A DNA stretch of 64,000 bases, taken from positions 1 through 64,000 of the forward strand of contig DUCO01000046.1 of NCBI GenBank assembly GCA_012959765.1, read 5' to 3'. Numbering within the stretch: position 1 is the stretch's first letter; each line of letters starts with the position of its first letter. Positions 1 to 64,000 of the stretch are shown here, one piece after another. The translations under genes were made by a program, and so were the position numbers. The notes beneath the pieces were generated by a model. It worked only from the letters and a program-made list of their open reading frames with translations. It was not told the origin of the DNA and ran no database searches. Source of the stretch: Dehalococcoidia bacterium (lineage in GTDB: Bacteria; Chloroflexota; Dehalococcoidia; Lucifugimonadales; Lucifugimonadaceae).

Positions 1-68
1 AGCCACACATTTACAACTAAGCCAACACGTATCGACCCTCGTAGAAAACGTGCCAATGGCACCCCACG

Positions 69-800
69 CTAACTCAGTGTGAACTTGCGGAAGCCCTCGG
101 CGTAGTCCGCGCCTATCTTCTGACCGGTCTCAGCGCGACGTGACTTCATCCACTTGGCGGCTTCCTCTGGATTGCTCACCTGGCTGACGTGATCGTGAAG
201 CGCCTTGATCGAAAGGTCGACATCGGCTTCGGTCAGTGGATTCCAGAAGTTGGCGTCGGCACCGAAGCTCATCACCCACACTTCTCGAACCTTGTGCGGT
301 TCGAGCCCTTCGTCATAGAAAAGCTCAGGGAACGTCAGGTGATCCCGTGCAGAAGGAAATACCGCCGAAAGAGTTGCTTCGCCAGCGGCAAAGTGATCGG
401 GATGTCCGATATACCCGGAACTCATTAAGTCACGAGTCGGGTTGACGGTGATCAATACATCAGGTTTGCGAACTCGAATCTGGCGGGAGATATCACGTCG
501 AAGTTCGAGAGTCGGTTCGAGATAGCCGTCGGGGTACCCAAGGAACTCGACAGTTTTCAAACCGAGCGTCTTACCAGCTTTTATCTGCTCTTCAGCCCGA
601 AGCTCGGCAAGCTGTTCGGAAGTGGTGTCTCGGTCTTCCGTCCCCTTCGAGCCATCGGTGCAGAGCACGTAGACAACTTCCCATCCCAACCGGCACCACT
701 TGGCGACCGACCCTGAACAGCCATATTCGGCATCGTCGGGGTGGGCAGTCACCACCATAGCGCGCTTTAAATCGTCGTTAGAACCGTCGCCGGTCGTCAT
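69..800 (-). CDS. PIG-L/LmbE family deacetylase
   Basis: This is a 243-residue zinc-dependent N-deacetylase of the PIG-L/LmbE fold. The metal-binding motif AHPDDAE lies at residues 19-25 (H20, D22, D23), and a second motif, GHPDH, lies mid-protein. Family members remove acetyl groups from GlcNAc-type substrates such as GlcNAc-PI, mycothiol or bacillithiol precursors, or lincosamide precursors. The substrate here cannot be told from sequence. The length is usual for the family and there is no signal peptide, so it should be cytoplasmic. The next gene upstream on the same strand is an alpha/beta hydrolase about 90 bp away, which may be co-transcribed. The 68 bases before its stop hold nothing recognisable. 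Confidence 0.9.
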   Translation of the reverse strand: MTTGDGSNDDLKRAMVVTAHPDDAEYGCSGSVAKWCRLGWEVVYVLCTDGSKGTEDRDTTSEQLAELRAEEQIKAGKTLGLKTVEFLGYPDGYLEPTLELRRDISRQIRVRKPDVLITVNPTRDLMSSGYIGHPDHFAAGEATLSAVFPSARDHLTFPELFYDEGLEPHKVREVWVMSFGADANFWNPLTEADVDLSIKALHDHVSQVSNPEEAAKWMKSRRAETGQKIGADYAEGFRKFTLS

Positions 801-893
801 ATGTTGAGAAGCCCCCGTTATTCGCAGAAAACAGCCTGATAAGTTCGCACACAGTTGGAAATGGTAGCACCAGAATCACCAGAGTCTGAGTTG

Positions 894-1628
894 TTAAATC
901 AGGTGATTCGACACGAATTTAGCGACCGAATCCACGGCTTCACGAGAAGAGAAAAACGTGTCGTCGTGATTGGTGTTCGGAAGAGCGGCGAACTCGAAAT
1001 TCATGGCTTTGGCCGATTCCATGGCGTTAGGAAAGTGGCTATCGTCCTCGCCGCAGAACAAAAGCGTCGGGGCAGTGTGACTGGCGAGTCGCCCCTCCGC
1101 ACCTCGCCACTGCAACAGCGCCTCGTGAGACGCTGCGAGAGCGAGAGGATCGTTGCCGGGGCGATCTCCATCCGGTTGTTCGATCGACTTCGCCCTGCCT
1201 GATCGGAGCACCCGAATGCGTCGCTCGAACCGATCGGCCTCGGTTGTAGCGGGCAACAGGTGCATTCCCCCAACGGCCAGCATCGACAGACGCTCGGGAC
1301 TCGACGCCGCCAGTTCAAGTCCGGTTCTACCGCCCATAGAAAAACCAACGAACCCGTATTTCTCGGAGCCGTACTCATCGGCCAGCGCGTTGACCACTGC
1401 TGCTCGCTGTTCCACCGTGTGATCTTCGGGGTCATGTGAACGATCAGAAAGTCCGTGCCCTACAGAATCAAATATCAAAACGCTCGCGTCTTTTTCAAGC
1501 GCTTCGATCCATCCGCCTCGATGCCAGTCTCTCCCCCATGACCCAAAGCCGTGGTGAAGAATCAGCAGCGGTCCTGAACCGGAAATTTTGTAGTTAACAT
1601 CGAGCGAATTGAACTTGAGCGTTGGCAT
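894..1628 (-). CDS. alpha/beta hydrolase
   Basis: A 244-residue alpha/beta-hydrolase fold protein. An oxyanion-hole HHGFG motif is near residues 25-29 and the nucleophile elbow GFSMGG puts the serine at about residue 97. The acid is in CGEDD and the histidine in NTNHDD near the C-terminus, so the catalytic triad looks complete. No signal peptide or membrane segment is visible, so it is probably a cytoplasmic esterase or ring-cleavage-type hydrolase. The substrate is unknown. It sits upstream of the PIG-L gene on the same strand and divergent from purE, with about 100 bp between the start codons. Confidence 0.88.
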   Translation of the reverse strand: MPTLKFNSLDVNYKISGSGPLLILHHGFGSWGRDWHRGGWIEALEKDASVLIFDSVGHGLSDRSHDPEDHTVEQRAAVVNALADEYGSEKYGFVGFSMGGRTGLELAASSPERLSMLAVGGMHLLPATTEADRFERRIRVLRSGRAKSIEQPDGDRPGNDPLALAASHEALLQWRGAEGRLASHTAPTLLFCGEDDSHFPNAMESAKAMNFEFAALPNTNHDDTFFSSREAVDSVAKFVSNHLI

Positions 1629-1731
1629 TGAACGATTCTAATGGCAACTTATTCGTGTTTTCGGTTGGGACGGCTGTAAAATCATTCGGTCGTCATCAAA
1701 GTCCAGAGTTTTTAGTCGGAGCGTCAAAATA

Positions 1732-2229
1732 ATGGCAAAACCGCTCGTTTCAGTAATCATGGGCAGCACCTCGGATCTACCCCCCATGCAGGGCGCAGCC
1801 GACATACTTGAAGAACTTGGGATTCCGCACGAAATTCGTGTTGTTTCAGCCCACCGAACTCCCGATCTGATGTTCAAGTTCGCTGAAGAAGCCAAGGACC
1901 GTGGCATTAAGGTGATCATCGCTGGTGCAGGCGGCGCAGCGCATCTTCCGGGAATGACAGCCGCTAAAACCGTGTTGCCAGTTATCGGCGTACCGGGAGT
2001 TGGCCCGCATCTGGACGGCATGGATTCTCTGATGTCGATAGTTCAGATGCCTCGCGGCTACCCCGTTGCAACCGTCGCGATCGGCGAGTGGGGCGCCGTA
2101 AATGCAGGGCTGCTCGCCGCTCAGATTATTGGCCTCATGGACCCCGAAGTTCAGGCCAAATTCGAGAGCCGCCGAGCGAAGATATCGACCGAAATCGAAA
2201 CCCAAACATTTGTAAAGCCAAAAGAATAA
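1732..2229 (+). CDS. purE: N5-CAIR mutase PurE
   Basis: A 165-residue PurE, class I. It converts N5-carboxyaminoimidazole ribonucleotide to CAIR in purine biosynthesis. The N-terminal MGSTSDLP motif, the SAHRTPD motif and the GGAAHLPGM segment that binds the substrate carboxylate are all present. Length matches the family. purK starts 28 nt downstream on the same strand, so the two form the usual PurK-PurE pair. PurK makes the unstable N5-CAIR and PurE rearranges it. Confidence 0.97.
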
Positions 2230-2257
2230 ATAGCGTTCGAGTAAACACGAGTAATAA

Positions 2258-3421
2258 ATGGAACGAGAATCTCTCCTCAACCCGGGTTCGACAATTGGAA
2301 TAATCGGAGGCGGTCAACTCGGGCGGATGCTTGCGATTTCGGCTCGCCAGATGGACTACAAGACGATCGTTCTTGATCCCGACCCAGCATGCCCTACCGG
2401 TCAGGTCGCTGATGGCCAGATCACCGACGCCTACTCAAGCCGAGACGCATCACGAAGTCTGGCTCGATCGACTGATGTGGTTACTTACGAGTTCGAGAAC
2501 GTTGATGCCGACTCAGTTTCCGCTGCTTCTGAACTCAAGCCGGTACATCCTTCGCCATCGGTTCTGCGCACCACCCAGCACAGGCTTCATGAGAAAAATG
2601 CCCTGCTAAAAGCTGGAATTCCTGTATCACCATTCCGCGAAATCACCTCGGTAGATGATCTGAAAAACGCTGCGACCGATCTCGGCTTTCCGATGGTCCT
2701 GAAAACCGCAACGATGGGCTACGACGGCAAAGGCCAGGTGATCATCACCCGGGAAGAAGACATAGAGCACTCGTACGACCTGCTGAATGCTGGTGGTACC
2801 GAGTTGATCGTCGAACAATTTGTGCCTTTTTCGATAGAGCTTTCAACGATCTGCGCTCGGGCAAGAGATGGCACTATTGCGACCTTTCCGCCGTCTGAGA
2901 ACATCAACCGAAATCACATTCTAGATATATCGATTGTTCCGGCTCGAATTCCCGAGTCAGTTATCGAAAACGCGAGATTACTTGCTGCCGATATAGCGGT
3001 GCAGCTAAACGTCGTTGGCCTGATCGCTGTCGAGATGTTCATCACAAAAGAGAACGAAATTCTCGTAAATGAACTGGCTCCCCGACCGCACAACTCCGGT
3101 CACTACACAATGGACGGTTGCGATACTTCCCAGTTTGAACAGCTCGTACGCGTGCTCACAGGTATGCCTATTTCAGAACCGAGACTTCTTTCACCAACCG
3201 TGATGGTCAACCTGCTCGGCGAGGTGTGGGAAGACACAGATGGCGATCCCGATTGGGCACGGGCTCTCGAACTGCCGGGAGTGAGCTTGCACCTGTATGG
3301 GAAGTCGGAATCCCGGGCGGGTCGCAAGATGGGCCACATCAACGTGGTTGCCGATACGGTCGAGGACGCACTGTACATCGCAACCGAATCCCGCGACAGG
3401 GCATGGCGCCGCTCAAGGTAG
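2258..3421 (+). CDS. purK: N5-CAIR synthetase PurK
   Basis: A 387-residue ATP-grasp enzyme that carboxylates AIR with bicarbonate and ATP. The N-terminal IIGGGQLGRM dinucleotide-binding-like motif, the central ATP-grasp segment (KTATMGYDGKGQ) and the metal-binding NELAPRPHNSGH signature are visible. Length is usual. It follows purE closely and should be the second gene of a two-gene operon. The coding region stops just before a repeat-rich gap, and the last few residues (RRSR) may be drawn from that repeat sequence. Confidence 0.97.
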   Translation: MERESLLNPGSTIGIIGGGQLGRMLAISARQMDYKTIVLDPDPACPTGQVADGQITDAYSSRDASRSLARSTDVVTYEFENVDADSVSAASELKPVHPSPSVLRTTQHRLHEKNALLKAGIPVSPFREITSVDDLKNAATDLGFPMVLKTATMGYDGKGQVIITREEDIEHSYDLLNAGGTELIVEQFVPFSIELSTICARARDGTIATFPPSENINRNHILDISIVPARIPESVIENARLLAADIAVQLNVVGLIAVEMFITKENEILVNELAPRPHNSGHYTMDGCDTSQFEQLVRVLTGMPISEPRLLSPTVMVNLLGEVWEDTDGDPDWARALELPGVSLHLYGKSESRAGRKMGHINVVADTVEDALYIATESRDRAWRRSR

Positions 3422-3448
3422 GAAGCTCGCTTGCTTGCTGATCACATT

Positions 3449-3476
3449 GTCGTTCTGAACTTGATTCAGAATCGCG
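3449..3476 (+). repeat. short dispersed repeat, CTGAACTTGATTCAG core
   Basis: The core CTGAACTTGATTCAG is an imperfect palindrome. It reappears at 57228-57253 with the same orientation and flanks. It lies in the gap between purK and the ABC cluster (3422-3731). That gap otherwise holds only the paired element at 3534-3721 and no gene that I can support. Confidence 0.6.
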
Positions 3477-3533
3477 AGCGATCGCGGGAGGATTGCTCGC
3501 TTGCTGGCTCGGGCTCGGCATGGGTTCCGACCT

Positions 3534-3721
3534 GTCATTGCGAGGAGTGAGGGACGAACGACGTGGCAATCACTGTGAACCTCACTCGACTTTTGGCCTT
3601 TGAGAAAAGAGTGAACAGGGCAACGCTAAATGTCAGGTAACCCGCCAACATTTGAACGCACTGCTGCTCGGAGACGCTGATTGCCGCGTCGCCTCAGGGC
3701 AGGCCCCCCCTGGCAGTGACA
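3534..3721. repeat. REPIN-like paired inverted repeat, copy 1
   Basis: A left arm of about 40 nt (3534-3572, GTCATTGCGAGGAGTG ... CGACGTGGCAATC) is followed after about 105 nt by a degenerate inverted arm (3678-3721). The same arm recurs across the window, and the whole unit is consistently 187-197 nt. The right arm is GC-enriched and poorer than in the other copies. It occupies most of the purK/ABC gap. Confidence 0.7.
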
Positions 3722-3731
3722 GTTCGGAGGC

Positions 3732-4526
3732 TCAGTCCTGCTCGCTGTCGTCCTCGTCAGGACGCTTGAACTGGGCGTCGGCGTCTACTCGGCCTCCGAC
3801 CTCAGTCAGTTCGATCTCACCGTTGTGCACGGTGTAAATCTTGTCAGCCATATCGAGAAGCGTGCTGTCGTGAGTAGTCGCAACAATCGACATATCCTCT
3901 TCGATCACCATCTCGTGGAAAAGCCCAAATATATGGGCAGCATTCACCGAATCGAGTTCACCCGTTGGTTCGTCAGCAAGAATCACGTTAGGGCGCATCG
4001 CAACGGCTCGAGCGATAGAAATTCGCTGTTGTTCACCACCGGAAAGCTCGTATGGACGGTGCTTGGCACGTCGACCCAGCCCCACGATATCGAGCACTTC
4101 GTTCGTACGCTTTGAACGTTCGGATGCCCCAACCCCGGCTATGCGCATTGGCAGCTCAACGTTTTCGTAAGCCGAAAGCAGCGGTAGCAATGCGAACGAC
4201 TGAAACACCACCCCGATGCGGTGTCGGCGCAACTGGATGAACTGCTTTTCGTTGAAATCTGCCATGTCACCGCCTTCGAACAGCACCTGACCCGATGTCG
4301 GGTGGTCGAGACCCGCGAGCATGTTCAGCAGCGTGGTTTTACCCGATCCTGATCGCCCTACCAGCGTGATGAATTCGCCCATACGAATATCGAGAGTGAC
4401 GTTCCGTACGGCGTGTACAGTTTCGCCCACCAGTTGATAGTCACGAGAAGCATTGATCGCCTGAATTATTGGCGTGCTGGTCCCACGAGACTCACGGTCG
4501 GTTATTTGCTCAGTCGCCTGACTCAA
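3732..4526 (-). CDS. MacB/LolD-type ABC transporter ATP-binding protein
   Basis: A 264-residue ABC ATPase with Walker [10 protein letters not shown], a Q-loop, the signature LSGGEQQR and Walker [12 protein letters not shown]. The TGELD extension after Walker B is typical of the MacB/LolD/FtsE group, which works with FtsX-like permeases in mechanotransmission or export rather than solute import. The N-terminus overlaps the end of the preceding ATPase gene by 17 bp, and the two large permeases lie upstream. The four genes therefore form one minus-strand operon, with this as the last gene. The final 20 residues or so are acidic and have no recognised function. Confidence 0.93.
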
Positions 4527-5388
4527 GTGTCACCCTTCCATCTTTGATATTTACTTTGGCACGTCGCCCGATGCTCAGTTCATCAAGCATTTCACGAGGG
4601 ATCTGCACTGAACCCGCCGAATCGATAAGCAGGAACTCTTCGGTGTCGGTTCCTTCACCACCAAGCCTTCTTTCGAAGGAGACCTCTCTGATCGTCTCGG
4701 TGCTTGTCTTGCCGTCCTTGATCGCCACAGCCCGGCCAACGCTTGTTGCGATAGCTGGGTCGTGAGTAACGATTACGATTGTGGTACCGAGTTCCTGGTT
4801 GACCTCATTCAACAGTTCAAGAACCTCTGTTCCCGTCTGGTCATCAAGCTCACCGGTCGGTTCGTCGGCCAGCAGTAGCGGAGGCTCGTTGGAGAGTCCG
4901 ACAGCGATTGCAACTCGCTGTTGTTCACCACCAGAAAGCTGCGCCGGCTTGTGATCGGCTCGATCAGACAGTCCAACCACATCGAGCAACTTTTCGGCTC
5001 GCTCTCGCCGTTCTGGGCCGGGTGCACCCGATATCACCATAGGGAGTTCAACATTTTCGAGTGCTGAGAGATAAGGAAACAAGTTTCGTGATGTTTCCTG
5101 CCAGATAAACCCAACTTCGTGACGTCGATACTCAACCACTTCTTTGTTGGTCATCTGCAATAGGTCGTAGTCGCCAACTCGGATCGTTCCGGCTGAAGGA
5201 GCGTCGTATCCGGCAAGAATGTTCAGCAGTGTTGATTTGCCACTTCCGGATGCGCCAACAATTGCGATGATTTCACCCTGCGCTACATTGAGTTCAAGGC
5301 CGCGCAACGCCACAACCTCAAGATCGGCAGCTTTGTAGATTTTGAATAACCCACTGCACTCGATGTAAGTGGAATTCGGTGTTGTCAC
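4510..5388 (-). CDS. MacB/LolD-type ABC ATPase with C-terminal AbrB-like segment
   Basis: A 292-residue protein. Residues 1 to about 230 form a standard ABC ATPase (Walker [10 protein letters not shown], signature LSGGEQQR, Walker [12 protein letters not shown]). The last 45 or so residues ([16 protein letters not shown] and following) resemble a SpoVT/AbrB swapped-hairpin domain, best known as a DNA-binding or dimerisation module in transition-state regulators and antitoxins. It may dimerise or stabilise the ATPase rather than bind DNA. The gene lies between the permease genes and the second ATPase. The two ATPases are clear paralogues and may form a heterodimer under the two permeases. Confidence 0.92.
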
Positions 5389-5473
5389 TACGCGTTACCC
5401 CTGTATGACATTAACGTTGATGCCGGTGCCAGTCCCAGCGTCGATAGGCGATCATAATTTTTGGGAAATCTCA

Positions 5474-8400
5474 TCAACTTTCGCCCATTCTCATTATTGT
5501 GTGTATCGACATTCGGTACACGGAAATCAGAATTACGCCGATAACCGCCAAGAATACTACGCCCAAAAGGCCAAAGGTTATTCCAAAACCGAACCAGTCT
5601 ATTTGAACTGCCATGGGCGGTACAACCGTTGCGTTTTCGCCTGAGCTCGCCAGATACGGCATGATTGTTGTGCCCATTCGTGAACCCATAAATATGCCCA
5701 GCGCAACGGCCACACCGATAACCAGCACCTGTTCCAGCACAACGAGGAACAGCAACTGCTTCATCGAAAGCCCGATTGTTCGCAACAGCGCTAACTCTGC
5801 ACGACGGCCATCGAACGATACTTTGGCGTGAACCAGGAAGCCGACTGCGCTAACGATAAGCACTGTGAAGAAAGCGATACCCAGCAGTGCACGCCATCCG
5901 GCAGATACGAGTGGGTCGAACGCCACGCTTGCGAGTTCGTCAGTACGATCGGTCACGTTCGATCCCGGTCGGATTCTCAGTGATCCTAGTGAAGACTGAA
6001 TGCCGAGAAGGGCAGGATCGCCCGCAATGACCGAATCGAGGACATTGCCATCGGATTCAAGCAGTGCAGAACCCTGCTCTGTCGCAATCCAGAACTCAGT
6101 TGGCTGGCGATCCCCAACCGTTTCGGTGATATTAAGGCGCTCGTGAATGGCTTCGAAATCGGCTATCAGGAACGGCTCCTCGTCCAACCCCATTGTTGGG
6201 AAGTATTCGATGATGTCTCGCACTGAGATGTTTATCGGTGTGCCATCCAGAGCAATTTGCAGTACTTTGCCATCTTCTCCCCCAAACCGTTCAACGAACG
6301 TCACACTGGCGATTACGGGAACGACTTCGAGTTCAGACCCATGAGCAAGCCCCCGGTACTCTCGAGGCGCCGATGATGTCCAGCGCAGGCGGGCAATCCC
6401 GTCCAGCGGTGTCCCGTCCGGATTAGATGCGGGTCCAAGATTGTCACCGAGCGCTTCTCGGGTCGGTGTCATTGTTCGCCAGTTGTCGGTTGAATCGAAC
6501 GTTTCAATGATGATCAACTCTGTTCCGGTGGTGTTGAGCACCGCTATATCGTCGATATCAATCGCAGCGGGGCCGAGGCCGTTTTCATAGTTGATGACGC
6601 CAATCGAATGGAGTCGAATGGGGTCTTGTGGAAGTAGGCCGGGAACACCTCGGAAGCGGGTTGCCTGAATGCTCGATCCAATTCGGCACCACTCCGGCGG
6701 TTCTCCGTCGACGGGTACCGGGCACTTGAATCTCAGCGCATCATCCGCCGTTGGAACCAGAGTTCCAAATGGGATCGAGAAGAAATGGCCGTTGGCATCG
6801 GACAGCCGCGCAACCAGGAACGTTGACGGCTGTCTGACGAGAGGACGTATTTTTGCTGTAAGCCAGCGACCATCCTCTGGTAGAACAATCCCGGCCTCTC
6901 CGCCGATATCGAGGATAGAAGCCTTTGAATCGAATGGCGTTAGCCCGAAATCGTCTCTCAACCAGCCGACTTCGTCGATCGTATCGAGGTCAACTCCAAC
7001 AAACTGAAATCGTTCAACGGCTATTCCTGAGGTGATGACCGCCGATTCGCGGTAAACGGCCGAAGACGCTATCACGCCTTCAGTCTCATCGAGGGTCTCG
7101 GTAACCGAAGTTGATATTCCGCCCGCCCTGGCGTTTACAGATGTGACTTTTATGTCGGCACCGGTTCGGTAGTAGGCCTGGTCGATTGCACTCTGCTCCA
7201 GCGTGGCACCGAAGCTGGCTGCGAACACTCCGAGCGCCGCTGTCAGGATCAGCAGCAGCGAAAGTCTAGAGTGATGCGCGGGGTTTCGGGCCAATTGCCA
7301 GATACCAAGGATCAACGCTGGAGGGGTGATCGCCGACATCGGAGGTCGGGAAAGCACGCGACCCATCAGATCCATTCCAACCGGGAAGATCCGCAGCAGA
7401 ACAAGCCCGGCCGCAATCAGGAATATTGCTGGAACACCAAGAATCAGCTGGTTCACTGTGGTTTCGCCAAAAAGGCTTACCGCAACGAAGGAACCCTGTT
7501 TGGTTAGTTGCCAGAACAAGAACATCACCAGACCCAGAAAGCCCAGGTCAAGGTAGTAGCGCTGAACGAGCGCCAAACGTGCTGGTCTGGCACGGGTAAC
7601 CCTGCTCGCTAGCAGTCCCAGACGAGTGGCTCGAAGTGCGGGAATGAACAGTGCGAGAAGGCCGAGTAATCCACCAAAGAACGCCATGCGGAAGGCGTCG
7701 GCTGTGAGCCTCACTGGAAGAGGGTCGCCACCGTTAAGGTCGCCATATATCGGTAATACGCCAATGAAACCGACACCGAAGAATGCCAGAAACGGCCCAC
7801 TTGCTGCTGCGATTCCAGCAAGAAGCCCGGCCTCGATGACAAACACCGCCAGAATCTGCCGTGACGTCGCTCCTCGGGTTCTTAGCAACCCCACTTCTGA
7901 ACGTTGGGCGTCGACCAGTAGCGAAGCCAACGTCACCACGTAATACAGAACTACGAGAACGATAAGTATCAGTACGATGAACATTGGCAGGCGGTTGAAG
8001 AACAGATCGATTTCAAACGCACTCAGAACCTGCGGCAGGTCGGATCTGAGCAGGAAACCATCGACGATCGCCTTCAGTTCTCGCTCCGTTGCTGCAATCG
8101 TGTTTCGAATCGACTCAGTTTCAGAAGCCTTGATTCGAGTGGAATCGACGTCGAGCCACCACGCATAGTCCGATCCCATGTTCGGCAGGTAAGGGCCGAG
8201 TCCACCAAGAATCGTTTCTTCAGGAACGACAAATCTTGCGAATTTAAGGGTGTCGGTACGAGATCCAAACGCCTCGTTCTGGATGCGCCAGTGGTCAGCT
8301 TCGGGATCGACGCGCTCATATATGCCGGTAACGAGGATATTTACTCGATCGTGTTTGTCCTCCCAGTGCGGTGTTGCCGGGTATATGTCGCCTTTTTCGA

Positions 8401-8983
8401 TCCCCAGTAATTCAGCTGTGCCTGCATCGAGTATTGCCTCGATCTGAAGCGGCTCATCTGATCCAGTATCGAGTACAACCTGCGGCATCACTCCATCGTC
8501 GAGGAGGCGCACGCGGTCGTCGACATCTGGCAGTGTCATCATCGTTACTCGGCGGCAATCACATTCAATCAAGGTTTCGGCGTTTCCCGTGTTGATCCCA
8601 ATCGAAGTTCGACAGCCACACTCGTTGGGTGCCACCATTTCTGGTGGTAGATCGACGAAGAAAGTCCAGGTTTTTACCGCGTACTCGCGGCGATCTAGAA
8701 ACGGCTCGAACCGGCGAACGATAGTTCCGTTCATCGCGTCGACTATCGTTCTATGCGTTTCCTGGTTGGTGGGAACCTGCCCTGCTTCGACAAGCACATC
8801 GATATCAGATGCATCGTGCGTCGATAGCGCCCGTTGCAGAGCGACGTCTCTCAGAGCGTCGAAGAAGATGACCGAACTCGCCATGATCGTCGAAGCGAGC
8901 ACAACTCCAACGACAATTGCTGATAGCAGCCGCCAGTGGGCAAGCGTTCGCTTGACGATGAGTTGGAACGAGTTACTAATCAT
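5474..8983 (-). CDS. very large FtsX-like ABC transporter permease
   Basis: An 1169-residue membrane protein. A transmembrane segment at about residues 20-42 is followed by a large extracytoplasmic domain. A central group of about seven membrane segments falls at roughly residues 330-570, then a second large extracytoplasmic region, then three C-terminal helices. This is the two-copy FtsX/MacB layout, far longer than a single MacB permease. The extracytoplasmic part contains FDSTDNWRTM-like beta-rich stretches but no enzyme motif I recognise. Its first codons overlap the end of the next permease gene (ATGA), so translation is probably coupled. Likely role: efflux, lipoprotein or lipid handling, or peptidoglycan-enzyme control. 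Confidence 0.9.
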   Translation of the reverse strand: MISNSFQLIVKRTLAHWRLLSAIVVGVVLASTIMASSVIFFDALRDVALQRALSTHDASDIDVLVEAGQVPTNQETHRTIVDAMNGTIVRRFEPFLDRREYAVKTWTFFVDLPPEMVAPNECGCRTSIGINTGNAETLIECDCRRVTMMTLPDVDDRVRLLDDGVMPQVVLDTGSDEPLQIEAILDAGTAELLGIEKGDIYPATPHWEDKHDRVNILVTGIYERVDPEADHWRIQNEAFGSRTDTLKFARFVVPEETILGGLGPYLPNMGSDYAWWLDVDSTRIKASETESIRNTIAATERELKAIVDGFLLRSDLPQVLSAFEIDLFFNRLPMFIVLILIVLVVLYYVVTLASLLVDAQRSEVGLLRTRGATSRQILAVFVIEAGLLAGIAAASGPFLAFFGVGFIGVLPIYGDLNGGDPLPVRLTADAFRMAFFGGLLGLLALFIPALRATRLGLLASRVTRARPARLALVQRYYLDLGFLGLVMFLFWQLTKQGSFVAVSLFGETTVNQLILGVPAIFLIAAGLVLLRIFPVGMDLMGRVLSRPPMSAITPPALILGIWQLARNPAHHSRLSLLLILTAALGVFAASFGATLEQSAIDQAYYRTGADIKVTSVNARAGGISTSVTETLDETEGVIASSAVYRESAVITSGIAVERFQFVGVDLDTIDEVGWLRDDFGLTPFDSKASILDIGGEAGIVLPEDGRWLTAKIRPLVRQPSTFLVARLSDANGHFFSIPFGTLVPTADDALRFKCPVPVDGEPPEWCRIGSSIQATRFRGVPGLLPQDPIRLHSIGVINYENGLGPAAIDIDDIAVLNTTGTELIIIETFDSTDNWRTMTPTREALGDNLGPASNPDGTPLDGIARLRWTSSAPREYRGLAHGSELEVVPVIASVTFVERFGGEDGKVLQIALDGTPINISVRDIIEYFPTMGLDEEPFLIADFEAIHERLNITETVGDRQPTEFWIATEQGSALLESDGNVLDSVIAGDPALLGIQSSLGSLRIRPGSNVTDRTDELASVAFDPLVSAGWRALLGIAFFTVLIVSAVGFLVHAKVSFDGRRAELALLRTIGLSMKQLLFLVVLEQVLVIGVAVALGIFMGSRMGTTIMPYLASSGENATVVPPMAVQIDWFGFGITFGLLGVVFLAVIGVILISVYRMSIHTIMRMGES

Positions 8984-11900
8984 GTTGAAGCCGCAGAAAA
9001 GCCCTCACGAGCCATTCTTGCGATTTGAATTTTGTGGAACGAGCGCACGGAGTTTGCAACGCCAGTCAGAACGATGCCGAATATCGCCGCAATTGTAACC
9101 ACAGGAAGTATCCAGTTGATTTGCAATATGAAAGGTGGTAGCAACTGTTCGCCATTTCCTGTGTGTGCCATAGAACCAACCATGAGCGAACTGACAGCAA
9201 ACCCGGTACCCAAACCAACAAGGGTTCCAATAAGAACTGCTGGAAATAGTTCGGCTATCGTACTTATCCAGTGATCACGACTGCTTCCGCCAAGGGCAAG
9301 TATTAAAGCCGAATCGCCTCTGGTTCTAAGTGAATATGCGGCAAGGAACACCCCATATGCCATCAGCATGATCAATCCCGCAGCAATGGTTGCAACGATA
9401 CTCATCCCCCGCCAGCCCGCGACAGCAATAGGATCGACGAACGTACTGCTTACTCGCCTTGCCCGTGAATCGATGCGAGCAAGCCTGAAGACATCACGAA
9501 CGCTCTCTACTATCTCTTCGTTGGGTATCTCTTGGGCGAGCGATTCCTGCGGCGCCAAACTGGCGAACAGTTCGTTTGGAATTACTGACTTTCGCCCTCT
9601 GAGCTCGATGAAATTGATCACAGCGTCGATATCTGCTATTGCGAACGGGCCTCTTTCAGGGTCCATTGTCGGGAAGTATTTGATCACATCAATGACCTCT
9701 ACGGGCAAGATACCGCCCTTTACGTTAATCATGAACGGACGGTGTAATCCAGCGCTGGTCAGGGCCATAAAACGTTCGCTGGCGATTATCGGAATCGGTC
9801 TGTCTACCGCACGTCGATATATTCCGCGAATTCCCTGAGTCGATCCTCGCCCCAGCGAAATGTTTCCGATTCCTGTTCCCGCATCGCCATCGACAATGCC
9901 ATCGATTCCAACAGGTTCAGGAGTAATAGTGAATCCTGTGTCGTCACCTTCGGTTGTTGGGAGTCCGGTCCACAGCTCCGGATCATCAAAATCGATCAAC
10001 ATGTGCTTTGTCCCATCGACGGTTGTGGCAACGAGATCATCGATAAACAGATTCATCGGGCGCGCGCTGTCGGGCCCTACTTTCAGGTACGTCTGGATCG
10101 AAGTGATTTGTATGGGTTCCGGGTAATTCAGCACTCTTCCCGATTCGTTTGTCCACCCCTGCTTTAGCTTGCCCAAACTTATGGTGTGGTTGTCGCCGAA
10201 GCCGTCTCTGACCACGATCAACAGTTCATGATCTGGTGTTAACGGTTCGGAATTGACCCACAGCGAGAGATTGGTTGTATCGGGTGGCAGTTCGATAGCT
10301 TCAGGCAACACTCGAACTGTGAGACGATCGACCAGTTGCGCGAAGCTTGTTTCGGAATCAGAAAAATCGTCTCTGAACCATGCCACTTGCTGGAAGTCGA
10401 TCGGGTCGATGGCGAAGAGCGTGAACCCGGTTCCGATAGTTGTAGTGCCTACAGAAGAACCAGTTCGCAGTGCAGGCGTTGCAACGTCGATTGTTTCGAG
10501 AGACCTGACGACTGCCAGTTGCGGTATATCTACCTGCCCCGTAGAACCTGTAGTGACGACGTGTATATCCGCTCCCGTGCCGTAGAGAACCTGCTCGTTG
10601 GTGGAACGTTCAAGTGTTGAAACTACCGATCCAGCCACGATTCCGGTACTTATCGACAGGGCGAAGGCGAGCATTGGCCAGCCGTGAAAAAACGGACGGT
10701 GGGCAGCGCTTGCGAGTCCAAGCCCCAGAGCGGTTGAATTCAACCTGGTTCCAACCTCGGCAAAGCCTCTCGTGATGATCGGAAACAGCCTCAGTGCCAC
10801 CAGCGACATTGCAATTACGATCAGAACCGGGGCTGCGAGCAGGCTGAGATCGGGCGCGAAATCGCCTTCTCGTTCAGAAACTACAACGCCGTTTCTAGCA
10901 CCGACTTCCCACCAGAGAATCCCGCTCAATGCCACCAGCAACGCATCGACGTAGTACCGCTGGAACCAGGGCGCAGTGACTCGATGTGAATCCGATGAGC
11001 GAGAGGCTGCGAGGGTCGATCTATCCCAGAACGATGATGCCGCGGTTATCACCAGCACGGTTCCAACCGCAGCGCCAAACGACCACAGCCACGCCGATGC
11101 CGCTAGCTCGACTGGCATTGTGCTTCCGTTGGTGATCGCCGAGTAGGAAGGCAGATACCCGAGTGCACCAGTGATGAGAATCGACAAGAACGGGGCGACG
11201 ATCGCCGCGGGTATTGACATGAACACGGCTTCGATCATGTGGACGCCGAATTGCTGGCGAATGTTGAAGCCGCGACTTCTGAGCATCATGTAACCGGCAA
11301 CTCTTCTGCGCCCGAGCAGGCCAGCCGCCATGGTCAGATAGAACGCCACACACGCCAACACCAACAACGCCATAAGTAGAAGCGGGATGCTGCCGAACAG
11401 TGCTCGCTTCTTCATCGAATCGATCCGCTGATCCATCTCTGTTATGAGAAACGGCCGCGGTATCGAATCTTCTATCTGCGTCATAAAGCCTTCGAATTCC
11501 GATTTAAGTTCCTCGATCGTCATATCGCCCATCAACACAGGGTCGGTGTAAAGAAACCAATCGTAGTTCGCAGGCAGCCCGGCGTTAGCTTCAGCAACAA
11601 CCGAGAACATTGAACTTTCAGTTGGGAACATGATCAGCGGCTGTTCACGACCTACTATCGCCGGGGCAAGGTACGCCTCGCTGAGCTGAAGCCAGAAGCG
11701 TTCATCCGGGTCTCGAACCGTGAATGTGCCAGTAACACGCACCCTGGCAATGCCTGCACCCCTGTCTACCGGTTGAGTGTTGATTACGTCTCGAAGATTG
11801 ATCTGAAGTAGATCAGCCCGCGGTTTGAATACAGCCACCTCGATAACCCGCTCCCCATCGATCAACTCCTCGTTGTCGGTTGGCGCTTCTCCTTCGACGT

Positions 11901-12264
11901 AGTAAACGTGGTCGTCCAGGTGCTCAATGAACTGGAATGCAGCCTGTGATGCAAGATCATCCATTCTCAAGTCTTCGTTTAGCCAGCCCCACCAGTGAAC
12001 CCGACTCTTGGTAAACCGCGCCGAGCTGGTAACCAACTCACCGAAGTTGTCGTCAACAGCCTCAAACAGTGCTTCATCGGACCTGATCTGGTCGTCGTGC
12101 GAGAGAGGCACCCACGATGTGTTTACGTGGATACTCGTGTTGTACTGCCCAACATCTTCGACCGCAGCCCGCATCGAAACGATTTCCAGCGAGCGACCAT
12201 ACTGAGAAATACCTGAAGCAGTTGCGGCCGCGAATATGGCACCGACCACCAATCCCACCATCAT
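8980..12264 (-). CDS. second large FtsX-like ABC permease; true start unresolved
   Basis: At least 1094 residues with the same architecture as its downstream neighbour: large extracytoplasmic domains between FtsX-type membrane blocks. It is the first gene of the ABC operon. The first ATG (12264) begins inside the first membrane helix. The frame stays open upstream to about 12391 and translates to a plausible cytoplasmic lead (NLLRLIKNRASTDPW), like the N-terminus of the sister permease. No ATG, GTG or TTG occurs in that lead. Translation may start at a CTG near 12304-12312, or an indel may have removed the start. Confidence 0.85.
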   Translation of the reverse strand: MMVGLVVGAIFAAATASGISQYGRSLEIVSMRAAVEDVGQYNTSIHVNTSWVPLSHDDQIRSDEALFEAVDDNFGELVTSSARFTKSRVHWWGWLNEDLRMDDLASQAAFQFIEHLDDHVYYVEGEAPTDNEELIDGERVIEVAVFKPRADLLQINLRDVINTQPVDRGAGIARVRVTGTFTVRDPDERFWLQLSEAYLAPAIVGREQPLIMFPTESSMFSVVAEANAGLPANYDWFLYTDPVLMGDMTIEELKSEFEGFMTQIEDSIPRPFLITEMDQRIDSMKKRALFGSIPLLLMALLVLACVAFYLTMAAGLLGRRRVAGYMMLRSRGFNIRQQFGVHMIEAVFMSIPAAIVAPFLSILITGALGYLPSYSAITNGSTMPVELAASAWLWSFGAAVGTVLVITAASSFWDRSTLAASRSSDSHRVTAPWFQRYYVDALLVALSGILWWEVGARNGVVVSEREGDFAPDLSLLAAPVLIVIAMSLVALRLFPIITRGFAEVGTRLNSTALGLGLASAAHRPFFHGWPMLAFALSISTGIVAGSVVSTLERSTNEQVLYGTGADIHVVTTGSTGQVDIPQLAVVRSLETIDVATPALRTGSSVGTTTIGTGFTLFAIDPIDFQQVAWFRDDFSDSETSFAQLVDRLTVRVLPEAIELPPDTTNLSLWVNSEPLTPDHELLIVVRDGFGDNHTISLGKLKQGWTNESGRVLNYPEPIQITSIQTYLKVGPDSARPMNLFIDDLVATTVDGTKHMLIDFDDPELWTGLPTTEGDDTGFTITPEPVGIDGIVDGDAGTGIGNISLGRGSTQGIRGIYRRAVDRPIPIIASERFMALTSAGLHRPFMINVKGGILPVEVIDVIKYFPTMDPERGPFAIADIDAVINFIELRGRKSVIPNELFASLAPQESLAQEIPNEEIVESVRDVFRLARIDSRARRVSSTFVDPIAVAGWRGMSIVATIAAGLIMLMAYGVFLAAYSLRTRGDSALILALGGSSRDHWISTIAELFPAVLIGTLVGLGTGFAVSSLMVGSMAHTGNGEQLLPPFILQINWILPVVTIAAIFGIVLTGVANSVRSFHKIQIARMAREGFSAAST

Positions 12265-12471
12265 CCATGGATCGGTGCTGGCTCGGTTTTTTATTAGTCT
12301 TAGCAGGTTCAGATTCGTACTCGATCTAGTCCGTACACAATTTGCGCAGCACTCGGCTGATGCAGCGCTTCGTACTCGAAAAGCATCGAATGCTCACAAG
12401 CGTTTAACATCATCGCTTGATACGCTGGCTAACCGGAAATTGGTCTATTCGACCCAGACATTACCACCACC

Positions 12472-13599
12472 GTGACCCTTCTAAACCTTCCAAAACTCTC
12501 GAATGTGGCAGTGAGTGCGCTTGCTTTCGCACTGATATTCGCCGCGTGCACTACTGGTACAAACGAGGAAAGTGCGACCGGAACGTCTGCTGTAGCTGCT
12601 TCTGTTGTCAGCGACGAATCGGGCAGCACGTCAGTATCAACTCCCGTTATTCCCCCGACTACCACTTCCCGTACTTACGGTTCACAGCCGCTTTCTACAC
12701 CCGAACTGGTGGAACTCCTAACACCCTCAGTAGTCCAAATTGCGGTGAGCCTCCCCCGGGGTCAGGCCGTTGGCACAGGCGTGATCCTCGATAAGACCGG
12801 CCTGATTCTCACCAACTGGCACGTTGTAGAAGGTGCAATAACCATTACCGTTGCGTTCGAAGACGGGTCGATTACAGAGGGCGAACTATTCAGACGAGAT
12901 ACTCAGTTGGATCTGGCGATAGTTCGGGTCAGCGGTCAGGACAATCTACGCCCGGCTACTTTTGGTGATTCAGCGGCGCTGCGCATTGGAGAAGATGTTG
13001 TTGCGATAGGGCATGCGCTTGGGCTGCGTGGCGGACCGACGGTGAGTAAAGGCGTGGTGAGCGCGCTGGACAGGACGATTGTCGGTGAAGCTGGCGGCGA
13101 CCTGACGGGACTGGTTCAGACCGACGCCGCGATTAATGAAGGCAACTCGGGCGGACCGCTGGTGAACATGTTCGGCGAAGTGGTCGGTGTCAACACCGCC
13201 AAGATCAATATTGGTGATCGAATTGGCTTTGCCATCAATATCAACGACGCTAAGACGGCTGCTTACAGCCTCATCGCACAGGGTCCGCTTCCACCTCCGG
13301 GATTCCTCGGTGTTGCTGGTGTGGACGTGACTCGGGCTTTGGCACGGGCATTGCGACTGCCAGTGGGTGAAGGATTCGGCATCACGGTAATCGAGCCCGG
13401 TTCACCAGCTGCCAATGCCGGGCTCGAACTCGACGACATCATCGTGAAGCTTGATTCGACTGAGATTACAAACGGGCAGGACTTAACCGACTTCCTTCGT
13501 GACCACCCGAGTGGCAGCGAAATAACCATCACAGTGGTGCGAGATTCACAATTTCTCGTAACCCTCGAAACCACCCTGGTTGAACGTACCGAACGCTAG
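12472..13599 (+). CDS. HtrA/DegP-like serine protease, lipoprotein
   Basis: A 375-residue S1C protease starting at GTG. A lipoprotein signal ends in a lipobox at about C26 (IFAAC). A Ser/Thr-rich linker follows to about residue 75, then the trypsin-like domain with H117 (NWHVV), D148 (LDLAIV) and S226 (NEGNSGGPL). One PDZ domain occupies about 285-370. It should sit on the outer face of the membrane and act as a quality-control protease. It is divergent from the ABC exporter, and the shared region 12313-12471 shows no operator I recognise. The length and single PDZ fit DegS/HtrA-type proteins. Confidence 0.93.
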   Translation: MTLLNLPKLSNVAVSALAFALIFAACTTGTNEESATGTSAVAASVVSDESGSTSVSTPVIPPTTTSRTYGSQPLSTPELVELLTPSVVQIAVSLPRGQAVGTGVILDKTGLILTNWHVVEGAITITVAFEDGSITEGELFRRDTQLDLAIVRVSGQDNLRPATFGDSAALRIGEDVVAIGHALGLRGGPTVSKGVVSALDRTIVGEAGGDLTGLVQTDAAINEGNSGGPLVNMFGEVVGVNTAKINIGDRIGFAININDAKTAAYSLIAQGPLPPPGFLGVAGVDVTRALARALRLPVGEGFGITVIEPGSPAANAGLELDDIIVKLDSTEITNGQDLTDFLRDHPSGSEITITVVRDSQFLVTLETTLVERTER

Positions 13600-13717
13600 A
13601 ACCTGTGGTTCGCCCCCGACCTTTGCCGATCCGCATGCCTTTCTGGCCGTACAAATGCGCGTCTAATCGTGCAGAATGTGCTGAAATCTTGCATGTATCA
13701 CCTAGAGAGGCACCCGA

Positions 13718-14545
13718 ATGACCGACCAAACCGGTTCTGAACTAAAGGGCAAAGTTGCAATCGTTACCGGCGCAGGTCGCATGCGCGGAATCGGTCGTGG
13801 CACTGCGGTTGTTCTTGCACGAATGGGCGCATACGTCGTTGTTACCGGCACTGGTCGCGACCCCGACACCTTCCCGCAGGATGAAAAAGACGCCGGATGG
13901 CGCGACATACAGTCGACGGCAGAGCAGATCGAGTCGTACGGTGTGAAAGCTCTGCCACTGATTTCGAACATCGCTGACGAAGACGATGTTCAGCGGATGG
14001 TAGATGCGACGGTTGCCGAGTTCGGTCGGCTCGACATCATCGTGAACAACGCAGCTGCGCCATATGGCTCCGACCGGGTTTCAGTACTCGACCTGAAGGC
14101 CGAAGTATTCAAAACCGTGATCGACGTGAAGGTGATGGGCACGTTCTACGCTTGCCGGGCAGCAGCAGCTCAGATGATCAAGCAGGGTGAAGGCGGCCGA
14201 ATCGTCAATCTCTCATCGACCATGGGCAAGAGTGGTCGACCCAACACCAGTGCTTACAACGCCGCCAACTTCGCGGTCGATGGGTTTACCCAGGCGCTGG
14301 CGAAAGAGGTTGGCGAGTTCAATATCACGGTGAACAGTGTGTGCCCTGGGCTGACAGAAACTTCACGACTCGACCCGCTGGGGCGAACCGATCGCTGGGA
14401 GGCACGTATCGCTGAAGTGCCGTTGCGCAGGGCAGGCACCGACGAAGAGGTTGGCGAGTTGATCGGCTTCCTGTGCAGCCCAAGAGCCGGGTATATCACC
14501 GGCCAATCAGTAAACGTTAATGGCGGGTCGATCACTGAGCGTTAG
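13718..14545 (+). CDS. SDR family protein with Asn in place of the catalytic Lys
   Basis: A 275-residue Rossmann-fold short-chain dehydrogenase/reductase. The cofactor motif TGAGRMRGIG is at residues 18-26, NNAA at 110-113 and the catalytic-region serines at 166-167. The active-site tyrosine is Y180. The expected YxxxK reads YNAAN, so position 184 is Asn (codon AAC) where the family has Lys. The C-terminal TGQSVNVNGG is typical of classical SDRs. Family membership is clear. Enzymatic activity is in doubt, because the Lys lowers the Tyr pKa and binds the nicotinamide ribose. The gene stands alone and converges with the JAMM gene. Confidence 0.9.
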   Translation: MTDQTGSELKGKVAIVTGAGRMRGIGRGTAVVLARMGAYVVVTGTGRDPDTFPQDEKDAGWRDIQSTAEQIESYGVKALPLISNIADEDDVQRMVDATVAEFGRLDIIVNNAAAPYGSDRVSVLDLKAEVFKTVIDVKVMGTFYACRAAAAQMIKQGEGGRIVNLSSTMGKSGRPNTSAYNAANFAVDGFTQALAKEVGEFNITVNSVCPGLTETSRLDPLGRTDRWEARIAEVPLRRAGTDEEVGELIGFLCSPRAGYITGQSVNVNGGSITER

Positions 14546-14582
14546 TCGTTTGTCGGGACCGGGCGCAAGTACCCGGTGCCAG

Positions 14583-15068
14583 CTATATATCCAGACCTTC
14601 GAACTCGGCGACCGCTACGAAGTCTTCTGCATCGTCGTCCCATGCAAAAAGGCGTGCTTCAACAACGCTGTTTCCGTCGATGCCGATCACTATTTGCTGC
14701 ACCGGGTACGCCGGACCGTCGCCCCACGGATCAGAAGCGTTTGCCTTGTCGGTTTCCGAAAAATAGGCACGGCCGTTGGGGTGAGAGTGATAGATGATTC
14801 GAGGTCGAACGTCGTCATCAAGTGTGTGGTTCAGGTCGAGCAGGTCTTGATCGGCGATGACGAACGCCGTTTGCGCTGTACGGTTTTTCGCCGTTGGGTG
14901 AGTTTCGGGCTCGTAGGCGTTTACCGCCCGCCGAACTCCGCCAGCAGCGTTCGAGTCTTTATCGCCAGTAATCCAGCCACAGCATTCGTCAGGGAACGAT
15001 TCGCGGGCGTGAGCGAAGATCTGTTCGAGAGAAGAACGTGGAATGTCGATAGGTTCTGGCGTCGGCAA
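14583..15068 (-). CDS. JAMM/MPN+ zinc metalloprotease
   Basis: A 161-residue Mov34/MPN/PAD-1-type protein with a complete JAMM motif: E28, H94-S-H96-P, S104 and D107. Bacterial members cleave C-terminal extensions from ubiquitin-like sulfur carriers (ThiS/MoaD) or act in cysteine or siderophore biosynthesis. No ThiS, MoaD or ThiF gene lies nearby, so the partner is not known. Length is usual for a single-domain bacterial JAMM protein, with no signal peptide. It converges with the SDR gene. A short GC hairpin without a T tract lies between them. Confidence 0.88.
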   Translation of the reverse strand: MPTPEPIDIPRSSLEQIFAHARESFPDECCGWITGDKDSNAAGGVRRAVNAYEPETHPTAKNRTAQTAFVIADQDLLDLNHTLDDDVRPRIIYHSHPNGRAYFSETDKANASDPWGDGPAYPVQQIVIGIDGNSVVEARLFAWDDDAEDFVAVAEFEGLDI

Positions 15069-15206
15069 GTGAATTGATCCTGGCCTGAGGCCTGAGGCTG
15101 TAGGGCTTTACGTTTATTCAGATGCAAAGTGTAGCCACTGGGTTTAGGTTTGGTGCAGGCATTGCCTGTCTTCCTTCATCCCGAGCAGAGCGAATGGCGT
15201 GAACCT

Positions 15207-15393
15207 GTCATTGCGAAGGAAGCCGGCTCTGAGGCTGACGTGGCAATACCGTTTGGGCGCGTACAACTGTTCGTATCCGCCAACAAGGTTTCAAGGGCGT
15301 AACCGATCGTCCAGTGGATTCCAGCATCCTGACGGAGCGTTACTCAATGCAGCTGATTGCCACGTCGTTCGTTCCTCATTCCTCGCAATGACA
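15207..15393. repeat. REPIN-like paired inverted repeat, copy 2
   Basis: The left arm is 15207-15247 (GTCATTGCGAAGGAAGCC ... GACGTGGCAAT) and the right arm is 15355-15393, the reverse complement of the standard arm (TGATTGCCACGTCG ... CGCAATGACA). Total length is 187 nt. The left arm carries the longer variant with an insertion in its middle. It fills most of the region 15069-15560, where I see no gene. Confidence 0.8.
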
Positions 15394-15561
15394 ATTATTC
15401 GAAGCCCTATCTGTTGTTGGTTCAACACGCTCCCATGTAAATTACGTTTATCGAGATTTTCGCATCGAGACACGTTCTGGCGCGTTCGATGCTGGGGTGT
15501 GTAACGATTTACACGCACACACCCACACACAACAGATCCTCAGGACTTACCAAACCCGCAA

Positions 15562-16044
15562 ATGGCTGGACTTCCCAAAATTTGGATCGATAGACGAAAA
15601 CGCAGACTGCGTCGAGCGCAGCGCGATGCCCTCGCACGAATCGGACTGTCGACCGCTGGAGCACCGGCAGTTGGCGAAACCACGTTGTGCATCGCCTACA
15701 TGTGCCCGTGGGCACACACCTGCAACGGAGCAACTCCCCGACCAGCGCTCGTGGCCGAGCGAGTTTGCCTGAGGAAATTCCCTGAAGAACGTCGCCCAAA
15801 CTCCGGACTATCAGACAACGCCCTCGATAACCTCGCACAGCAGAGGGAAGAGGGAATCAGGCTTGAGTCGGTAACAATTTCAGTACTCGACGAGTTCCGA
15901 CCCGACGGTCCAACTCCATCGATGAGACAGAAGCGACCTGAACGACCTATCTACGATTCCGGTGTACGAGGCAAGCCGTTCCTTCCGCCAGTTCTACCGA
16001 CGATCCGGCACCAGCCAGCGCGACCGGTCGAGCAAAGCTCATAA
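15562..16044 (+). CDS. doubtful 160-residue open reading frame
   Basis: An open frame of 160 codons in an otherwise empty stretch of almost 1 kb. The product is Arg/Pro-rich with a charged N-terminus (RRKRRLRRAQRD) and matches no family I know. In favour: codon choice resembles the neighbours (many CGA, GGA, TCG, CTC), and the frame ends exactly against the convergent gene with a 6-bp overlap. Against: there is no convincing ribosome-binding site at a normal distance, and the composition is that of translated non-coding sequence. I also considered a structured RNA here (RNase P, tmRNA, SRP) and did not find their conserved cores. Confidence 0.25.
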   Translation: MAGLPKIWIDRRKRRLRRAQRDALARIGLSTAGAPAVGETTLCIAYMCPWAHTCNGATPRPALVAERVCLRKFPEERRPNSGLSDNALDNLAQQREEGIRLESVTISVLDEFRPDGPTPSMRQKRPERPIYDSGVRGKPFLPPVLPTIRHQPARPVEQSS

Positions 16045-16407
16045 TGCGTCGTAACGGCTCAGGAATTCACTGAGTACGAAGTGATAGCGATCGGGATCGA
16101 CCAGATCAAGTCCATCGTGGTCACCCCACTCAATTATTTCCAACTGCTTGGGCTCCGTAGCCGCACTGAAAATCCGCTCAGCGTTCTCGTACGAAACAGT
16201 TCGATCTGAATCGCCATGAAATATCAGCCATACAACGCCAGAAGACCCCGGAATGTGCCAGCCGTGCAGCTTCGCGCCGTCAGCGGTCACAGGAAATACA
16301 TCGGTGTACTCAAGTCCAACGTGATCGGGCGTTCCGCGGAACGAGCGTTCTGGCACATAGAGTGCCTTTCGCTCAAGCCATCTGAACGGGTGTAGTACCG
16401 GATTCAC
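16039..16407 (-). pseudogene. internally deleted BEM46-like alpha/beta hydrolase
   Basis: 122 residues from a GTG start. Residues 1-65 match the N-terminal strands of BEM46/YqkD-like hydrolases, ending at the oxyanion-hole strand (LIFHG). Residues 64-122 match the C-terminal part, with the acid loop (HGDSDRTV) and the final helix. About 120 residues between them, including the nucleophile GxSxG, are missing. Both junction segments contain His-Gly, so recombination across the shared HG codons is a simple explanation. Without the nucleophile it cannot be a working hydrolase. The frame is intact, so a short protein may still be made. Confidence 0.75.
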
Positions 16408-16483
16408 GCTCCTGATCGATTGCGTAAACTTCTGTCAGAGCCCCAGAGCCAATGTTCACGGGGTCAAAAACTACTGATCAACC

Positions 16484-17770
16484 CTAATTGACCAAACCGT
16501 CGCTCCGCAGCGATGAAATCTCGTCGCCAGAATACCCAATATCACTCAGAACTTCGTCGGTGTGCTGACCCAGCGCGGGAGACGATTTCAACTCAGGCAT
16601 CCCTGCACCGAACTGGAGAATCGGACCCGAAGTCCGGATTTTGTGTCCGGTGTGGTGATCGAGTTCCACGACATAGTCGTTCGCAAGAACCTGCTCGTCA
16701 TCGACCATTTCTTCAACAAACCTAATCGGTTCACAGGGGATGTCGTGAGAGCGCAGTTCAGTGAACCACTCATCGGTAGTTTTGCTGGCGAAAATACTTT
16801 CGAAGTCTTCGACAAGCTGTAAGCCCATTTTTTGAGCCTCAGGCGTCGAATCGTCATAGCCCGGCTCAGTCATTCGAGGGTCTTTGAGCCCTAAGACGTC
16901 AATCAGGCGAATTCTGGCGTGAACAGCGAGTGTTCCGAGGGCAATTCCGCCATCGATGGTCTTGTATGCCCGGTAGTAGCACCGATATATCAGCGGTCGA
17001 ACGGCCTGCTGGTAGCTGTCCTGAATTTCCTTGTATCCGGCACCCTGTTCGAGCAGTTCAGGGTACCTCTCTTTGTACCAGGTCTTGGAAGGTGCAGGCA
17101 GGCCCTCGATATCGGCAATGCGAAGCGTTTGCATGGCGATGGCATTAGAAAGAAGGCTCGTTGAAACCAGCTGGCCTTTGCCCGTTTTGCCGCGACCCAC
17201 TATTCCAGCCAGAATGCCATTTGCGGCGGCGTACCCAGTCGAAAAATCGATATACGACGATGACCAGACAACCTCGGGTTGACCGTTGTCGGTGATCTTC
17301 CCTTCGCTCATCACAGCACCGGTGTAGCCCTGAACAATAAGATCAAAGCCGGGTGAGTCGGCCATCGCACCCTTTGGGCCGTACGCAGTGATATCGACAT
17401 ACACGAGCCGTGGATTGATCTTGGAAACGGTTTCGTAGTCGATTCCAAGTTTCCGTGCGGTGTCTATCCGATTGTTCGAGATGATTCCATCGGCCGACTC
17501 AATAAGCTTTTGGAGCACGGCGCGACCCGAACCTTGCTTGAGATCAATGCAAATGCTCCGAACACCACGGTTTAGCGGAACAAACACCCGGCTTTCGTTC
17601 GGGGCGAACGGGGTGGCGTGTCGCCATGGATCGCCCACTGGTGGTTCGACCTTGACCACATCGGCACCCATATCGGCGAGTAGTTGCCCACCCCACGGCC
17701 CGGCAACGAAACTACCGAATTCAAGAACTCGAATTCCTTCTAACGGACCTGCCATTGGTGCCATGGGCAC
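16484..17770 (-). CDS. CaiB/BaiF family (class III) CoA-transferase
   Basis: A 428-residue family III CoA-transferase. The N-terminal GIRVLEFGSFVAGP segment, GADVVKVE, and the catalytic aspartate region SPGFDLI (D143) are present. This aspartate forms the acyl anhydride/CoA thioester intermediate in the family (formyl-CoA, carnitine, succinyl-CoA:acid transferases). Length is normal. No acyl-CoA dehydrogenase or racemase partner is adjacent, so the substrate acid is unknown. It is probably cytoplasmic and dimeric. It lies upstream of the damaged hydrolase on the same strand. Confidence 0.93.
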   Translation of the reverse strand: MPMAPMAGPLEGIRVLEFGSFVAGPWGGQLLADMGADVVKVEPPVGDPWRHATPFAPNESRVFVPLNRGVRSICIDLKQGSGRAVLQKLIESADGIISNNRIDTARKLGIDYETVSKINPRLVYVDITAYGPKGAMADSPGFDLIVQGYTGAVMSEGKITDNGQPEVVWSSSYIDFSTGYAAANGILAGIVGRGKTGKGQLVSTSLLSNAIAMQTLRIADIEGLPAPSKTWYKERYPELLEQGAGYKEIQDSYQQAVRPLIYRCYYRAYKTIDGGIALGTLAVHARIRLIDVLGLKDPRMTEPGYDDSTPEAQKMGLQLVEDFESIFASKTTDEWFTELRSHDIPCEPIRFVEEMVDDEQVLANDYVVELDHHTGHKIRTSGPILQFGAGMPELKSSPALGQHTDEVLSDIGYSGDEISSLRSDGLVN

Positions 17771-17853
17771 TTTCTTTTTGTGTGGGTGTTGTTTCAGTTA
17801 GATTCGGCAGATGTTATCGCTGATCGGCACTTTATGTTGGCAAATGCCGTCTT

Positions 17854-17888
17854 AAAACGAAAACGCCCGGCTTTTTAGAAACCGAGCG
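17854..17888 (-). terminator. rho-independent terminator of the usp gene
   Basis: Read on the minus strand, a 7-bp GC-rich stem (CGCTCGG / CCGGGCG, one G-T pair) with an 11-nt loop is followed by TTTTCGTTTT. It lies 35 nt beyond the stop of the universal stress protein gene on the same strand. Confidence 0.75.
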
Positions 17889-17922
17889 CTACGTTTAGAC
17901 CTGCTCGATCTGCTTTAGCCAA

Positions 17923-18654
17923 CTAGCCCGTTGTGGGAGGAATTACAAGAACGGGCTGGCCTGCAGAACGAATTACCTTGTCTGCCACGCTTCCGACGAC
18001 CCACCGCTTGAGTCCACCGGCTCCGTGGGAGCCCATGACCACGATGCTGTCTTCGATTTGTGAGGCTTCTTCTACTATTTGCTGCGACGGGCTACCGGTG
18101 CGGAGACTGGCACTGGCATTGAGCCCAGCCATTTTGGCTTCATCGATGAATTCCTGCAGATACTTGGGAATCTCTTTTTTCTGCACTTCGATTCCATAGT
18201 CGCCAGGGTAATCGCCTGCGCCGTATTCGATGCCTGCCACGCCCACTCCAAAGAACGGCAACCGAAGAATTTCGGTAAAAACTATTTCGGCATTTGCAGC
18301 TTTGGCAATTTCGACTGCCGGTTGAATTGCAGTTTCAGAAAGAGTTGACCCGTCGGGAGGGACTATCACCCTTTTCGGACCACCACTTGTGCGATTGAAT
18401 TCGTGTATTTCACCCGAATACAGCGTAAGAATAGAGATCGACGTTGAGTGAAGCACCCGGTCGGTCACGCTGCCAAGCACACCTCTCGCGAGCGCCGATT
18501 CGCGACGTGTGGCCATCGCAATGAGATCGACACCCTCCGATTGCGCCTCGGAAACGATCACCTCTGTCTGGCCAGTTTCTTCTGTGTTGATAATCAAGCC
18601 GTATTGACCTTTTACGTGTGTCAGACATTCAGACAGGCGCTCGATCCAACTCAC
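17923..18654 (-). CDS. tandem universal stress protein, first domain N-terminally truncated
   Basis: 243 residues from a GTG start. Residues about 85-243 are a complete UspA domain starting RVIVPPDGS and ending with the nucleotide-binding GSHGAGGLKRWVVGSVADKV loop. Residues 1-80 are only the second half of another Usp domain (MATRRESALARGVLGSVTDRV). The first domain's beta1-beta2 part is absent and an in-frame stop lies three codons upstream. Tandem Usp proteins are usually about 290-320 residues. Either the 5' end was lost or the short form is functional. The intact second domain has the G-2x-G-9x-G-type motif that binds ATP in many members. Its role is stress-related and not defined further. 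Confidence 0.85.
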   Translation of the reverse strand: MSWIERLSECLTHVKGQYGLIINTEETGQTEVIVSEAQSEGVDLIAMATRRESALARGVLGSVTDRVLHSTSISILTLYSGEIHEFNRTSGGPKRVIVPPDGSTLSETAIQPAVEIAKAANAEIVFTEILRLPFFGVGVAGIEYGAGDYPGDYGIEVQKKEIPKYLQEFIDEAKMAGLNASASLRTGSPSQQIVEEASQIEDSIVVMGSHGAGGLKRWVVGSVADKVIRSAGQPVLVIPPTTG

Positions 18655-18921
18655 GGCGTTTCAAAAGTTTTAAAAAGCGCGGTTGGATCGTTACCTGATG
18701 ACGAAGCACCCACGCGAATATATGTCGACATGATCGGAAGTCGTGTGAGTATTTCGCGAAATTGGTGCGAACACACCATCACGTATTTCTCACCTCATAT
18801 TCCTTTTTCTATGGTGAGTTTTCACCTATGGTGGGGAGTTGAGCGCAGCTATTTTTTGTCGGTGCGACTTTTTTTTGACCTGTTCTCCACACCGTTTTCG
18901 GAAGTTTCTGGGGCTTGTTTC

Positions 18922-19341
18922 GTGTTTAAACGCTCAAACATTTTTGTTATCTCTGTACTTGCAGTGTTCACACTGTTCGCGGTCGTCGCTTGCGTCGAGC
19001 CAACCGAGAATCCGTTTGGAACCACCACGCCAGTGCCGGCAACCGAAAAGGCATCATCAGGCGGGAGCGAACCGGTCGTATCCGGCCCCGATATCGCAAA
19101 TGGCGAAAGCTTGTTCAAGGGTCTTGGCTGCAGTGCCTGCCATACAACAGGCTCTGACAAGCTAGTGGGACCCGGTCTTTCGGGCATTTCTTCAAAGGGC
19201 AACGACTACATTCTGGAGTCGATCGTCGACCCGGCAGCCGTAATCGTCTATGGTTTCAACAACCTGATGCCGACGACCTTCGCCAGCCTGAAAGAGTCCG
19301 ACCTCGAAGACCTGATCGCCTACCTGAAAACACTCGGGTAG
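18922..19341 (+). CDS. small lipoprotein c-type cytochrome
   Basis: 139 residues starting at GTG. The frame is open further upstream, but that region is antisense to the usp gene and lacks protein character. A lipoprotein signal ends at C24 (FAVVAC), followed by a Thr/Pro/Ser-rich linker to about residue 55. A single class I cytochrome c domain follows, with heme motif C70-S-A-C73-H74 and probable axial Met116 (NNLMP). The C-terminal helix LIAYLKTL is typical. It should carry electrons at the outer face of the membrane. No oxidase or dehydrogenase gene is adjacent, so its partners are unknown. Confidence 0.9.
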   Translation: MFKRSNIFVISVLAVFTLFAVVACVEPTENPFGTTTPVPATEKASSGGSEPVVSGPDIANGESLFKGLGCSACHTTGSDKLVGPGLSGISSKGNDYILESIVDPAAVIVYGFNNLMPTTFASLKESDLEDLIAYLKTLG

Positions 19342-19423
19342 AGCGGGATTTCCCTCGGTCATTCCAATCGCGGCAGATGCCGTCATTCGTTGCTCCAACC
19401 CAGGCGACAGCCAGCTACCGCCT

Positions 19424-19570
19424 TCCCGACCGAAGCGATAGCGCAACGGAGGGATCTTGGCCATAGGTGTAGGAACCCGCGATCAATCGTAAATTTCGTT
19501 GTGCGCCGTTGAAGGGTTGTTGCGCGCGTTACCACCCAAGGTCCCTCCGCTTACGGTCGGGATGACGGTG
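19424..19570. repeat. inverted pair of 'CCCTCCGCT ... CGGTCGGGAT' repeats
   Basis: 19424-19457 (CTTCCCGACCGAAGCG ... GGAGGGATCT) and 19538-19570 (GGTCCCTCCGCTTACGGTCGGGATGACGG) are imperfect inverse copies facing each other. The same repeat occurs singly at 42285-42318. The gap 19342-19612 between the cytochrome and trpB contains nothing else recognisable. Confidence 0.6.
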
Positions 19571-19612
19571 ATTTCCGGATTGGAACTTGGATTGAGCGCC
19601 TGCTATCTACGC

Positions 19613-20836
19613 CTAAATCTCCACGCCGGAAGCTCGTGCAACGGTGTCGAGGTCTTTATCGCCTCGGCCACTTAGCAGCAACAACACGATCTGATCCTTC
19701 GGCAGCGTCGGAATCCAGTTGATCATGTAGCCGATAGCGTGCGACGGCTCGAGTGCGGGAATGATGCCCTCGGTTCGACTCAGCAGCCTGAACCCGGCAA
19801 GCGCGTCGTCATCGGTAGCCGAAACATAGGTAGCCCGCTCGATGTCTTTCAAATAGCTGTGCTCAGGCCCAACTCCCGGGTAGTCGAGACCCGCCGAGAT
19901 ACTGTGAGCCTCGGTCACCTGCCCGTGTTCGTCTTGCAACAGGTAGCTGAGCGAACCGTGCAACACGCCAGGTCGCCCCTTCGTCATAGTCGCAGCATGC
20001 CGCTTGTCGAGCCCTTCGCCCGAAGCCTCGACACCAACAAGCCCAACTCCGTCGTCCTTAATGAACCCGGAGAAGATGCCCATTGCGTTCGATCCACCGC
20101 CAACGCAGGCAATCACGTAGTCGGGTAAACGCCCTGCCCTCTGAACGATCTGCTCACGCGCTTCCGCACCTATCACCGATTGAAAATCTCGAACCATCTT
20201 CGGGTAGGGGTGCGGTCCGACAACACTGCCAATGATGTAGTGAGTGGTTTCCACGTTCGCAACCCAGTCGCGAATCGCCTCGTTGGTGGCATCTTTTAGC
20301 GTTCGACTGCCGGACGACACCGGCTCGACTTTCGCCCCGAGTTCTCGCATTCGGTACACGTTTGGCGCCTGTCGAGCGATATCGGTATCGCCCATGTACA
20401 CGATGCACTTGAGGCCCATCTGCGCACACACCGTGGCAGTGGCAACTCCGTGCATCCCGGCTCCGGTTTCGGCGATGATCCGCTTTTTGCCCAGCCGCCT
20501 GGCGAGCAATGCCTGGCCGATAGCGTTGTTGATCTTGTGAGCGCCGGTGTGATTCAGATCTTCACGCTTGATGTAAATCTGGGGTCCACCAAGCTTCTCG
20601 GTAAGATTCTTCGCGTGGTACATCGCTGTCGGACGACCAACATAATTTGTTAGCAGGTCTTCGAACTCGGCCCAGAAGGAATCGTCCTGTCGCGCTTCAT
20701 CGAAGGCTGCTTCAAGTTCGGCGAGTGCGGCCATTAGCGTTTCGGGTACGAATTTACCGCCGTAAGGGCCGAATCGACCCAATGCGTTCGGAAGCGAATC
20801 AGAACCGGGATCATAAGCTGACGAAGTTGATGTCAT
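19613..20836 (-). CDS. trpB: tryptophan synthase beta chain
   Basis: A 407-residue PLP enzyme that condenses indole with serine to give tryptophan. The PLP lysine is K101 in HTGAHKINN, followed by the AETGAGMHG segment and the phosphate-binding GGGSNAMG loop. The length and N-terminal [12 protein letters not shown] identify the TrpB1 type, which normally works with TrpA. No trpA or other trp gene is adjacent on either side, so it is encoded away from the rest of the pathway or trpA lies elsewhere. The 5' region (20837-20983) shows no obvious leader peptide or attenuator. Confidence 0.97.
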
Positions 20837-21034
20837 CGAAAAATCAGTACGTAAATGGTTGCTAGCGATGTAAGTCGGGCACGAAAATTGACCCGGAGTT
20901 GGAGCGTGATGCTCAATCGCAAGCTAGGATAGCAGCGGAGATAGGCGACTAGTCGCACTTTCTGAGGGCTTGGGCCGTTCAGATTGCACTCGTTTATTTT
21001 CGTTCAACAGATCATTCTCGAGGAACCCGCACTT

Positions 21035-21556
21035 TTGGCAGAGCCGATCACACCACGACCCAATATGGACGCTTACATGATGGCGATCGCGGTTGGCGTT
21101 CGAGCAAGAGCCAACTGTCTGGGCAGCCACATCGGTTCGGTGTTGGCTCGTGATGGTCACATTGTTGCAACCGGGTACAACGGCACTCCGCACAAAACCC
21201 CAAACTGCGACGAGGGCGGCTGCGGTAGATGCTCGAACCGTGACGACTACCCATCGGGCACCGGCTACGACCTGTGCATCTGTGTTCACGCCGAACAGAA
21301 CGCGCTTCTATCGGCAGCTCGCTTCGGCATCGCCGTAGAAGGTTCGATCCTCTATTCAACCTGGCGACCCTGCTTCGGCTGCACCAAGGAAATGCTTCAG
21401 GCCGGCGTTCTGGGTGTGCGATACGGCGAAAATTGGGAGCCGAACCCCGAATTAAAAGAAGAGTACGAGCGCTTGCAGAGCTATTTTCCAGACGGAGTCG
21501 AGAAGGTCGACCTCCCAGAAGACGCCGACTCTCACATTCCCGGTGAACAGGTCTGA
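21035..21556 (+). CDS. dCMP/CMP deaminase family protein (ComEB-like)
   Basis: 173 residues. I place the start at TTG 21035. A good ribosome-binding site (GAGGAA, 21020-21025) lies 9 nt before it, and the resulting N-terminus (RPNMDAYMMAIA) aligns with the usual start of dCMP deaminases. An upstream TTG at 20984 would add 17 residues without such a site. The zinc site is complete: H85-A-E87 and P-C113-F-G-C116. Extra cysteines (CDEGGCGRC) before the catalytic His match the ComEB-like group. It deaminates dCMP to dUMP for thymidylate supply. Its stop is followed two bases later by the next start. Confidence 0.9.
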   Translation: MAEPITPRPNMDAYMMAIAVGVRARANCLGSHIGSVLARDGHIVATGYNGTPHKTPNCDEGGCGRCSNRDDYPSGTGYDLCICVHAEQNALLSAARFGIAVEGSILYSTWRPCFGCTKEMLQAGVLGVRYGENWEPNPELKEEYERLQSYFPDGVEKVDLPEDADSHIPGEQV

Positions 21557-21558
21557 AT

Positions 21559-22770
21559 ATGAAAATTACAAGCATTGAAACCATCGCCTTACGAGACGAC
21601 GCCGATGGAACCGTAACTTCGTGGAACCCATCGTTTGCCGAGAGTGCCAAGACTGACGGTGCTCCTGCCAGCACGGGCGGGTACGACATCACGCTTGTTC
21701 GCGTTCACACCGACGCCGGGATAAGCGGGATCGGGCAGTGCGAGGCACCGAGTCTCGTTATTGACGCCATCATTCGTTCTTCGCAGGGACTTGAAGCCCT
21801 GCTCGTAGGAGAAGATCCGACTCAGGTGCAACGTCTCTGGCAGAAAATGTACAACTCGACCGGCGTATATGGCCGTAGGGGAGTTGTAATTGGCGCGATT
21901 GGCGCGGTGGAGACTGCCCTCTGGGACATCACTGGCAAAGCAGCTGGCAAGCCGGTTCACGAACTTATCTGGCGATCGTTTGCTACTACTGCAAGCGATA
22001 CTGAACCTCTGAAGCGAGTGACCCCGTACGCCACCGTCTATCCTCCCGGATCAAGCCTTGAAGAACTTGAAGAACGCCTGAACATCGCCATTTCGCGAGG
22101 CGTTAAGGCAGTGAAAATCGAAGAGTGGCCGGGTCAGTTCGGCAACGTAGATGTTGATATCGATATCGCGGTAATCGAGAAGGCCCGTTCAGTGCTGGGC
22201 CCCAAACGTGACCTGATGATCGATGTGCAGAATCGCTGGCGTGACGTCGGTCAGGCACTGCGCACCATCGAAGAGATCGAACAGTACAAACCGTTCTTTA
22301 TAGAGGCACCTCTACCCGCCGACAACATAGAGGGCTATCGCAGACTCGCCGAAGCTACCAGTGTGCGAATCGCCGTTGGAGACTGGGGTTTCAGCGGGCG
22401 TCACGAGTTTGCATATCTACTACGTCGTGGGCGGCTCGATGTTGTTCAGCCGAGCGCTGTTCGAGCCGGCGGGATGCACGAAATCCTGAACATCGCTGAA
22501 GATGCCTATCGATTCGGAGCACTGTGTATTCCGCACACCTGGTGCCACGTTGTTGGAGTTGCGGCCGAACTACACCTCGCAGCCGTTGCCCCCAATATGC
22601 CCTACTTCGAATTCCCGATAGCGTTTCCTGCAACTCCGCTTGTTGAAAACCTGCTGTTGCCGAACTTCGTAATTACAGATGATGGAACTATGGAAGTTCC
22701 AAACAGGCCCGGTCTGGGTTTCGAGCTGAACGAAGACGTAATTTCGGAGTTCAGAGTTGATCCCTACTAG
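21559..22770 (+). CDS. enolase-superfamily (mandelate racemase/muconate lactonizing) enzyme
   Basis: 403 residues. The N-terminal capping domain (MKITSIETIALRDD) is followed by a TIM-barrel domain. Visible catalytic-region motifs are AVKIEEW (end of strand 2), metal ligands in MIDVQNRW and FFIEAPLP, then IAVGDWG, and IPHTWCH where the His of the His-Asp dyad is expected. This pattern suits the acid-sugar dehydratase/racemase branch. The exact substrate cannot be read from these motifs. It starts 2 bp after the dCMP deaminase stop, an operon-like spacing with no clear functional link. The triplicate membrane-protein family begins 17 bp downstream. Confidence 0.92.
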   Translation: MKITSIETIALRDDADGTVTSWNPSFAESAKTDGAPASTGGYDITLVRVHTDAGISGIGQCEAPSLVIDAIIRSSQGLEALLVGEDPTQVQRLWQKMYNSTGVYGRRGVVIGAIGAVETALWDITGKAAGKPVHELIWRSFATTASDTEPLKRVTPYATVYPPGSSLEELEERLNIAISRGVKAVKIEEWPGQFGNVDVDIDIAVIEKARSVLGPKRDLMIDVQNRWRDVGQALRTIEEIEQYKPFFIEAPLPADNIEGYRRLAEATSVRIAVGDWGFSGRHEFAYLLRRGRLDVVQPSAVRAGGMHEILNIAEDAYRFGALCIPHTWCHVVGVAAELHLAAVAPNMPYFEFPIAFPATPLVENLLLPNFVITDDGTMEVPNRPGLGFELNEDVISEFRVDPY

Positions 22771-22787
22771 AGTAGGCTGAACTTCTA

Positions 22788-23438
22788 GTGAACAACGATA
22801 CTCATCGTCAAAATAAATCTGACTCCAACCCAGATAACACTCGAAAACAGCCGGCGCTCGAAAGTCGACATGCTCGATTAGCGAAGATCACCTTTGTCGC
22901 GGACGACCGCAGCTTCAAAGGGCGACTGAGGAAGCACCTCAGAAATCCGCCTATGCGTACGGTGTTTCTGCTTGTACTCATAGCTATCGCGATCCCATCG
23001 ATCATTATTTCCCCGAAGGTTTCTACAGTCGCTAAAAGCAACTGGTCTGACGTGCAGCAGGCTCGAGAACGTCACTTCGTAAACGTGACCGCGGCAAGCT
23101 GGGTTTACCCGTTCTTGAGAAGGCAAGCGGAACGCATGCAAGAAGCCGACGTTCCGATTGAATGGCGCGGAATTTCGTTCATAAATGGCCCGTGTTTGGC
23201 GGAACATATGAAACAGCTTCCGGTGGGCAAATACGCCTACGCCATCGAGACAGCCTGCGGGACTCTCCATGAAGTTCAGATGAAGTACGCTGCCGATTGT
23301 GCAAACACGTCAACGTGCAACATTCCCGAAGAAGCCGTGTTTGAATTACAGGTGGTGCTCGATCGCCTTAAAGTGGCGTTTTCCGATGCCAATCTCGTTC
23401 AGCCAGCCGGGGATGATCAGGGCCAGGTACGCGACTGA
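22788..23438 (+). CDS. four-cysteine membrane-anchored protein, paralogue A of three
   Basis: 216 residues from a GTG start; I recognise no family. A 55-residue charged cytoplasmic head ends RLRKHLRNPPMRTV, then one membrane helix at about 62-82, then an outer domain. The domain has four cysteines in a fixed pattern: NGPC, about 25 residues, ETAC, about 15 residues, AADC, 5 residues, TSTC, followed by NIPEE. The conserved phrases RNP-x-x-TV before the helix, QLPVGKY, and a closing helix ending DANLVQP are shared with the next two genes. Two disulfides outside the cell are likely. It has a longer N-terminus than its sisters. Function is unknown. Confidence 0.8.
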   Translation: MNNDTHRQNKSDSNPDNTRKQPALESRHARLAKITFVADDRSFKGRLRKHLRNPPMRTVFLLVLIAIAIPSIIISPKVSTVAKSNWSDVQQARERHFVNVTAASWVYPFLRRQAERMQEADVPIEWRGISFINGPCLAEHMKQLPVGKYAYAIETACGTLHEVQMKYAADCANTSTCNIPEEAVFELQVVLDRLKVAFSDANLVQPAGDDQGQVRD

Positions 23439-23587
23439 TCGGCCATTTAAACAGCATTAATTCGCGTGTTTCCGCGTGTAAATCAGGCGTAGCATTGATT
23501 GGTGAATTGCATGGATAATGCTGGTCGTCAGTTTAGGGCGACTCCTGTCACACGGTCGATGAACCGTTAAAAGGCATCCACACAAAT

Positions 23588-24157
23588 ATGGATCTTTCGT
23601 TCGATACCGCTCCTTCTCGCTTAGCGCGATTCAGGCGTGAACTTCGGAACCCGTCTCTACTCACGGTATTCATCATCGGAACCATCGCTGCGGTTGTTCT
23701 TCTGGCCCCGTTCGCTCCGGGTTGGGTAAGCACAGCACAGAGCAGCTTCAAGGCGATGGCTCAGCAGAAAGATCTTGGCGACGCTGGCAGGAGCTCGATG
23801 ACAGCAATTGTTCCTAGTCAGATAACTCCCTGGCTTGCCGTGCAGGCAAACACCATGATCGCTGCCGAAGGGCCGCTCGACTGGCAGGTTGTTTCGTTCC
23901 GAAACGGTCCGTGTAACGCTGGGAACCTATCTCAACTACCTGTAGGTAAATACACTTCTGCCGTTGCCGGTGCGTGTGACGACTTAGACGGCATTCAGCA
24001 GCAGTATTCCGGAACGTGCTTCCTTGCGAGCGACTGCAACGTGCCAGGGGTTGCGAAGGAAGAGATCAGAGCAGCGATGGGCACTCTTTGGGAAGAGTTC
24101 TCAGACGCCGGATTCGTGCTGCCAAACATCGCAGTAGAGCAGCAAGTTCTGCCGTAA
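23588..24157 (+). CDS. four-cysteine membrane-anchored protein, paralogue B of three
   Basis: 189 residues with the same plan as its neighbours. A short head (RFRRELRNPSLLTV) precedes one helix at about 35-55 ending FAPGW. The outer domain has W-Q-V-V-S-F-R-NGPC, QLPVGKY, AGAC, IQQQY, SGTC, ASDC-NVP, and a terminal amphipathic segment ending SDAGFVLP. It is the copy nearest to the apparent consensus. It is separated from copy A by 149 bp and from copy C by 109 bp, so each may have its own promoter. No catalytic motif is seen. The SCP-like or CAP-like reading suggested by the cysteines was considered, but no supporting motif is present. Confidence 0.82.
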   Translation: MDLSFDTAPSRLARFRRELRNPSLLTVFIIGTIAAVVLLAPFAPGWVSTAQSSFKAMAQQKDLGDAGRSSMTAIVPSQITPWLAVQANTMIAAEGPLDWQVVSFRNGPCNAGNLSQLPVGKYTSAVAGACDDLDGIQQQYSGTCFLASDCNVPGVAKEEIRAAMGTLWEEFSDAGFVLPNIAVEQQVLP

Positions 24158-24266
24158 CGGGCGTTCAGTGCTTATAGACTGTGCCCCGAACTCAGGTAAG
24201 GTTATCGCCGAAGCAATCTGGCTTCGTTGAGTCGTGGCAATCACGCCATTTCAGGATGAGCACAGT

Positions 24267-24803
24267 ATGAGTCTCCAGTACGACGAAGATAATTCCATTC
24301 TCGCACGCCTACAGCGGGAGATTCGTAACCCTACGAAGAAGACAGTGCTCGCTCTGATAATCATTTTTCTTCTGGTAATTTCTCCGTTTGCAGCTGGCTG
24401 GCTCAACTCGACCCAAAAAGGCTTCGAACAACAATTTGCCGAGCATGATCTATCAGAAAACTTTAGCGCCGGAGTCGCTGATCTTACTGATGAGGAAGTA
24501 GCGCCGTGGTTAGTTGAGCAAGGCAATATCATGTTCAATGCCACAACACCGCTCCATTGGGAGGTCGGCAACTTCTACTACGGCGTGTGTTCGGAAGAAG
24601 GCATTGCAGGACTGGCGGATGCGACGTATCGAGATGGAGTTCGCATTGGCTGTCAGGGGCTTGCTGACATTCAAGGCAAGTACTCGCGTGATTGCTTCAT
24701 CGCCTCGACATGCGTAGTGAAACAGTCTGCCAAAGACGAACTTACTGCGGTATTCGATGGGCTCTGGGCGACGCACGCAGAAGCTGGCTACGTTCGACCG
24801 TAG
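24267..24803 (+). CDS. four-cysteine membrane-anchored protein, paralogue C of three
   Basis: 178 residues. I start it at ATG 24267, which has AGGA 10 nt upstream and gives an N-terminus like the other copies; an alternative in-frame start at 24234 adds 11 residues. The head RLQREIRNPTKKTV, a helix at about 28-48 ending FAAGW, and the outer domain with YGVC, RIGC, SRDC and ASTC keep the spacing of the family. The glycine-lysine phrase QLPVGKY has drifted to GLADATY. This is the most diverged copy, which suggests an old duplication under selection rather than a recent assembly duplication. A strong terminator follows. Confidence 0.82.
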   Translation: MSLQYDEDNSILARLQREIRNPTKKTVLALIIIFLLVISPFAAGWLNSTQKGFEQQFAEHDLSENFSAGVADLTDEEVAPWLVEQGNIMFNATTPLHWEVGNFYYGVCSEEGIAGLADATYRDGVRIGCQGLADIQGKYSRDCFIASTCVVKQSAKDELTAVFDGLWATHAEAGYVRP

Positions 24804-24854
24804 TTTGGAATAGATGGTCCGCAGTTCGAAATTTGTAATTAGAACGCGATTATT

Positions 24855-24889
24855 GACCCGGTTGGTTCGTACTAACCGGGTCTTTTTTT
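24855..24889 (+). terminator. strong rho-independent terminator
   Basis: A stem of up to 12 bp (GACCCGGTTGGT / ACTAACCGGGTC, one G-T pair) with a four-base loop is followed by seven T. It closes the transcription unit containing the three paralogues. Confidence 0.92.
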
Positions 24890-25070
24890 GCTCCAAACGG
24901 ACCACCCCATAAAGTTGACTCTCAAAGTTGAGAAGAATGAACCTTCCGCATCAAAAATAGCGCGTGTGCGCACGAACACTCTGCGGTCAAATCCGGTGCC
25001 GCCCATATTGGGGCGATCGCAGAAAAATGACTGAGTGTTGAATTCATTCTCACTCACGAAGATTCGGGTA

Positions 25071-26173
25071 ATGTTCAAATTTTCTATTCATAGAGTTATC
25101 TCACTAGCACTAGCACTAGTTCTGGCACTGGTACTCGTTGCCTCATTTGGCAACTTAGGCGGCGCTACAGCAGCGGGTGAAACCGATCTTGGTAACGCCA
25201 TTGCGATCCAGAACGCAAACACAGGCAGCCTTATGGCGATCGACGGCGTGATTGGTACTGGAGTCGGACGCGGCGGTGGCGGTGGACACGTCATACTGGC
25301 TCTGACTACCGATGCAGGTGTCAGAGGGATTCCTGGTGCCGTCGGTGACGTAATTGTTCGCCCAACCGCGACCGGGAACTGGTGATAGTGGAGTTGATCG
25401 AACGAGTCGATTCACTCGCCCTGCGCCGATCGGTGTATCTACTGGGCATCCGGCTATAACTGCTGGAACAATCGGTGCACGCTTGGTAGACGGTGATGGA
25501 AATGTCTTCGCACCACGTATACGCCGATGTGAACCAGGCTTCTCTTGGTGATGGAGTCATTCAGCCGATTACCATTGATGGCGGTGTAACTTCGTCCGAT
25601 GTCATCGGCAACTTGGTCGCTTTCGAGTCGATCGATTTCGCTGACGGTTCTTCGAATCTGGTAGACGCTGCGATAGCGAGCACAACGGTTGGTCAGCTCG
25701 GGAACTCGACATCTTCTGGTGAAGGTTACGGAACACCGTCATCGGTGATTACGGATGCGTTTGTTGGCCAAAGCGTTACCAAGTACGGAAGAACGACTGG
25801 TTCTACCGACGGTAAAGTCGATGTGATCAACGCGAACGTGAACGTCAACTACGGTGAAGATGACGGTGTAGCGTTCTTCACCGGACAGGTTGTAATCAAG
25901 GGTAAAAAAGGTCGCGCATTAAGCGGTGGCGGTGACTCTGGTTCTCTGATCGTTTCTAACGATGGTAGTAACCCTGTTGCGCTCCTCTTTGCTGGAAGTA
26001 GCCAGACCCCCACGATCGGTAGCCCGATTGGCGCAGTATTGACAGCCCTCTCTACACCAACTCGAGTTTTGGCCATAGACGGCGACACTTCTTCGCCTCC
26101 GCCCGGTGGGCCGTTGAGTCGCATATTACACGTGAGATACCAAAAGCGATCTGAATTGAGTGTAATAAAGTAA
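25071..26173 (+). pseudogene. secreted chymotrypsin-like serine protease, two frame disruptions
   Basis: Three successive frames together give one protease of about 365 residues. Frame 1 (25071-25385): signal peptide, then GIGTGVGRGG. Frame 2 (about 25386-25505): PAPIGVSTGHP, TAGTIGARLVD, GNVFA. Frame 3 (about 25507-26173): HHVYADVNQ, VDAAIA, GRTTG, GGGDSGSLIV, LLFAGSS. The catalytic His, Asp and Ser are all present but lie in different frames. At the second break the family's LSNNH is reduced as if about 11 nt were deleted just before the His. The ATG at 25071 starts a clear signal peptide (ISLALALVLALVLVA). It is either a true pseudogene or carries assembly errors. Confidence 0.8.
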
Positions 26174-26326
26174 TGTTGAACGCCTCGTGCGAGCAGCAGC
26201 TTTTCGATAAATGGCACCTGCCCTGCAGACTGCTAAACTGCCGGCGAACTCGTATCACATCACCCACGAGTGCCCATGAAATCGCGCAAGTAAATCACGC
26301 ACGTAAGCAAGGACGATTTTCGACCA

Positions 26327-28042
26327 ATGGACAGCAACCTTTCTCCCCACGGCCTGATTGGCGAGGCATACCGGCCGCCAAAGATTGGAAGCAAGGGCGC
26401 TGTGGTTTCGAACCACACGATGTCGACGCAGGCTGGAATGCGCATACTTCACAAGGGTGGAAACGCGGTGGATGCGGCAGTCGCAGTTGCGTTTGCGCTG
26501 GGCATGGCCGAACCGCAGGGATCGTCGATCGGTGGTGATGGGTTCGTGATGATCCACATGGCCGCTAACGCCACAGTAGAAGTCGCAAACGGCACCGGGG
26601 CAGCTCCGGGGGCCGCAACTGCCGATAAATACAGTGACGGGATTCCTCACACGGGCATACTCGGGACTTCAGTTCCAGGGATTCTCGATGCGCTTCTGAG
26701 TGCGCACGAAAAATACGGCACACTCACGCTCGCACAGTGCTTGGAGCCCGCAATTGAGCTTTGCGAAGATGGAGTTCCGGTTTCAGAGTTCCAGTCTCGA
26801 TTGGCTGCAACGTACCCGGTACTTCGAAGCTCCCCAACGTCAGGTCCGGTGTTCGCGCCGAACGGAAACTGGCTGGAACCCGGTGAATTTCGCCGAAATC
26901 CCGATCTGGCACGTACGTACAAGCAGATAGCCGATCAGGGTCGGGATGCGTTCTACGAAGGTGACATAGCGCGTGAGATCGCACGCTACTCGGAAGCCAA
27001 CGATGGTCTGCTGACATATGACGATTTGAAACGACACAAGGTCGAGTGGCAAGAGCCGATTTCGATCAACTATCGAGGTCGAACGGTTTACGAGGCACCG
27101 CCAAACACGAGTGGGCACGTTCTACTCCAGGAACTCGGGATGTACGAGCAGTTTGACCCGAGTGAGTACGGCTACATGACCCCTGAGTCGGTTCATTTAA
27201 TGGTCGAGGCCAAGAAGCTGGCGTTTGCCGATCGCGAGGCGTACCTGGCCGATCCAAACTTCGTCGATGTTCCGATAGAAGGTCTGCTAAGCCCCCAATA
27301 CTTGGCGGATAGGGCAAAGCTGATTGATATCGGACGAACAGCAGCGGACGTTGCCGAGGGCGATCCGTGGGCGTTCATGGATCGCTCGCCGGACGCCGCA
27401 AAGAAACACCGCGTTGGCGGTCGCATCCACGAAGCAGGTAGTGACACGACGCACTTCTGCGTTGTCGACCGCTGGGGCAACTCGGTCGGCGAGCTGCAGA
27501 GCATTCAGATGTCGTTCGGTTCGTGCGTAATCGCTGGTTCCACCGGAATATTGATGAACAACCGGATGACCTACTGGCACCTTGATCCGAATCACATCGA
27601 CTACCTGAACCCGGGTCAACGAGTTCGCCACACCATGAACCCGGTGATGGTCTTCTCGAAGCCCGTTGATCAGGGCGGCAGGCTCGAACTGGTCTGCGGT
27701 ACGCCGGGTGGTGACACGCAGGTTCAAACCAATATGCAGATCGTGACGAGCGTGTTCGACTTCGGGCTGAACGTATCCGAGGCGATCGACGGTCCTCGCT
27801 GGACACACAACCAGGCAAATACAGGGTCGGTGGCACCGTATCCGCCAACCGACACGCTCGACATCGAGCTTCGTGCCGGTGACGAGGTGATCGAAGGTCT
27901 CAAGAAGCGTGGGCAGGCGATCGGCTCGACCGGAGCATGGGAGGGTGCGGGAAGCGAGGGCGCTATTCAGGTTGATCTCGAAAATAACACCCTGTTCGCG
28001 GCATCAGACCCCAGAAGAGAAGCCGACGCCCAGGTCTGGTAA
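26327..28042 (+). CDS. gamma-glutamyltransferase family protein
   Basis: A 571-residue Ntn-hydrolase of the GGT family. The autocleavage/nucleophile threonine is T374 in GSDTTHFCVVD, and the downstream GSTGILMNNRM, LVCGTPGGD and oxyanion-region motifs are intact. No signal peptide is visible, so this is probably one of the cytoplasmic GGT-like or acylase-like forms rather than a periplasmic glutathione hydrolase. Substrate is uncertain. It stands alone between the damaged protease and a membrane protein. Confidence 0.93.
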   Translation: MDSNLSPHGLIGEAYRPPKIGSKGAVVSNHTMSTQAGMRILHKGGNAVDAAVAVAFALGMAEPQGSSIGGDGFVMIHMAANATVEVANGTGAAPGAATADKYSDGIPHTGILGTSVPGILDALLSAHEKYGTLTLAQCLEPAIELCEDGVPVSEFQSRLAATYPVLRSSPTSGPVFAPNGNWLEPGEFRRNPDLARTYKQIADQGRDAFYEGDIAREIARYSEANDGLLTYDDLKRHKVEWQEPISINYRGRTVYEAPPNTSGHVLLQELGMYEQFDPSEYGYMTPESVHLMVEAKKLAFADREAYLADPNFVDVPIEGLLSPQYLADRAKLIDIGRTAADVAEGDPWAFMDRSPDAAKKHRVGGRIHEAGSDTTHFCVVDRWGNSVGELQSIQMSFGSCVIAGSTGILMNNRMTYWHLDPNHIDYLNPGQRVRHTMNPVMVFSKPVDQGGRLELVCGTPGGDTQVQTNMQIVTSVFDFGLNVSEAIDGPRWTHNQANTGSVAPYPPTDTLDIELRAGDEVIEGLKKRGQAIGSTGAWEGAGSEGAIQVDLENNTLFAASDPRREADAQVW

Positions 28043-28115
28043 GTGGCATAGCCACGCTTTCTGCGGTTCCCCGCGTTGGCTGATTCTTTCGGGTTACAAG
28101 ATTCGGCGAGATTCT

Positions 28116-28154
28116 GTCATTGCGAGGAGTGAGGAACGAACGACGTGGCAATCA
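28116..28154 (+). repeat. solitary arm of the REPIN-like repeat
   Basis: An almost canonical 39-nt arm (GTCATTGCGAGGAGTGAGGA ... CGTGGCAATCA). I see no inverted partner within 200 nt. It lies in the 257-bp gap after the GGT gene (28043-28299), which is otherwise empty. Confidence 0.8.
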
Positions 28155-28299
28155 GCCTTCGACCTGCGGAGACAATGCGCATTAGCCAACCGCGATCTCA
28201 CCTCATGCACCGTCGCTGATGTCTGGTCAAGTGCTTAATTTTCAACCCAATTCAAAACCAACCAACAGTCGGAACTGCAGAAAAAAACGCCTAGCGCCC

Positions 28300-28839
28300 T
28301 CACCAAAACACAAGGAAATCCCAGATCGCCTCTACCGCCTCGAAAAGCGTGAAGCTATCGAGGTACTGCCCGCCGTGCAGCACCCACTCCTGCCCCAGCT
28401 TCAGCACCAGCACAACTAGAAGCCACCTAACTATTCGCTGCCGGGACATTTCGTAGTTCGGCCAGTAGTGCTTCCGCATTGCGACAAACACGAACCAAAA
28501 CTCGAAAACGTTCGGGAATATCAGTAGAATCGGCCTGTTTCCGGTGAGTTCGAACCCGATAAACCCAATCATTCGGAACCCGAATAAAGCCAGTGCAATC
28601 TTCCGATCAGGCCCTGTCCACTTGTTAGCTACCCAAAGAAACGTGAGCATGTAGACAATGTCGAGCCACTTATCGAACGCCTGGTAGTTGCCCAAACCTC
28701 CCAGATCGAGCACACCCATGAAAAACAGGTCGGAAAAGTCGACCACGATGGCGATGAGCGCACCCGCGAACGCCCAGCGCAACACCGGAAGCGAACCGGC
28801 GACACGAATGAGCCCTATTATGAGTTGTTCGAGAGTCAT
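28300..28839 (-). CDS. multi-pass membrane protein, unknown function
   Basis: 179 residues from ATG 28839. The frame extends 18 codons further upstream, but those codons are translated repeat sequence (RHSFLTSRND), so I exclude them. About five membrane helices are visible, with aromatic/hydrophobic stretches such as VVDFSDLFFMGVLDLGG, IGFIGFELTGNRPILLIFP and VFEFWFVFVAM. Charged loops include RKHYWPNYEMSRQR. I cannot name a family. The repeat arm lies 19 bp upstream of the start codon and may therefore form part of its leader. Confidence 0.8.
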   Translation of the reverse strand: MTLEQLIIGLIRVAGSLPVLRWAFAGALIAIVVDFSDLFFMGVLDLGGLGNYQAFDKWLDIVYMLTFLWVANKWTGPDRKIALALFGFRMIGFIGFELTGNRPILLIFPNVFEFWFVFVAMRKHYWPNYEMSRQRIVRWLLVVLVLKLGQEWVLHGGQYLDSFTLFEAVEAIWDFLVFW

Positions 28840-28857
28840 GTTGGTGGGGTGAAATTT

Positions 28858-29054
28858 GTCATTGCGAGAAGTGAGGAACGAGTGACGTGGCAATCAGAGA
28901 TCATCGCGGAACAATCTAACAAATCAGGTAACTGGCGTTACGCTGGCAACTACGTCCTTTAGAGTCAGGCGGTGTGCCTCGACCGTTGTTGGCCCAATCG
29001 GTCGGTAGAATCTGAACATCCGTGATTGCCACGTCGTCCCTCCTCGCAATGACA
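28858..29054. repeat. REPIN-like paired inverted repeat, copy 3
   Basis: Left arm 28858-28896 and right arm 29022-29054 in inverse orientation. Total length is 197 nt. The right arm is a shortened version (TGATTGCCACGTCG, then TCCTCGCAATGACA). The remaining part of the 28840-29190 gap has no gene. Confidence 0.8.
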
Positions 29055-29190
29055 GAGCACGGTCACTGACATCCACACACCCGTTCGCCAAAATCGCCGA
29101 CTATAATCACCGCTGTTCACAAACCGCGCACATTCGCCGAGCACACTGCGATGAAAAAGCGATCAAACTCGCTGGGGACTAAAAACGAAT

Positions 29191-30129
29191 ATGAAATATC
29201 GACACCTTGGAAACTCTGGACTCGAAGTAAGTGTTATTGGTCTTGGAACCAACAACTTCGGCGGTCGCGTGGAGTTCAAGGAAGCTCGTGAAGTGATCTT
29301 CGCCGCTCTCGACGAAGGCATCAACCTCATCGACACGGCCAACATCTACTCGCACGGCAACTCGGAAGAAATCATCGGCCGGTCGCTGACGGATCGACGA
29401 GACGAAGCACTGATCGCAACGAAGTTCGGCATGCTGTGGGAAGACGGACCCCACGGCAAGGGCGGCTCCCGCAAGCATGTTATGGACTCGCTTGAGGGCT
29501 CGCTGCGGCGTCTGCAAACCGATTACATAGATCTGTACCAGATACACAAACAGGATCCAGAAACCCCGATCGAAGAAACCCTCAGGGCACTCGATGACGC
29601 CGTTCGTGACGGCAAGGTGCGATATATCGGTCTATCAAACTTCGATCCCTGGCGCATCGCCGATGCTCAGTGGACAGCAAAGCATCTTGGCTACGTGCCG
29701 TTCATCTCATCGCAGCCCGAATACTCGATGCTCGAGCGCGGCGTTGAACGGGCGGTTTTGCCGGTGTCTGAGAAGTATGGACTCGGCACCCTGCCGTACT
29801 TCCCGCTTGCACACGGGTTCCTAACCGGCAAGTACCGCCGAAACGAAGCGGTTCCCGAAGGCACACGTCTTGATCTAACCCCCAACGCACAGGAAAAGCG
29901 ACTTTCTGAAGCCAACTTCGACATTCTCGATCAGTTGGAAGTGTTCGTTGAGAAGCGTGGTCATTCGATGGTAGAACTGGCGTTCGCGTGGATTCTGGAC
30001 AGAAGGTCGGTTGGATCGGTTATCGCCGGTGCCAGCACCTCGGATCAGATCCGCCAGAACGCCGCGGCAGCCGAATGGGAACTAACGTCCGACGAAATGG
30101 ACGAGTTGAACGGCATTCTCGACAGCTAG
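29191..30129 (+). CDS. aldo/keto reductase
   Basis: A 312-residue TIM-barrel NADP-dependent oxidoreductase. The catalytic tetrad is visible: Asp in LIDTAN, Tyr in IYSHGNSEE, Lys in IATKFG and His in YQIHKQD. The C-terminal cofactor segment VIAGASTSDQIRQNA is typical. It resembles the Tas/YghZ-like group of aldo/keto reductases that reduce aldehydes or sugar carbonyls. Substrate is unknown. It is monocistronic, and its stop codon lies inside a perfect palindrome. Confidence 0.92.
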   Translation: MKYRHLGNSGLEVSVIGLGTNNFGGRVEFKEAREVIFAALDEGINLIDTANIYSHGNSEEIIGRSLTDRRDEALIATKFGMLWEDGPHGKGGSRKHVMDSLEGSLRRLQTDYIDLYQIHKQDPETPIEETLRALDDAVRDGKVRYIGLSNFDPWRIADAQWTAKHLGYVPFISSQPEYSMLERGVERAVLPVSEKYGLGTLPYFPLAHGFLTGKYRRNEAVPEGTRLDLTPNAQEKRLSEANFDILDQLEVFVEKRGHSMVELAFAWILDRRSVGSVIAGASTSDQIRQNAAAAEWELTSDEMDELNGILDS

Positions 30130-30145
30130 TGCCACTGGCACTAGC
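30125..30145. other. perfect palindrome over the aldo/keto reductase stop codon
   Basis: Ten-base arms GCTAGTGCCA and TGGCACTAGC with a single central base include the TAG stop. No T tract follows, so it is not a standard terminator. It may cap the mRNA 3' end or be a chance hairpin. Confidence 0.4.
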
Positions 30146-30159
30146 AGGATCTATCGATT

Positions 30160-30349
30160 GTCATTGCGAGGAGTGAGGAACGAACGACGCGGCAATCAGT
30201 ATTCAATCGGAACCGCTGCGGGGTACCACAACGACCCGTAAATGCTAAACACGAAACCCGCTCGTTGAGACTTGTTCGCTAAATCAGAACATGAAGGCGA
30301 TTGGACGTTATTGCCACGTCGTTTCCGGGCAGGCTCCTCGCAATGACAG
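30160..30349. repeat. REPIN-like paired inverted repeat, copy 4
   Basis: Left arm 30160-30198 (GTCATTGCGAGGAGTG ... CGCGGCAATCA) and right arm 30309-30349 (TTGCCACGTCGTTTCCGGG ... CTCGCAATGACAG). Total length is about 190 nt. The rest of the 30130-30541 gap is unassigned, apart from a good ribosome-binding site (AAGGAGAT, 30527-30533) for the next gene. Confidence 0.82.
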
Positions 30350-30541
30350 TGTCGATACAGTGCCCCGCGCTCCCCTCCTATCCCCAAAACCACGCCTCGC
30401 GTGTATTGCTCTACGCGCTAGTCCGTCCTAGACTGCCTCGAATACAAGGCATGCAATGGGTGGATAGTCACCCACAGTGGGAATTGTGGCGATCTGACCA
30501 GAAGAAACCTACCTGAAGTGTGAGCAAGGAGATCCCGGAAC

Positions 30542-31927
30542 ATGAGCACTAAAGCGGTCGAGGCGAAGACCGACCCAGCACTTCTTGCACATTTATATCG
30601 ACGAGCCGGGTTCGGGATCAACCGAGACGAAATCGACCAACTTGCCACAGAGGATTACTCCGACACTGTCGAATTTCTGCTGAACCCCACGGCTGAAACC
30701 GGGATTCCCGAAGACGAGCTCAAACGCTACCTCGGTGGTGAAGCGCCACACGCCTATCTGGCAATCTGGCTCTACCGAATGCTCAACTCTCGGAACCAGC
30801 TACAGGAAAAGATGGCGCTTTTCTGGCACGGGCTGTTCGCCACGGGTCTGGTCAAGAACGAGCACATTCTCTCTTCCTCGAACCAGATCGAGATGTTCCG
30901 TGAGAACGGAATGGGCGAGATGCGAGAAATTCTGATGGACCTCGCCAAAGACCCGGCGATGATCTTCTGGCTCGACAACAACGAAAACCATCTCGGTGAA
31001 CCAAACGAAAACTGGGGCAGAGAGCTTCTAGAACTCTTCTCTCTTGGCGTCGGAAACTACTCCGAAATTGATATCAAACACGCCTCGCGTGCGTTCACCG
31101 GCTGGACATTTGCTCAGTCTCCGCCGCTCTACCCACACGGCTACTACCCTGCTGATTTCCTTTTTAGAGAAGACGATCACGATAACGGCGATAAGGAATT
31201 TCTGGGGCACACCGGAAATCTCGATGGCGGCGACATTATCGATATCATCGTGAAGCAACCCTCCTGCGCAGCGTTCATTTCACGCCATCTCTACAACTTC
31301 TTCGTCGCCGACGAACCCCAGGTTCCGACATGGAACGACCTGCCACCGCTGGACCCTGAATTGATCGACGCGATGTGTAAAGCGTTCATGGACTCCGATG
31401 GCGAGATCAAGAGCGTACTCCGGGTGATGTTCAACTCCGATTCGTTCAAAAACGCCCGCTTCAAGAAGGTGAAGAGCCCGATCGAAATGGTGGCTGGGAT
31501 TCTGAAGCTGGCCGGCGAGCACACCGACTTCCGGCACGACCTGGCGAAATATCCGCAATCGTCAACTTTCACGATGGGCCAGATCCTGCTTGATCCGCCA
31601 ACAGTGGAAGGCTGGCACACCGGCAGGGAGTGGATCGACGGTGGCAACCTGACCGAGCGCATCAACTTTGCTGTCGATCAGGTCGGCGACGGTCTTTCAC
31701 CCGGAATCAAGCGGATCATCGATCGCCTTGTCGAGAGTGGATCGCTCTCCACACCCGAATCGTTTGTCGATACCACCCTCGACGCAATGGGCCCCATCAG
31801 TGTCGAAGACTCAACTCGTGAAGCCCTCGTCGATTACGCCAGAAAAACCGAAGTCGACGACGATAGATCACGGGCCGTTCGCATGATTCGGCTCATGGTT
31901 TCCACCCCCGATTTTCAATACGCCTAA
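30542..31927 (+). CDS. DUF1800 family protein
   Basis: 461 residues. The N-terminal HLYRRAGFG motif and the central NWGRELLELFSLGVGNYSE ... ARAFTGW block are hallmarks of DUF1800. Members are nearly always encoded beside a DUF1501 protein, as here, and are often linked with exported or surface-bound proteins in Planctomycetes, Chloroflexi and others. The biochemical role is not established. No signal peptide is visible. A strong Shine-Dalgarno sequence lies 8 nt upstream. It leads a three-gene unit with DUF1501 (38 nt later) and an NHL protein. Confidence 0.93.
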   Translation: MSTKAVEAKTDPALLAHLYRRAGFGINRDEIDQLATEDYSDTVEFLLNPTAETGIPEDELKRYLGGEAPHAYLAIWLYRMLNSRNQLQEKMALFWHGLFATGLVKNEHILSSSNQIEMFRENGMGEMREILMDLAKDPAMIFWLDNNENHLGEPNENWGRELLELFSLGVGNYSEIDIKHASRAFTGWTFAQSPPLYPHGYYPADFLFREDDHDNGDKEFLGHTGNLDGGDIIDIIVKQPSCAAFISRHLYNFFVADEPQVPTWNDLPPLDPELIDAMCKAFMDSDGEIKSVLRVMFNSDSFKNARFKKVKSPIEMVAGILKLAGEHTDFRHDLAKYPQSSTFTMGQILLDPPTVEGWHTGREWIDGGNLTERINFAVDQVGDGLSPGIKRIIDRLVESGSLSTPESFVDTTLDAMGPISVEDSTREALVDYARKTEVDDDRSRAVRMIRLMVSTPDFQYA

Positions 31928-31965
31928 CAACCAGCAACACTCTGCGCACAAAGGATATTTCGAAC

Positions 31966-33129
31966 ATGTCTGACAACGGAAATGGCACAAAAAACGGCAG
32001 CAAAAAGCCGCCTGTACTGGTTGTACTGCAAATGACCGGCGGTAACGACTTCATGAACACGCTCGTGCCGTTCACGGAGGGGATTTACTACGACTCCCGC
32101 CACACGGTGCGCATCGACGAGGATCGGGTGATTCCGATCAACGACAAGCTGGGTTTCCACCCCGCAGCGGCACCTCTCAAGGAGATGTACGACAAGGGCG
32201 ATGTCGCCATTATTCAGGGCATCGGCTACGAGAACGCCAACCGGTCGCACTTCCGTGCCATGGACATCATGCACACGGCAGAACCGCTAACGATTTCGAC
32301 CAAAGGCTGGCTGGCACAGGCGATTCAACAGCTCGATCCAAACGGCAAGAACGTGCTCACTGGAGTTAGCTTTGGTCGAGGTTTGCCAAGGGCAATGGCG
32401 GCACCCGGAGTACGAGTGACTTCAGTTGGTGATCTCGACAGCTACGGCCTCATGACATCGGTCGAAATCAAAGAAGATCGCGCCGAGGCGATGGACATAT
32501 TCAAGCGTTTCTACACTCCCGGCATCGGCAGTGGAGCGACGATGAGCTACCTCAAGCAAACCGGCGACGATGTGCTTACCGGCATCGACAGGCTTCAGGA
32601 AGTGCCGGGTCGTTACGAGTCGACGATCGAGTACGAAGACAATCCGATCGCCAAGAGCCTTCGAGATGTCGCCAGAACCCACATCGCTGGTCTTGGCACT
32701 CGGATTTTCTACGTTCAGCACGCCGGGTACGACCATCATGCAATCGAAATGCCAGCCCACGAACGACTGCTTGGCGAACTATCTGGCGCGTTGCGAGACT
32801 TCATGGACGATCTTCGAGAACACGATGCCGCCGAAGAGGTGATCATCTACGCATTCACCGAGTTTGGTCGTCGTGTCCAGGACAACGGTAGCGGCACCGA
32901 TCACGGCTCTGGCGGAGGAGCGTTCGTCATCGGCGAGCGTGTCGAAGGCGGGCTCTACGCAGAGTACCCGTCGCTCGACCCAAAGACGTTCGCAAACGGC
33001 GAAGATCTGGCGCACACGTTCGACTTCAGAGGCGTGTACGCCACGTTACTGGAACAGTGGATGAGCGTCGAATCGCAAGACATCGTCAAAGGCAATTACG
33101 AGCAACTTCACCCCTTCAAAACCGCCTAA
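31966..33129 (+). CDS. DUF1501 (sulfatase-like) protein
   Basis: 387 residues of the DUF1501 family, which is related to the alkaline phosphatase/sulfatase fold. Typical segments are VLQMTGGNDFMNTLVP at the N-terminus, ANRSHFRAMDIMHTAEP, and a C-terminal TEFGRRVQDNGSGTDHGSGG block that would carry the metal-binding Asp/His. Most relatives have a twin-arginine signal; this one begins with a short, Lys-rich leader without one, so it may remain in the cytoplasm or have lost export. It follows DUF1800 and precedes an NHL propeller 17 nt later. The three are probably one operon. Confidence 0.92.
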   Translation: MSDNGNGTKNGSKKPPVLVVLQMTGGNDFMNTLVPFTEGIYYDSRHTVRIDEDRVIPINDKLGFHPAAAPLKEMYDKGDVAIIQGIGYENANRSHFRAMDIMHTAEPLTISTKGWLAQAIQQLDPNGKNVLTGVSFGRGLPRAMAAPGVRVTSVGDLDSYGLMTSVEIKEDRAEAMDIFKRFYTPGIGSGATMSYLKQTGDDVLTGIDRLQEVPGRYESTIEYEDNPIAKSLRDVARTHIAGLGTRIFYVQHAGYDHHAIEMPAHERLLGELSGALRDFMDDLREHDAAEEVIIYAFTEFGRRVQDNGSGTDHGSGGGAFVIGERVEGGLYAEYPSLDPKTFANGEDLAHTFDFRGVYATLLEQWMSVESQDIVKGNYEQLHPFKTA

Positions 33130-33146
33130 CTTTCGGAGAAATTCTC

Positions 33147-34160
33147 ATGGCACGACCGTATGGACTACTAAGAGCGGGATTCCCGTATTTGAAGTCGCTT
33201 GGAATGCGTCGACTCACCAACTACCCGGTCGATCTGACGCTTGGGGCTGAAGGCCGCATTTACATCCTGAACCGTCAGCAAGATCTGGCTCAAATTCGCA
33301 AGTACTCGTTTGATGACGAGGACCTTGGGAACTTTGGGACGGTTGGAGATGGCGAAGACGAGCTGCAGTGGCCAGTTTCGATAATCGCCGACTCTGAGGA
33401 AAATCTGTTTATCTCCGACGAGTCACACCACCGGATTTCGTCGTTCGATAAAGAAGGCGAATTTCTCGGCACGTTCGGAGAATATGGATCTGGTGAGGGG
33501 CAGTTGAATCGTCCGGCGGGAATCGTTTTCGATGCCGACGAAAATATCTACGTCGTCGACTCGAAGAATCATCGTGTGCAGAAGTTCACCAAAGACGGGA
33601 AGTTCCTTCTTGAGTGGGGTTCGCATGGCGATGGCGACGGCGAGTTCGACCTGCCGTGGGGCATTACGGTCGATGAGCTTGGCGACGTTTACGTTGCCGA
33701 CTGGCGAAATGACCGGGTGCAGAAATTCACTACCGATGGCGAGTTCGTCATGAAGTTCGGCAAGTCGGGTAGTGCGAACGGTGAGTTCAACCGGCCTACC
33801 GACGTTGCGGTTGATCTCGATGGCGATATCTATGTTTGCGACCGCGGAAACAACCGTGTGCAGCTGTTCAACGCCGAAGCTCGATACGTCGATAAGTTCA
33901 TTGGCGACGCGACGTTATCGAAGATCGGACGTGAGTACATGATGACCAACGCCAGCCCGAATCGCATTCGTGACATGGCGGTACTTGAACCACAGAAGCG
34001 ACTACGCCAGCCACGCTCGATAGCAGTCGATTCCGACATGCGGCTCTACATCACTGACACCGGGTCGTACCGCATTCAGGTCTACCAGAAAGAGGCCATA
34101 CACCTCAATTCCCAGCAGTTCGCCCCACCAATGCGATCAGTAACGCTGCATCAGGAATAA
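33147..34160 (+). CDS. NHL-repeat beta-propeller protein
   Basis: 337 residues from ATG 33147, with GGAGAA about 8 nt upstream. A longer in-frame start at 33057 would overlap the DUF1501 gene and adds no conserved sequence. Five to six NHL-type repeats carry the recurring phrase D..G.IYV.D..N.RVQ.F...G and form a propeller. There is no signal peptide, unlike many NHL proteins. The C-terminus adds about 60 residues after the blades. It is probably a binding scaffold working with the DUF1800/DUF1501 products. Ligand is unknown. Confidence 0.88.
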   Translation: MARPYGLLRAGFPYLKSLGMRRLTNYPVDLTLGAEGRIYILNRQQDLAQIRKYSFDDEDLGNFGTVGDGEDELQWPVSIIADSEENLFISDESHHRISSFDKEGEFLGTFGEYGSGEGQLNRPAGIVFDADENIYVVDSKNHRVQKFTKDGKFLLEWGSHGDGDGEFDLPWGITVDELGDVYVADWRNDRVQKFTTDGEFVMKFGKSGSANGEFNRPTDVAVDLDGDIYVCDRGNNRVQLFNAEARYVDKFIGDATLSKIGREYMMTNASPNRIRDMAVLEPQKRLRQPRSIAVDSDMRLYITDTGSYRIQVYQKEAIHLNSQQFAPPMRSVTLHQE

Positions 34161-34186
34161 GTCGTCGACGAGCGTGGCGCGCATTT

Positions 34187-34227
34187 GTCATTGCGAGGAA
34201 TGAGGCATCCGAACGACGTGGCAATCA
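34187..34227 (+). repeat. solitary arm of the REPIN-like repeat
   Basis: A 41-nt arm with a two-base expansion (GAGGCATCCGAACGACG). No inverted partner is present. It is followed at 34278-34312 by a member of another repeat class (AGATCCTTCGACTTCG ... CTCCGCTCACGAAGCGG) that also occurs at 57301-57323 and 59190-59211. Confidence 0.75.
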
Positions 34228-34330
34228 GTTGCCAAAGCAAAGCAAGTTCCCGCCTTAGCTGCGCGCGTCCCCGCCCCAGATCCTTCGACTTCGATGACTC
34301 CGCTCACGAAGCGGAAACCGTCACACAACC

Positions 34331-35534
34331 CTACTCAACAACTATCTCGCCAGAATCCTGCGTGATCTGCTCGCCGTAAACCGTTGTGTTGCGCAGGATT
34401 ACTTGACCGTTGCCGCGGGCGTAGACGTTCCCGCCGTTTGGTGGGTCTTCAAGGCCAGAAGGATCAACTCCCACCACGCTGTCGATCAGCGACGACCCGC
34501 TCATGAAATTCCACGTATTGCATTGCGAAAACGTAGGATCCATTCCATTCACGGTCAGCTTTGAATTATCGAAAAACGCCCAGTTAAACGAACCTGTGCA
34601 AGAAGTTCCGATACCAGAATTCTGAACGATCACTTCCGAGTTTTCGGTCGCCTTGAGCTCGTGCTCGAACGAAAAATCCTTCACATGTTCAAACACCGAA
34701 TCGGTGATGATTAGCTTCGCGTTACCGCTCAGCGTGATGGGCCCGCGGTGAAGATAGTGAGTGCCAGCGATCTCAAGAATATCGTCGCCAGAAAGCACGA
34801 TTGACTGCGGGCTTTCTTCGAAATTGCCTAAAACCCGATATGCGGCGGACACCGGTTCGGAATCGATGAATCCCGGGCGTGAAGCCACTACTGTCAACGT
34901 GACAGGTGTACTTGAAGAAAGTGATAGGCCCTGAATACACCGTGCCATTCGTAACAGAAGGAACAGAGCCGTTGAGGGTGTATATCAGATCGTATCCCGG
35001 CTCATTGTTTTCTATTGAGACGTTCTGAACGCCAACATAAAGTCCGTCGCTGAGCGCAATGGCGGGTCCGTCAGGCGGTGGCTTGTCGATGACATTTTTT
35101 CGAACTGCCAGATCGATCATCGTGCTGTCGTCTACAACGCCGGCTGCAGTCACAATCGCATCGTCAACAATCACGAATTCGCCTTCGTAAAGGATTCCAG
35201 AAAGCGAATCGGGCGTAGAACCGTCCAGCGTGTAGTAGGCGACGGTTCCGAACGGAACGTCTGCATCGATCTTCACAATAGTTGGACCACGATGCGTACC
35301 AGACTCAGGATGTATCTCCAGCGGAGAAATAGCCTCAGCTACTACGGCGGTGGAATCTGAAGCAACAGGAGTGGCACCGGGCGGATGACCGATAGTCGGC
35401 AGAGCTGCAATTTCAGTAGGAACAGTGGTCGGAGCAACGGTGCTCGTGGGCACTTCGGCCGATGAGCATGACGCAACAAATCCCGCGAGCAAAGTCGCAA
35501 GAGCCACGAGCGTTCCGCCTTTTGTCTTGATCAT
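34331..35534 (-). pseudogene. lipoprotein with chitobiase-type domains and beta-helix, one frameshift
   Basis: The first frame (35534 to about 34920) gives a lipoprotein signal with lipobox at C23 (GFVASC), a Thr/Pro/Val linker, and two repeats of the chitobiase/hexosaminidase C-terminal type (YYTLDGSTPDS and IYTLNGSVPS). The second repeat is cut in the middle of its GPIT strand and continues in another frame (34948 to 34331: SSSTPVTLTVVASRPGF). That frame then carries a right-handed beta-helix-like region with DNSKLTVNG and NGQVILRNTTV. One indel at about 34918-34924 restores a single protein of about 400 residues. It would be surface-anchored and perhaps glycan-binding. It is probably a recent frameshift or assembly error. 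Confidence 0.75.
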
Positions 35535-35669
35535 TCTTTAATCATCAGACTTCGGCATGCAAGGCACATCAGGGATTCCCGATATCGGTATGAGCCGATG
35601 GGTTCGAGGCTGGTGACCCGACAGTTCAAACGGCGGTGAGCCTGACGAGTCTGTAGAGTACTGTGCGAA

Positions 35670-37172
35670 ATGCCAGAACACATACTCGCAATTGATCAGG
35701 GAACGACCTCAACACGGGCGATTGTTTTCGACTCCATGGCTACGCCTGTGGGGTCCGCTCAGGTCGAGCTCACGCAACACTTTCCTCAATCGGGCTGGGT
35801 CGAGCATGACCCGATCGAAATCGCTGAGGCGGCAATAAGTGTCGCCAAGCAGGCCATTGGACGCGCCCATCTTGCGCCCGAAGATATTGCGGCAATAGGA
35901 ATCACGAATCAGCGCGAAACCACGATCATTTGGGAACGTGAAACCGGTAGGCCCGTAGCGAACGCAATCGTTTGGCAGGACCGCCGGACCGCCGAGATCT
36001 GTAAAGATATCGCTAAGAGCGGCCATGCCGAGAACATTCGCCAGATCACTGGTCTGGTAGTTGATCCATATTTCAGTGCGACAAAAATAATGTGGTTGCT
36101 GGCCACAATCCCCAACGGCCAGGCTCGCGCCGAAGCCGGCGAGCTTTGCTTCGGTACCGTCGACTCGTGGCTGCTCTGGCGCCTAACGAACGGCGAGGTG
36201 CACGCAACCGACGCCACGAATGCCTCGCGCACGATGCTGCTGAATCTGCATGATCTCGAATGGGACTCCGAGATGCTCGATCTCTTCGACATCCCGAAAG
36301 CCATGCTTCCCGAAGTTCGCGGCTCGGCCGACGACTTTGGAGTTACGCACAAACCGGTGTTTGGAGCCGAGATTCCCATCACTGCGATGGCTGGAGATCA
36401 GCATGCGGCGTTGTATGGGCAGGCTTGCTTCAAAAGCGGCCAGATCAAGTGCACTTACGGAACCGGAGCCTTCGTTCTTGCCAACAAGGGCGCAACTGCA
36501 CCGATTCAGAAATCGGGTGCGGGTGACGCAGGGCTACTGGCAACTCTCGGGTTCCGGATTGGATCTCGCAAAACCTACGCCATCGAGGGCTCGGTATTCG
36601 TCACCGGAGCAACCGTGCAGTGGTTACGAGACGGCCTCTGCATAATTTCCAACGCCCCTGAAACCGTGGACATGGCAATGAACGTGGGTTCGAATGAGGG
36701 CGTCTATTTTGTGCCTGCGTTTGTCGGCCTTGGCGCGCCTCACTGGCAACCCGACGCCACCGGATCGATTACTGGGCTCACACGAGGGAGCGATCGCAAC
36801 CATATCGTTCGAGCCGCTCTAGAATCGACTGCTTACCAGGTGAAAGATGTGGTCAACGCTATGGAGGCTGGTAGACCTCGATCAAGTCAGCCACTTCGGG
36901 CAGACGGCGGCCAAAGCAATAACCCGTTTGTGATGCAGTTTCAGGCCGATATTCTGGATCGACCCGTCGAGGTGGCAAGCATCACCGAAACCACTGCTCT
37001 GGGCGCTGCGTTTTTAGCTGGCAGAGGTCTCGGGCTGTGGCGCTCCGACTCCGAAGTTGAGTCGTTGTGGAGTGCATCGTCTGTTTACGAGCCATCGATG
37101 AGCGAGTCGGAACGCAATACCCTGTATTCAGGCTGGCTCGAAGCACTACGCCGCACATCGCCACGTATTTAG
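35670..37172 (+). CDS. glpK: glycerol kinase
   Basis: A 500-residue FGGY-family kinase phosphorylating glycerol to sn-glycerol 3-phosphate. The N-terminal ILAIDQGTTSTRAIVFD phosphate motif, the substrate segment SGWVEHDP, and QRETTIIWE are typical of GlpK. The C-terminal ATP motif GAAFLAGRGLG is present. Length is standard. No glpF or glpD is adjacent. A second glycerol-phosphate gene, a GDPD, lies at 59958-60686. A damaged NmrA-like gene begins 9 bp after the stop. Confidence 0.96.
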   Translation: MPEHILAIDQGTTSTRAIVFDSMATPVGSAQVELTQHFPQSGWVEHDPIEIAEAAISVAKQAIGRAHLAPEDIAAIGITNQRETTIIWERETGRPVANAIVWQDRRTAEICKDIAKSGHAENIRQITGLVVDPYFSATKIMWLLATIPNGQARAEAGELCFGTVDSWLLWRLTNGEVHATDATNASRTMLLNLHDLEWDSEMLDLFDIPKAMLPEVRGSADDFGVTHKPVFGAEIPITAMAGDQHAALYGQACFKSGQIKCTYGTGAFVLANKGATAPIQKSGAGDAGLLATLGFRIGSRKTYAIEGSVFVTGATVQWLRDGLCIISNAPETVDMAMNVGSNEGVYFVPAFVGLGAPHWQPDATGSITGLTRGSDRNHIVRAALESTAYQVKDVVNAMEAGRPRSSQPLRADGGQSNNPFVMQFQADILDRPVEVASITETTALGAAFLAGRGLGLWRSDSEVESLWSASSVYEPSMSESERNTLYSGWLEALRRTSPRI

Positions 37173-37181
37173 GAAGAAACG

Positions 37182-37959
37182 TTGACGGTTCTGGTAACAG
37201 GCGTGACAGGAAAAACCGGCAAGCGCGTGGTCGAGTCGCTGGTGACTCGCGGCGTCGGCGTGCGGGCACTTGTACGAGATATCGAACGGGGCAAGATGGC
37301 GACGCTCGGGATGGCGGTCGAGCTGGCGCTTGGCGATTTTGACGACCAGGATTCGATAGCAAGTGCAGCAACCGGATGCGACGGCCTGTATCTGGTGGTT
37401 TCCGATAGCAAGGAACAAGTACGACGGGAAACCGACACAGCCAGAACCGCAATCAAAGCAGCCGTTGAGCACATCGTGAAGCTATCGTCGAGCGATGCCG
37501 AACTGAGGCGATCGTACTGGGCAGTGGCGCATCACGACATCGAACTTGCTGTCACCAACATGTACGTTGGCTACTCGTTCATTCGCCCCAACTACTTCAT
37601 GGAGGGCTTCTTGGTACTATTCAAAGTGAACCGCGCGGGCGACGTGACGCTTGAAGTGCCCACCGGAGACGGCGTAATAAGCGCCATCGATACCTACGAC
37701 ATTGGCGAAACTGCAGCCGCGCTGCTGGCTGCCAGAATCCCGCTCCGACACCTACCGAGCCGAGCTCGAAATTCAGGATTCAGCGAGTGCTGGCGATATT
37801 TCAGACATCTACGAGGAAGTTCGATCAGGCACAGCCGAGATGATTTCAAACGACGTTGAGCGCATCACCGGCAACAAACCCCGCTCGATCGAACAGTTCG
37901 CTGAAGCCAACAAAGACGCCATCATTCAGGCAATTGCTTCCGCCATCAGCCGCCCGTGA
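37182..37959 (+). pseudogene. NmrA-like NAD(P)-binding protein, frameshifted
   Basis: Starts at TTG with AGGAAG five bases upstream, directly after glpK. Frame 1 (37182 to about 37740) encodes a Rossmann NmrA/QOR2-type protein (VLVTGVTGKTG) up to DIGETAAALLAAR. From about 37740 the match continues in the +1 frame (SDTYRAELEIQDSAS ... ERITGNKPRSIEQF) to 37959. The join lacks about 20-30 residues normally found between these parts, which suggests a deletion causing the frameshift rather than a single-base error. The active region for NAD(P) binding is intact, but the C-terminal half would be mistranslated. Confidence 0.7.
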
Positions 37960-38032
37960 CGCCACCTGAGCCTGTCTGTCGGTGCTAACCTGCCGCCAAA
38001 CGGCAAAAAGGTAAGCAGCGGAGGTACGATTT

Positions 38033-39073
38033 ATGTACGTCGGAACACAGGTGGGCGCACGGAACGATTCAGACTTTGAACAGTGGGCGCAACTTGGAGT
38101 TGTGAACGTCTGTTCCGACCCTCCGGGTGACGCACACTCCTGGACGAAGGACGATCTGGCCCGCCATAAGGACAAGTTGAATTCCTACGGCATCACGCTC
38201 GACATGGTGCAGATTCCGCTGTCGTCGACGGTGCTCGACAAATCGCAGTCACCGAACGTCATGCTCGGCAAAAGCCCCGAGCGTGACCGTGAAATCGAAT
38301 CTATACAGAACATTATCCGCATGTGTGGCGAAGTCGGCATTCCAGCGGTCAAGTACAACATGAACATCATCGGCATCCCGCGCTCCGAGCGTGAAGCAGG
38401 TCGAGGTGGTGCCTCGGCATCCACGTTCCGCTGGGCGAAGATGAACCAGAACGACCCCGCAACCATCGCTGGTGAAGTGAGTGTCGACGAATTCTGGGAA
38501 CGGATCGATTACTTCCTCGAACGGGCAGTACCCGTCGCCGACTCGGCGAAAGTCCGAATGGCGTGCCACCCGCACGATCCCTTCACCCCGGACGGCTACA
38601 TGGGTGTCACTCGGGTGCTTGGTACGATCGAAGGCATGAAGAAGTTCGTGATGATGCACGAGAGTGACTATCATGGCCTGAACTTCTGCCAGGGCACCGT
38701 GACCGAGATGCTCGATGATCCGGGCGCTGAGATCGCCGACGTTATTCGCTGGTTCGGTTCACGCAACAAGATTTTCAACGTGCACTTCCGCAACATTCGA
38801 GGTCACAAACTCGACTTCATGGAGTCGTTCCCGGACGAGGGTTCGATCGATTTCTCCGAGATCGTCAAGGTCTACCAGGAGGTCGGTTACAAGTACATGC
38901 TGATGCCGGATCACGTTCCGTGGATCAGTGGTGACGACCCGCAGGGTACGGCCTTTGCGTTCTGCTACGGATACATCTCAGCATTGCTACAGGGCATTGG
39001 CGAGCCTCGCAAGCAGGCGTGGGTAACCAAGGGACCCGGCGAGCACTCAACAGCGACGGTCCAAACAAAATAG
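38033..39073 (+). CDS. UxuA-like mannonate dehydratase family protein, copy 1
   Basis: A 346-residue TIM-barrel protein of the mannonate dehydratase/xylose isomerase-like group. The FNVHFRNIRGHK segment and the C-terminal YMLMPDHVPWISG block correspond to the metal-binding HFRN and DH motifs of UxuA, which dehydrates D-mannonate to 2-keto-3-deoxygluconate. Overall it is shorter than E. coli UxuA (about 394 residues), so it may act on another aldonate. It starts at ATG after GGAGG (38022-38026). A close paralogue lies 270 bp downstream. The C-terminal tail GEHSTATVQTK is unique to this copy. Confidence 0.85.
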   Translation: MYVGTQVGARNDSDFEQWAQLGVVNVCSDPPGDAHSWTKDDLARHKDKLNSYGITLDMVQIPLSSTVLDKSQSPNVMLGKSPERDREIESIQNIIRMCGEVGIPAVKYNMNIIGIPRSEREAGRGGASASTFRWAKMNQNDPATIAGEVSVDEFWERIDYFLERAVPVADSAKVRMACHPHDPFTPDGYMGVTRVLGTIEGMKKFVMMHESDYHGLNFCQGTVTEMLDDPGAEIADVIRWFGSRNKIFNVHFRNIRGHKLDFMESFPDEGSIDFSEIVKVYQEVGYKYMLMPDHVPWISGDDPQGTAFAFCYGYISALLQGIGEPRKQAWVTKGPGEHSTATVQTK

Positions 39074-39109
39074 TGGCGAAGGGGTGACACTTTTTCTCAG
39101 CTATGGGCG

Positions 39110-39220
39110 GTGTTGTCTTAGTTGTTCGTAACCCCCTCTTCCAGTGGGAGCCGCGTCGCAGACTGGGCCCAAGTGCGAAAGCGCGCCCGGTCCAAAAAGG
39201 GGGTGAGGGTAAAGCTTAGG
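39110..39220. repeat. palindromic insert between the two UxuA-like genes
   Basis: GTAACCCCCTC near 39128 pairs with GGGGGTGAGGGTA near 39200-39212, enclosing smaller GC stems (CTTCCAGTGGGAG). It resembles the CCCTCCCAG-type hairpin at 47468-47496. There is no coding potential. The rest of the 39074-39343 gap holds only the upstream region of copy 2. Confidence 0.45.
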
Positions 39221-39343
39221 CTGGCGAATTACTTTTCGATTCGGCCAGAGTATTAGCTGAAGACAACTCTGAACGTTACAAAATCCTGAAAATGAATTCA
39301 GGATGATAGTCATAAGTTTTATTCTCGAACGGAGAAGTAACGG

Positions 39344-40351
39344 ATGCACGTTGGAACACAGGTAGGCGCCAGAAACGACGCTGACTTTGAACAGTGGGCG
39401 CAGCTTGGTGTGGTGAACATCTGCGCTGACCTGCCAGGGAATCCGCATGACTGGACGAAAGACGCACTATCTCGACATCGTGACAAGATTAATTCGTACG
39501 GCGTCGAACTCGACATGGTGCAGCTGCCGCTAGCATCGTCTACGGTCGAAAATTCAGCATCACCAAACATCATGCTCGGCAAAAGCCCTGAACGAGATCG
39601 AGAAATCGAGTCGATTCAGAACCTGATTAGAATCTGTGCTGAAGTTGGCATTCCAGCGGTCAAGTACAACATGTGCATCGTTGGCGATCCTCGAACCGAG
39701 CGAGAAATGGGTCGTGGCGGCTCTTCGGTGTCCGCGTTCAGGTGGTCGAAGGCCGATCAAGATGCACCTCTCGGTCTCGCTGGCGAAGTTCCTGCCGATC
39801 TATTCTGGGAGCGTATCGACTACTTTCTAGAGCGGGCGATCCCGGCAGCCGAGTCGGAAAAAGTGCGAATGGCACTCCACCCCCACGATCCCTACATCCC
39901 AGATGGCTGGATGGGCGTCGACACCGTTCTTGGCACAGTCGAGGGAATGAAGAAGTTCGTTCAGATGCATGAGAGCCCCTATCACGGTCTGAACTTCTGC
40001 CAGGGCACGGTCACCGAGATGCTCGATGACCCGAACGCTGAACTGCCCGACGTGATCCGCTGGTTCGGAAGTCGAGACAAGATTTTCAACGTTCACTTCC
40101 GCAATATTCGCGGTCACAAGCTCGACTTCAAAGAGACGTTTCCGGATGAAGGCAGTATCGACTTCTCCGAGATCGTCAAGGTGTACCAGGAGGTCGGATA
40201 CAAGTACATGCTGATGCCCGATCACGTTCCCTGGATCAGTGGTGACGACCCTTTGGGAACCGCGTTTGCGTACTGCTACGGCTACATTTCCGCGCTGTTG
40301 CAGGGCATAGGCGAACCACGCAAACAGCCCTGGGTCACGAAGGGTCCGTAG
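39344..40351 (+). CDS. UxuA-like mannonate dehydratase family protein, copy 2
   Basis: 335 residues, strongly similar to copy 1 from the first residue (MHVGTQVGARNDADFEQW) to KGP at the end. The SFDI-VKVYQEVGYKYML stretch and metal motifs are identical in both. Differences cluster in the middle (IVGDPRTERE; SAFRWSKADQDAP), which may alter substrate choice. It is the product of a tandem duplication that is old enough to have diverged. A phosphotransferase gene follows 20 bp later in the same direction. With the ManD-like gene at 42322-43620 this makes a small sugar-acid region. Confidence 0.85.
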   Translation: MHVGTQVGARNDADFEQWAQLGVVNICADLPGNPHDWTKDALSRHRDKINSYGVELDMVQLPLASSTVENSASPNIMLGKSPERDREIESIQNLIRICAEVGIPAVKYNMCIVGDPRTEREMGRGGSSVSAFRWSKADQDAPLGLAGEVPADLFWERIDYFLERAIPAAESEKVRMALHPHDPYIPDGWMGVDTVLGTVEGMKKFVQMHESPYHGLNFCQGTVTEMLDDPNAELPDVIRWFGSRDKIFNVHFRNIRGHKLDFKETFPDEGSIDFSEIVKVYQEVGYKYMLMPDHVPWISGDDPLGTAFAYCYGYISALLQGIGEPRKQPWVTKGP

Positions 40352-40371
40352 AGGCAGATGGTCGGGTCAGT

Positions 40372-41247
40372 ATGAGCACATCGCCTGAAGTATTCGTTGA
40401 AAAACTGTTAGCAGCGGATTTCGAAATCGAAACATGGAGTGTGCTCGGTGTCGGCCAGAACAGCATCGCAATTCTCGCCAACGATGAGTGGGTTTTCCGT
40501 GTTCCACTGCATTCCGGAGCTGCCGATTCATTTGCAGCGGAAGTCGTTGTACTCCGAGCCGTTCAAGGTCGGCTACCGGTACTGACCCCCGACCCGGAGA
40601 TAGTTGTACAGATTCCCGGCGTTGAATGGCCCGTGATGGCGTACCGGACTATCGCTGGACAGCCGTTGGAGCGCGAGCAAATCGACTCGCTCGACACCGT
40701 TGCGGTAAATCGACTTGGCAGGGATCTGGGTCGATTCATGAACACGCTTCATGGCACGCCGGTTTCGCAGTTCAACCGTTCAGTAGTTCCTGACTACGAC
40801 AATCAACAGCAGTGGGATCGCCTAATCGCCGACGCCCGAAACTATCTGAAACCTCGGGTTGTTTCATCGATTTGGAACCGGTTGAATCGAAAACTCGGCA
40901 AATCCATAGCCAAAATCAACCGATTTGAGTTCAAATCCGTCCTGCGTCACGGCGATTTAGGTTTTGGGAATTTCCTGTTCGATCGGCAGTCGCACTTGAC
41001 TGGAGTGATCGATTTCGGCAGCGCAGGGTTTGGAGATCCCGCTGTCGATGTCGCAGGGCTTATTGCAACAACTGTACCGGGTGAGTTGCTCATCGAAAAG
41101 GTGCGCCCTACATATCCGGATATTGACGATCTGCTCGATCGGGCCCTCATCTATCGTGAGACCTTCGCACTGCAACACGCGCTTTTAGGGGCGAAGGGCG
41201 ACGATGAGATCGCTATCAAAGAGGGACTGGACCGTTATCTTGCTTGA
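40372..41247 (+). CDS. aminoglycoside-phosphotransferase-fold kinase
   Basis: A 291-residue APH/choline-kinase-like protein. The catalytic loop RHGDLGFGNFLFD (Asp within HGD, Asn seven residues later) and the metal-binding VIDFGSAGFGDP are both present. The N-terminal lobe has the usual nucleotide-binding beta strands with GVGQNSIAILA. The family includes drug-modifying kinases and many metabolic small-molecule kinases (homoserine, methylthioribose, sugar). The setting beside sugar-acid genes suggests a metabolic kinase. The substrate cannot be told. Confidence 0.85.
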   Translation: MSTSPEVFVEKLLAADFEIETWSVLGVGQNSIAILANDEWVFRVPLHSGAADSFAAEVVVLRAVQGRLPVLTPDPEIVVQIPGVEWPVMAYRTIAGQPLEREQIDSLDTVAVNRLGRDLGRFMNTLHGTPVSQFNRSVVPDYDNQQQWDRLIADARNYLKPRVVSSIWNRLNRKLGKSIAKINRFEFKSVLRHGDLGFGNFLFDRQSHLTGVIDFGSAGFGDPAVDVAGLIATTVPGELLIEKVRPTYPDIDDLLDRALIYRETFALQHALLGAKGDDEIAIKEGLDRYLA

Positions 41248-41295
41248 TCGAAAGTGTAGGCTGGTTCAACTAAGTTTGACTCAGGAGAATAATCG

Positions 41296-41796
41296 TTGAG
41301 CGAGAACACCGAGATAGACCCGATCGCATACCGTTCGCATGTGCGCATTGAGCGCGTAAAAGGCCCGATTCGACGAGCATTTATACCGGCGCACGATGGC
41401 CCCGTGATGCTCGGAGTTCACTCGGAAGTCGCTGAGCACTACGGAGTCGATAACAACGTAGTCGACCCGTACACAACCACTCTCGACTACGTGATCGCTG
41501 CTGCAGCCGGGTGAATGACCGGAACATTTGGCGGTGCCCTTGAGGCCCGCGGGATTCCGGCTGGCGATGGCTTTCTGTACTCAGAATCAGAAGGTCAGCT
41601 GGAAAAAGAGAACAACGTTCTCGTCATAAAGCGAATTCACGTTACGTATCACCTGAACGTCGAAAAGGCACTCTACGCCGTTAAAGAAGCGGCCATTCAG
41701 CGGGCGTTTGATCTGCACCCCGACTCATGCCCGGTGTACAGAAGCATCTACACCAGCATCGACATAACAAAAGAGCTTGATATGGCGGAGATATAG
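41296..41796 (+). CDS. OsmC-family protein with in-frame TGA at the peroxidatic Cys (probable selenoprotein)
   Basis: The start is TTG 41296 with AGGAG 8 nt upstream. Codons 1-72 match the N-terminal half of OsmC-like proteins (VMLGVHSEVAEHYGV, TTLDYVIAAAAG). Codon 73 is TGA (41512-41514). The frame then continues without shift as MTGTFGGALEARGI and so on, to the second conserved cysteine C145 in SCPVYRS and a normal stop at 41796. In the family the sequence after AAAG is the peroxidatic Cys, so TGA replaces exactly that codon. OsmC/Ohr proteins reduce hydroperoxides using this Cys and the resolving Cys. Sec-containing OsmC-like proteins have been reported in marine metagenomes, as I recall. 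The alternative is a chance TGC-to-TGA nonsense mutation. Confidence 0.75.
41531..41550 (+). promoter_or_regulatory. candidate SECIS-like stem after the TGA
   Basis: Sixteen bases after the TGA, GCGG-T-GCC pairs with GGC-CCGC around the loop CTTGA. This gives 7 bp with one bulged U on the 5' side. Distance and the bulged U recall bacterial SECIS elements such as the one in fdhF. The loop G is at position four rather than in the first two positions, so the match is partial. The stem is also inside conserved coding sequence and may be incidental. Confidence 0.4.
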
Positions 41797-41803
41797 GTCT
41801 CGC

Positions 41804-42169
41804 CTAAGCCTCGAGCGTAATTGATTCGGTGATTCCGCTTGAGGGTGTGAGGGTTACGACGACGTCGGTTCCAGATTCCAGGACTGGATTCACCTGTATT
41901 TGGACTAGAATTCGACCATAGCCCCCGTAGCTCAGTTGGATAGAGTACCGGCCTCCGTAGTCGGTGAAACTGGTGATCCCATCTGACTGTCGAGCGCTGA
42001 TGAGTTTGAGCGAACTTTCAATATCGTCGATCAGCAACTGGTCGGCGTTTGCATGAGATTCGGCTCCGCCTGCCCCCGTATCGATTACACGGGTGAATGC
42101 AGCGAACGCCGTCGATGTGACGGCGAAGAATGCGATTAACCACGTGATTGCGGTGCTTATGAACGTAAT
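41804..42169 (-). CDS. small secreted or membrane-anchored protein, start unclear
   Basis: About 120 codons are open from just after 42173 down to 41804. The product starts with a hydrophobic helix (FISTAITWLIAFFAVTSTAFAAF), then RVIDTGAGGAESHANADQ and a beta-rich tail ending in SGITESITLEA. There is no ATG, GTG or TTG at the beginning of the helix. An ATG at 42176 is out of frame by one base, so a start on ATT or a single-base indel is needed; the first TTG (42037) would remove the helix. It may be a pilin-like or signal-anchored protein. No family is recognised. Confidence 0.45.
   Translation of the reverse strand: MTFISTAITWLIAFFAVTSTAFAAFTRVIDTGAGGAESHANADQLLIDDIESSLKLISARQSDGITSFTDYGGRYSIQLSYGGYGRILVQIQVNPVLESGTDVVVTLTPSSGITESITLEA
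41921..41964 (+). other. 5' half of a tRNA-Arg(CCG)-like sequence
   Basis: These 44 bases fold like positions 1-43 of a tRNA. The acceptor strand is GCCCCCG, the D arm GCTC-AGTTGGATA-GAGT, and the anticodon arm CCGGC-CTCCGTA-GTCGG with anticodon CCG. No T arm or matching acceptor 3' strand follows, so it is not a functional tRNA. It lies antisense inside the small secreted-protein frame. It may be a remnant of an integration event or a chance mimic. Confidence 0.4.
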
Positions 42170-42284
42170 GTCTCATTAGGTTGCCGGTCAGCTTGCTCGG
42201 CATCCAAAGTAGAGTGATCTGGGGCTGGGGACACGCTGCGCGTGACATAACGATTCGCACGACCCACACAGCACCCAGCCACTG

Positions 42285-42318
42285 AAGATCCCTCCGCTCC
42301 GCTTCGGTCGGGATGTAG
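42285..42318 (+). repeat. 'GATCCCTCCGCT ... GGTCGGGAT' repeat
   Basis: GAAGATCCCTCCGCTCCG followed by CTTCGGTCGGGATGTAGG is the same class as the inverted pair at 19424-19570. It lies at the 3' end of the ManD-like gene, after a GGGGACACGCTGCGCGTGACA stretch (around 42220-42246) that is also repeat-like. Confidence 0.55.
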
Positions 42319-42321
42319 GAA

Positions 42322-43620
42322 CTACGGCTTGACCATCGAGCCGTCGGCTCGGCGGACTGTGTCCCATGCTCCGCCGAACTCTCGTTCTCGGAACGGGAAC
42401 TTCGCTGCCATCTCTTCATCGATATCGATACCAAGGCCCGGCTTGCCGTTCGACCACATCATGCCGTCTTTCAGGGTCGGCGTACCCGGGAACATCTCAC
42501 GTGTTCGTTCTGACGGAATGTTGGCTTCCTGAATACCGAAGTTATAGGTGTTCAGGTTCAGCATCATGTTGGCAGCGTGACCCACAGGCGAAGTGTCTCC
42601 AGGACCGTGCCACGCAGTTCGAACGTTGTAGAGCTCGCCCATCGCAGCAATCTTGCGAGCCGGCGTAATTCCACCGATCTGCGATATGTGGATGCGTATG
42701 AAGTCCATCAGTCGGTTCTGGATCATCGGGATTACTTCGTGCGGGCTGTTGTGCAGCTCACCCATGGCGATCGGAGTAGCGCACTGCTCGCGGACCATCT
42801 TGAAGTAGGCCTGGTCTTCGGGGCTGAACAGATCTTCGAGGAAGAACAGCTGGTACTTCTCAACCTCTTTGGCGAACCACACACCGAGAATCGGTGGAAT
42901 GCGTTCGTGAACGTCGTGAAGAATCTCGAGACCGTATCCGAAGCGACCTCGGATGTACTCAAATAGGCCCAGTGCCGATCGCATGTACGGCTTGGGTTCG
43001 AACACTCCGCCCGGGTGGGCATAAAGTTTGTCGGGATCATATTCTCGCGACCAATCAGAGTTGGCTACCGGACCTTCGAGCGTGTTCTGGTTACTGCCCG
43101 ATCCTGTGCCGGTTGCAGCACCCTTGTTGCCGTAGGTTGCGTAGCCGGGAGTCGATATCTGAACTCGAATGTGGTGGAATCCCTGTTCGACAAACGCCTG
43201 AACCTTGTCGCCAACCTCTTCGTTTGTTTCGCCTGAAGTGTGAACGTAAACGGGAGCCGCAACTCGAGCTCGACCGCCCAAAAGGTCGTACACGGGCATG
43301 TCGGCCATCTTGCCCTTGATATCCCACAGCGCCTGGTCGATACCCGAAAGAGCGTTGTTCAGCACCGGGCCATTACGCCAGTACGAAGAAACGTACGATG
43401 ACTGCCAGATGTCTTCGATGTCGGCGACGTTTCGGCCGATCAGGAAGGGTCGAAGATAGTCATCGACAGCGGCTGCCACTGCGGTTGGACGCTGTGTGAA
43501 TGTCGCACAGCCTATGCCATAAAGGCCGGGTTCGGAAGTTTCGATCTTGACGATTACGAGTCGGATGTTGTCCGGCTCAGTCATGATCGTCTTGATATCT
43601 CGAATCGTTACATTGCTCAT
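42322..43620 (-). CDS. ManD-type enolase-superfamily sugar-acid dehydratase
   Basis: A 432-residue enolase-superfamily protein of the D-mannonate/D-gluconate dehydratase (ManD) group. Typical segments: SGIDQALWDIKGK, YVHTSGETNEEV with the HHIRVQ strand, ILHDVHERIPP (metal/catalytic Asp-His pair), FFLEDLFSPEDQ (metal Glu), IAMGELHNSPHE, and the TAWHGPGDTSPVGHAAN loop. ManD has Tyr/Arg and His catalytic residues in place of the KxK motif, which fits here. It gives 2-keto-3-deoxygluconate from mannonate or gluconate. With the two UxuA-like genes this gives non-homologous enzymes for similar reactions within 6 kb. Confidence 0.92.
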   Translation of the reverse strand: MSNVTIRDIKTIMTEPDNIRLVIVKIETSEPGLYGIGCATFTQRPTAVAAAVDDYLRPFLIGRNVADIEDIWQSSYVSSYWRNGPVLNNALSGIDQALWDIKGKMADMPVYDLLGGRARVAAPVYVHTSGETNEEVGDKVQAFVEQGFHHIRVQISTPGYATYGNKGAATGTGSGSNQNTLEGPVANSDWSREYDPDKLYAHPGGVFEPKPYMRSALGLFEYIRGRFGYGLEILHDVHERIPPILGVWFAKEVEKYQLFFLEDLFSPEDQAYFKMVREQCATPIAMGELHNSPHEVIPMIQNRLMDFIRIHISQIGGITPARKIAAMGELYNVRTAWHGPGDTSPVGHAANMMLNLNTYNFGIQEANIPSERTREMFPGTPTLKDGMMWSNGKPGLGIDIDEEMAAKFPFREREFGGAWDTVRRADGSMVKP

Positions 43621-43845
43621 ATATAGCTCGGCCTAGCGTTCGTGTGGGTATCGAAAAAGGGCGGGGCGCGCACGCCCAACGGCAAAGAATTGTACTCGCA
43701 GCAGGCGGTGATGGAACGCTATGTCAGATTTCTATCCGGTAGCATCGGAAATTCACACGATTGCAAGTAGCCAGAGCGAATGGGAGAACATTCGAATTGA
43801 GGTGTGGACGATTTTTGAATTGGAATTGCACGGAGAGATTCAGCC

Positions 43846-44775
43846 ATGAATTTACTTGTAATCGGCGGTACGAAGTTCATTGGCTGAGCGGTTGTTGAAC
43901 GGACGACCGAATTAGGACACGAAGTGGGCGTATATCACCGCGGCGAGACCGAGCCAGAAGATCTGGTCGACGTGTTGCACATACATGGCGACAACATTGA
44001 TGTTGCTGACCAGCTCGACACGATCAAAGAGTTTGGTCCTGACGCTGTAATCGACACGACGCAGTTCGATACGCCGAGAACGCAGGCTGTCGTCGATGCT
44101 CTGACCGGTGTGGTCGATCGATACGTACTCGTCAGCAGCATGGACGTTTATATGGCTTACGGCCGGCTTCACAAAACGGAACCCGGTCCTTATCCGGAGT
44201 CGCCACGAACAGAAGAGAGCAAACTTCGAACGAAACCCGGCTTTGGTCACACAGAAGAGATCGGCAACCTCCACATCGAGCGAGTTGCCCTCGGGCAGGA
44301 TGCTCTCGACGTCACGATCACACGGTTGCCAGCCGTTTTCGGCCTCCATGACTATCAGCGCAGGGCCGGAGAAATGATCGACAAATTGCGGGAGTCAGGG
44401 AACGAACTGAGGTTGCACCCGTCGTACGCCGATTTCCACTGGACATGGGGATACGTGGAAAACATCGCCGACATGCTGATCGAGTGTGCGCTCGACAGAC
44501 GCCCCGGCACGCGTATCTACAACCTCGGGTATCCAGAAGCTTTGAGCTTCATGGAGATGCATGAACTGGTGGCAAGATTGATTGACTGGAAAGGTCGGAT
44601 TATTGCCACAGAAGAAACTACCGAAGTTCCAAAGCAAGATTTCGGCCAGCAATGGGGTTCCGACACCTCAAAGTTCAGACGGGATTTCGACTACACCGAG
44701 CGTTACTCGATAGAAAAAGCGTTCAAGCTAACCATCGACAGCGTGCAGCGAAGTGGTACCGACGAGCACGACTAG
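43846..44775 (+). pseudogene. NAD-dependent epimerase/dehydratase with an early TGA
   Basis: ATG 43846 has GGAGAG 8 nt upstream and begins NLLVIGGTKFIG, the Rossmann motif. Codon 14 is TGA (43885-43887), and the frame then continues to 44775 with no other stop (AVVERTTELGHEV ... YTERYSIEKAFK). Relatives usually have Arg at this place (FIGRAVV), so CGA to TGA is the simple origin. It is therefore a nonsense mutation rather than a recoding site. An internal GTG at 43924 would lose the cofactor motif. The last four bases overlap the convergent NHL gene. Confidence 0.75.
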
Positions 44776-45791
44776 CCCTCAGCTCGTCGCCACTTTCTCA
44801 GAGACGCCTGTTCCTGGCGCGGGTTCTGGTGGCGGCCCCATTCGACGTACGACACTTCGGCTACGTAAACGTTGCCCTGCGAGTCGATAGCCATGCTGTG
44901 CGGCCACAGGAACTGGTCTGGCTCGTTGCCAAACGTGTTGCTGCCGAATCTCGTCAAGCGGTTGCCGTCACGGTCGTACACAGCAACCCGGTTGCCGGTG
45001 TTTTCGTTCCCGCGTGTTGGCGAACCGTTCGTCGGACCCTGCTCCGCAACGTAAATGCGAACATCATCGCCAGTGCCAGTCACTTCAACCGCCACCGCCT
45101 TGTGCGAATTCCACTGCCGGCGGAACTCGCCATCGATCGAGAACACCTGCACACGGTGACTCTCGCGATCGCAAACAATCACTTCTTCATCGTCGATTAA
45201 TGCAAGGTTGTGCGGCAGATTGAACTCGCCGGGGTCGGTTCCTGCAGTGCCCCACGACAGGATGTGGTTGCCGTCTTTGTCCAAACGGTGCACACGAGAG
45301 TTGCCGTATCCATCGGAAATGAAAATATCGCCGGTCTTCTTGGAAATCGCCACGTCGGTCGGCTTGTTGAACATCTCGCCGCTCTGCGCTTCGGCAGGCT
45401 CGCCGGTACCGATCTGCATCAGGTACTCACCCGACGGCGACATCTTGTTGATCTGGTGCCCGGTGTCATCGACTAGCCATACGTTGCCTTCGTGGTCGAT
45501 AGTAATGGCGTGGGGTCGAGTGAACCACGTGTCCCAGAACTGCGATTTGTTTCCGTAGGGGTCGGTGAGAATTCGCACCTTGCCGGGTGGATTGTCGCTG
45601 CCCCACATGTCGATCACGTTGCCATCGGGATCGAACACCAGAACTGGCCTGTTGCCTCGGTTGAAAACGAAAACATTGTCGTTGGCATCAACCGCAACCG
45701 CCGTCGCTTCACGCAGCCAGAGCCCGTGCGGAACTTTCGCCCAACCGGGTACGGGTTCAAATACTGTGTTTGACGTTACGAGTTCAGGCAT
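44772..45791 (-). CDS. NHL-repeat six-bladed propeller protein (PAL-like)
   Basis: A 339-residue propeller. Recurrent units of the form GNVWLVDDTGHQINKMSPSG and GNSRVHRLDKDGNHILSWG give about six NHL blades. It resembles the lyase half of peptidyl-glycine amidating enzymes, whose bacterial homologues are mostly uncharacterised. There is no signal peptide. It is closely related to the protein at 57355-58389 (both share REATAV-VDAND-VFVFNRG-like N-terminal blades) and more distantly to 33147-34160. The role is unknown; such proteins could bind or degrade peptides or carbohydrates. Confidence 0.87.
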   Translation of the reverse strand: MPELVTSNTVFEPVPGWAKVPHGLWLREATAVAVDANDNVFVFNRGNRPVLVFDPDGNVIDMWGSDNPPGKVRILTDPYGNKSQFWDTWFTRPHAITIDHEGNVWLVDDTGHQINKMSPSGEYLMQIGTGEPAEAQSGEMFNKPTDVAISKKTGDIFISDGYGNSRVHRLDKDGNHILSWGTAGTDPGEFNLPHNLALIDDEEVIVCDRESHRVQVFSIDGEFRRQWNSHKAVAVEVTGTGDDVRIYVAEQGPTNGSPTRGNENTGNRVAVYDRDGNRLTRFGSNTFGNEPDQFLWPHSMAIDSQGNVYVAEVSYVEWGRHQNPRQEQASLRKWRRAEG

Positions 45792-45871
45792 TGGGTTTCG
45801 GCTTTGTAGCTCAGGGTCGGATTGCGACTGGACGTTTGTCGCTGCGAACGCATAGTACTGCCGATGCCGGG

Positions 45872-46426
45872 TTATTTGGAGTTGATGAGTGCCAGAATTC
45901 GCTCGATGTGGGGATTTCCGTCGATCTCGAGTACTTTGTGCCGCTGTTGATCCGCCTTGGCGCTAATTTTCGCTTCCGTAAGAATTTCGTCCTGGTTGTC
46001 GTCGATATCACCGATCTCGGTTTTGAGATTTTGTCTGGCGATAGTTCTCATGATGTGTAAGAGCCTCAGCCAGCCCGGGTAGCGATTATTTCGCCTTAGT
46101 TCGGCTTTCAAGTGACGCAGGAACACCCTCCAGAGCATGACTCGAAGGCGGGAGCGTATGTAGATCACCAGATCGGCTTCACGCCACAACTCCTGTGCCC
46201 ACCCGACATAGACTCCTTCAGCGATCCACGCTGGCTGAATCGCTATTTTGTGAACAACTGCTATTCGCTCGGATTCAGAAAGACCTTCATCTGTTCCAAT
46301 TTTCGTCCAGAGAAGGTGATCGAGTTCAAACGCTGGACTGCCAACTACCTCGGAGAGTTGTTTCATGAGAGTCGTCTTGCCGACTCCGGAACCGCCAGCG
46401 ATGTAGATTCTGCGAATTTCAGTCAT
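45872..46426 (-). CDS. small P-loop NTPase, adenylate-kinase-like (FlaR type)
   Basis: 184 residues with Walker A GGSGVGKTT at 10-18, a substrate-like ELDHLLW segment and the IAEGVYVGW strand. It then has the DLVIYIRSRLRVMLWRVFLRH lid region typical of the proteins annotated as 'DNA topology modulation protein FlaR' or AAA-type kinase-like. The nucleoside or other acceptor is unknown. No partner gene is clear. The C-terminal 30 residues are charged. Confidence 0.8.
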   Translation of the reverse strand: MTEIRRIYIAGGSGVGKTTLMKQLSEVVGSPAFELDHLLWTKIGTDEGLSESERIAVVHKIAIQPAWIAEGVYVGWAQELWREADLVIYIRSRLRVMLWRVFLRHLKAELRRNNRYPGWLRLLHIMRTIARQNLKTEIGDIDDNQDEILTEAKISAKADQQRHKVLEIDGNPHIERILALINSK

Positions 46427-46568
46427 GAATCGACTTTAGTCCGTTTTGGCGATCAAGAGATAACAATTCTTGGTAGATTTACGTGTCTGAATATTTCAAA
46501 GTGCCGACCCTAAAGTCGATGAATATCCGAATTACAGCCCGTACGAAACGAAAAGCAGGAAAAAACAA

Positions 46569-47375
46569 ATGTTTGCAGATTTGAGTGGAAAAGTAGCGCT
46601 GGTTACCGGTGGTGGTCAGGGTCTGGGACTCGGCATCGTGCTTAAACTGGCAGGTCAGGGTGCCGACATCGCAATCGGCGACATCAGCGATGAAACCGCA
46701 GCCGCAGCCGCAAAGCAGGTCGAGGCGATGGGCCGCAAGGCTTACACCGCCAACATGAACGTAACCGACAAGGACTCGATCATCGCCGCAGTTGAGAAGA
46801 TCACCACCGAAGCTGGTCAGATCGACATTCTGGTCAATAACGCGGGTGTCGCAGGTGCTCCCGGATCTACCGGAACCGGATTCCGAGACATTGACTGGGA
46901 TTTCACGTGGCAGGTAAACGTGAAGGGTCTCGCCGATGTGACAGAAGCCGTTCTCCCGCAGATGCGAGCACGACAGGCAGGGAAGATCATCAACATTTCT
47001 TCAGTTGCCGCCAAAGCCGCCAAGTACCAGACCGCTTACTACGCTACGACCAAGATGGCCGTCGTTGCCTACACCCAGGCGCTGGCTCGTGAGTTCGCAC
47101 TTGCGAACATCAACGTGAACGCAGTGGCTCCGGGTCGAATATGGACACAGTTCCACAAGGACTGGATGGCAGAGCGCGAGGCCCTTGGCGATGAGGCAGT
47201 AGCGGGCAAGGATAAGTTCGATGTGTTCATGGGCGCACTGAAAGAAGTTATCCCGATGGGTCGACCGCAGGAGCCGTCAGACATCGGCGCTCTCGTCACA
47301 TTCTTAGCCTCCGAAGAAGCCCGCAACATCACAGGCCAGACCATCCAATGCGATGGCGGCCAGGTAATGGTGTAA
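46569..47375 (+). CDS. SDR family oxidoreductase
   Basis: A 268-residue classical SDR. The cofactor motif [14 protein letters not shown], the catalytic Ser (NISSVAAK) and the intact YATTK (Tyr-x-x-x-Lys) are all present, in contrast with the SDR at 13718-14545. The C-terminal [10 protein letters not shown] is usual. It is probably an NAD(P)-dependent alcohol/ketone or sugar-acid dehydrogenase. GC-rich AGGAAAAAAC precedes the start. The gene converges with the cobT remnant, whose downstream open frame runs antisense into its 3' end. Confidence 0.92.
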
Positions 47376-47467
47376 CGACTCGCCTTTTCTGGTGCAGTTG
47401 GCATTTTTTCTGCAAGGTTGGTGGGGGTTGGCTGAGTAGCTGACCCTTGCCGCCGGGTAGTTTTTGT

Positions 47468-47496
47468 CCCTCCCTCCCAGACTGGGAGGGAGCAGA
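47468..47496. repeat. perfect GC hairpin at the broken end of cobT
   Basis: CTCCCTCCCAG and CTGGGAGGGAG flank a single base, giving an 11-bp stem. The cobT homology stops at its edge. It looks like a mobile palindromic unit related to the one around 39110-39220. Confidence 0.65.
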
Positions 47497-47774
47497 TTGT
47501 TTAATTCTCCAACGGCCTGCGGAAAGGCAGAAACGCCCTCCTCGACAACGCCATGATCGGCTGCTGCAATCACGACCCATTTGTCCTCAATTGCCGGCTT
47601 GTTTTTCCGCTGAATCCCGGCGAGTTGATAGGCAATATCTTCAAGTCGACCCAAACTTACGGCCGGTTTTGTTAATGTTTTTTGGCGCGCGCGGGCTATT
47701 TCTAGGTGCTTAAGGCTGATCGGTTCGATTTTGAACTGATTTTCACCATCGACCGGAAATGTCACATGTGACAT
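47497..47774 (-). pseudogene. cobT: cobT N-terminal remnant
   Basis: About 90 residues matching the N-terminus of nicotinate-nucleotide:dimethylbenzimidazole phosphoribosyltransferase: [19 protein letters not shown], then [18 protein letters not shown]. The full enzyme is about 350 residues; the remaining 260, including the catalytic Glu, are absent. The match ends at the hairpin at 47468-47496, beyond which the frame is unrelated. The start overlaps the cobO stop (TAATG), so the pair was once translationally coupled. CobT activates the lower ligand of cobalamin. Its loss suggests another copy elsewhere or reliance on a salvaged ligand. Confidence 0.85.
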
Positions 47775-48346
47775 TAGAATTCAACTCCTTTTTGAGCCGG
47801 AATTCCTTGATCGGCGTACGGATGCTTGATTTCTTGCATTTCGGTTACAAGATCGGCTACTTCGATGAGTTTCTCGTGTGCGTCGCGTCCTGTGATGATC
47901 AGGTTCAGCATTTTGGGCTTGTTGGCTATAACTTCTAGCACTTCATCGACGTCGATCCAGCCCCAGCTGATCGGGTAAGTTATCTCGTCGAGCATGATCA
48001 CGTCGTACTCGCCTGAAGTGATCTTTTCTTTGGCGATTTGCCAGCCGTTTTGCGCTAAAGCTTCGTCTTCCGAGAGATCCTTCGATGTCCAGCTAAAGCC
48101 TCGGCCTGAAGGAATCATCTCGATGCCAATTTTCTCGGCGGCCATCTGCTCACCGTACTTCGACTTTTCGCTCTTAATGAACTGAACCGCCATCGTGTTC
48201 ATCCCTCGGCCCCAGGCCCGAAGCATCATTCCAAATCCGGCGGTGGTTTTACCCTTGCCGTTCCCGGTGTTGATAACCAGCAGCCCTTTTCTGACCCGTT
48301 TCAGATTTGGGTGAGGCTTGTAATCGGTAGGTGGATTTATTGGCAT
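47774..48346 (-). CDS. cobO: cob(I)alamin adenosyltransferase CobO
   Basis: A 190-residue BtuR/CobO-type enzyme that transfers adenosyl from ATP to cob(I)alamin or corrinoid intermediates. The P-loop [14 protein letters not shown] lies at residues 26-39; [14 protein letters not shown] and the Walker B-like [13 protein letters not shown] follow. Length and motifs agree with the family. The stop shares one base with the cobT start. The VIT-type transporter gene lies 48 bp upstream on the same strand, so it may be co-transcribed. No cobalamin riboswitch is recognisable in the short gap. Confidence 0.96.
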
Positions 48347-48393
48347 TTATGTATCTCTTTTGACGCTAATTGGAGTCGTGTTGCCCTCGGCAA

Positions 48394-49164
48394 CTAAAGA
48401 TTGTCTGCGACGCCTCGCAGCGCCCAACCGATGCCATATGCGATAACCGCCGCCGCACCACCAACAGCGACCGTCTCGAATCCCGCCTTGATCTTGTTGG
48501 CGCCAACGACTCTTGCCTTGTAGATACCGATGGCGAAGAAAGTTGCGCCAGTCGCTATCGAACTCCACAGGAATGGGGTCGAAATACCGCCATCGACAAG
48601 CAAATTCTCGATAAACGGTGTGACCGGAACGATTCCTGCTACCAGGAACGCAACGAACGTCCACCAAGCTGCCCTTGCTGGTTCCGGACCTTCGAGCAGC
48701 AGCCCGTGCTCTTCGGTGAGCATTGTATCGACCCAAACTTGATCGTCCGAAGTAATCACCTCTACAACCTGTTCGAGCAGTTCACCTTCGAAACCTTTGC
48801 GTGCGTAGATCTGGCGAATTTCTTCGCGTTCGCCCTCAGGAATGAGTCGAATTTGTTCCTCTTCATCAGTGCGAATCATGTGGAGGAACTGCTGTTCAGC
48901 GCGCGTGCCAAGAAAGTTGCTGACAGCCATCGAAAAGCCATCTGCGATCAGGTTCGCAAGTCCGAGTATCACTACGATTCCAGCAGAAAGATCAGCACCC
49001 ACAACCCCAGCCACTATGGCGAACGTGGTGATCGTGCCGTCGATCCCGCCGTACACCATATCCTTCAGGTAGCTCTGCGGGGTGCCGTCTTCCAACCGCT
49101 GCCGCACCCTGTCTGGGGTGTGCATATCGTGCAGGTGTTCAGGACCGCTCAGGCTGGTGCCCAT
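48394..49164 (-). CDS. VIT1/CCC1 family iron/manganese transporter
   Basis: 256 residues. DMVYGGIDGTITTFAIVAGVVGA is the family's first helix signature, followed by NLIADGFSMAVSNFLG. A cytoplasmic metal-binding insert rich in Glu (residues about 95-155, EEEQIRLIPEGEREEIRQ) comes next, then three C-terminal helices. Homologues move Fe2+ or Mn2+ out of the cytosol or into stores. The strand and spacing suggest co-transcription with cobO and the epimerase gene at 49174, where the gap is 9 bp. Confidence 0.92.
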   Translation of the reverse strand: MGTSLSGPEHLHDMHTPDRVRQRLEDGTPQSYLKDMVYGGIDGTITTFAIVAGVVGADLSAGIVVILGLANLIADGFSMAVSNFLGTRAEQQFLHMIRTDEEEQIRLIPEGEREEIRQIYARKGFEGELLEQVVEVITSDDQVWVDTMLTEEHGLLLEGPEPARAAWWTFVAFLVAGIVPVTPFIENLLVDGGISTPFLWSSIATGATFFAIGIYKARVVGANKIKAGFETVAVGGAAAVIAYGIGWALRGVADNL

Positions 49165-49173
49165 CGAGTTCTC

Positions 49174-49935
49174 CTAGAAACCGTGACCCGCCGCACTATC
49201 CTGCGGAACGAATCCAAGCGTCTCTCTGGCATGTTCAATATCACGATACCGCGTCGGGTTGTCGGAGCATGCAAAGACTACTGCGAATTTGAGATCGTCT
49301 GGCGCATGCACTGCCTTATCGATCATCTGGAGGATGTCCCGATGGCTGCACCAGACCGACGCGTTTCGTGCGTTCAGAGGTACATCGTTGATCTCGACTT
49401 TTCCGACTCTAATACAGATTACCGACATGTCGTGTGTTTCCGAGTACATCTGGCCTAAGTTCTCGGTGAACATTTTGGATACCGAGTACATGCTGGTCAG
49501 GCGGGTGGCGGAATCGGTGGTGAGCATGGGGCGTGGCGATGGCATTTCGAAATCGGGATCGTTAACCAGTGATTTGATCGGGTCGTCCTTCTCGTATCCG
49601 GCAACTACTGCCCCGGTGCTTGCAGCAACAATGCGCTTTACACCAGCGATTCGGGATGCCTCGAACAGGTTGTAGACACCCATGATGTTCGCCTTCATGT
49701 GCGTTTCATCGGTGACGTTGCCGCGTGACGCCGCCATGTGAACGACGGTATCGACGCCTTCGAGTGCGGGCAGTATTCCCTCGATGCCGTCACCAATGTC
49801 GGTGGCGGTCGTCGGAAAGCCATCCACTTCACTTCTGCCAAGCGCGGTTACATCGTTGTTCTCGGCGAACTTGCGTCCTGCAAGCCCACCTATCAAACCA
49901 CTCATGCCTGTTACGAGTATTTTTCTGGATTTCAT
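49174..49935 (-). CDS. NAD-dependent epimerase/dehydratase (uronate dehydrogenase-like)
   Basis: 253 residues from ATG 49935. A longer in-frame start at 50043 adds 36 residues without family character and overlaps the recG end. The Rossmann motif VTGMSGLIGG, the VVHMAAS strand and the catalytic SMYSVSK (Tyr-x-x-x-Lys) are intact. The short length and the C-terminal VFACSDNPTRYRDIEHARETLGFVPQDSA resemble uronate dehydrogenase-type SDRs, which oxidise uronates to aldarates. This would fit the sugar-acid genes nearby, but it is an inference. Confidence 0.85.
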   Translation of the reverse strand: MKSRKILVTGMSGLIGGLAGRKFAENNDVTALGRSEVDGFPTTATDIGDGIEGILPALEGVDTVVHMAASRGNVTDETHMKANIMGVYNLFEASRIAGVKRIVAASTGAVVAGYEKDDPIKSLVNDPDFEMPSPRPMLTTDSATRLTSMYSVSKMFTENLGQMYSETHDMSVICIRVGKVEINDVPLNARNASVWCSHRDILQMIDKAVHAPDDLKFAVVFACSDNPTRYRDIEHARETLGFVPQDSAAGHGF

Positions 49936-49990
49936 CTGAACATGCTTGCTGTGGATAGGTGCGTTGGCAAATTTAATCCCATCTAGATGG

Positions 49991-52507
49991 CTATGAAAAC
50001 TCGGTGAAGTGGTTTGAAGTGACGCGTTCGAGCTCCTTCGCAAACACCGGGTTTGCGTTTAGCGAATCGAGCGTACCGTCAGCCATCAAGTCTGATGCTT
50101 CCCGGCGGGCGATTTGCAGCAGATCAACATCATCTATGGTCGCAACTTTCAGATCATCCCAGCCGCTCTGGCGAGTGCCCATATAGTCGCCGGGACCTCG
50201 TATTCGCAGGTCTTCTTCCGCCAGTTTGAAGCCATCGTTACTGTTCAGCACGACCTCGATTCGCTCGTTTGCCGTCTCGCCCTTCGAGTTCGTCATCAGC
50301 ACGCAGTAGCTAGCGTCTTCACCACGGCCAATTCGCCCACGCAACTGGTGCAGCTGGGCGAGACCGAAGCGCTGGGCGCTCATGATCATCATGACGGTAG
50401 CGTTCGGAATGTCGACACCGACTTCGATAACCGGAGTTGCCACCAGCACGTCGATCTCTCGTTTGCGAACCTTGTCCATCACCTCTTGCTTCTCGGGCAG
50501 TTTCATACGGCCGTGAAGCAACCCCACTGTCAGGTCTTTGAACTCACCCATCGATAGTCGTTCGAACTCTTCAAGCGCTGATGCAGCTTCGATCACGTCG
50601 GACGGTTCGATCAACGGGCAGACTACGAACGCCTGCCTGCCTTTGGCCACTTCGGTGCGGATCAGTTCGTAGGCGTTGTTTTCGGTGACGGTGTTGTTGG
50701 CGAGCATCGTCGTGATGGGCTTTCGGCCTTTGGGCAGGATTTTCAGTGTTGTGATGTCGAGATCGCCGTAAACGGTGAGTGCCAGCGTTCGAGGTATCGG
50801 CGTTGCCGACATCGCCAGCAGGTGCGGCCGAGGCTCTCGCTGGGTTAACGCACCTCGCTGTTCGACTCCGAAGCGGTGCTGCTCGTCGACCACTGCGAGC
50901 CCGAGTTTCGCGAACGCAACCTGTTCCTGCAGCAGTGCGTGGGTGCCGATTATGAGATCGGCTTCGCCCTCGGCGATCATCTGCTGGATGCGTTTTTTGA
51001 TCGATCCCTGAAGGCTTCCTATCAGCAGCACCATCGTAATTCGGCGATTGCCACTTCCCGGCAGACTGGCATGGCGCACGGCGTCTTTTGGCTCGCCCAG
51101 CAGCGATTCCGCCTTGAGCTGGTTCGCAATGCTCAGGAAATGCTGTTCAGCGAGAACTTCGGTAGGCGCCATAAGTGCGCCCTGATGCCCTGAGGTGTTC
51201 GTGGCAAGTAGCGCCGAGAGTGCGACGACCGTTTTTCCGCTTCCGACCTCACCTTGAAGTAGTCGACCCATCGGAATGCCGGTGGCCATGTCTTCTAGGA
51301 AGCTTGCCAGCGACTCGCTCTGGTCTATTGTCAGGTCGAAGTCGAGCGAATCCAGAAAGGCGTCTACTACTGGCTTGCCTTTGAGAGAATCGATCACAAT
51401 GCCGTTCTTACGGTGCCGCCACTCCGACTTCTTTTTGAGTGCGGCGAGTTGGTACATAAACAGTTCATCGAACGCCAGACGGCGTCGTGCCTGAAACTGT
51501 TGATCTGCCGAATCGGGATAGTGCATCGATTCGACCGCTTCTATGAGATTTGTGAACGAATGACGTTGCTTCAGGTCATCGGTCAGATACTCGTCCAACA
51601 ACGCCAGTCCGTTGTCGAGAGATTTTCTGGTTGCTGTTCGAATAGATCGCTGAACCAGACCGTCGGTCGATGGGTAGACCGGCAGTAGATTCCCGGCGTG
51701 GGTCAGCTGTAGATCGTCGCTTCCTGATTGGGATTGGGCAGCACTCGCAGGCAACTGGTCGTACTCGGGATTCTGCATCTGCGCCCGGCCGTTGAACTCC
51801 CGTATATCACCCGAGAACGCCACTATATCGCCGCGCTTGAACCTGTTTGCCAGGTACGCCTGCCTGAAAAATGTTGCTTCAAGAACGCCTGTGCCGTCGT
51901 TGATCAGGATCTTGGCAGCACCGGGTGGTGGTCCGATTTTCGCTGTTTCCGAACGGACCACACGCCCCGCAACAGTCATCTGCTCGCCAAATAGGACTTC
52001 GTATATTTTCGTTACCTGCGAGTAGTCGACGTGCCGGTTTGGGAACAGGCGAATCATGTCTCGCAGGTTCGTTACGTCGAGTTGTGCGAGCTTTGGACGG
52101 GTCGCTTTATGGATGAATTTCAAATCCTCAAGCGGAGTATCAAGCGTGTACACCACGTGAGCCCGCGAGGCGGTTTTTTTGGGAGCTTTGCGGGGTGTTG
52201 GCTTTTTAGTTGCTGGTGGAGAGTCGGGTACAGGGGTCGCAGCGCCGCGTAATCGGCCCATTACTGCTGATGCCCATCGATGTCGTTGTCCCGGTTGTAG
52301 TGCGGCGTAGTTCGTGCCTCGCAGCGGCTCGATATCGCGAAGCCACGGCATAGACGCAGTTGAACGTTCGATGAACTTGTCGAGACCTCCGGTTACGGCG
52401 CGATCCGTGAACTCGAGCTTTCGCTCCAACTCCAGAATGTTTCGAAGCGCGTTGGCGGCTCGATCGGTGTTGGGGGCTTGTGCCGTGTAGCGTCCACGCC
52501 CATTCAT
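49991..52507 (-). CDS. recG: ATP-dependent DNA helicase RecG
   Basis: An 838-residue superfamily 2 helicase that remodels stalled forks and branched DNA. The N-terminal region (1-150) is an extra basic domain (PPATKKPTPRKAPKKTA) seen in Chloroflexota-like RecG. The wedge/OB domain follows, then the helicase lobes with Walker A GEVGSGKTVV, DEQH, SATPIPRT, and the C-terminal QLRGRIGRG motif VI. It is the third gene of the minus-strand fakA-degV-recG unit; its start shares one base with the degV stop (TGATG). Confidence 0.96.
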   Translation of the reverse strand: MNGRGRYTAQAPNTDRAANALRNILELERKLEFTDRAVTGGLDKFIERSTASMPWLRDIEPLRGTNYAALQPGQRHRWASAVMGRLRGAATPVPDSPPATKKPTPRKAPKKTASRAHVVYTLDTPLEDLKFIHKATRPKLAQLDVTNLRDMIRLFPNRHVDYSQVTKIYEVLFGEQMTVAGRVVRSETAKIGPPPGAAKILINDGTGVLEATFFRQAYLANRFKRGDIVAFSGDIREFNGRAQMQNPEYDQLPASAAQSQSGSDDLQLTHAGNLLPVYPSTDGLVQRSIRTATRKSLDNGLALLDEYLTDDLKQRHSFTNLIEAVESMHYPDSADQQFQARRRLAFDELFMYQLAALKKKSEWRHRKNGIVIDSLKGKPVVDAFLDSLDFDLTIDQSESLASFLEDMATGIPMGRLLQGEVGSGKTVVALSALLATNTSGHQGALMAPTEVLAEQHFLSIANQLKAESLLGEPKDAVRHASLPGSGNRRITMVLLIGSLQGSIKKRIQQMIAEGEADLIIGTHALLQEQVAFAKLGLAVVDEQHRFGVEQRGALTQREPRPHLLAMSATPIPRTLALTVYGDLDITTLKILPKGRKPITTMLANNTVTENNAYELIRTEVAKGRQAFVVCPLIEPSDVIEAASALEEFERLSMGEFKDLTVGLLHGRMKLPEKQEVMDKVRKREIDVLVATPVIEVGVDIPNATVMMIMSAQRFGLAQLHQLRGRIGRGEDASYCVLMTNSKGETANERIEVVLNSNDGFKLAEEDLRIRGPGDYMGTRQSGWDDLKVATIDDVDLLQIARREASDLMADGTLDSLNANPVFAKELERVTSNHFTEFS

Positions 52508-53355
52508 CAGCTGTTTTCGGATCGAATAAGCCCAAGTCCAAGCATGCCCGGCCCAGCGTAGTTCCCTACAACCGGGCCGAGTTGCGCCACGACTGGTTCG
52601 CCGTCGGGAGCAAAGCTTGCCATTTCATTAGCGATATCTTGCGCGTCTATCTCGTCGGTCGTGTACAGAATCGCCAGTTTTTCCAGCGGTGCGTACTCTT
52701 CGACCAGCGCCTTGATTCTTGCTATGCCTTTTTTGCGACTACGTGCGCGCTCGAGCGGGTGAGCCTCGCCGTCTCTGAGAGTAAGAATGGGTCGAATCTT
52801 CAACAGCGATCCCACGAATCCCTGCGCCTTGCCAATTCGTCCGCCACGCACAAGGTACTTCATCGTGTCGACCATTCCGATAAACACCGCCCGTTCACTA
52901 GCGCTGTTGGCGAGTTCAACGGATCCTTCTAGGCTCATTCCCGCGGCAATCGCTTCGGCAACCTGAACGGCTGTCCAGCCGAGAGCCATCGACGCCTGTT
53001 CAGTGTTTACTACCTCGATTTTTGGCCCTGAAGAACCCATTTCAGCGACCGCGTTCACCGCTGAACCGTGGGTCAAACTCAGCTTTGCCGACAGGTGAAT
53101 CGAGATAATCTCATCGTGCGTTTCGCCAAGTTTTTCGTATATCTCAACGAACGATCCGACCGATGGCGCTGAAGTAGTTGGAATTACGCTTCGATCGGGA
53201 AGCCGCCTGTACATTTCGTCTGCAGAAATGGTTACTCCATCCAGATAGGTTTCGTCCTCGATGTGGACATTTAGCGGCACGACCGAAATGCCGTGCTGGG
53301 CGGCTATATCTGGCGGTAGGTCGGATGTACTGTCGGTGACGACTGCGATGCTCAT
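52507..53355 (-). CDS. DegV family fatty-acid-binding protein (FakB-like)
   Basis: A 282-residue DegV protein. TDSTSDLPPDIAAQHGISVVPL and LSTDG-type binding-loop motifs (TTSAPSVGSF, SIHLSAKLSLTHGSA) identify the family. FakB proteins bind a fatty acid and present it to FakA for phosphorylation. It lies directly downstream of fakA and translationally couples to recG. The acyl preference cannot be deduced from sequence. Confidence 0.93.
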   Translation of the reverse strand: MSIAVVTDSTSDLPPDIAAQHGISVVPLNVHIEDETYLDGVTISADEMYRRLPDRSVIPTTSAPSVGSFVEIYEKLGETHDEIISIHLSAKLSLTHGSAVNAVAEMGSSGPKIEVVNTEQASMALGWTAVQVAEAIAAGMSLEGSVELANSASERAVFIGMVDTMKYLVRGGRIGKAQGFVGSLLKIRPILTLRDGEAHPLERARSRKKGIARIKALVEEYAPLEKLAILYTTDEIDAQDIANEMASFAPDGEPVVAQLGPVVGNYAGPGMLGLGLIRSENS

Positions 53356-53461
53356 TAATGTGCTCCAATGACTGCGGAGTTACACAGGTTGGCGCCGGAT
53401 TGACTGATGCTCAGCGGGCAGCATCGTGTAAGCGCACCCCATGTGATGTCTGGCGTTCAGG

Positions 53462-55135
53462 CTACTCTACTGCAACCAGATACTCGTAGTGCGGTTGTCC
53501 GCCGTGCACCACTTCGATTTCGAGCTCTTTGAACTTGTTTGTAAGAGATTCGGTCGCTGTTTCGACCTGCTCCGAGCTCAGCGATTCCCCCGTATAGATC
53601 GTCACGATCTCGGCGTCGCCTGCCTGAAGTTCGAGCATTTTCGTGAGCACGAACAGCGGATCGCGACCAACGGCAACGATTTCATCGTTGAATGTGGCGA
53701 ACGCCATTCCTTTGCGAATTTCGTGGCCGTAAACGGTTACGTCTCGGCTTGCCAGGCACACTCGGCCATCGCCTACTTCGCCGACAACATCGTTCATCGC
53801 CTCTTCGTTTTCGTCGATGCTCAGGGTCGTATTGAACTCCAACAGCGCAGCGATTCCTGTTTGAACTGAACGTGTGGCAACGACGCGAACGTCTTTTTCG
53901 CTTAGTTCGGACACTGCTTTTGCTGCAGGTACAACGTTTTTGTTGTTCGGCAGCAGGATGACCTTATCGGAAGGTGCCGCTTCTACGGCTTCAAGCAGAT
54001 CAGCGACCGACGGGTTCATAGTGTCGCCGCCTTCGACTATAGAAGCGGCTCCCATTCCGGAGCTGAGAATCAAATCGTTCAGACCATCGCCGGCGGCGAC
54101 TGCAACGATTGCAACATCGACTGGGGTGGCGGGCTTGGCTGCCGTTGCTGCACTATATCGTCTGTCGGCTGCCCAACCGGCGGTCTGGTCGTCCATGTTG
54201 CCGATTTCGATATTGGATAGCTGGCCGTAGGAGATCCCCGCAGTCAGCGCTTCGCCGGGGTCTTCCATGTGGACGTGAACCTTGGCGATGCCATCGGTGC
54301 CGTCGACAATTGGCGACCGGCCGATCCTGTCCATGTGGTTTCGGATTTTGTCGAGATCGAGTTTGCTGTCCGACTGGATGGCAAATACCGTGCAGTAGCC
54401 CCAGTCGATCTCTTCAGATGCGCTTACGAAGTCGGCCTTCACCGAGCCGGAGAATTTCTGCTTTCCGGGCATTGGTACTTCGATGACACGACCCACAGGC
54501 GTTTCGCCTCGCAAAGCCCTGAGCGCGCCATCGAGCATCACGGCGAATCCGAATCCACCTGAGTCAACCACTTCGGCTTCAGCAAGGACAGGAAGCAGAT
54601 CGGGTGTGCGTCGTACCGATGCAAGCGCCTCATCTGCTACATCGGTGAGTACGCTCTCAAGCGAGTCGTTTGCCAGTGCCGACTTCTCAGCGACTTCCGC
54701 GCATTCGCGGTAGACCGTGAGCATTGTGCCTTCGACCGGATTTGGCAGAGCCTTGTAAGAATTTGTTGTGGCGATGCGAATAGATTTTGCCAGATGCTCG
54801 CCGGTCAGTTCGGTGTCTTCACCAATGGCTTCGGCCAAACCTTTGAAGTATTGAGCGAGAATCAGCCCCGAGTTGCCGCGGGCACCAAGTAGGGCGGAAC
54901 GAGCGACGATTTTTGCAACGTTGTTGGCCGATTCTTTGGGGTCTAGCGGCATATCCTCGACCACGGATCGGAGCGTGAGCAGCATGTTGGTGCCGGTGTC
55001 GCCATCGGGGACCGGGAACACGTTAAGCGCATTGATCGTGTCACGATTGGCTTCGATGGCCAGAGTCGTGGCGCGGATCATGTCGCTCAGTCGAGCTGAG
55101 GTAGCGGCTGGTATTTTCGTCGAAGAGTTCTGCAT
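53462..55135 (-). CDS. fakA: fatty acid kinase subunit FakA (DAK2/YloV)
   Basis: 557 residues. The N-terminal DhaL-like kinase domain has the metal-nucleotide motif NVFPVPDGDTGTNM and GARGNSGLILAQ. The middle domain and the C-terminal DegV-like/kinase regulatory domain (HVHMEDPG, LPNNKNVVPAAK) complete the YloV architecture. With the FakB-like protein it phosphorylates fatty acids for phospholipid synthesis. Divergent rpmB and downstream recG form the same arrangement as in many Gram-positive genomes (rpmB-yloV-recG), a useful marker of conserved synteny. Confidence 0.94.
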   Translation of the reverse strand: MQNSSTKIPAATSARLSDMIRATTLAIEANRDTINALNVFPVPDGDTGTNMLLTLRSVVEDMPLDPKESANNVAKIVARSALLGARGNSGLILAQYFKGLAEAIGEDTELTGEHLAKSIRIATTNSYKALPNPVEGTMLTVYRECAEVAEKSALANDSLESVLTDVADEALASVRRTPDLLPVLAEAEVVDSGGFGFAVMLDGALRALRGETPVGRVIEVPMPGKQKFSGSVKADFVSASEEIDWGYCTVFAIQSDSKLDLDKIRNHMDRIGRSPIVDGTDGIAKVHVHMEDPGEALTAGISYGQLSNIEIGNMDDQTAGWAADRRYSAATAAKPATPVDVAIVAVAAGDGLNDLILSSGMGAASIVEGGDTMNPSVADLLEAVEAAPSDKVILLPNNKNVVPAAKAVSELSEKDVRVVATRSVQTGIAALLEFNTTLSIDENEEAMNDVVGEVGDGRVCLASRDVTVYGHEIRKGMAFATFNDEIVAVGRDPLFVLTKMLELQAGDAEIVTIYTGESLSSEQVETATESLTNKFKELEIEVVHGGQPHYEYLVAVE

Positions 55136-55329
55136 GAACTTGTGATTCCTGGCTAATTCCCACTGATTACAGTTCAGAATGGCCGTCTAGACTCGCATTT
55201 CATTGAACAAGAATTCGGTTGTTACTGCGCGACTTGCATGTTAGCGTTAATCGCTGGAGTCTTATCCGAGTGTTGCTGCTCTTTACGAGTAAATTTTGCA
55301 CACGGCGAGAGACAATCCCACCATCTAGA

Positions 55330-55335
55330 TATAAT
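55330..55335 (+). promoter_or_regulatory. -10 element upstream of rpmB
   Basis: A perfect TATAAT stands 18 nt before the start codon. There is no good -35 hexamer at 17 nt. The short distance leaves a leader of only about 12 nt. Confidence 0.5.
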
Positions 55336-55353
55336 TTCGAGAGTTTAATCGCT

Positions 55354-55581
55354 ATGCCTAGCTCCGATCAGATCAGGGCAAAACTGGGTCTTGGACCCCG
55401 TCCCAAGCCATTGTTCGGTCACAACCGATCACATGCACTGAACGCTACCCAAAAGATTTCGAAGCCTAACTTGCAGAACAAGTGGGTTGTCATCGATGGT
55501 CAGCGTCACCGAGTCAAGTTGACCGCCCGCGAGATGCGCACTCTCGATAAGAAGGGGATTTCGCTCCTTTCAGTTGAGTAG
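55354..55581 (+). CDS. rpmB: 50S ribosomal protein L28
   Basis: 75 residues. The core GHNRSHALNATQK, PNLQNKWVVIDGQRHRVKLTAREMRTLDKKGI is bL28. The N-terminal part is atypical: instead of the usual CxxTGK or C-x-x-C-G start it reads SSDQIRAKLGLGPRPKPLFG, without cysteines, so no zinc ribbon is expected. Frame and motifs are otherwise intact. It has a clear terminator just downstream and is a single-gene unit divergent from fakA. Confidence 0.92.
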   Translation: MPSSDQIRAKLGLGPRPKPLFGHNRSHALNATQKISKPNLQNKWVVIDGQRHRVKLTAREMRTLDKKGISLLSVE

Positions 55582-55604
55582 AATCCGTTTCGATTTGCAT
55601 TTAG

Positions 55605-55634
55605 AGCCCTTCTCAGTTGAGAGGGGCTTTTTTT
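55605..55634 (+). terminator. rho-independent terminator of rpmB
   Basis: AGCCCTTCTC and GAGAGGGGCT form a 9-10-bp stem with a short loop, followed by seven or more T. It begins 24 nt after the rpmB stop. Confidence 0.92.
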
Positions 55635-55754
55635 ATGCCTGTAAATAGTTTGGGCGGACGAAAATTGACGGGAATCGAACGGGCGTACTAATCGCGGTAG
55701 TATGGGTGTACCGTCGGCAGTTACCTACTCGGAGATAAGCCATAATGCACAGCC

Positions 55755-56412
55755 ATGACATATCCTCGTTTCTCCGCAGCATTCTTCGATCTTGACGGCA
55801 CTTTGATCGACACCGGGCCGCCTCATCGAGAAGCCGAGCGTGCGACCGTTCAGGCGTTTGGAATTACAGACCTCGCTGACGACCACCCGGTGACGTTCGG
55901 TCATGGTGTGAAGCCGGGGCACAGATGGTTGCAGATCACTACGGGCTAGGGGATGGAGAGAAGGTGCTCGCCGAGTATCTTCGACACAGTGGAAGCGCAT
56001 CGCCGCTGAAGGTCTCGATCTGCTGCCTGGAGCCGATGCAGCGGTGCGATCGGTAGCAGCATCCGGCATTCGGATTGCGCTAGTGACTTCTGGCGAACGC
56101 CCCTACGCAGATGGCTTCATGAAGATGGCGAAGTTGGACGATGTGTTCCGCGGATCGGTAACACTCGATGATGTGACGAATCTCAAACCGAATCCTGAGC
56201 CATATCTAAAGGCCGCCGAACTGTTCAACGTCAGCCCATCGAAGTGCGTCGTGTTCGAAGATTCAGTTGCCGGGTTCAGGGCTGCACGTGCGGCGGGTAT
56301 GTCGTGCGTTGGGATCGGTGCAGTTGCACTATCTGCTGAAGGCGACGATGCCCCCGACATGGCGATTTCATCGTTTGTTGGCTTCGATATCTGGAACGTA
56401 CGACCGGTTTGA
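55755..56412 (+). pseudogene. HAD-like phosphatase, two frameshifts
   Basis: A beta-phosphoglucomutase/phosphatase-type HAD protein split among three frames. Frame 1 (55755 to about 55920) has motif I FFDLDGTLIDT and a cap start. Frame 2 (about 55925-55990) reads MVADHYGLGDGEKVLAEYL. Frame 3 (about 55993-56412) reads WKRIAAEGLDLLPGADAAV, ALVTSGERPY (motif II), LKPNPEPYLKAAEL (motif III) and VFEDSVAGFRAA (motif IV). All catalytic motifs survive, and two small indels would restore the gene. It is either a recent pseudogene or has consensus errors. Confidence 0.8.
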
Positions 56413-56545
56413 TGTTTGGTTAGCTGTTCTCGTATCAGAACGATGCCATTACTGAACGTTCTGGGTCAACGTGTTACATTCTGAGTCGCGCCACAGACAC
56501 TTAGAATGGCGTTTTTACTGAGCAGGCGAGACTGGACTCAAAACA

Positions 56546-57320
56546 TTGAAACGCTTGTTGATCGTTTTGCTATCGGTGTTGGGTGCCACAGTTCTCGCAG
56601 GCTGCGGGGATGAGGGCGGAGTTGTTCGAACCATGGAAGCTTCGCAGAATAAAACTGCTACGGCGGGTGGGGCTGCTTCCGACCAGGTTGATCCAAGCCT
56701 ACTGACCCCCGAAGGTGACGGCACGTTTTCGATGGCCGATACGCCGACGCCCGTACCCAGTGACTCCGATACCGGAACCTACGTCTACTCCGGCACCCAC
56801 GCCAACACCTGTTCCCACGTTCTCAGAAATATATTGGGATGACGTTGTTGCGGCACTGCACAGCTACTTCGTTGCTTATCATTCTCGGTCGCAATCTGCG
56901 ATGGACAGTGTTAGAACCGCCGCTACCGCTGAAAACGAAAACGCCACGCTTGAGCAGATGAAAATGGCCTCATTTATGGGGCGAGCATGGAGCGACTATC
57001 CGGACATCGAGATCGTGGAAGTCAAGGACCTCAAATTCGACGAGGTTCTCTGCAGGATTTTGTACGACGCGATCTCCCATCCACCTGCTGATAGTGGGGA
57101 TGCTTCGTTCGATATCGTGGATAAGCTTTACTTCAGATTGGTCGATGGCAGGTGGCTCGAAGACCACACCAGCGAAACGTGGCGTGACGAGTGGGATAGC
57201 ACCACAGGCCGGAGAGCCGCGAACACTGTCATGCTGAACTTGATTCAGTATCTTTCTCCCCCAATGAAGCGACAGCCACGGGCACTCGCGACCCCGCACC
57301 AGATCCCTCGGTTCCGATGA
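56546..57320 (+). pseudogene. lipoprotein with Thr/Pro linker, frameshifted
   Basis: TTG start. The first frame gives a lipoprotein signal (VLGATVLAGC) and a linker ending TPTPVP near 56757. The second frame continues the same linker (IPEPTSTPAPTPTPVP) and a soluble domain: SEIYWDDVVAALHSYFVAYHSRSQSAMDSV ... RLVDGRWLEDHTSETW. A +1 shift between about 56757 and 56790 in the repetitive linker separates them. The domain, with a NTF2/SnoaL-like look by spacing only, has no firm family. The final residues (NTVMLNLIQYL and beyond) are translated repeat sequence, so the original C-terminus may be earlier or altered. Confidence 0.6.
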
Positions 57321-57323
57321 CTT
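57228..57323 (+). repeat. two dispersed repeats at the end of the lipoprotein gene
   Basis: 57228-57253 carries the CTGAACTTGATTCAG core found also at 3449-3476. 57301-57323 carries AGATCCCTCG ... CACTCGGG, also near 34278-34312 and 59190-59211. They form the C-terminal codons of the frameshifted lipoprotein. Confidence 0.6.
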
Positions 57324-57354
57324 CACTCGGGACACGGGAAAGAGGTGCGCGCTA

Positions 57355-58389
57355 TTAGCGCTGCCGGATCAACTTCTGCATTGAGCGTAGTTCGTGATCG
57401 ATGTTCCAGTTGCTGCCGTAGTCGCTGTGCGAAACCTCGGCGACATACACGTCGCCGTGGGAGTCGACCGATATTCCGTGTGGCGTGAAGAAGCTGCCAT
57501 GCTGCGAACCGTAACTTTCGATTCCCACCCGAGATAAAACTTCGCCTTTGGTGTTCATTACCGTGACTCGTGGTCCAAGATTCGTGCCCATGTGATTTGA
57601 GCCGATGCCTGCAAAATACTCGCCAATGTAGACGATATCTTTGTCGTGGCGTGTGTCGATGTATATGGCAGCCGTGCGAGACATGTTCACAAACTGGGTC
57701 TGGAACTCGCCGTCTCGATTGAACACCTGGATGCGATGATTCTCTCGGTCGGCAACGTAGAGCAGTCCCTGGCTATCGATAGCGATGTTGTGGACGATAT
57801 TGAACTGGCCGGGATCTGTACCCGACTCTCCCCAGGTGGCAAGCAAATCGCCTTCTGGGCTGAATCGGTGAACGACTGCGTTCGTGTATCCGTCGGAAAC
57901 GAAAAACTCGCCAGTTCCGGGGTCGACTGCAACGTGGGTTGGCACGCAAAACGGTATTCCGCTCATTGGTGGCGATGGGTTGTTCGGCTCCCCAAGTGTC
58001 ATGAGCAACTCGCCAGAGGGGGTGAACTTTCTTACCGTGCTATCGCCGTTGTCGACCAGAAACAGGTTTCCTTCGGGGTCGAAAGATATGCCGTGAGGGC
58101 TCTTGAAAATTCCTTCGCCCCAGCTGTCGATCATGTTGCCGTCGGTGTCGAAAACAATGATTGCGCTGGTACCGCGGTTGAATACGAAAACACGATCCTG
58201 CTGATCGACGCCGACAGCGGTTGCTTCCTTGTATTTCCAGCCATCGGGCAGCATGCCCCAGTTCTTGCCAGAAACTTCGTAGCGGTAATCGCCCTCGCCA
58301 AGCACCACCGAACCAGAAGGACCGTCGGCCTCTTCGTGGGTTGCTCTGGGTAGTCCGTACTCTTCGAATTCAGTGTTTTCTGGCATCAA
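57355..58389 (-). CDS. NHL-repeat six-bladed propeller protein (PAL-like), second copy
   Basis: 344 residues. The N-terminal 35 residues are polar (GLPRATHEEADGPSG), then about six NHL blades (KYKEATAVGVDQQDRVFVFNRG, GLLYVADRENHRIQVFNRDG). It is the closest relative of 44772-45791. Two consecutive ATGs offer starts (58389 or 58386). No export signal is visible. Ligand and partners are unknown. Confidence 0.87.
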   Translation of the reverse strand: MMPENTEFEEYGLPRATHEEADGPSGSVVLGEGDYRYEVSGKNWGMLPDGWKYKEATAVGVDQQDRVFVFNRGTSAIIVFDTDGNMIDSWGEGIFKSPHGISFDPEGNLFLVDNGDSTVRKFTPSGELLMTLGEPNNPSPPMSGIPFCVPTHVAVDPGTGEFFVSDGYTNAVVHRFSPEGDLLATWGESGTDPGQFNIVHNIAIDSQGLLYVADRENHRIQVFNRDGEFQTQFVNMSRTAAIYIDTRHDKDIVYIGEYFAGIGSNHMGTNLGPRVTVMNTKGEVLSRVGIESYGSQHGSFFTPHGISVDSHGDVYVAEVSHSDYGSNWNIDHELRSMQKLIRQR

Positions 58390-58448
58390 GATTTCCTCGA
58401 AGGCTATCTTACGCTTTTCGCGGGCGTCCTGGCCGAGATTTCGTTCGT

Positions 58449-59123
58449 TTAGGCGTGTTCGCGAAGGAAGCGTTGGGCTACTGGGACTAGTTCGTCTGAA
58501 GGCTCAAACGCAGCTCTGTGGCCGAGCCCTGCCAGTTGGAGAAACTCACAGTTTGGAAGCTCCCGGGCTACTTGGCGGGCTTCGTTGATCCCATGATCTT
58601 TGCCTCCGTAGAAAACGAAGCATGGTTCTTGAACCAAGGTCGGATCGACCCCCGTGCCTTCTTCCTCATGATCGAGAATCGAGAAAAATGGGGTTAGGTC
58701 GAAATCGTCGGGTATGAGTCCTTGAGTTCGCCGGTCATTGATTAGATTTTTTACCCAGGAGAGGTCTTTCGGGTACGGATGTGCGCCGTCGAGTACGAAA
58801 GAGTTGAACCTTTCACTGAAGTGTTCGGACAGTCCAAAACCGATTGCTGAACCCATTGAGTATCCAAGGTATGCGGCAGTGTCGATACCGGCATCGTCCA
58901 TCGCTGCAATCACGTCGGACATGCGGTGCTTCAGTGAGTACTGAGTGAGATCAGAAGGTGTATCGCTCTCGCCGTGGGCACGTACTTCCGCGATTATCAG
59001 CTGGAACTCGGGGGAGAGAAGGTCAACCCAACCTCGATCTTTTAAGTGGTTTATGCTTCCGAAAAGGCCGGGAACTAGTACGACGGGTTTGCCCGATCCG
59101 AGTACCTCGTAGTGAATGTTCAC
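58449..59123 (-). CDS. alpha/beta hydrolase
   Basis: 224 residues. The oxyanion HG region is modified to VLVPGLFGS, but the nucleophile elbow GYSMGS and the acid (GGKDHG) and His (LGHRAAF) are in place, so a catalytic triad is likely. It resembles small esterase/haloperoxidase-like hydrolases. It is unrelated to the hydrolase at 894-1628 beyond the fold. It lies between the NHL protein and rpe, on the same strand. Confidence 0.85.
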   Translation of the reverse strand: MNIHYEVLGSGKPVVLVPGLFGSINHLKDRGWVDLLSPEFQLIIAEVRAHGESDTPSDLTQYSLKHRMSDVIAAMDDAGIDTAAYLGYSMGSAIGFGLSEHFSERFNSFVLDGAHPYPKDLSWVKNLINDRRTQGLIPDDFDLTPFFSILDHEEEGTGVDPTLVQEPCFVFYGGKDHGINEARQVARELPNCEFLQLAGLGHRAAFEPSDELVPVAQRFLREHA

Positions 59124-59189
59124 ACCGTTGTTGTTTACGTAGGGTACAAGGATGTTCCTGTCGTAATGTCCGAGCGCGACCCCAACCCT

Positions 59190-59211
59190 AGATCCCTCGA
59201 CTCCGCTCGGG
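59190..59211 (+). repeat. 'AGATCCCTCGACTCCGCTCGGG' repeat
   Basis: A short repeat in the gap between the hydrolase and rpe genes. It is the same class as those at 34278-34312 and 57301-57323. Confidence 0.55.
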
Positions 59212-59236
59212 AAAAGGAGTGTTGGAGAACGGGAGA

Positions 59237-59902
59237 CTAGCTGCCCGCTGAACGAATCGCTTCGATTCCTAACTTCATGCCGTCGGGGTAGTTGAAGACG
59301 CCTGTGCCTGAGATGAGCGTTGTTGCTCCGGCGTCGATTACTTCCCCGGCGGTGTCGACCTTGATGCCACCATCGACTGCTATTTCGAGTTCCGTTCCTG
59401 CGGCGCGTGCCATGTCGGCTAGTTCGGTGATTTTTGGGAGCATTTCGGGCATGAACGACTGGCCTCCAAAGCCCGGTTCGACGGTCATTACGAGGACTCG
59501 TTCGATCAAAGGCAAAATCGGCTGAATGGCCGAAGCCGGGGTGTCCGGTTTTAGCGAAACCCCGGCGATCATTCCGGCTACTCGGGCGTCGCCGAGTGAG
59601 GCTTCTAGATCGTCGCAGGCTTCGGCGTGCATCGTGAATATGTCGCCACCTGCATCAGCGAACTCTTTGGCATATCGAGCAGGTTCGAGAACCATCATGT
59701 GGATGTCGATAGGCAGTTTGGTGAGAGGGCGAATCGCCTCTAAAACGGGGATTCCAATCGTGATGTTGGGCACGAAACTGCCGTCCATCACGTCGAAATG
59801 AAGTTCGTCGGCACCGGCTTCTTCTGCTGCAGCGATCGAGTCGGCAAGATGCGCGAAGTCGGCTGCGAGAAGCGATGGTGAGATTTTGATGTGGGGAGCC
59901 AA
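59237..59902 (-). CDS. rpe: ribulose-phosphate 3-epimerase
   Basis: A 221-residue TIM barrel of the pentose phosphate pathway. ISPSLLAADFAHL, LHFDVMDGSFVPNI (metal His/Asp), IDIHMMVLEP, MTVEPGFGGQ and EIAVDGGI are all intact. Length is standard. The gap to the GDPD gene is 55 bp on the same strand. It may form a loose operon, but no functional link with the neighbours is clear. Confidence 0.96.
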   Translation of the reverse strand: MAPHIKISPSLLAADFAHLADSIAAAEEAGADELHFDVMDGSFVPNITIGIPVLEAIRPLTKLPIDIHMMVLEPARYAKEFADAGGDIFTMHAEACDDLEASLGDARVAGMIAGVSLKPDTPASAIQPILPLIERVLVMTVEPGFGGQSFMPEMLPKITELADMARAAGTELEIAVDGGIKVDTAGEVIDAGATTLISGTGVFNYPDGMKLGIEAIRSAGS

Positions 59903-59957
59903 GATTCTTTAATGATCCTTGCTTATTCAACGACCAGGGCAGATCGGTTATAGAAAA

Positions 59958-60686
59958 TCAGGCGAGCCTGTCAGCAATTGCATCCGGATGGTACGCCATT
60001 ATCGTGTCGGCGCCCGCTTCGGCGCTCAGCACCATGTTGTCGAGGTTTTCCATCACGTCGGGACCCGATGCTATGACCTTCTTATCGCCGTCATGGGCGG
60101 CCTTCACATCTTCGGCACTCATCAGGTACCGAACGTAAATCCATGATGAGTAGGGGTCAGAAATCGCTGCTGGCAGCTCGGCTGCGACGTTGGCGACTGA
60201 TGCGCACTGGAAATCGGGGCTTCCACCGTAGAAACGCCGACGTACGTCTACGGAAAGGTGAATCAACCCGATGCCGACCGTGCTGCTCAGCAGCCCTCGC
60301 TCAGCGAGACCGTCGCAGATCTTGTTGATGCAGCCGGGGTCCAGCGTTTTCATCTCGATAATCAGAGTCGTTTCGGCCGTTCCGAACTCTTTCACAGCGT
60401 CGAACGTTTCCATGAGGGTTGGAATTTGCGCGCCTGCGAACTCTTCGCCACACCAGCTACCGGCGTTGAGTGCTTTGACTTCGGCGAGCGTCATTTGAGC
60501 GACTCGACCCTCGCCATCTGTTGTGCGATCAACCGTGTCGTCATGGAGCACGATGAGTTCGTCGTCAGACGTGCCTCGAACGTCGATCTCGATGGCATAG
60601 CCCTTTTCGAGAGCGGCCTTGAAGGCGATCACGGTGTTTTCGGGGTAGGTCTCGTCGAGACCGCGGTGAGCGATGACTATTGTCAC
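59958..60686 (-). CDS. glycerophosphodiester phosphodiesterase
   Basis: A 242-residue GDPD of the TIM-barrel type, without signal peptide. IAHRGLDETYPENT, EIDVRGTSDDELIVLHDDTVDRTTDG hold the catalytic His/Asp/Glu residues. It splits glycerophosphodiesters into alcohol and sn-glycerol 3-phosphate, linking to glpK in function though not in position. Since it is cytoplasmic, it probably works in lipid turnover. Confidence 0.94.
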   Translation of the reverse strand: MTIVIAHRGLDETYPENTVIAFKAALEKGYAIEIDVRGTSDDELIVLHDDTVDRTTDGEGRVAQMTLAEVKALNAGSWCGEEFAGAQIPTLMETFDAVKEFGTAETTLIIEMKTLDPGCINKICDGLAERGLLSSTVGIGLIHLSVDVRRRFYGGSPDFQCASVANVAAELPAAISDPYSSWIYVRYLMSAEDVKAAHDGDKKVIASGPDVMENLDNMVLSAEAGADTIMAYHPDAIADRLA

Positions 60687-60768
60687 TGGTGACCTTTTCG
60701 GGAGGGCGTGCTTCGGAGATTACGGGCAAGGCAGTATTCAGATTGTTGAGGATTGTAGCTGTGATCGG

Positions 60769-62160
60769 CTACTCATTCGCCTTGCCGAGCATCTCTTTCG
60801 CTTCGGCGATTGCGGCACGAACACGGTCGGGAGCGGTGCCACCGGGTACGTTACGTGCTGCGACGGCAGAATCAAGAGTGATTTCCATGACTCCCTCGTC
60901 AAATAGCGAAGATGCCTTCTGGAAATCGCTGAGCGTTAATTCACCGAATCCGACGCCATCGGCAATGCATTGCTTTGAGAGATCGGAAACGGCAATGTAC
61001 GCCTCGCGGAACGGCACGCCCTTGCCTACGAGGTAGTCGGCGATGTCGGTTGCGAGCACGAAGCTCTTTTCGGCGGCCTGACGCATGCGATCGGCGCTGA
61101 CGGTCATTCCCGAGACCATTCCGGCTGCTGCTTCGAGCGCTGCTATTACGGTATCGGCGGCGTCGAAGAGGCCTTCCTTGTCTTCCTGTAGATCACGGTT
61201 GTAGGTAAGCGGCAGACCCTTGATCGTGGTGAGAAGTCCGACCAGCGAGCCGTAAACACGACCCGTCTTGCCTCTTATTAACTCGGCGAAGTCGGGGTTG
61301 CGTTTTTGCGGCATGATGCTGGAGCCGGACGTGAATTCATCGGACAGCTTGATGAAGCCGAACTCGTCGGATGACCAGATAACCAACTCTTCGGCGAGGC
61401 GCGATAGGTGAGCCATCGCCAGCGATGAAGCGGTTAGAAACTCGACGATGAAGTCGCGGTCGGAAACCGAATCCATCGAGTTGCGGGAGATATCGCCGAA
61501 GTCGAGCTGGCCTGCAACCCATTCACGGTCGATCGGGTAGGGAACACCGGCCATTGCGCCTGAGCCAAGCGGCATTACGTCGGCTGACTCGGCGGTTTGG
61601 GCGAAGCGGGTGGCATCGCGGTCGAACATCTCGAAGTACGCCATCAGGTGATGGGCGAGAACGACCGGCTGACCGCGCTGCATGTGGGTGTAGCCGGGAA
61701 CGATGGTGTCGATGTGATTTTCGGCGAGGGTTACGAGAGCTGTTTGGAGGACTACTGCTGCGTCGAAGGCGCGTGCGCAGGCTCCCTGCGTCCAGAGACG
61801 GGTGTCGGTGGCTACCTGATCGTTGCGTGAGCGGGCTGTGTGAAGACGGCCTGCGGAATCGCCAATCAGTTCGAAAAGACGCGATTCCACGTTCATGTGG
61901 ATGTCTTCGAGGTCAGATTTCCATTCGAACTCACCGGCTTCGATCTCGACTGCAATCTTGCCGAGACCGTCAACGATCTTGTCGACATCGTCAGGCTCGA
62001 TTATCCCCTGACGACCCAGCATGCGGGCGTGCGCGATCGACCCCGCAATGTCCTCACGATACAACCTGCGGTCGTAGTGAATCGACACCGTGAAATCGCT
62101 AGCAAGCTCGCTACCGCGAGCAGCAGCGGCGGGGTTTTTATTTTCGTTTTTGTTTGTCAT
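60769..62160 (-). CDS. argH: argininosuccinate lyase
   Basis: A 463-residue member of the fumarase/aspartase superfamily, cleaving argininosuccinate to arginine and fumarate. The signature GSSIMPQKRNPDF, the N-terminal FTVSIHYDRRLYREDI and HTARSRNDQV motifs are present. argG is on the same strand upstream, separated by an unrelated lipoprotein gene, so the two may not be co-transcribed as usual. Confidence 0.97.
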   Translation of the reverse strand: MTNKNENKNPAAAARGSELASDFTVSIHYDRRLYREDIAGSIAHARMLGRQGIIEPDDVDKIVDGLGKIAVEIEAGEFEWKSDLEDIHMNVESRLFELIGDSAGRLHTARSRNDQVATDTRLWTQGACARAFDAAVVLQTALVTLAENHIDTIVPGYTHMQRGQPVVLAHHLMAYFEMFDRDATRFAQTAESADVMPLGSGAMAGVPYPIDREWVAGQLDFGDISRNSMDSVSDRDFIVEFLTASSLAMAHLSRLAEELVIWSSDEFGFIKLSDEFTSGSSIMPQKRNPDFAELIRGKTGRVYGSLVGLLTTIKGLPLTYNRDLQEDKEGLFDAADTVIAALEAAAGMVSGMTVSADRMRQAAEKSFVLATDIADYLVGKGVPFREAYIAVSDLSKQCIADGVGFGELTLSDFQKASSLFDEGVMEITLDSAVAARNVPGGTAPDRVRAAIAEAKEMLGKANE

Positions 62161-62234
62161 GTTCAGAGTGAGGTTCGATTATCGTCTGCCCCAGAATTCT
62201 TGATAACAAGAACTTATTGTTCCTCATCAGATTC

Positions 62235-62774
62235 CTAGTAGTCGTCACATTTGTTTTCGGGAAGTTCTCGATAGTTCGGATTCAGAATTAGAGGATCATC
62301 AACAATGATGACGGGGCTTGCAGCGATCTGACCTTCGGGAGGCGTAAACGAATCTAGAAAATTCGTCAATGATTCGGTTACCGATACCTCACACCGTGCT
62401 TCTAACAAGGCATTGTTGCTGACCCAGAAGAAGTAATTGTCAGAATCCGTAACCAATAGGACGGTATATACCTCTGCAGAGCCAGGTGCACCATCGTAGA
62501 ACTCGATATCTAACAGATTGCCAAGCGGTAATTTTGTAGTTCCAAACACTTCTATGGGACGTGTGATCATTACATCGTCCTTAGGAGATATGACAGGGTT
62601 AACTCTAATTTCAATGTCGTGATCCAGTTCATTTTGAACACTGAGAAACCACTGGTCTCCGCAACCGATCACAGGTGCGAGGCTCAGAATTACCGCGATG
62701 ATTAGCACCTGCTGGAAACGTCTGGTAACCAGTTTTTTTAGGCGACATATGTTTGGTCCTCGCTTGAGCCTCAA
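62235..62774 (-). CDS. lipoprotein of unknown function
   Basis: 179 residues. A basic N-terminus and hydrophobic run end in the lipobox at about C38 (APVIGC). The outer domain begins QWFLSVQNELDHDIEIRVNP and is beta-rich, with two further cysteines near the C-terminal half (EARCEV, NKCDDY) that could form a disulfide. No family is recognised. It is placed between argG and argH on the same strand, an unusual insertion in an arg operon. Confidence 0.8.
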   Translation of the reverse strand: MRLKRGPNICRLKKLVTRRFQQVLIIAVILSLAPVIGCGDQWFLSVQNELDHDIEIRVNPVISPKDDVMITRPIEVFGTTKLPLGNLLDIEFYDGAPGSAEVYTVLLVTDSDNYFFWVSNNALLEARCEVSVTESLTNFLDSFTPPEGQIAASPVIIVDDPLILNPNYRELPENKCDDY

Positions 62775-62804
62775 ATTCGTCGCGATGGCAGCATATAAGC
62801 CTCG

Positions 62805-64000
62805 CTACCGCTTTTCTGAGTTGGTTTGCTTTCGGCTTTGGGTTCGGGCTGCCAGCGAGTAGATGTCGATGAATCCGGTGGCTGCCTCGTGATCGAACGA
62901 GTCGGTTGTCGAGTAGGTCGCCAGATCGAAATCATATAGCGAGAACGGCGAGCGTCGGCCCACCACGATGCAAGAGCCCTTGTGCAGACGTAGGCGAACA
63001 TCACCGGTTGAGTATTCATGGGCGCTGTCCATGAACGCCGCAATGTTCGTGCGAAGCTCGGTGAACCAGCGACCGTCGTAAACGAGATCGGAATAAATCG
63101 CTGAAAGATTCTCTTTCACACGCTGCTGCTCACGAGACATCGTCGAGGTCTCAAGCGCCTTTAGGGCGGTGTGCAACACGATTGCAGCCGGAGTTTCGTA
63201 AACCTCGCGAGACTTGATGCCGACCAAACGGTTCTCGATGTGATCGATACGACCCACGCCGTGCTCGCCAGCCATGTCGTTCAAGATTGAGATCAGTTCG
63301 ACGCCCGACTTCAGCGAGCCATCGACCGAAACCGGGATCCCCTTCTCGAAACCGACCACCACCTCGACGTATTTATCGGGAGTTTCTTCGATTGGCTTGG
63401 TCCAGGAGTAAGCATCTTCGGGCGGCACGAGCCATGTGTCTTCAAGGTCTTCACCCTCGATCGCCTGACCCCACAGGTTGCGGTCGATCGAGTAGACGCG
63501 CTGGTCGGATCCGACTTCGCGAAGTTCGAGTCCGGCTTTCTGAGCGTATAGCTTTTCCTCGTCACGGGTCATGCCCCATTCACGGGCAGGTGCAACGATT
63601 TTCAAAGGCTCGCCGGCGGCTGATAGCGTCATGATTCCAGCGTCGAAGCGAACCTGGTCGTTGCCTTTACCGGTGCAGCCGTGTGCAACCGCGGTTGCTC
63701 CGACTTCACGTGCGGCTTCAACGAGCTTCTTCGCCATTAGCGGACGACCAAGTGCTGTCGAAAGTGCGTATACACCTTCGTACATGGCTCCGGCCTTGAG
63801 ACCGGGAAACACATATTCGTTCACGAACTCGTCTCGAACGTCCCAAACGAGGGAGTCGATGGCGCCAGCCTGTTTGGCTCGTTCCTTCACTCCAACGATT
63901 TCGGGGCCTGCGCCCAGATCGACAGTAAGAGTTACAACATCCATGTTGTAGTTCTCCTGGATCCAGACTGTTGAGATTGTCGAGTCCATGCCCCCGCTGT
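62805..64000 (-). CDS. argG: argininosuccinate synthase, 5' end beyond the window
   Basis: The reading frame remains open to the right edge (SGG directly before MDSTIS), so the gene is partial and the ATG at 63989 is internal. Visible are the PP-loop part SGGMDSTIS, CTGKGNDQVRFD and the RNLWGQAIEGEDLED segment, followed by the VELISILNDMAGEHGVGRIDHIENRLVGIKSREVYE block. It joins citrulline and aspartate using ATP. argH lies about 640 bp downstream. The last 20 residues or so (RTQSRKQTNSEKR) extend beyond the common end. Confidence 0.95.
   Translation of the reverse strand, partial: SGGMDSTISTVWIQENYNMDVVTLTVDLGAGPEIVGVKERAKQAGAIDSLVWDVRDEFVNEYVFPGLKAGAMYEGVYALSTALGRPLMAKKLVEAAREVGATAVAHGCTGKGNDQVRFDAGIMTLSAAGEPLKIVAPAREWGMTRDEEKLYAQKAGLELREVGSDQRVYSIDRNLWGQAIEGEDLEDTWLVPPEDAYSWTKPIEETPDKYVEVVVGFEKGIPVSVDGSLKSGVELISILNDMAGEHGVGRIDHIENRLVGIKSREVYETPAAIVLHTALKALETSTMSREQQRVKENLSAIYSDLVYDGRWFTELRTNIAAFMDSAHEYSTGDVRLRLHKGSCIVVGRRSPFSLYDFDLATYSTTDSFDHEAATGFIDIYSLAARTQSRKQTNSEKR

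Follow-up and report, generated by a model that had tools for sequence, protein, structure and literature searches.

Does the single in-frame TGA in an OsmC-like gene of a SAR202-group Dehalococcoidia bacterium end a broken reading frame, or does it encode selenocysteine (Sec) at the reactive site of an intact enzyme? The gene lies at 41296–41796 on the (+) strand of the window (i.e., the whole stretch of DNA analyzed, 64,000 nt of contig DUCO01000046.1). It spans 166 codons, from a TTG start that is preceded, 8 nt upstream, by AGGAG (41283–41287; by its sequence a likely ribosome-binding site) to a TAG stop (41794–41796), and the frame contains one internal stop, TGA at 41512–41514 (codon 73). 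The sequence-only reading had described a single frame with a TTG start, a Shine-Dalgarno sequence, a lone TGA at codon 73 and an intact Cys145, and each of these elements was confirmed in the sequence. The read-through protein matched Pfam family PF02566 (OsmC) over residues 60–158 (37.5 bits; E = 3.3e-9; cut-off 27.5), which places the TGA inside the OsmC domain. We consider it highly probable that the product is an OsmC-superfamily selenoprotein, for which UGA73 would be decoded as Sec by means of SelB, tRNA-Sec and a hairpin, with Sec73 as the predicted peroxidatic residue and Cys145 as the predicted resolving residue. Mechanical ORF finding, in comparison, returned only a 93-aa ORF that begins with the ATG at 41515, right behind the TGA. 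This is probably how automatic annotation would misread the gene, and related genes have probably been annotated as shorter ORFs as well.

To establish what stands at codon 73 elsewhere, we analyzed homologues at several taxonomic depths. In the order sample, a homologue was present in 13 of 147 genomes, each with one TGA that aligned to codon 73 (13/13), at identities extending down to ~33%; a chance stop at this codon is therefore excluded. A profile search of 400 genomes of the phylum matched 44, including 35 with the TGA form and one each with Cys (G519), Trp (G445) and a broken copy (G264). The other six gave weak matches (≤31 bits), which we took for other OsmC proteins, with the sequence of one of them (G531) inspected. 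A scan of genome contigs yielded 27 loci, of which five lie in Rokubacteria MAGs and another in a MAG labelled Bacillota. A plasmid search gave no match. When the loci of the order, phylum and genome-contig searches were pooled, a recognisable motif was present in 66 distinct sequences, of which 64 have TGA at codon 73, one TGC and one TGG. Five of the 82 loci gave no motif match: two are partial (L058 and L059), one is broken (L110), one is another OsmC protein (L111), and the fifth (L074; motif ULAGT) was missed by the pattern and is a genuine TGA member, extra to the 64 counted. Sister genomes, to which the sequence-only reading had looked for Cys or Sec at this position, thus carried TGA there, and a natural Cys form (L101) has its Cys at exactly this codon.

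The same TGA occurs in a cultured isolate of the same genus, Candidatus Lucifugimonas marina JH1073 (CP046147.1, our G086). Since this is a closed PacBio genome, assembly error is ruled out as the explanation of the TGA family, which we refer to as lineage A. The Sec form of lineage A was also observed in the Rokubacteria MAGs and in the one labelled Bacillota (L060, L064 and L066–L069), which may reflect transfer of the gene from one phylum to another or, alternatively, binning errors.

These comparisons bear on three readings in which no Sec is made. That the TGA is a real stop, in a pseudogene or through a sequence error, would agree with the single base change that separates TGA from TGC, TGT and TGG and with the start of the 93-aa ORF right behind it. 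However, TGA stands at this codon in 64 of 66 distinct sequences, the closed isolate genome among them, and the protein is conserved on both sides of it; pseudogene formation and sequencing error were rejected for the family on the basis of this conservation, and for the window gene we regard a real stop as extremely improbable. Termination at the TGA followed by restart at the neighbouring ATG, giving two polypeptides, is suggested by the ATG that forms the next codon in the window and in near relatives. Yet the next codon specifies Leu in 24 of 63 TGA sequences (LTF group, n = 5; LTL group, n = 19), where the 63 are those that remain after L109, with a frameshift behind its TGA, is omitted from the hairpin, folding and residue counts. 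Such a split would also lose the catalytic residue, and L101, with Cys at the site, is encoded as a single chain. We regard restart as very improbable.

The third reading, in which TGA specifies Trp or another residue through a changed genetic code or a suppressor, draws on the two copies without TGA. The Trp copy (L100, in G445) has TGG at the site and would fit a Trp-reading TGA, but it lacks an N-terminal frame in line with that of the other members and, for this reason, looks like a decaying copy. The adjacent upstream gene (40372–41247), moreover, stops at TGA, which is thus an ordinary stop elsewhere in the window, and the residue aligned in the superfamily is Cys, both in L101 and in other OsmC proteins. 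We therefore rate a changed code as highly unlikely. The Cys copy (L101, in G519) has TGC at the site, an open frame and matches at 150 of 153 profile positions; it falls within the Sec clade of the tree, where its own placement is moderately supported (81/81 and 97/37). Because of the open frame and the position inside the Sec clade, it reads as a probable Sec-to-Cys change. Both non-TGA genomes, G519 and G445, still possess selA.

Next, we explored whether the genome could supply Sec. The sequence-only reading had named selA, selB, selC and selD as the genes to look for, and all four are present in the window's own genome (assembly of 2.63 Mb in 49 contigs, estimated 92% complete). Specifically, we found selA at C40:56909-58249 (511 bits; cut-off 267.9), selB on contig C36 (319.9 bits; cut-off 242.25), selD at C46:97712-98638 (371 bits; cut-off 125) and tRNA-Sec on contig C25 (score of 66.4 against a gathering threshold of 47), with anticodon TCA according to ARAGORN. 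The selD gene (L025) lies on the same contig as the window and itself has one in-frame TGA. In the phylum sample, selA exceeded its cut-off in 321 of the 400 genomes and, as judged per genome from E-values, in 34 of the 35 TGA-form genomes versus 287 of the 365 others (one-sided Fisher test, p = 0.003). The corresponding figures in the order sample were 12 of 13 TGA-form genomes versus 128 of 147 genomes overall, and co-occurrence at this level says little, since so many genomes of the order have selA. The two TGA-form genomes in which no selA exceeded the cut-off were G241 in the phylum sample and G035 (81% complete) in the order sample.

Bacterial UGA decoding as Sec would also involve an RNA hairpin just downstream. 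In the window, a SECIS-like stem of 7 bp occupies 41531–41550 on the (+) strand, with a bulged U at 41535 and the loop CUUGA at 41539–41543, starting 24 nt after the TGA; when the 48 nt from the TGA onward are folded, it forms part of the minimum-energy structure. Most relatives show a G+C-rich stem whose loop has 5 nt (U-G-N-N-N) and begins 25 nt downstream of the TGA, and in the window's group the register of the hairpin is moved by one, with a bulged base. A complete stem was present in 57 of the 63 TGA sequences, the window's among them (42 in the regular register and 15 in two bulged forms; 6 had none), compared with 11.5 expected under synonymous randomisation with the pooled codon use of the family, an excess to be taken as a guide only because the three registers were defined after the sequences had been seen and the sequences are related. 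Both non-TGA copies (Cys, L101; Trp, L100) lack the complete stem.

The clearest signal is covariation across codons. In 46 of 63 sequences, base 3 of the conserved Ala codon 81 can pair with base 2 of the codon three positions on, compared with an average of 31.4 for shuffled controls and no more than 42 in any of 500 shuffles. The encoded residue changes along with the pairing base, and the pairs include GCG with GCG (Ala; 30 cases), GCC with GGG (Gly; 13), GCA with GTG (Val; 1) and GCG with GTG (Val; 1), and the 17 sequences unpaired at this position in the regular register are mostly bulged forms. Conservation of the hairpin exceeds what coding for the protein would require, and in lineage A the hairpin appears to dictate the choice of amino acids downstream of the TGA.

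In bacteria, SECIS elements usually carry a G as the first or second nucleotide of the apical loop. The 42 regular-register relatives have this G at position 2, whereas the window's CUUGA has its G at position 4; the remark, made from the sequence alone, that this loop falls short of the usual bacterial rule was right. The energy of the window's hairpin is unremarkable, since 28 of 300 synonymous controls reach the same stability, and for L033 the number was 157 of 300. Across 65 sequences, including the Cys and Trp copies, the mean folding z-score was −1.49 after the TGA, two comparison segments from these genes gave −0.51 and −0.60, and energies in the lowest 5% were found in 20 of 65 versus 10 of 65 and 8 of 65. 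The folding energy of a single sequence is weak evidence. The bulged-U stem that had been proposed at 41531–41550 is present and its counterparts in relatives are conserved, but its own energy, taken alone, is not significant.

Conservation of the TGA, the Cys counterpart, the hairpin and the sel genes together give the original view, that Sec insertion is likelier here than a chance stop, more support than the letters of the window alone could provide, with Sec itself predicted from the sequence. We regard the finding as real and confirmed and the selenoprotein reading as very likely. Sec at the reactive site of the enzyme is, very probably, the usual form of the lineage-A OsmC-like family.

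What would such a protein do? The proposed sequence of events is as follows: SelB and tRNA-Sec would decode UGA codon 73 as Sec, helped by the hairpin just downstream; Sec73, in the place that the peroxidatic Cys takes in OsmC and Ohr proteins, would reduce a peroxide or a similar oxidant, its selenolate becoming a selenenic acid; Cys145 would resolve this intermediate as a selenenylsulfide; and a cellular thiol would then re-reduce the Sec73–Cys145 bond. Both redox positions of this putative cycle are conserved. Sec73 and Cys145 are invariant columns in the alignments; Cys145 (TGC at 41728–41730), the probable resolving Cys, sits in a CPV motif and is invariant in both alignments A1 and A2. 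The second-Cys motif is present in 63 of 65 rows, and the two exceptions (L069 and L108) are pieces that end ahead of it. Asp64 (41485–41487), nine residues ahead of Sec73, is conserved as Asp throughout the family (65 of 65 sequences), compared with Glu or Asp at the same distance, by eye, in other OsmC proteins of the order. Ohr proteins have a catalytic Glu and Arg close to the peroxidatic Cys. Asp64 may have a catalytic role, and Arg26 is invariant in alignment A2. Most probably, the protein would act as an OsmC-type thiol peroxidase that depends on Sec; this role is predicted from homology, and Sec insertion, catalytic cycle and substrate are all putative.

A selenoprotein of this fold need not be a peroxidase. 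Members of the OsmC superfamily are diverse, and the protein could serve in selenium or thiol transfer, as a disulfide reductase or in detoxifying another electrophile. No neighbour gene is common to the clades of the family (27 loci plus the window; ORFs of ≥100 codons), and the sole structure match is weak (E = 0.0031) and labelled a hypothetical protein, both of which would leave room for such functions. On the other side, both redox positions are kept as in OsmC and Ohr peroxidases, including the second-Cys motif, and we consider a non-peroxidase role possible but rather unlikely. A conserved operon was dropped as a clue to function, since the neighbours differ between clades. Those common to near relatives are, by eye, two sugar-isomerase-like proteins and a mandelate-racemase-type enzyme. 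In the window, the genes at 38033–39073 and 39344–40351, upstream of the selenoprotein gene, are adjacent and similar, i.e., a tandem paralogue pair that resembles, by eye, sugar isomerases or mannonate dehydratases.

Selenoproteins of the OsmC type have been described before, and we examined whether the window gene belongs with them. In the parts of the sources drawn on here, OsmC-like selenoproteins are listed with 3 sequences and the motif UXXT in the Sargasso Sea study of 2005 (PMC1088965) and, as the table row reads, with 5 sequences and UxxT in the GOS study of 2008 (PMC2398784); a 2022 review names OsmC once, as UxxT (PMC9312934). The known UxxT OsmC-like selenoprotein (NCBIfam NF041052, OsmC_like_Se) shares with the window protein the superfamily (PF02566), Sec at the peroxidatic Cys position and a bacterial hairpin downstream. 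The motifs differ: the window has U-M-T-G-T and the family U-[ML]-[TYF]-G-T (63 sequences), as opposed to UxxT. NF041052 (cut-off 95 bits) gave no match to the window protein at E-values up to 10 and reached 22.0 and 18.3 bits in two lineage-A relatives, compared with 143–167 bits in three proteins of the same order that we assign to lineage C (motif mostly ULLT). It weakly touched 20 of the 25 members of alignment A2 (best E = 1e-5), as would be expected within one superfamily. In a 70-row tree, lineage A (99/99) and lineage C (100/98) form separate clades; the program warns of long branches meeting at A, and the deep branch order is therefore unsure. From the UXXT motif, we infer that NF041052 and lineage C correspond to the Sargasso Sea OsmC family, whose original sequence is AACY01145085.

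The peroxiredoxins OsmC (TIGR03562), Ohr (TIGR03561) and SACOL1771 (TIGR03563) belong to the same superfamily and have their two redox residues likewise placed, with Cys where the window family is predicted to have Sec. Their NCBIfam cut-offs were not reached (20 of 85.8 and 17.6 of 166.15 bits), and Ohr (TIGR03561) matched one of 25 members at E = 0.038. The only solved structure matched by the profile was Ta0195 (PDB 2onf; E = 0.0031; 20.5 bits), a Cys protein recorded as hypothetical whose Cys aligns to Sec73; the match is weak.

The statement in the sequence-only reading that Sec-containing OsmC-like proteins occur in marine metagenomes was correct as to their existence, but the window gene is not one of them, as UxxT/NF041052 is a different subfamily. 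In the part considered, a 2026 inventory (PMC13188914) has a single OsmC-like selenoprotein, with the motif UxxT and the only mention of OsmC in the main text; Sec motifs that differ are assigned there to subfamilies of their own. By that practice, lineage A is, as predicted from its sequences, a new subfamily of OsmC selenoproteins outside the listed UxxT family. Among the titles and abstract openings surveyed, we recognised no description of a U-[ML]-[TYF]-G-T OsmC subfamily, and the main text of the JH1073 isolate paper (PMC10444878) contains no word starting with "selen" or "OsmC". Lineage A is unusual in that its members normally carry Sec and only exceptionally Cys. Most selenoproteins of the Sargasso Sea, in the portion of that study used here, are by contrast sporadic beside widespread Cys forms (PMC1088965). 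Because a cultured relative with a closed genome has the gene, the selenoprotein prediction is directly testable.

Further TGA-bearing OsmC sequences were found in the order, 20 of which were inspected among the matches listed (14 of lineage B, 5 of lineage C and 1 of lineage D). We consider it likely that Chloroflexota use Sec in the OsmC fold in no fewer than four separate lineages, at the peroxidatic position in lineages A, B and C and at the resolving position in lineage D, with lineage A usually carrying Sec and a hairpin that appears to steer its residues. If this is true, lineages A–D would form a natural series in which the contribution of Sec could be compared position by position in a peroxidase.

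Lineage D (L159 and L165–L173, from Chloroflexota) consists of OsmC/Ohr-like proteins in which TGA takes the place of the second Cys, the resolving one, while the first is retained. Its motif is SKUPLYKAV or, more widely, xxUPLYKAV or UPLYRxV, and the sequence right behind the TGA is very similar throughout. TGA was present in 23 of the 27 phylum genomes with a match of ≥60 bits, and in nine of the ten sequences read it stood at the resolving-Cys codon, while L164 has Cys. Lineage B (L142–L153, L158 and L161) is of the type ALGTUTAMTLLLYARRKGW, with UTxMT and similar motifs and Sec at the first Cys. The three members tested against NF041052 scored 32–45 bits, under the cut-off of 95, and Sec and Cys forms are interleaved in the 70-row tree, with 6 changes. 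The window's genome also contains a lineage-B-like OsmC with Cys (L163; C49:16423-16527), whose frame enters, by eye, transposase- or integrase-like sequence.
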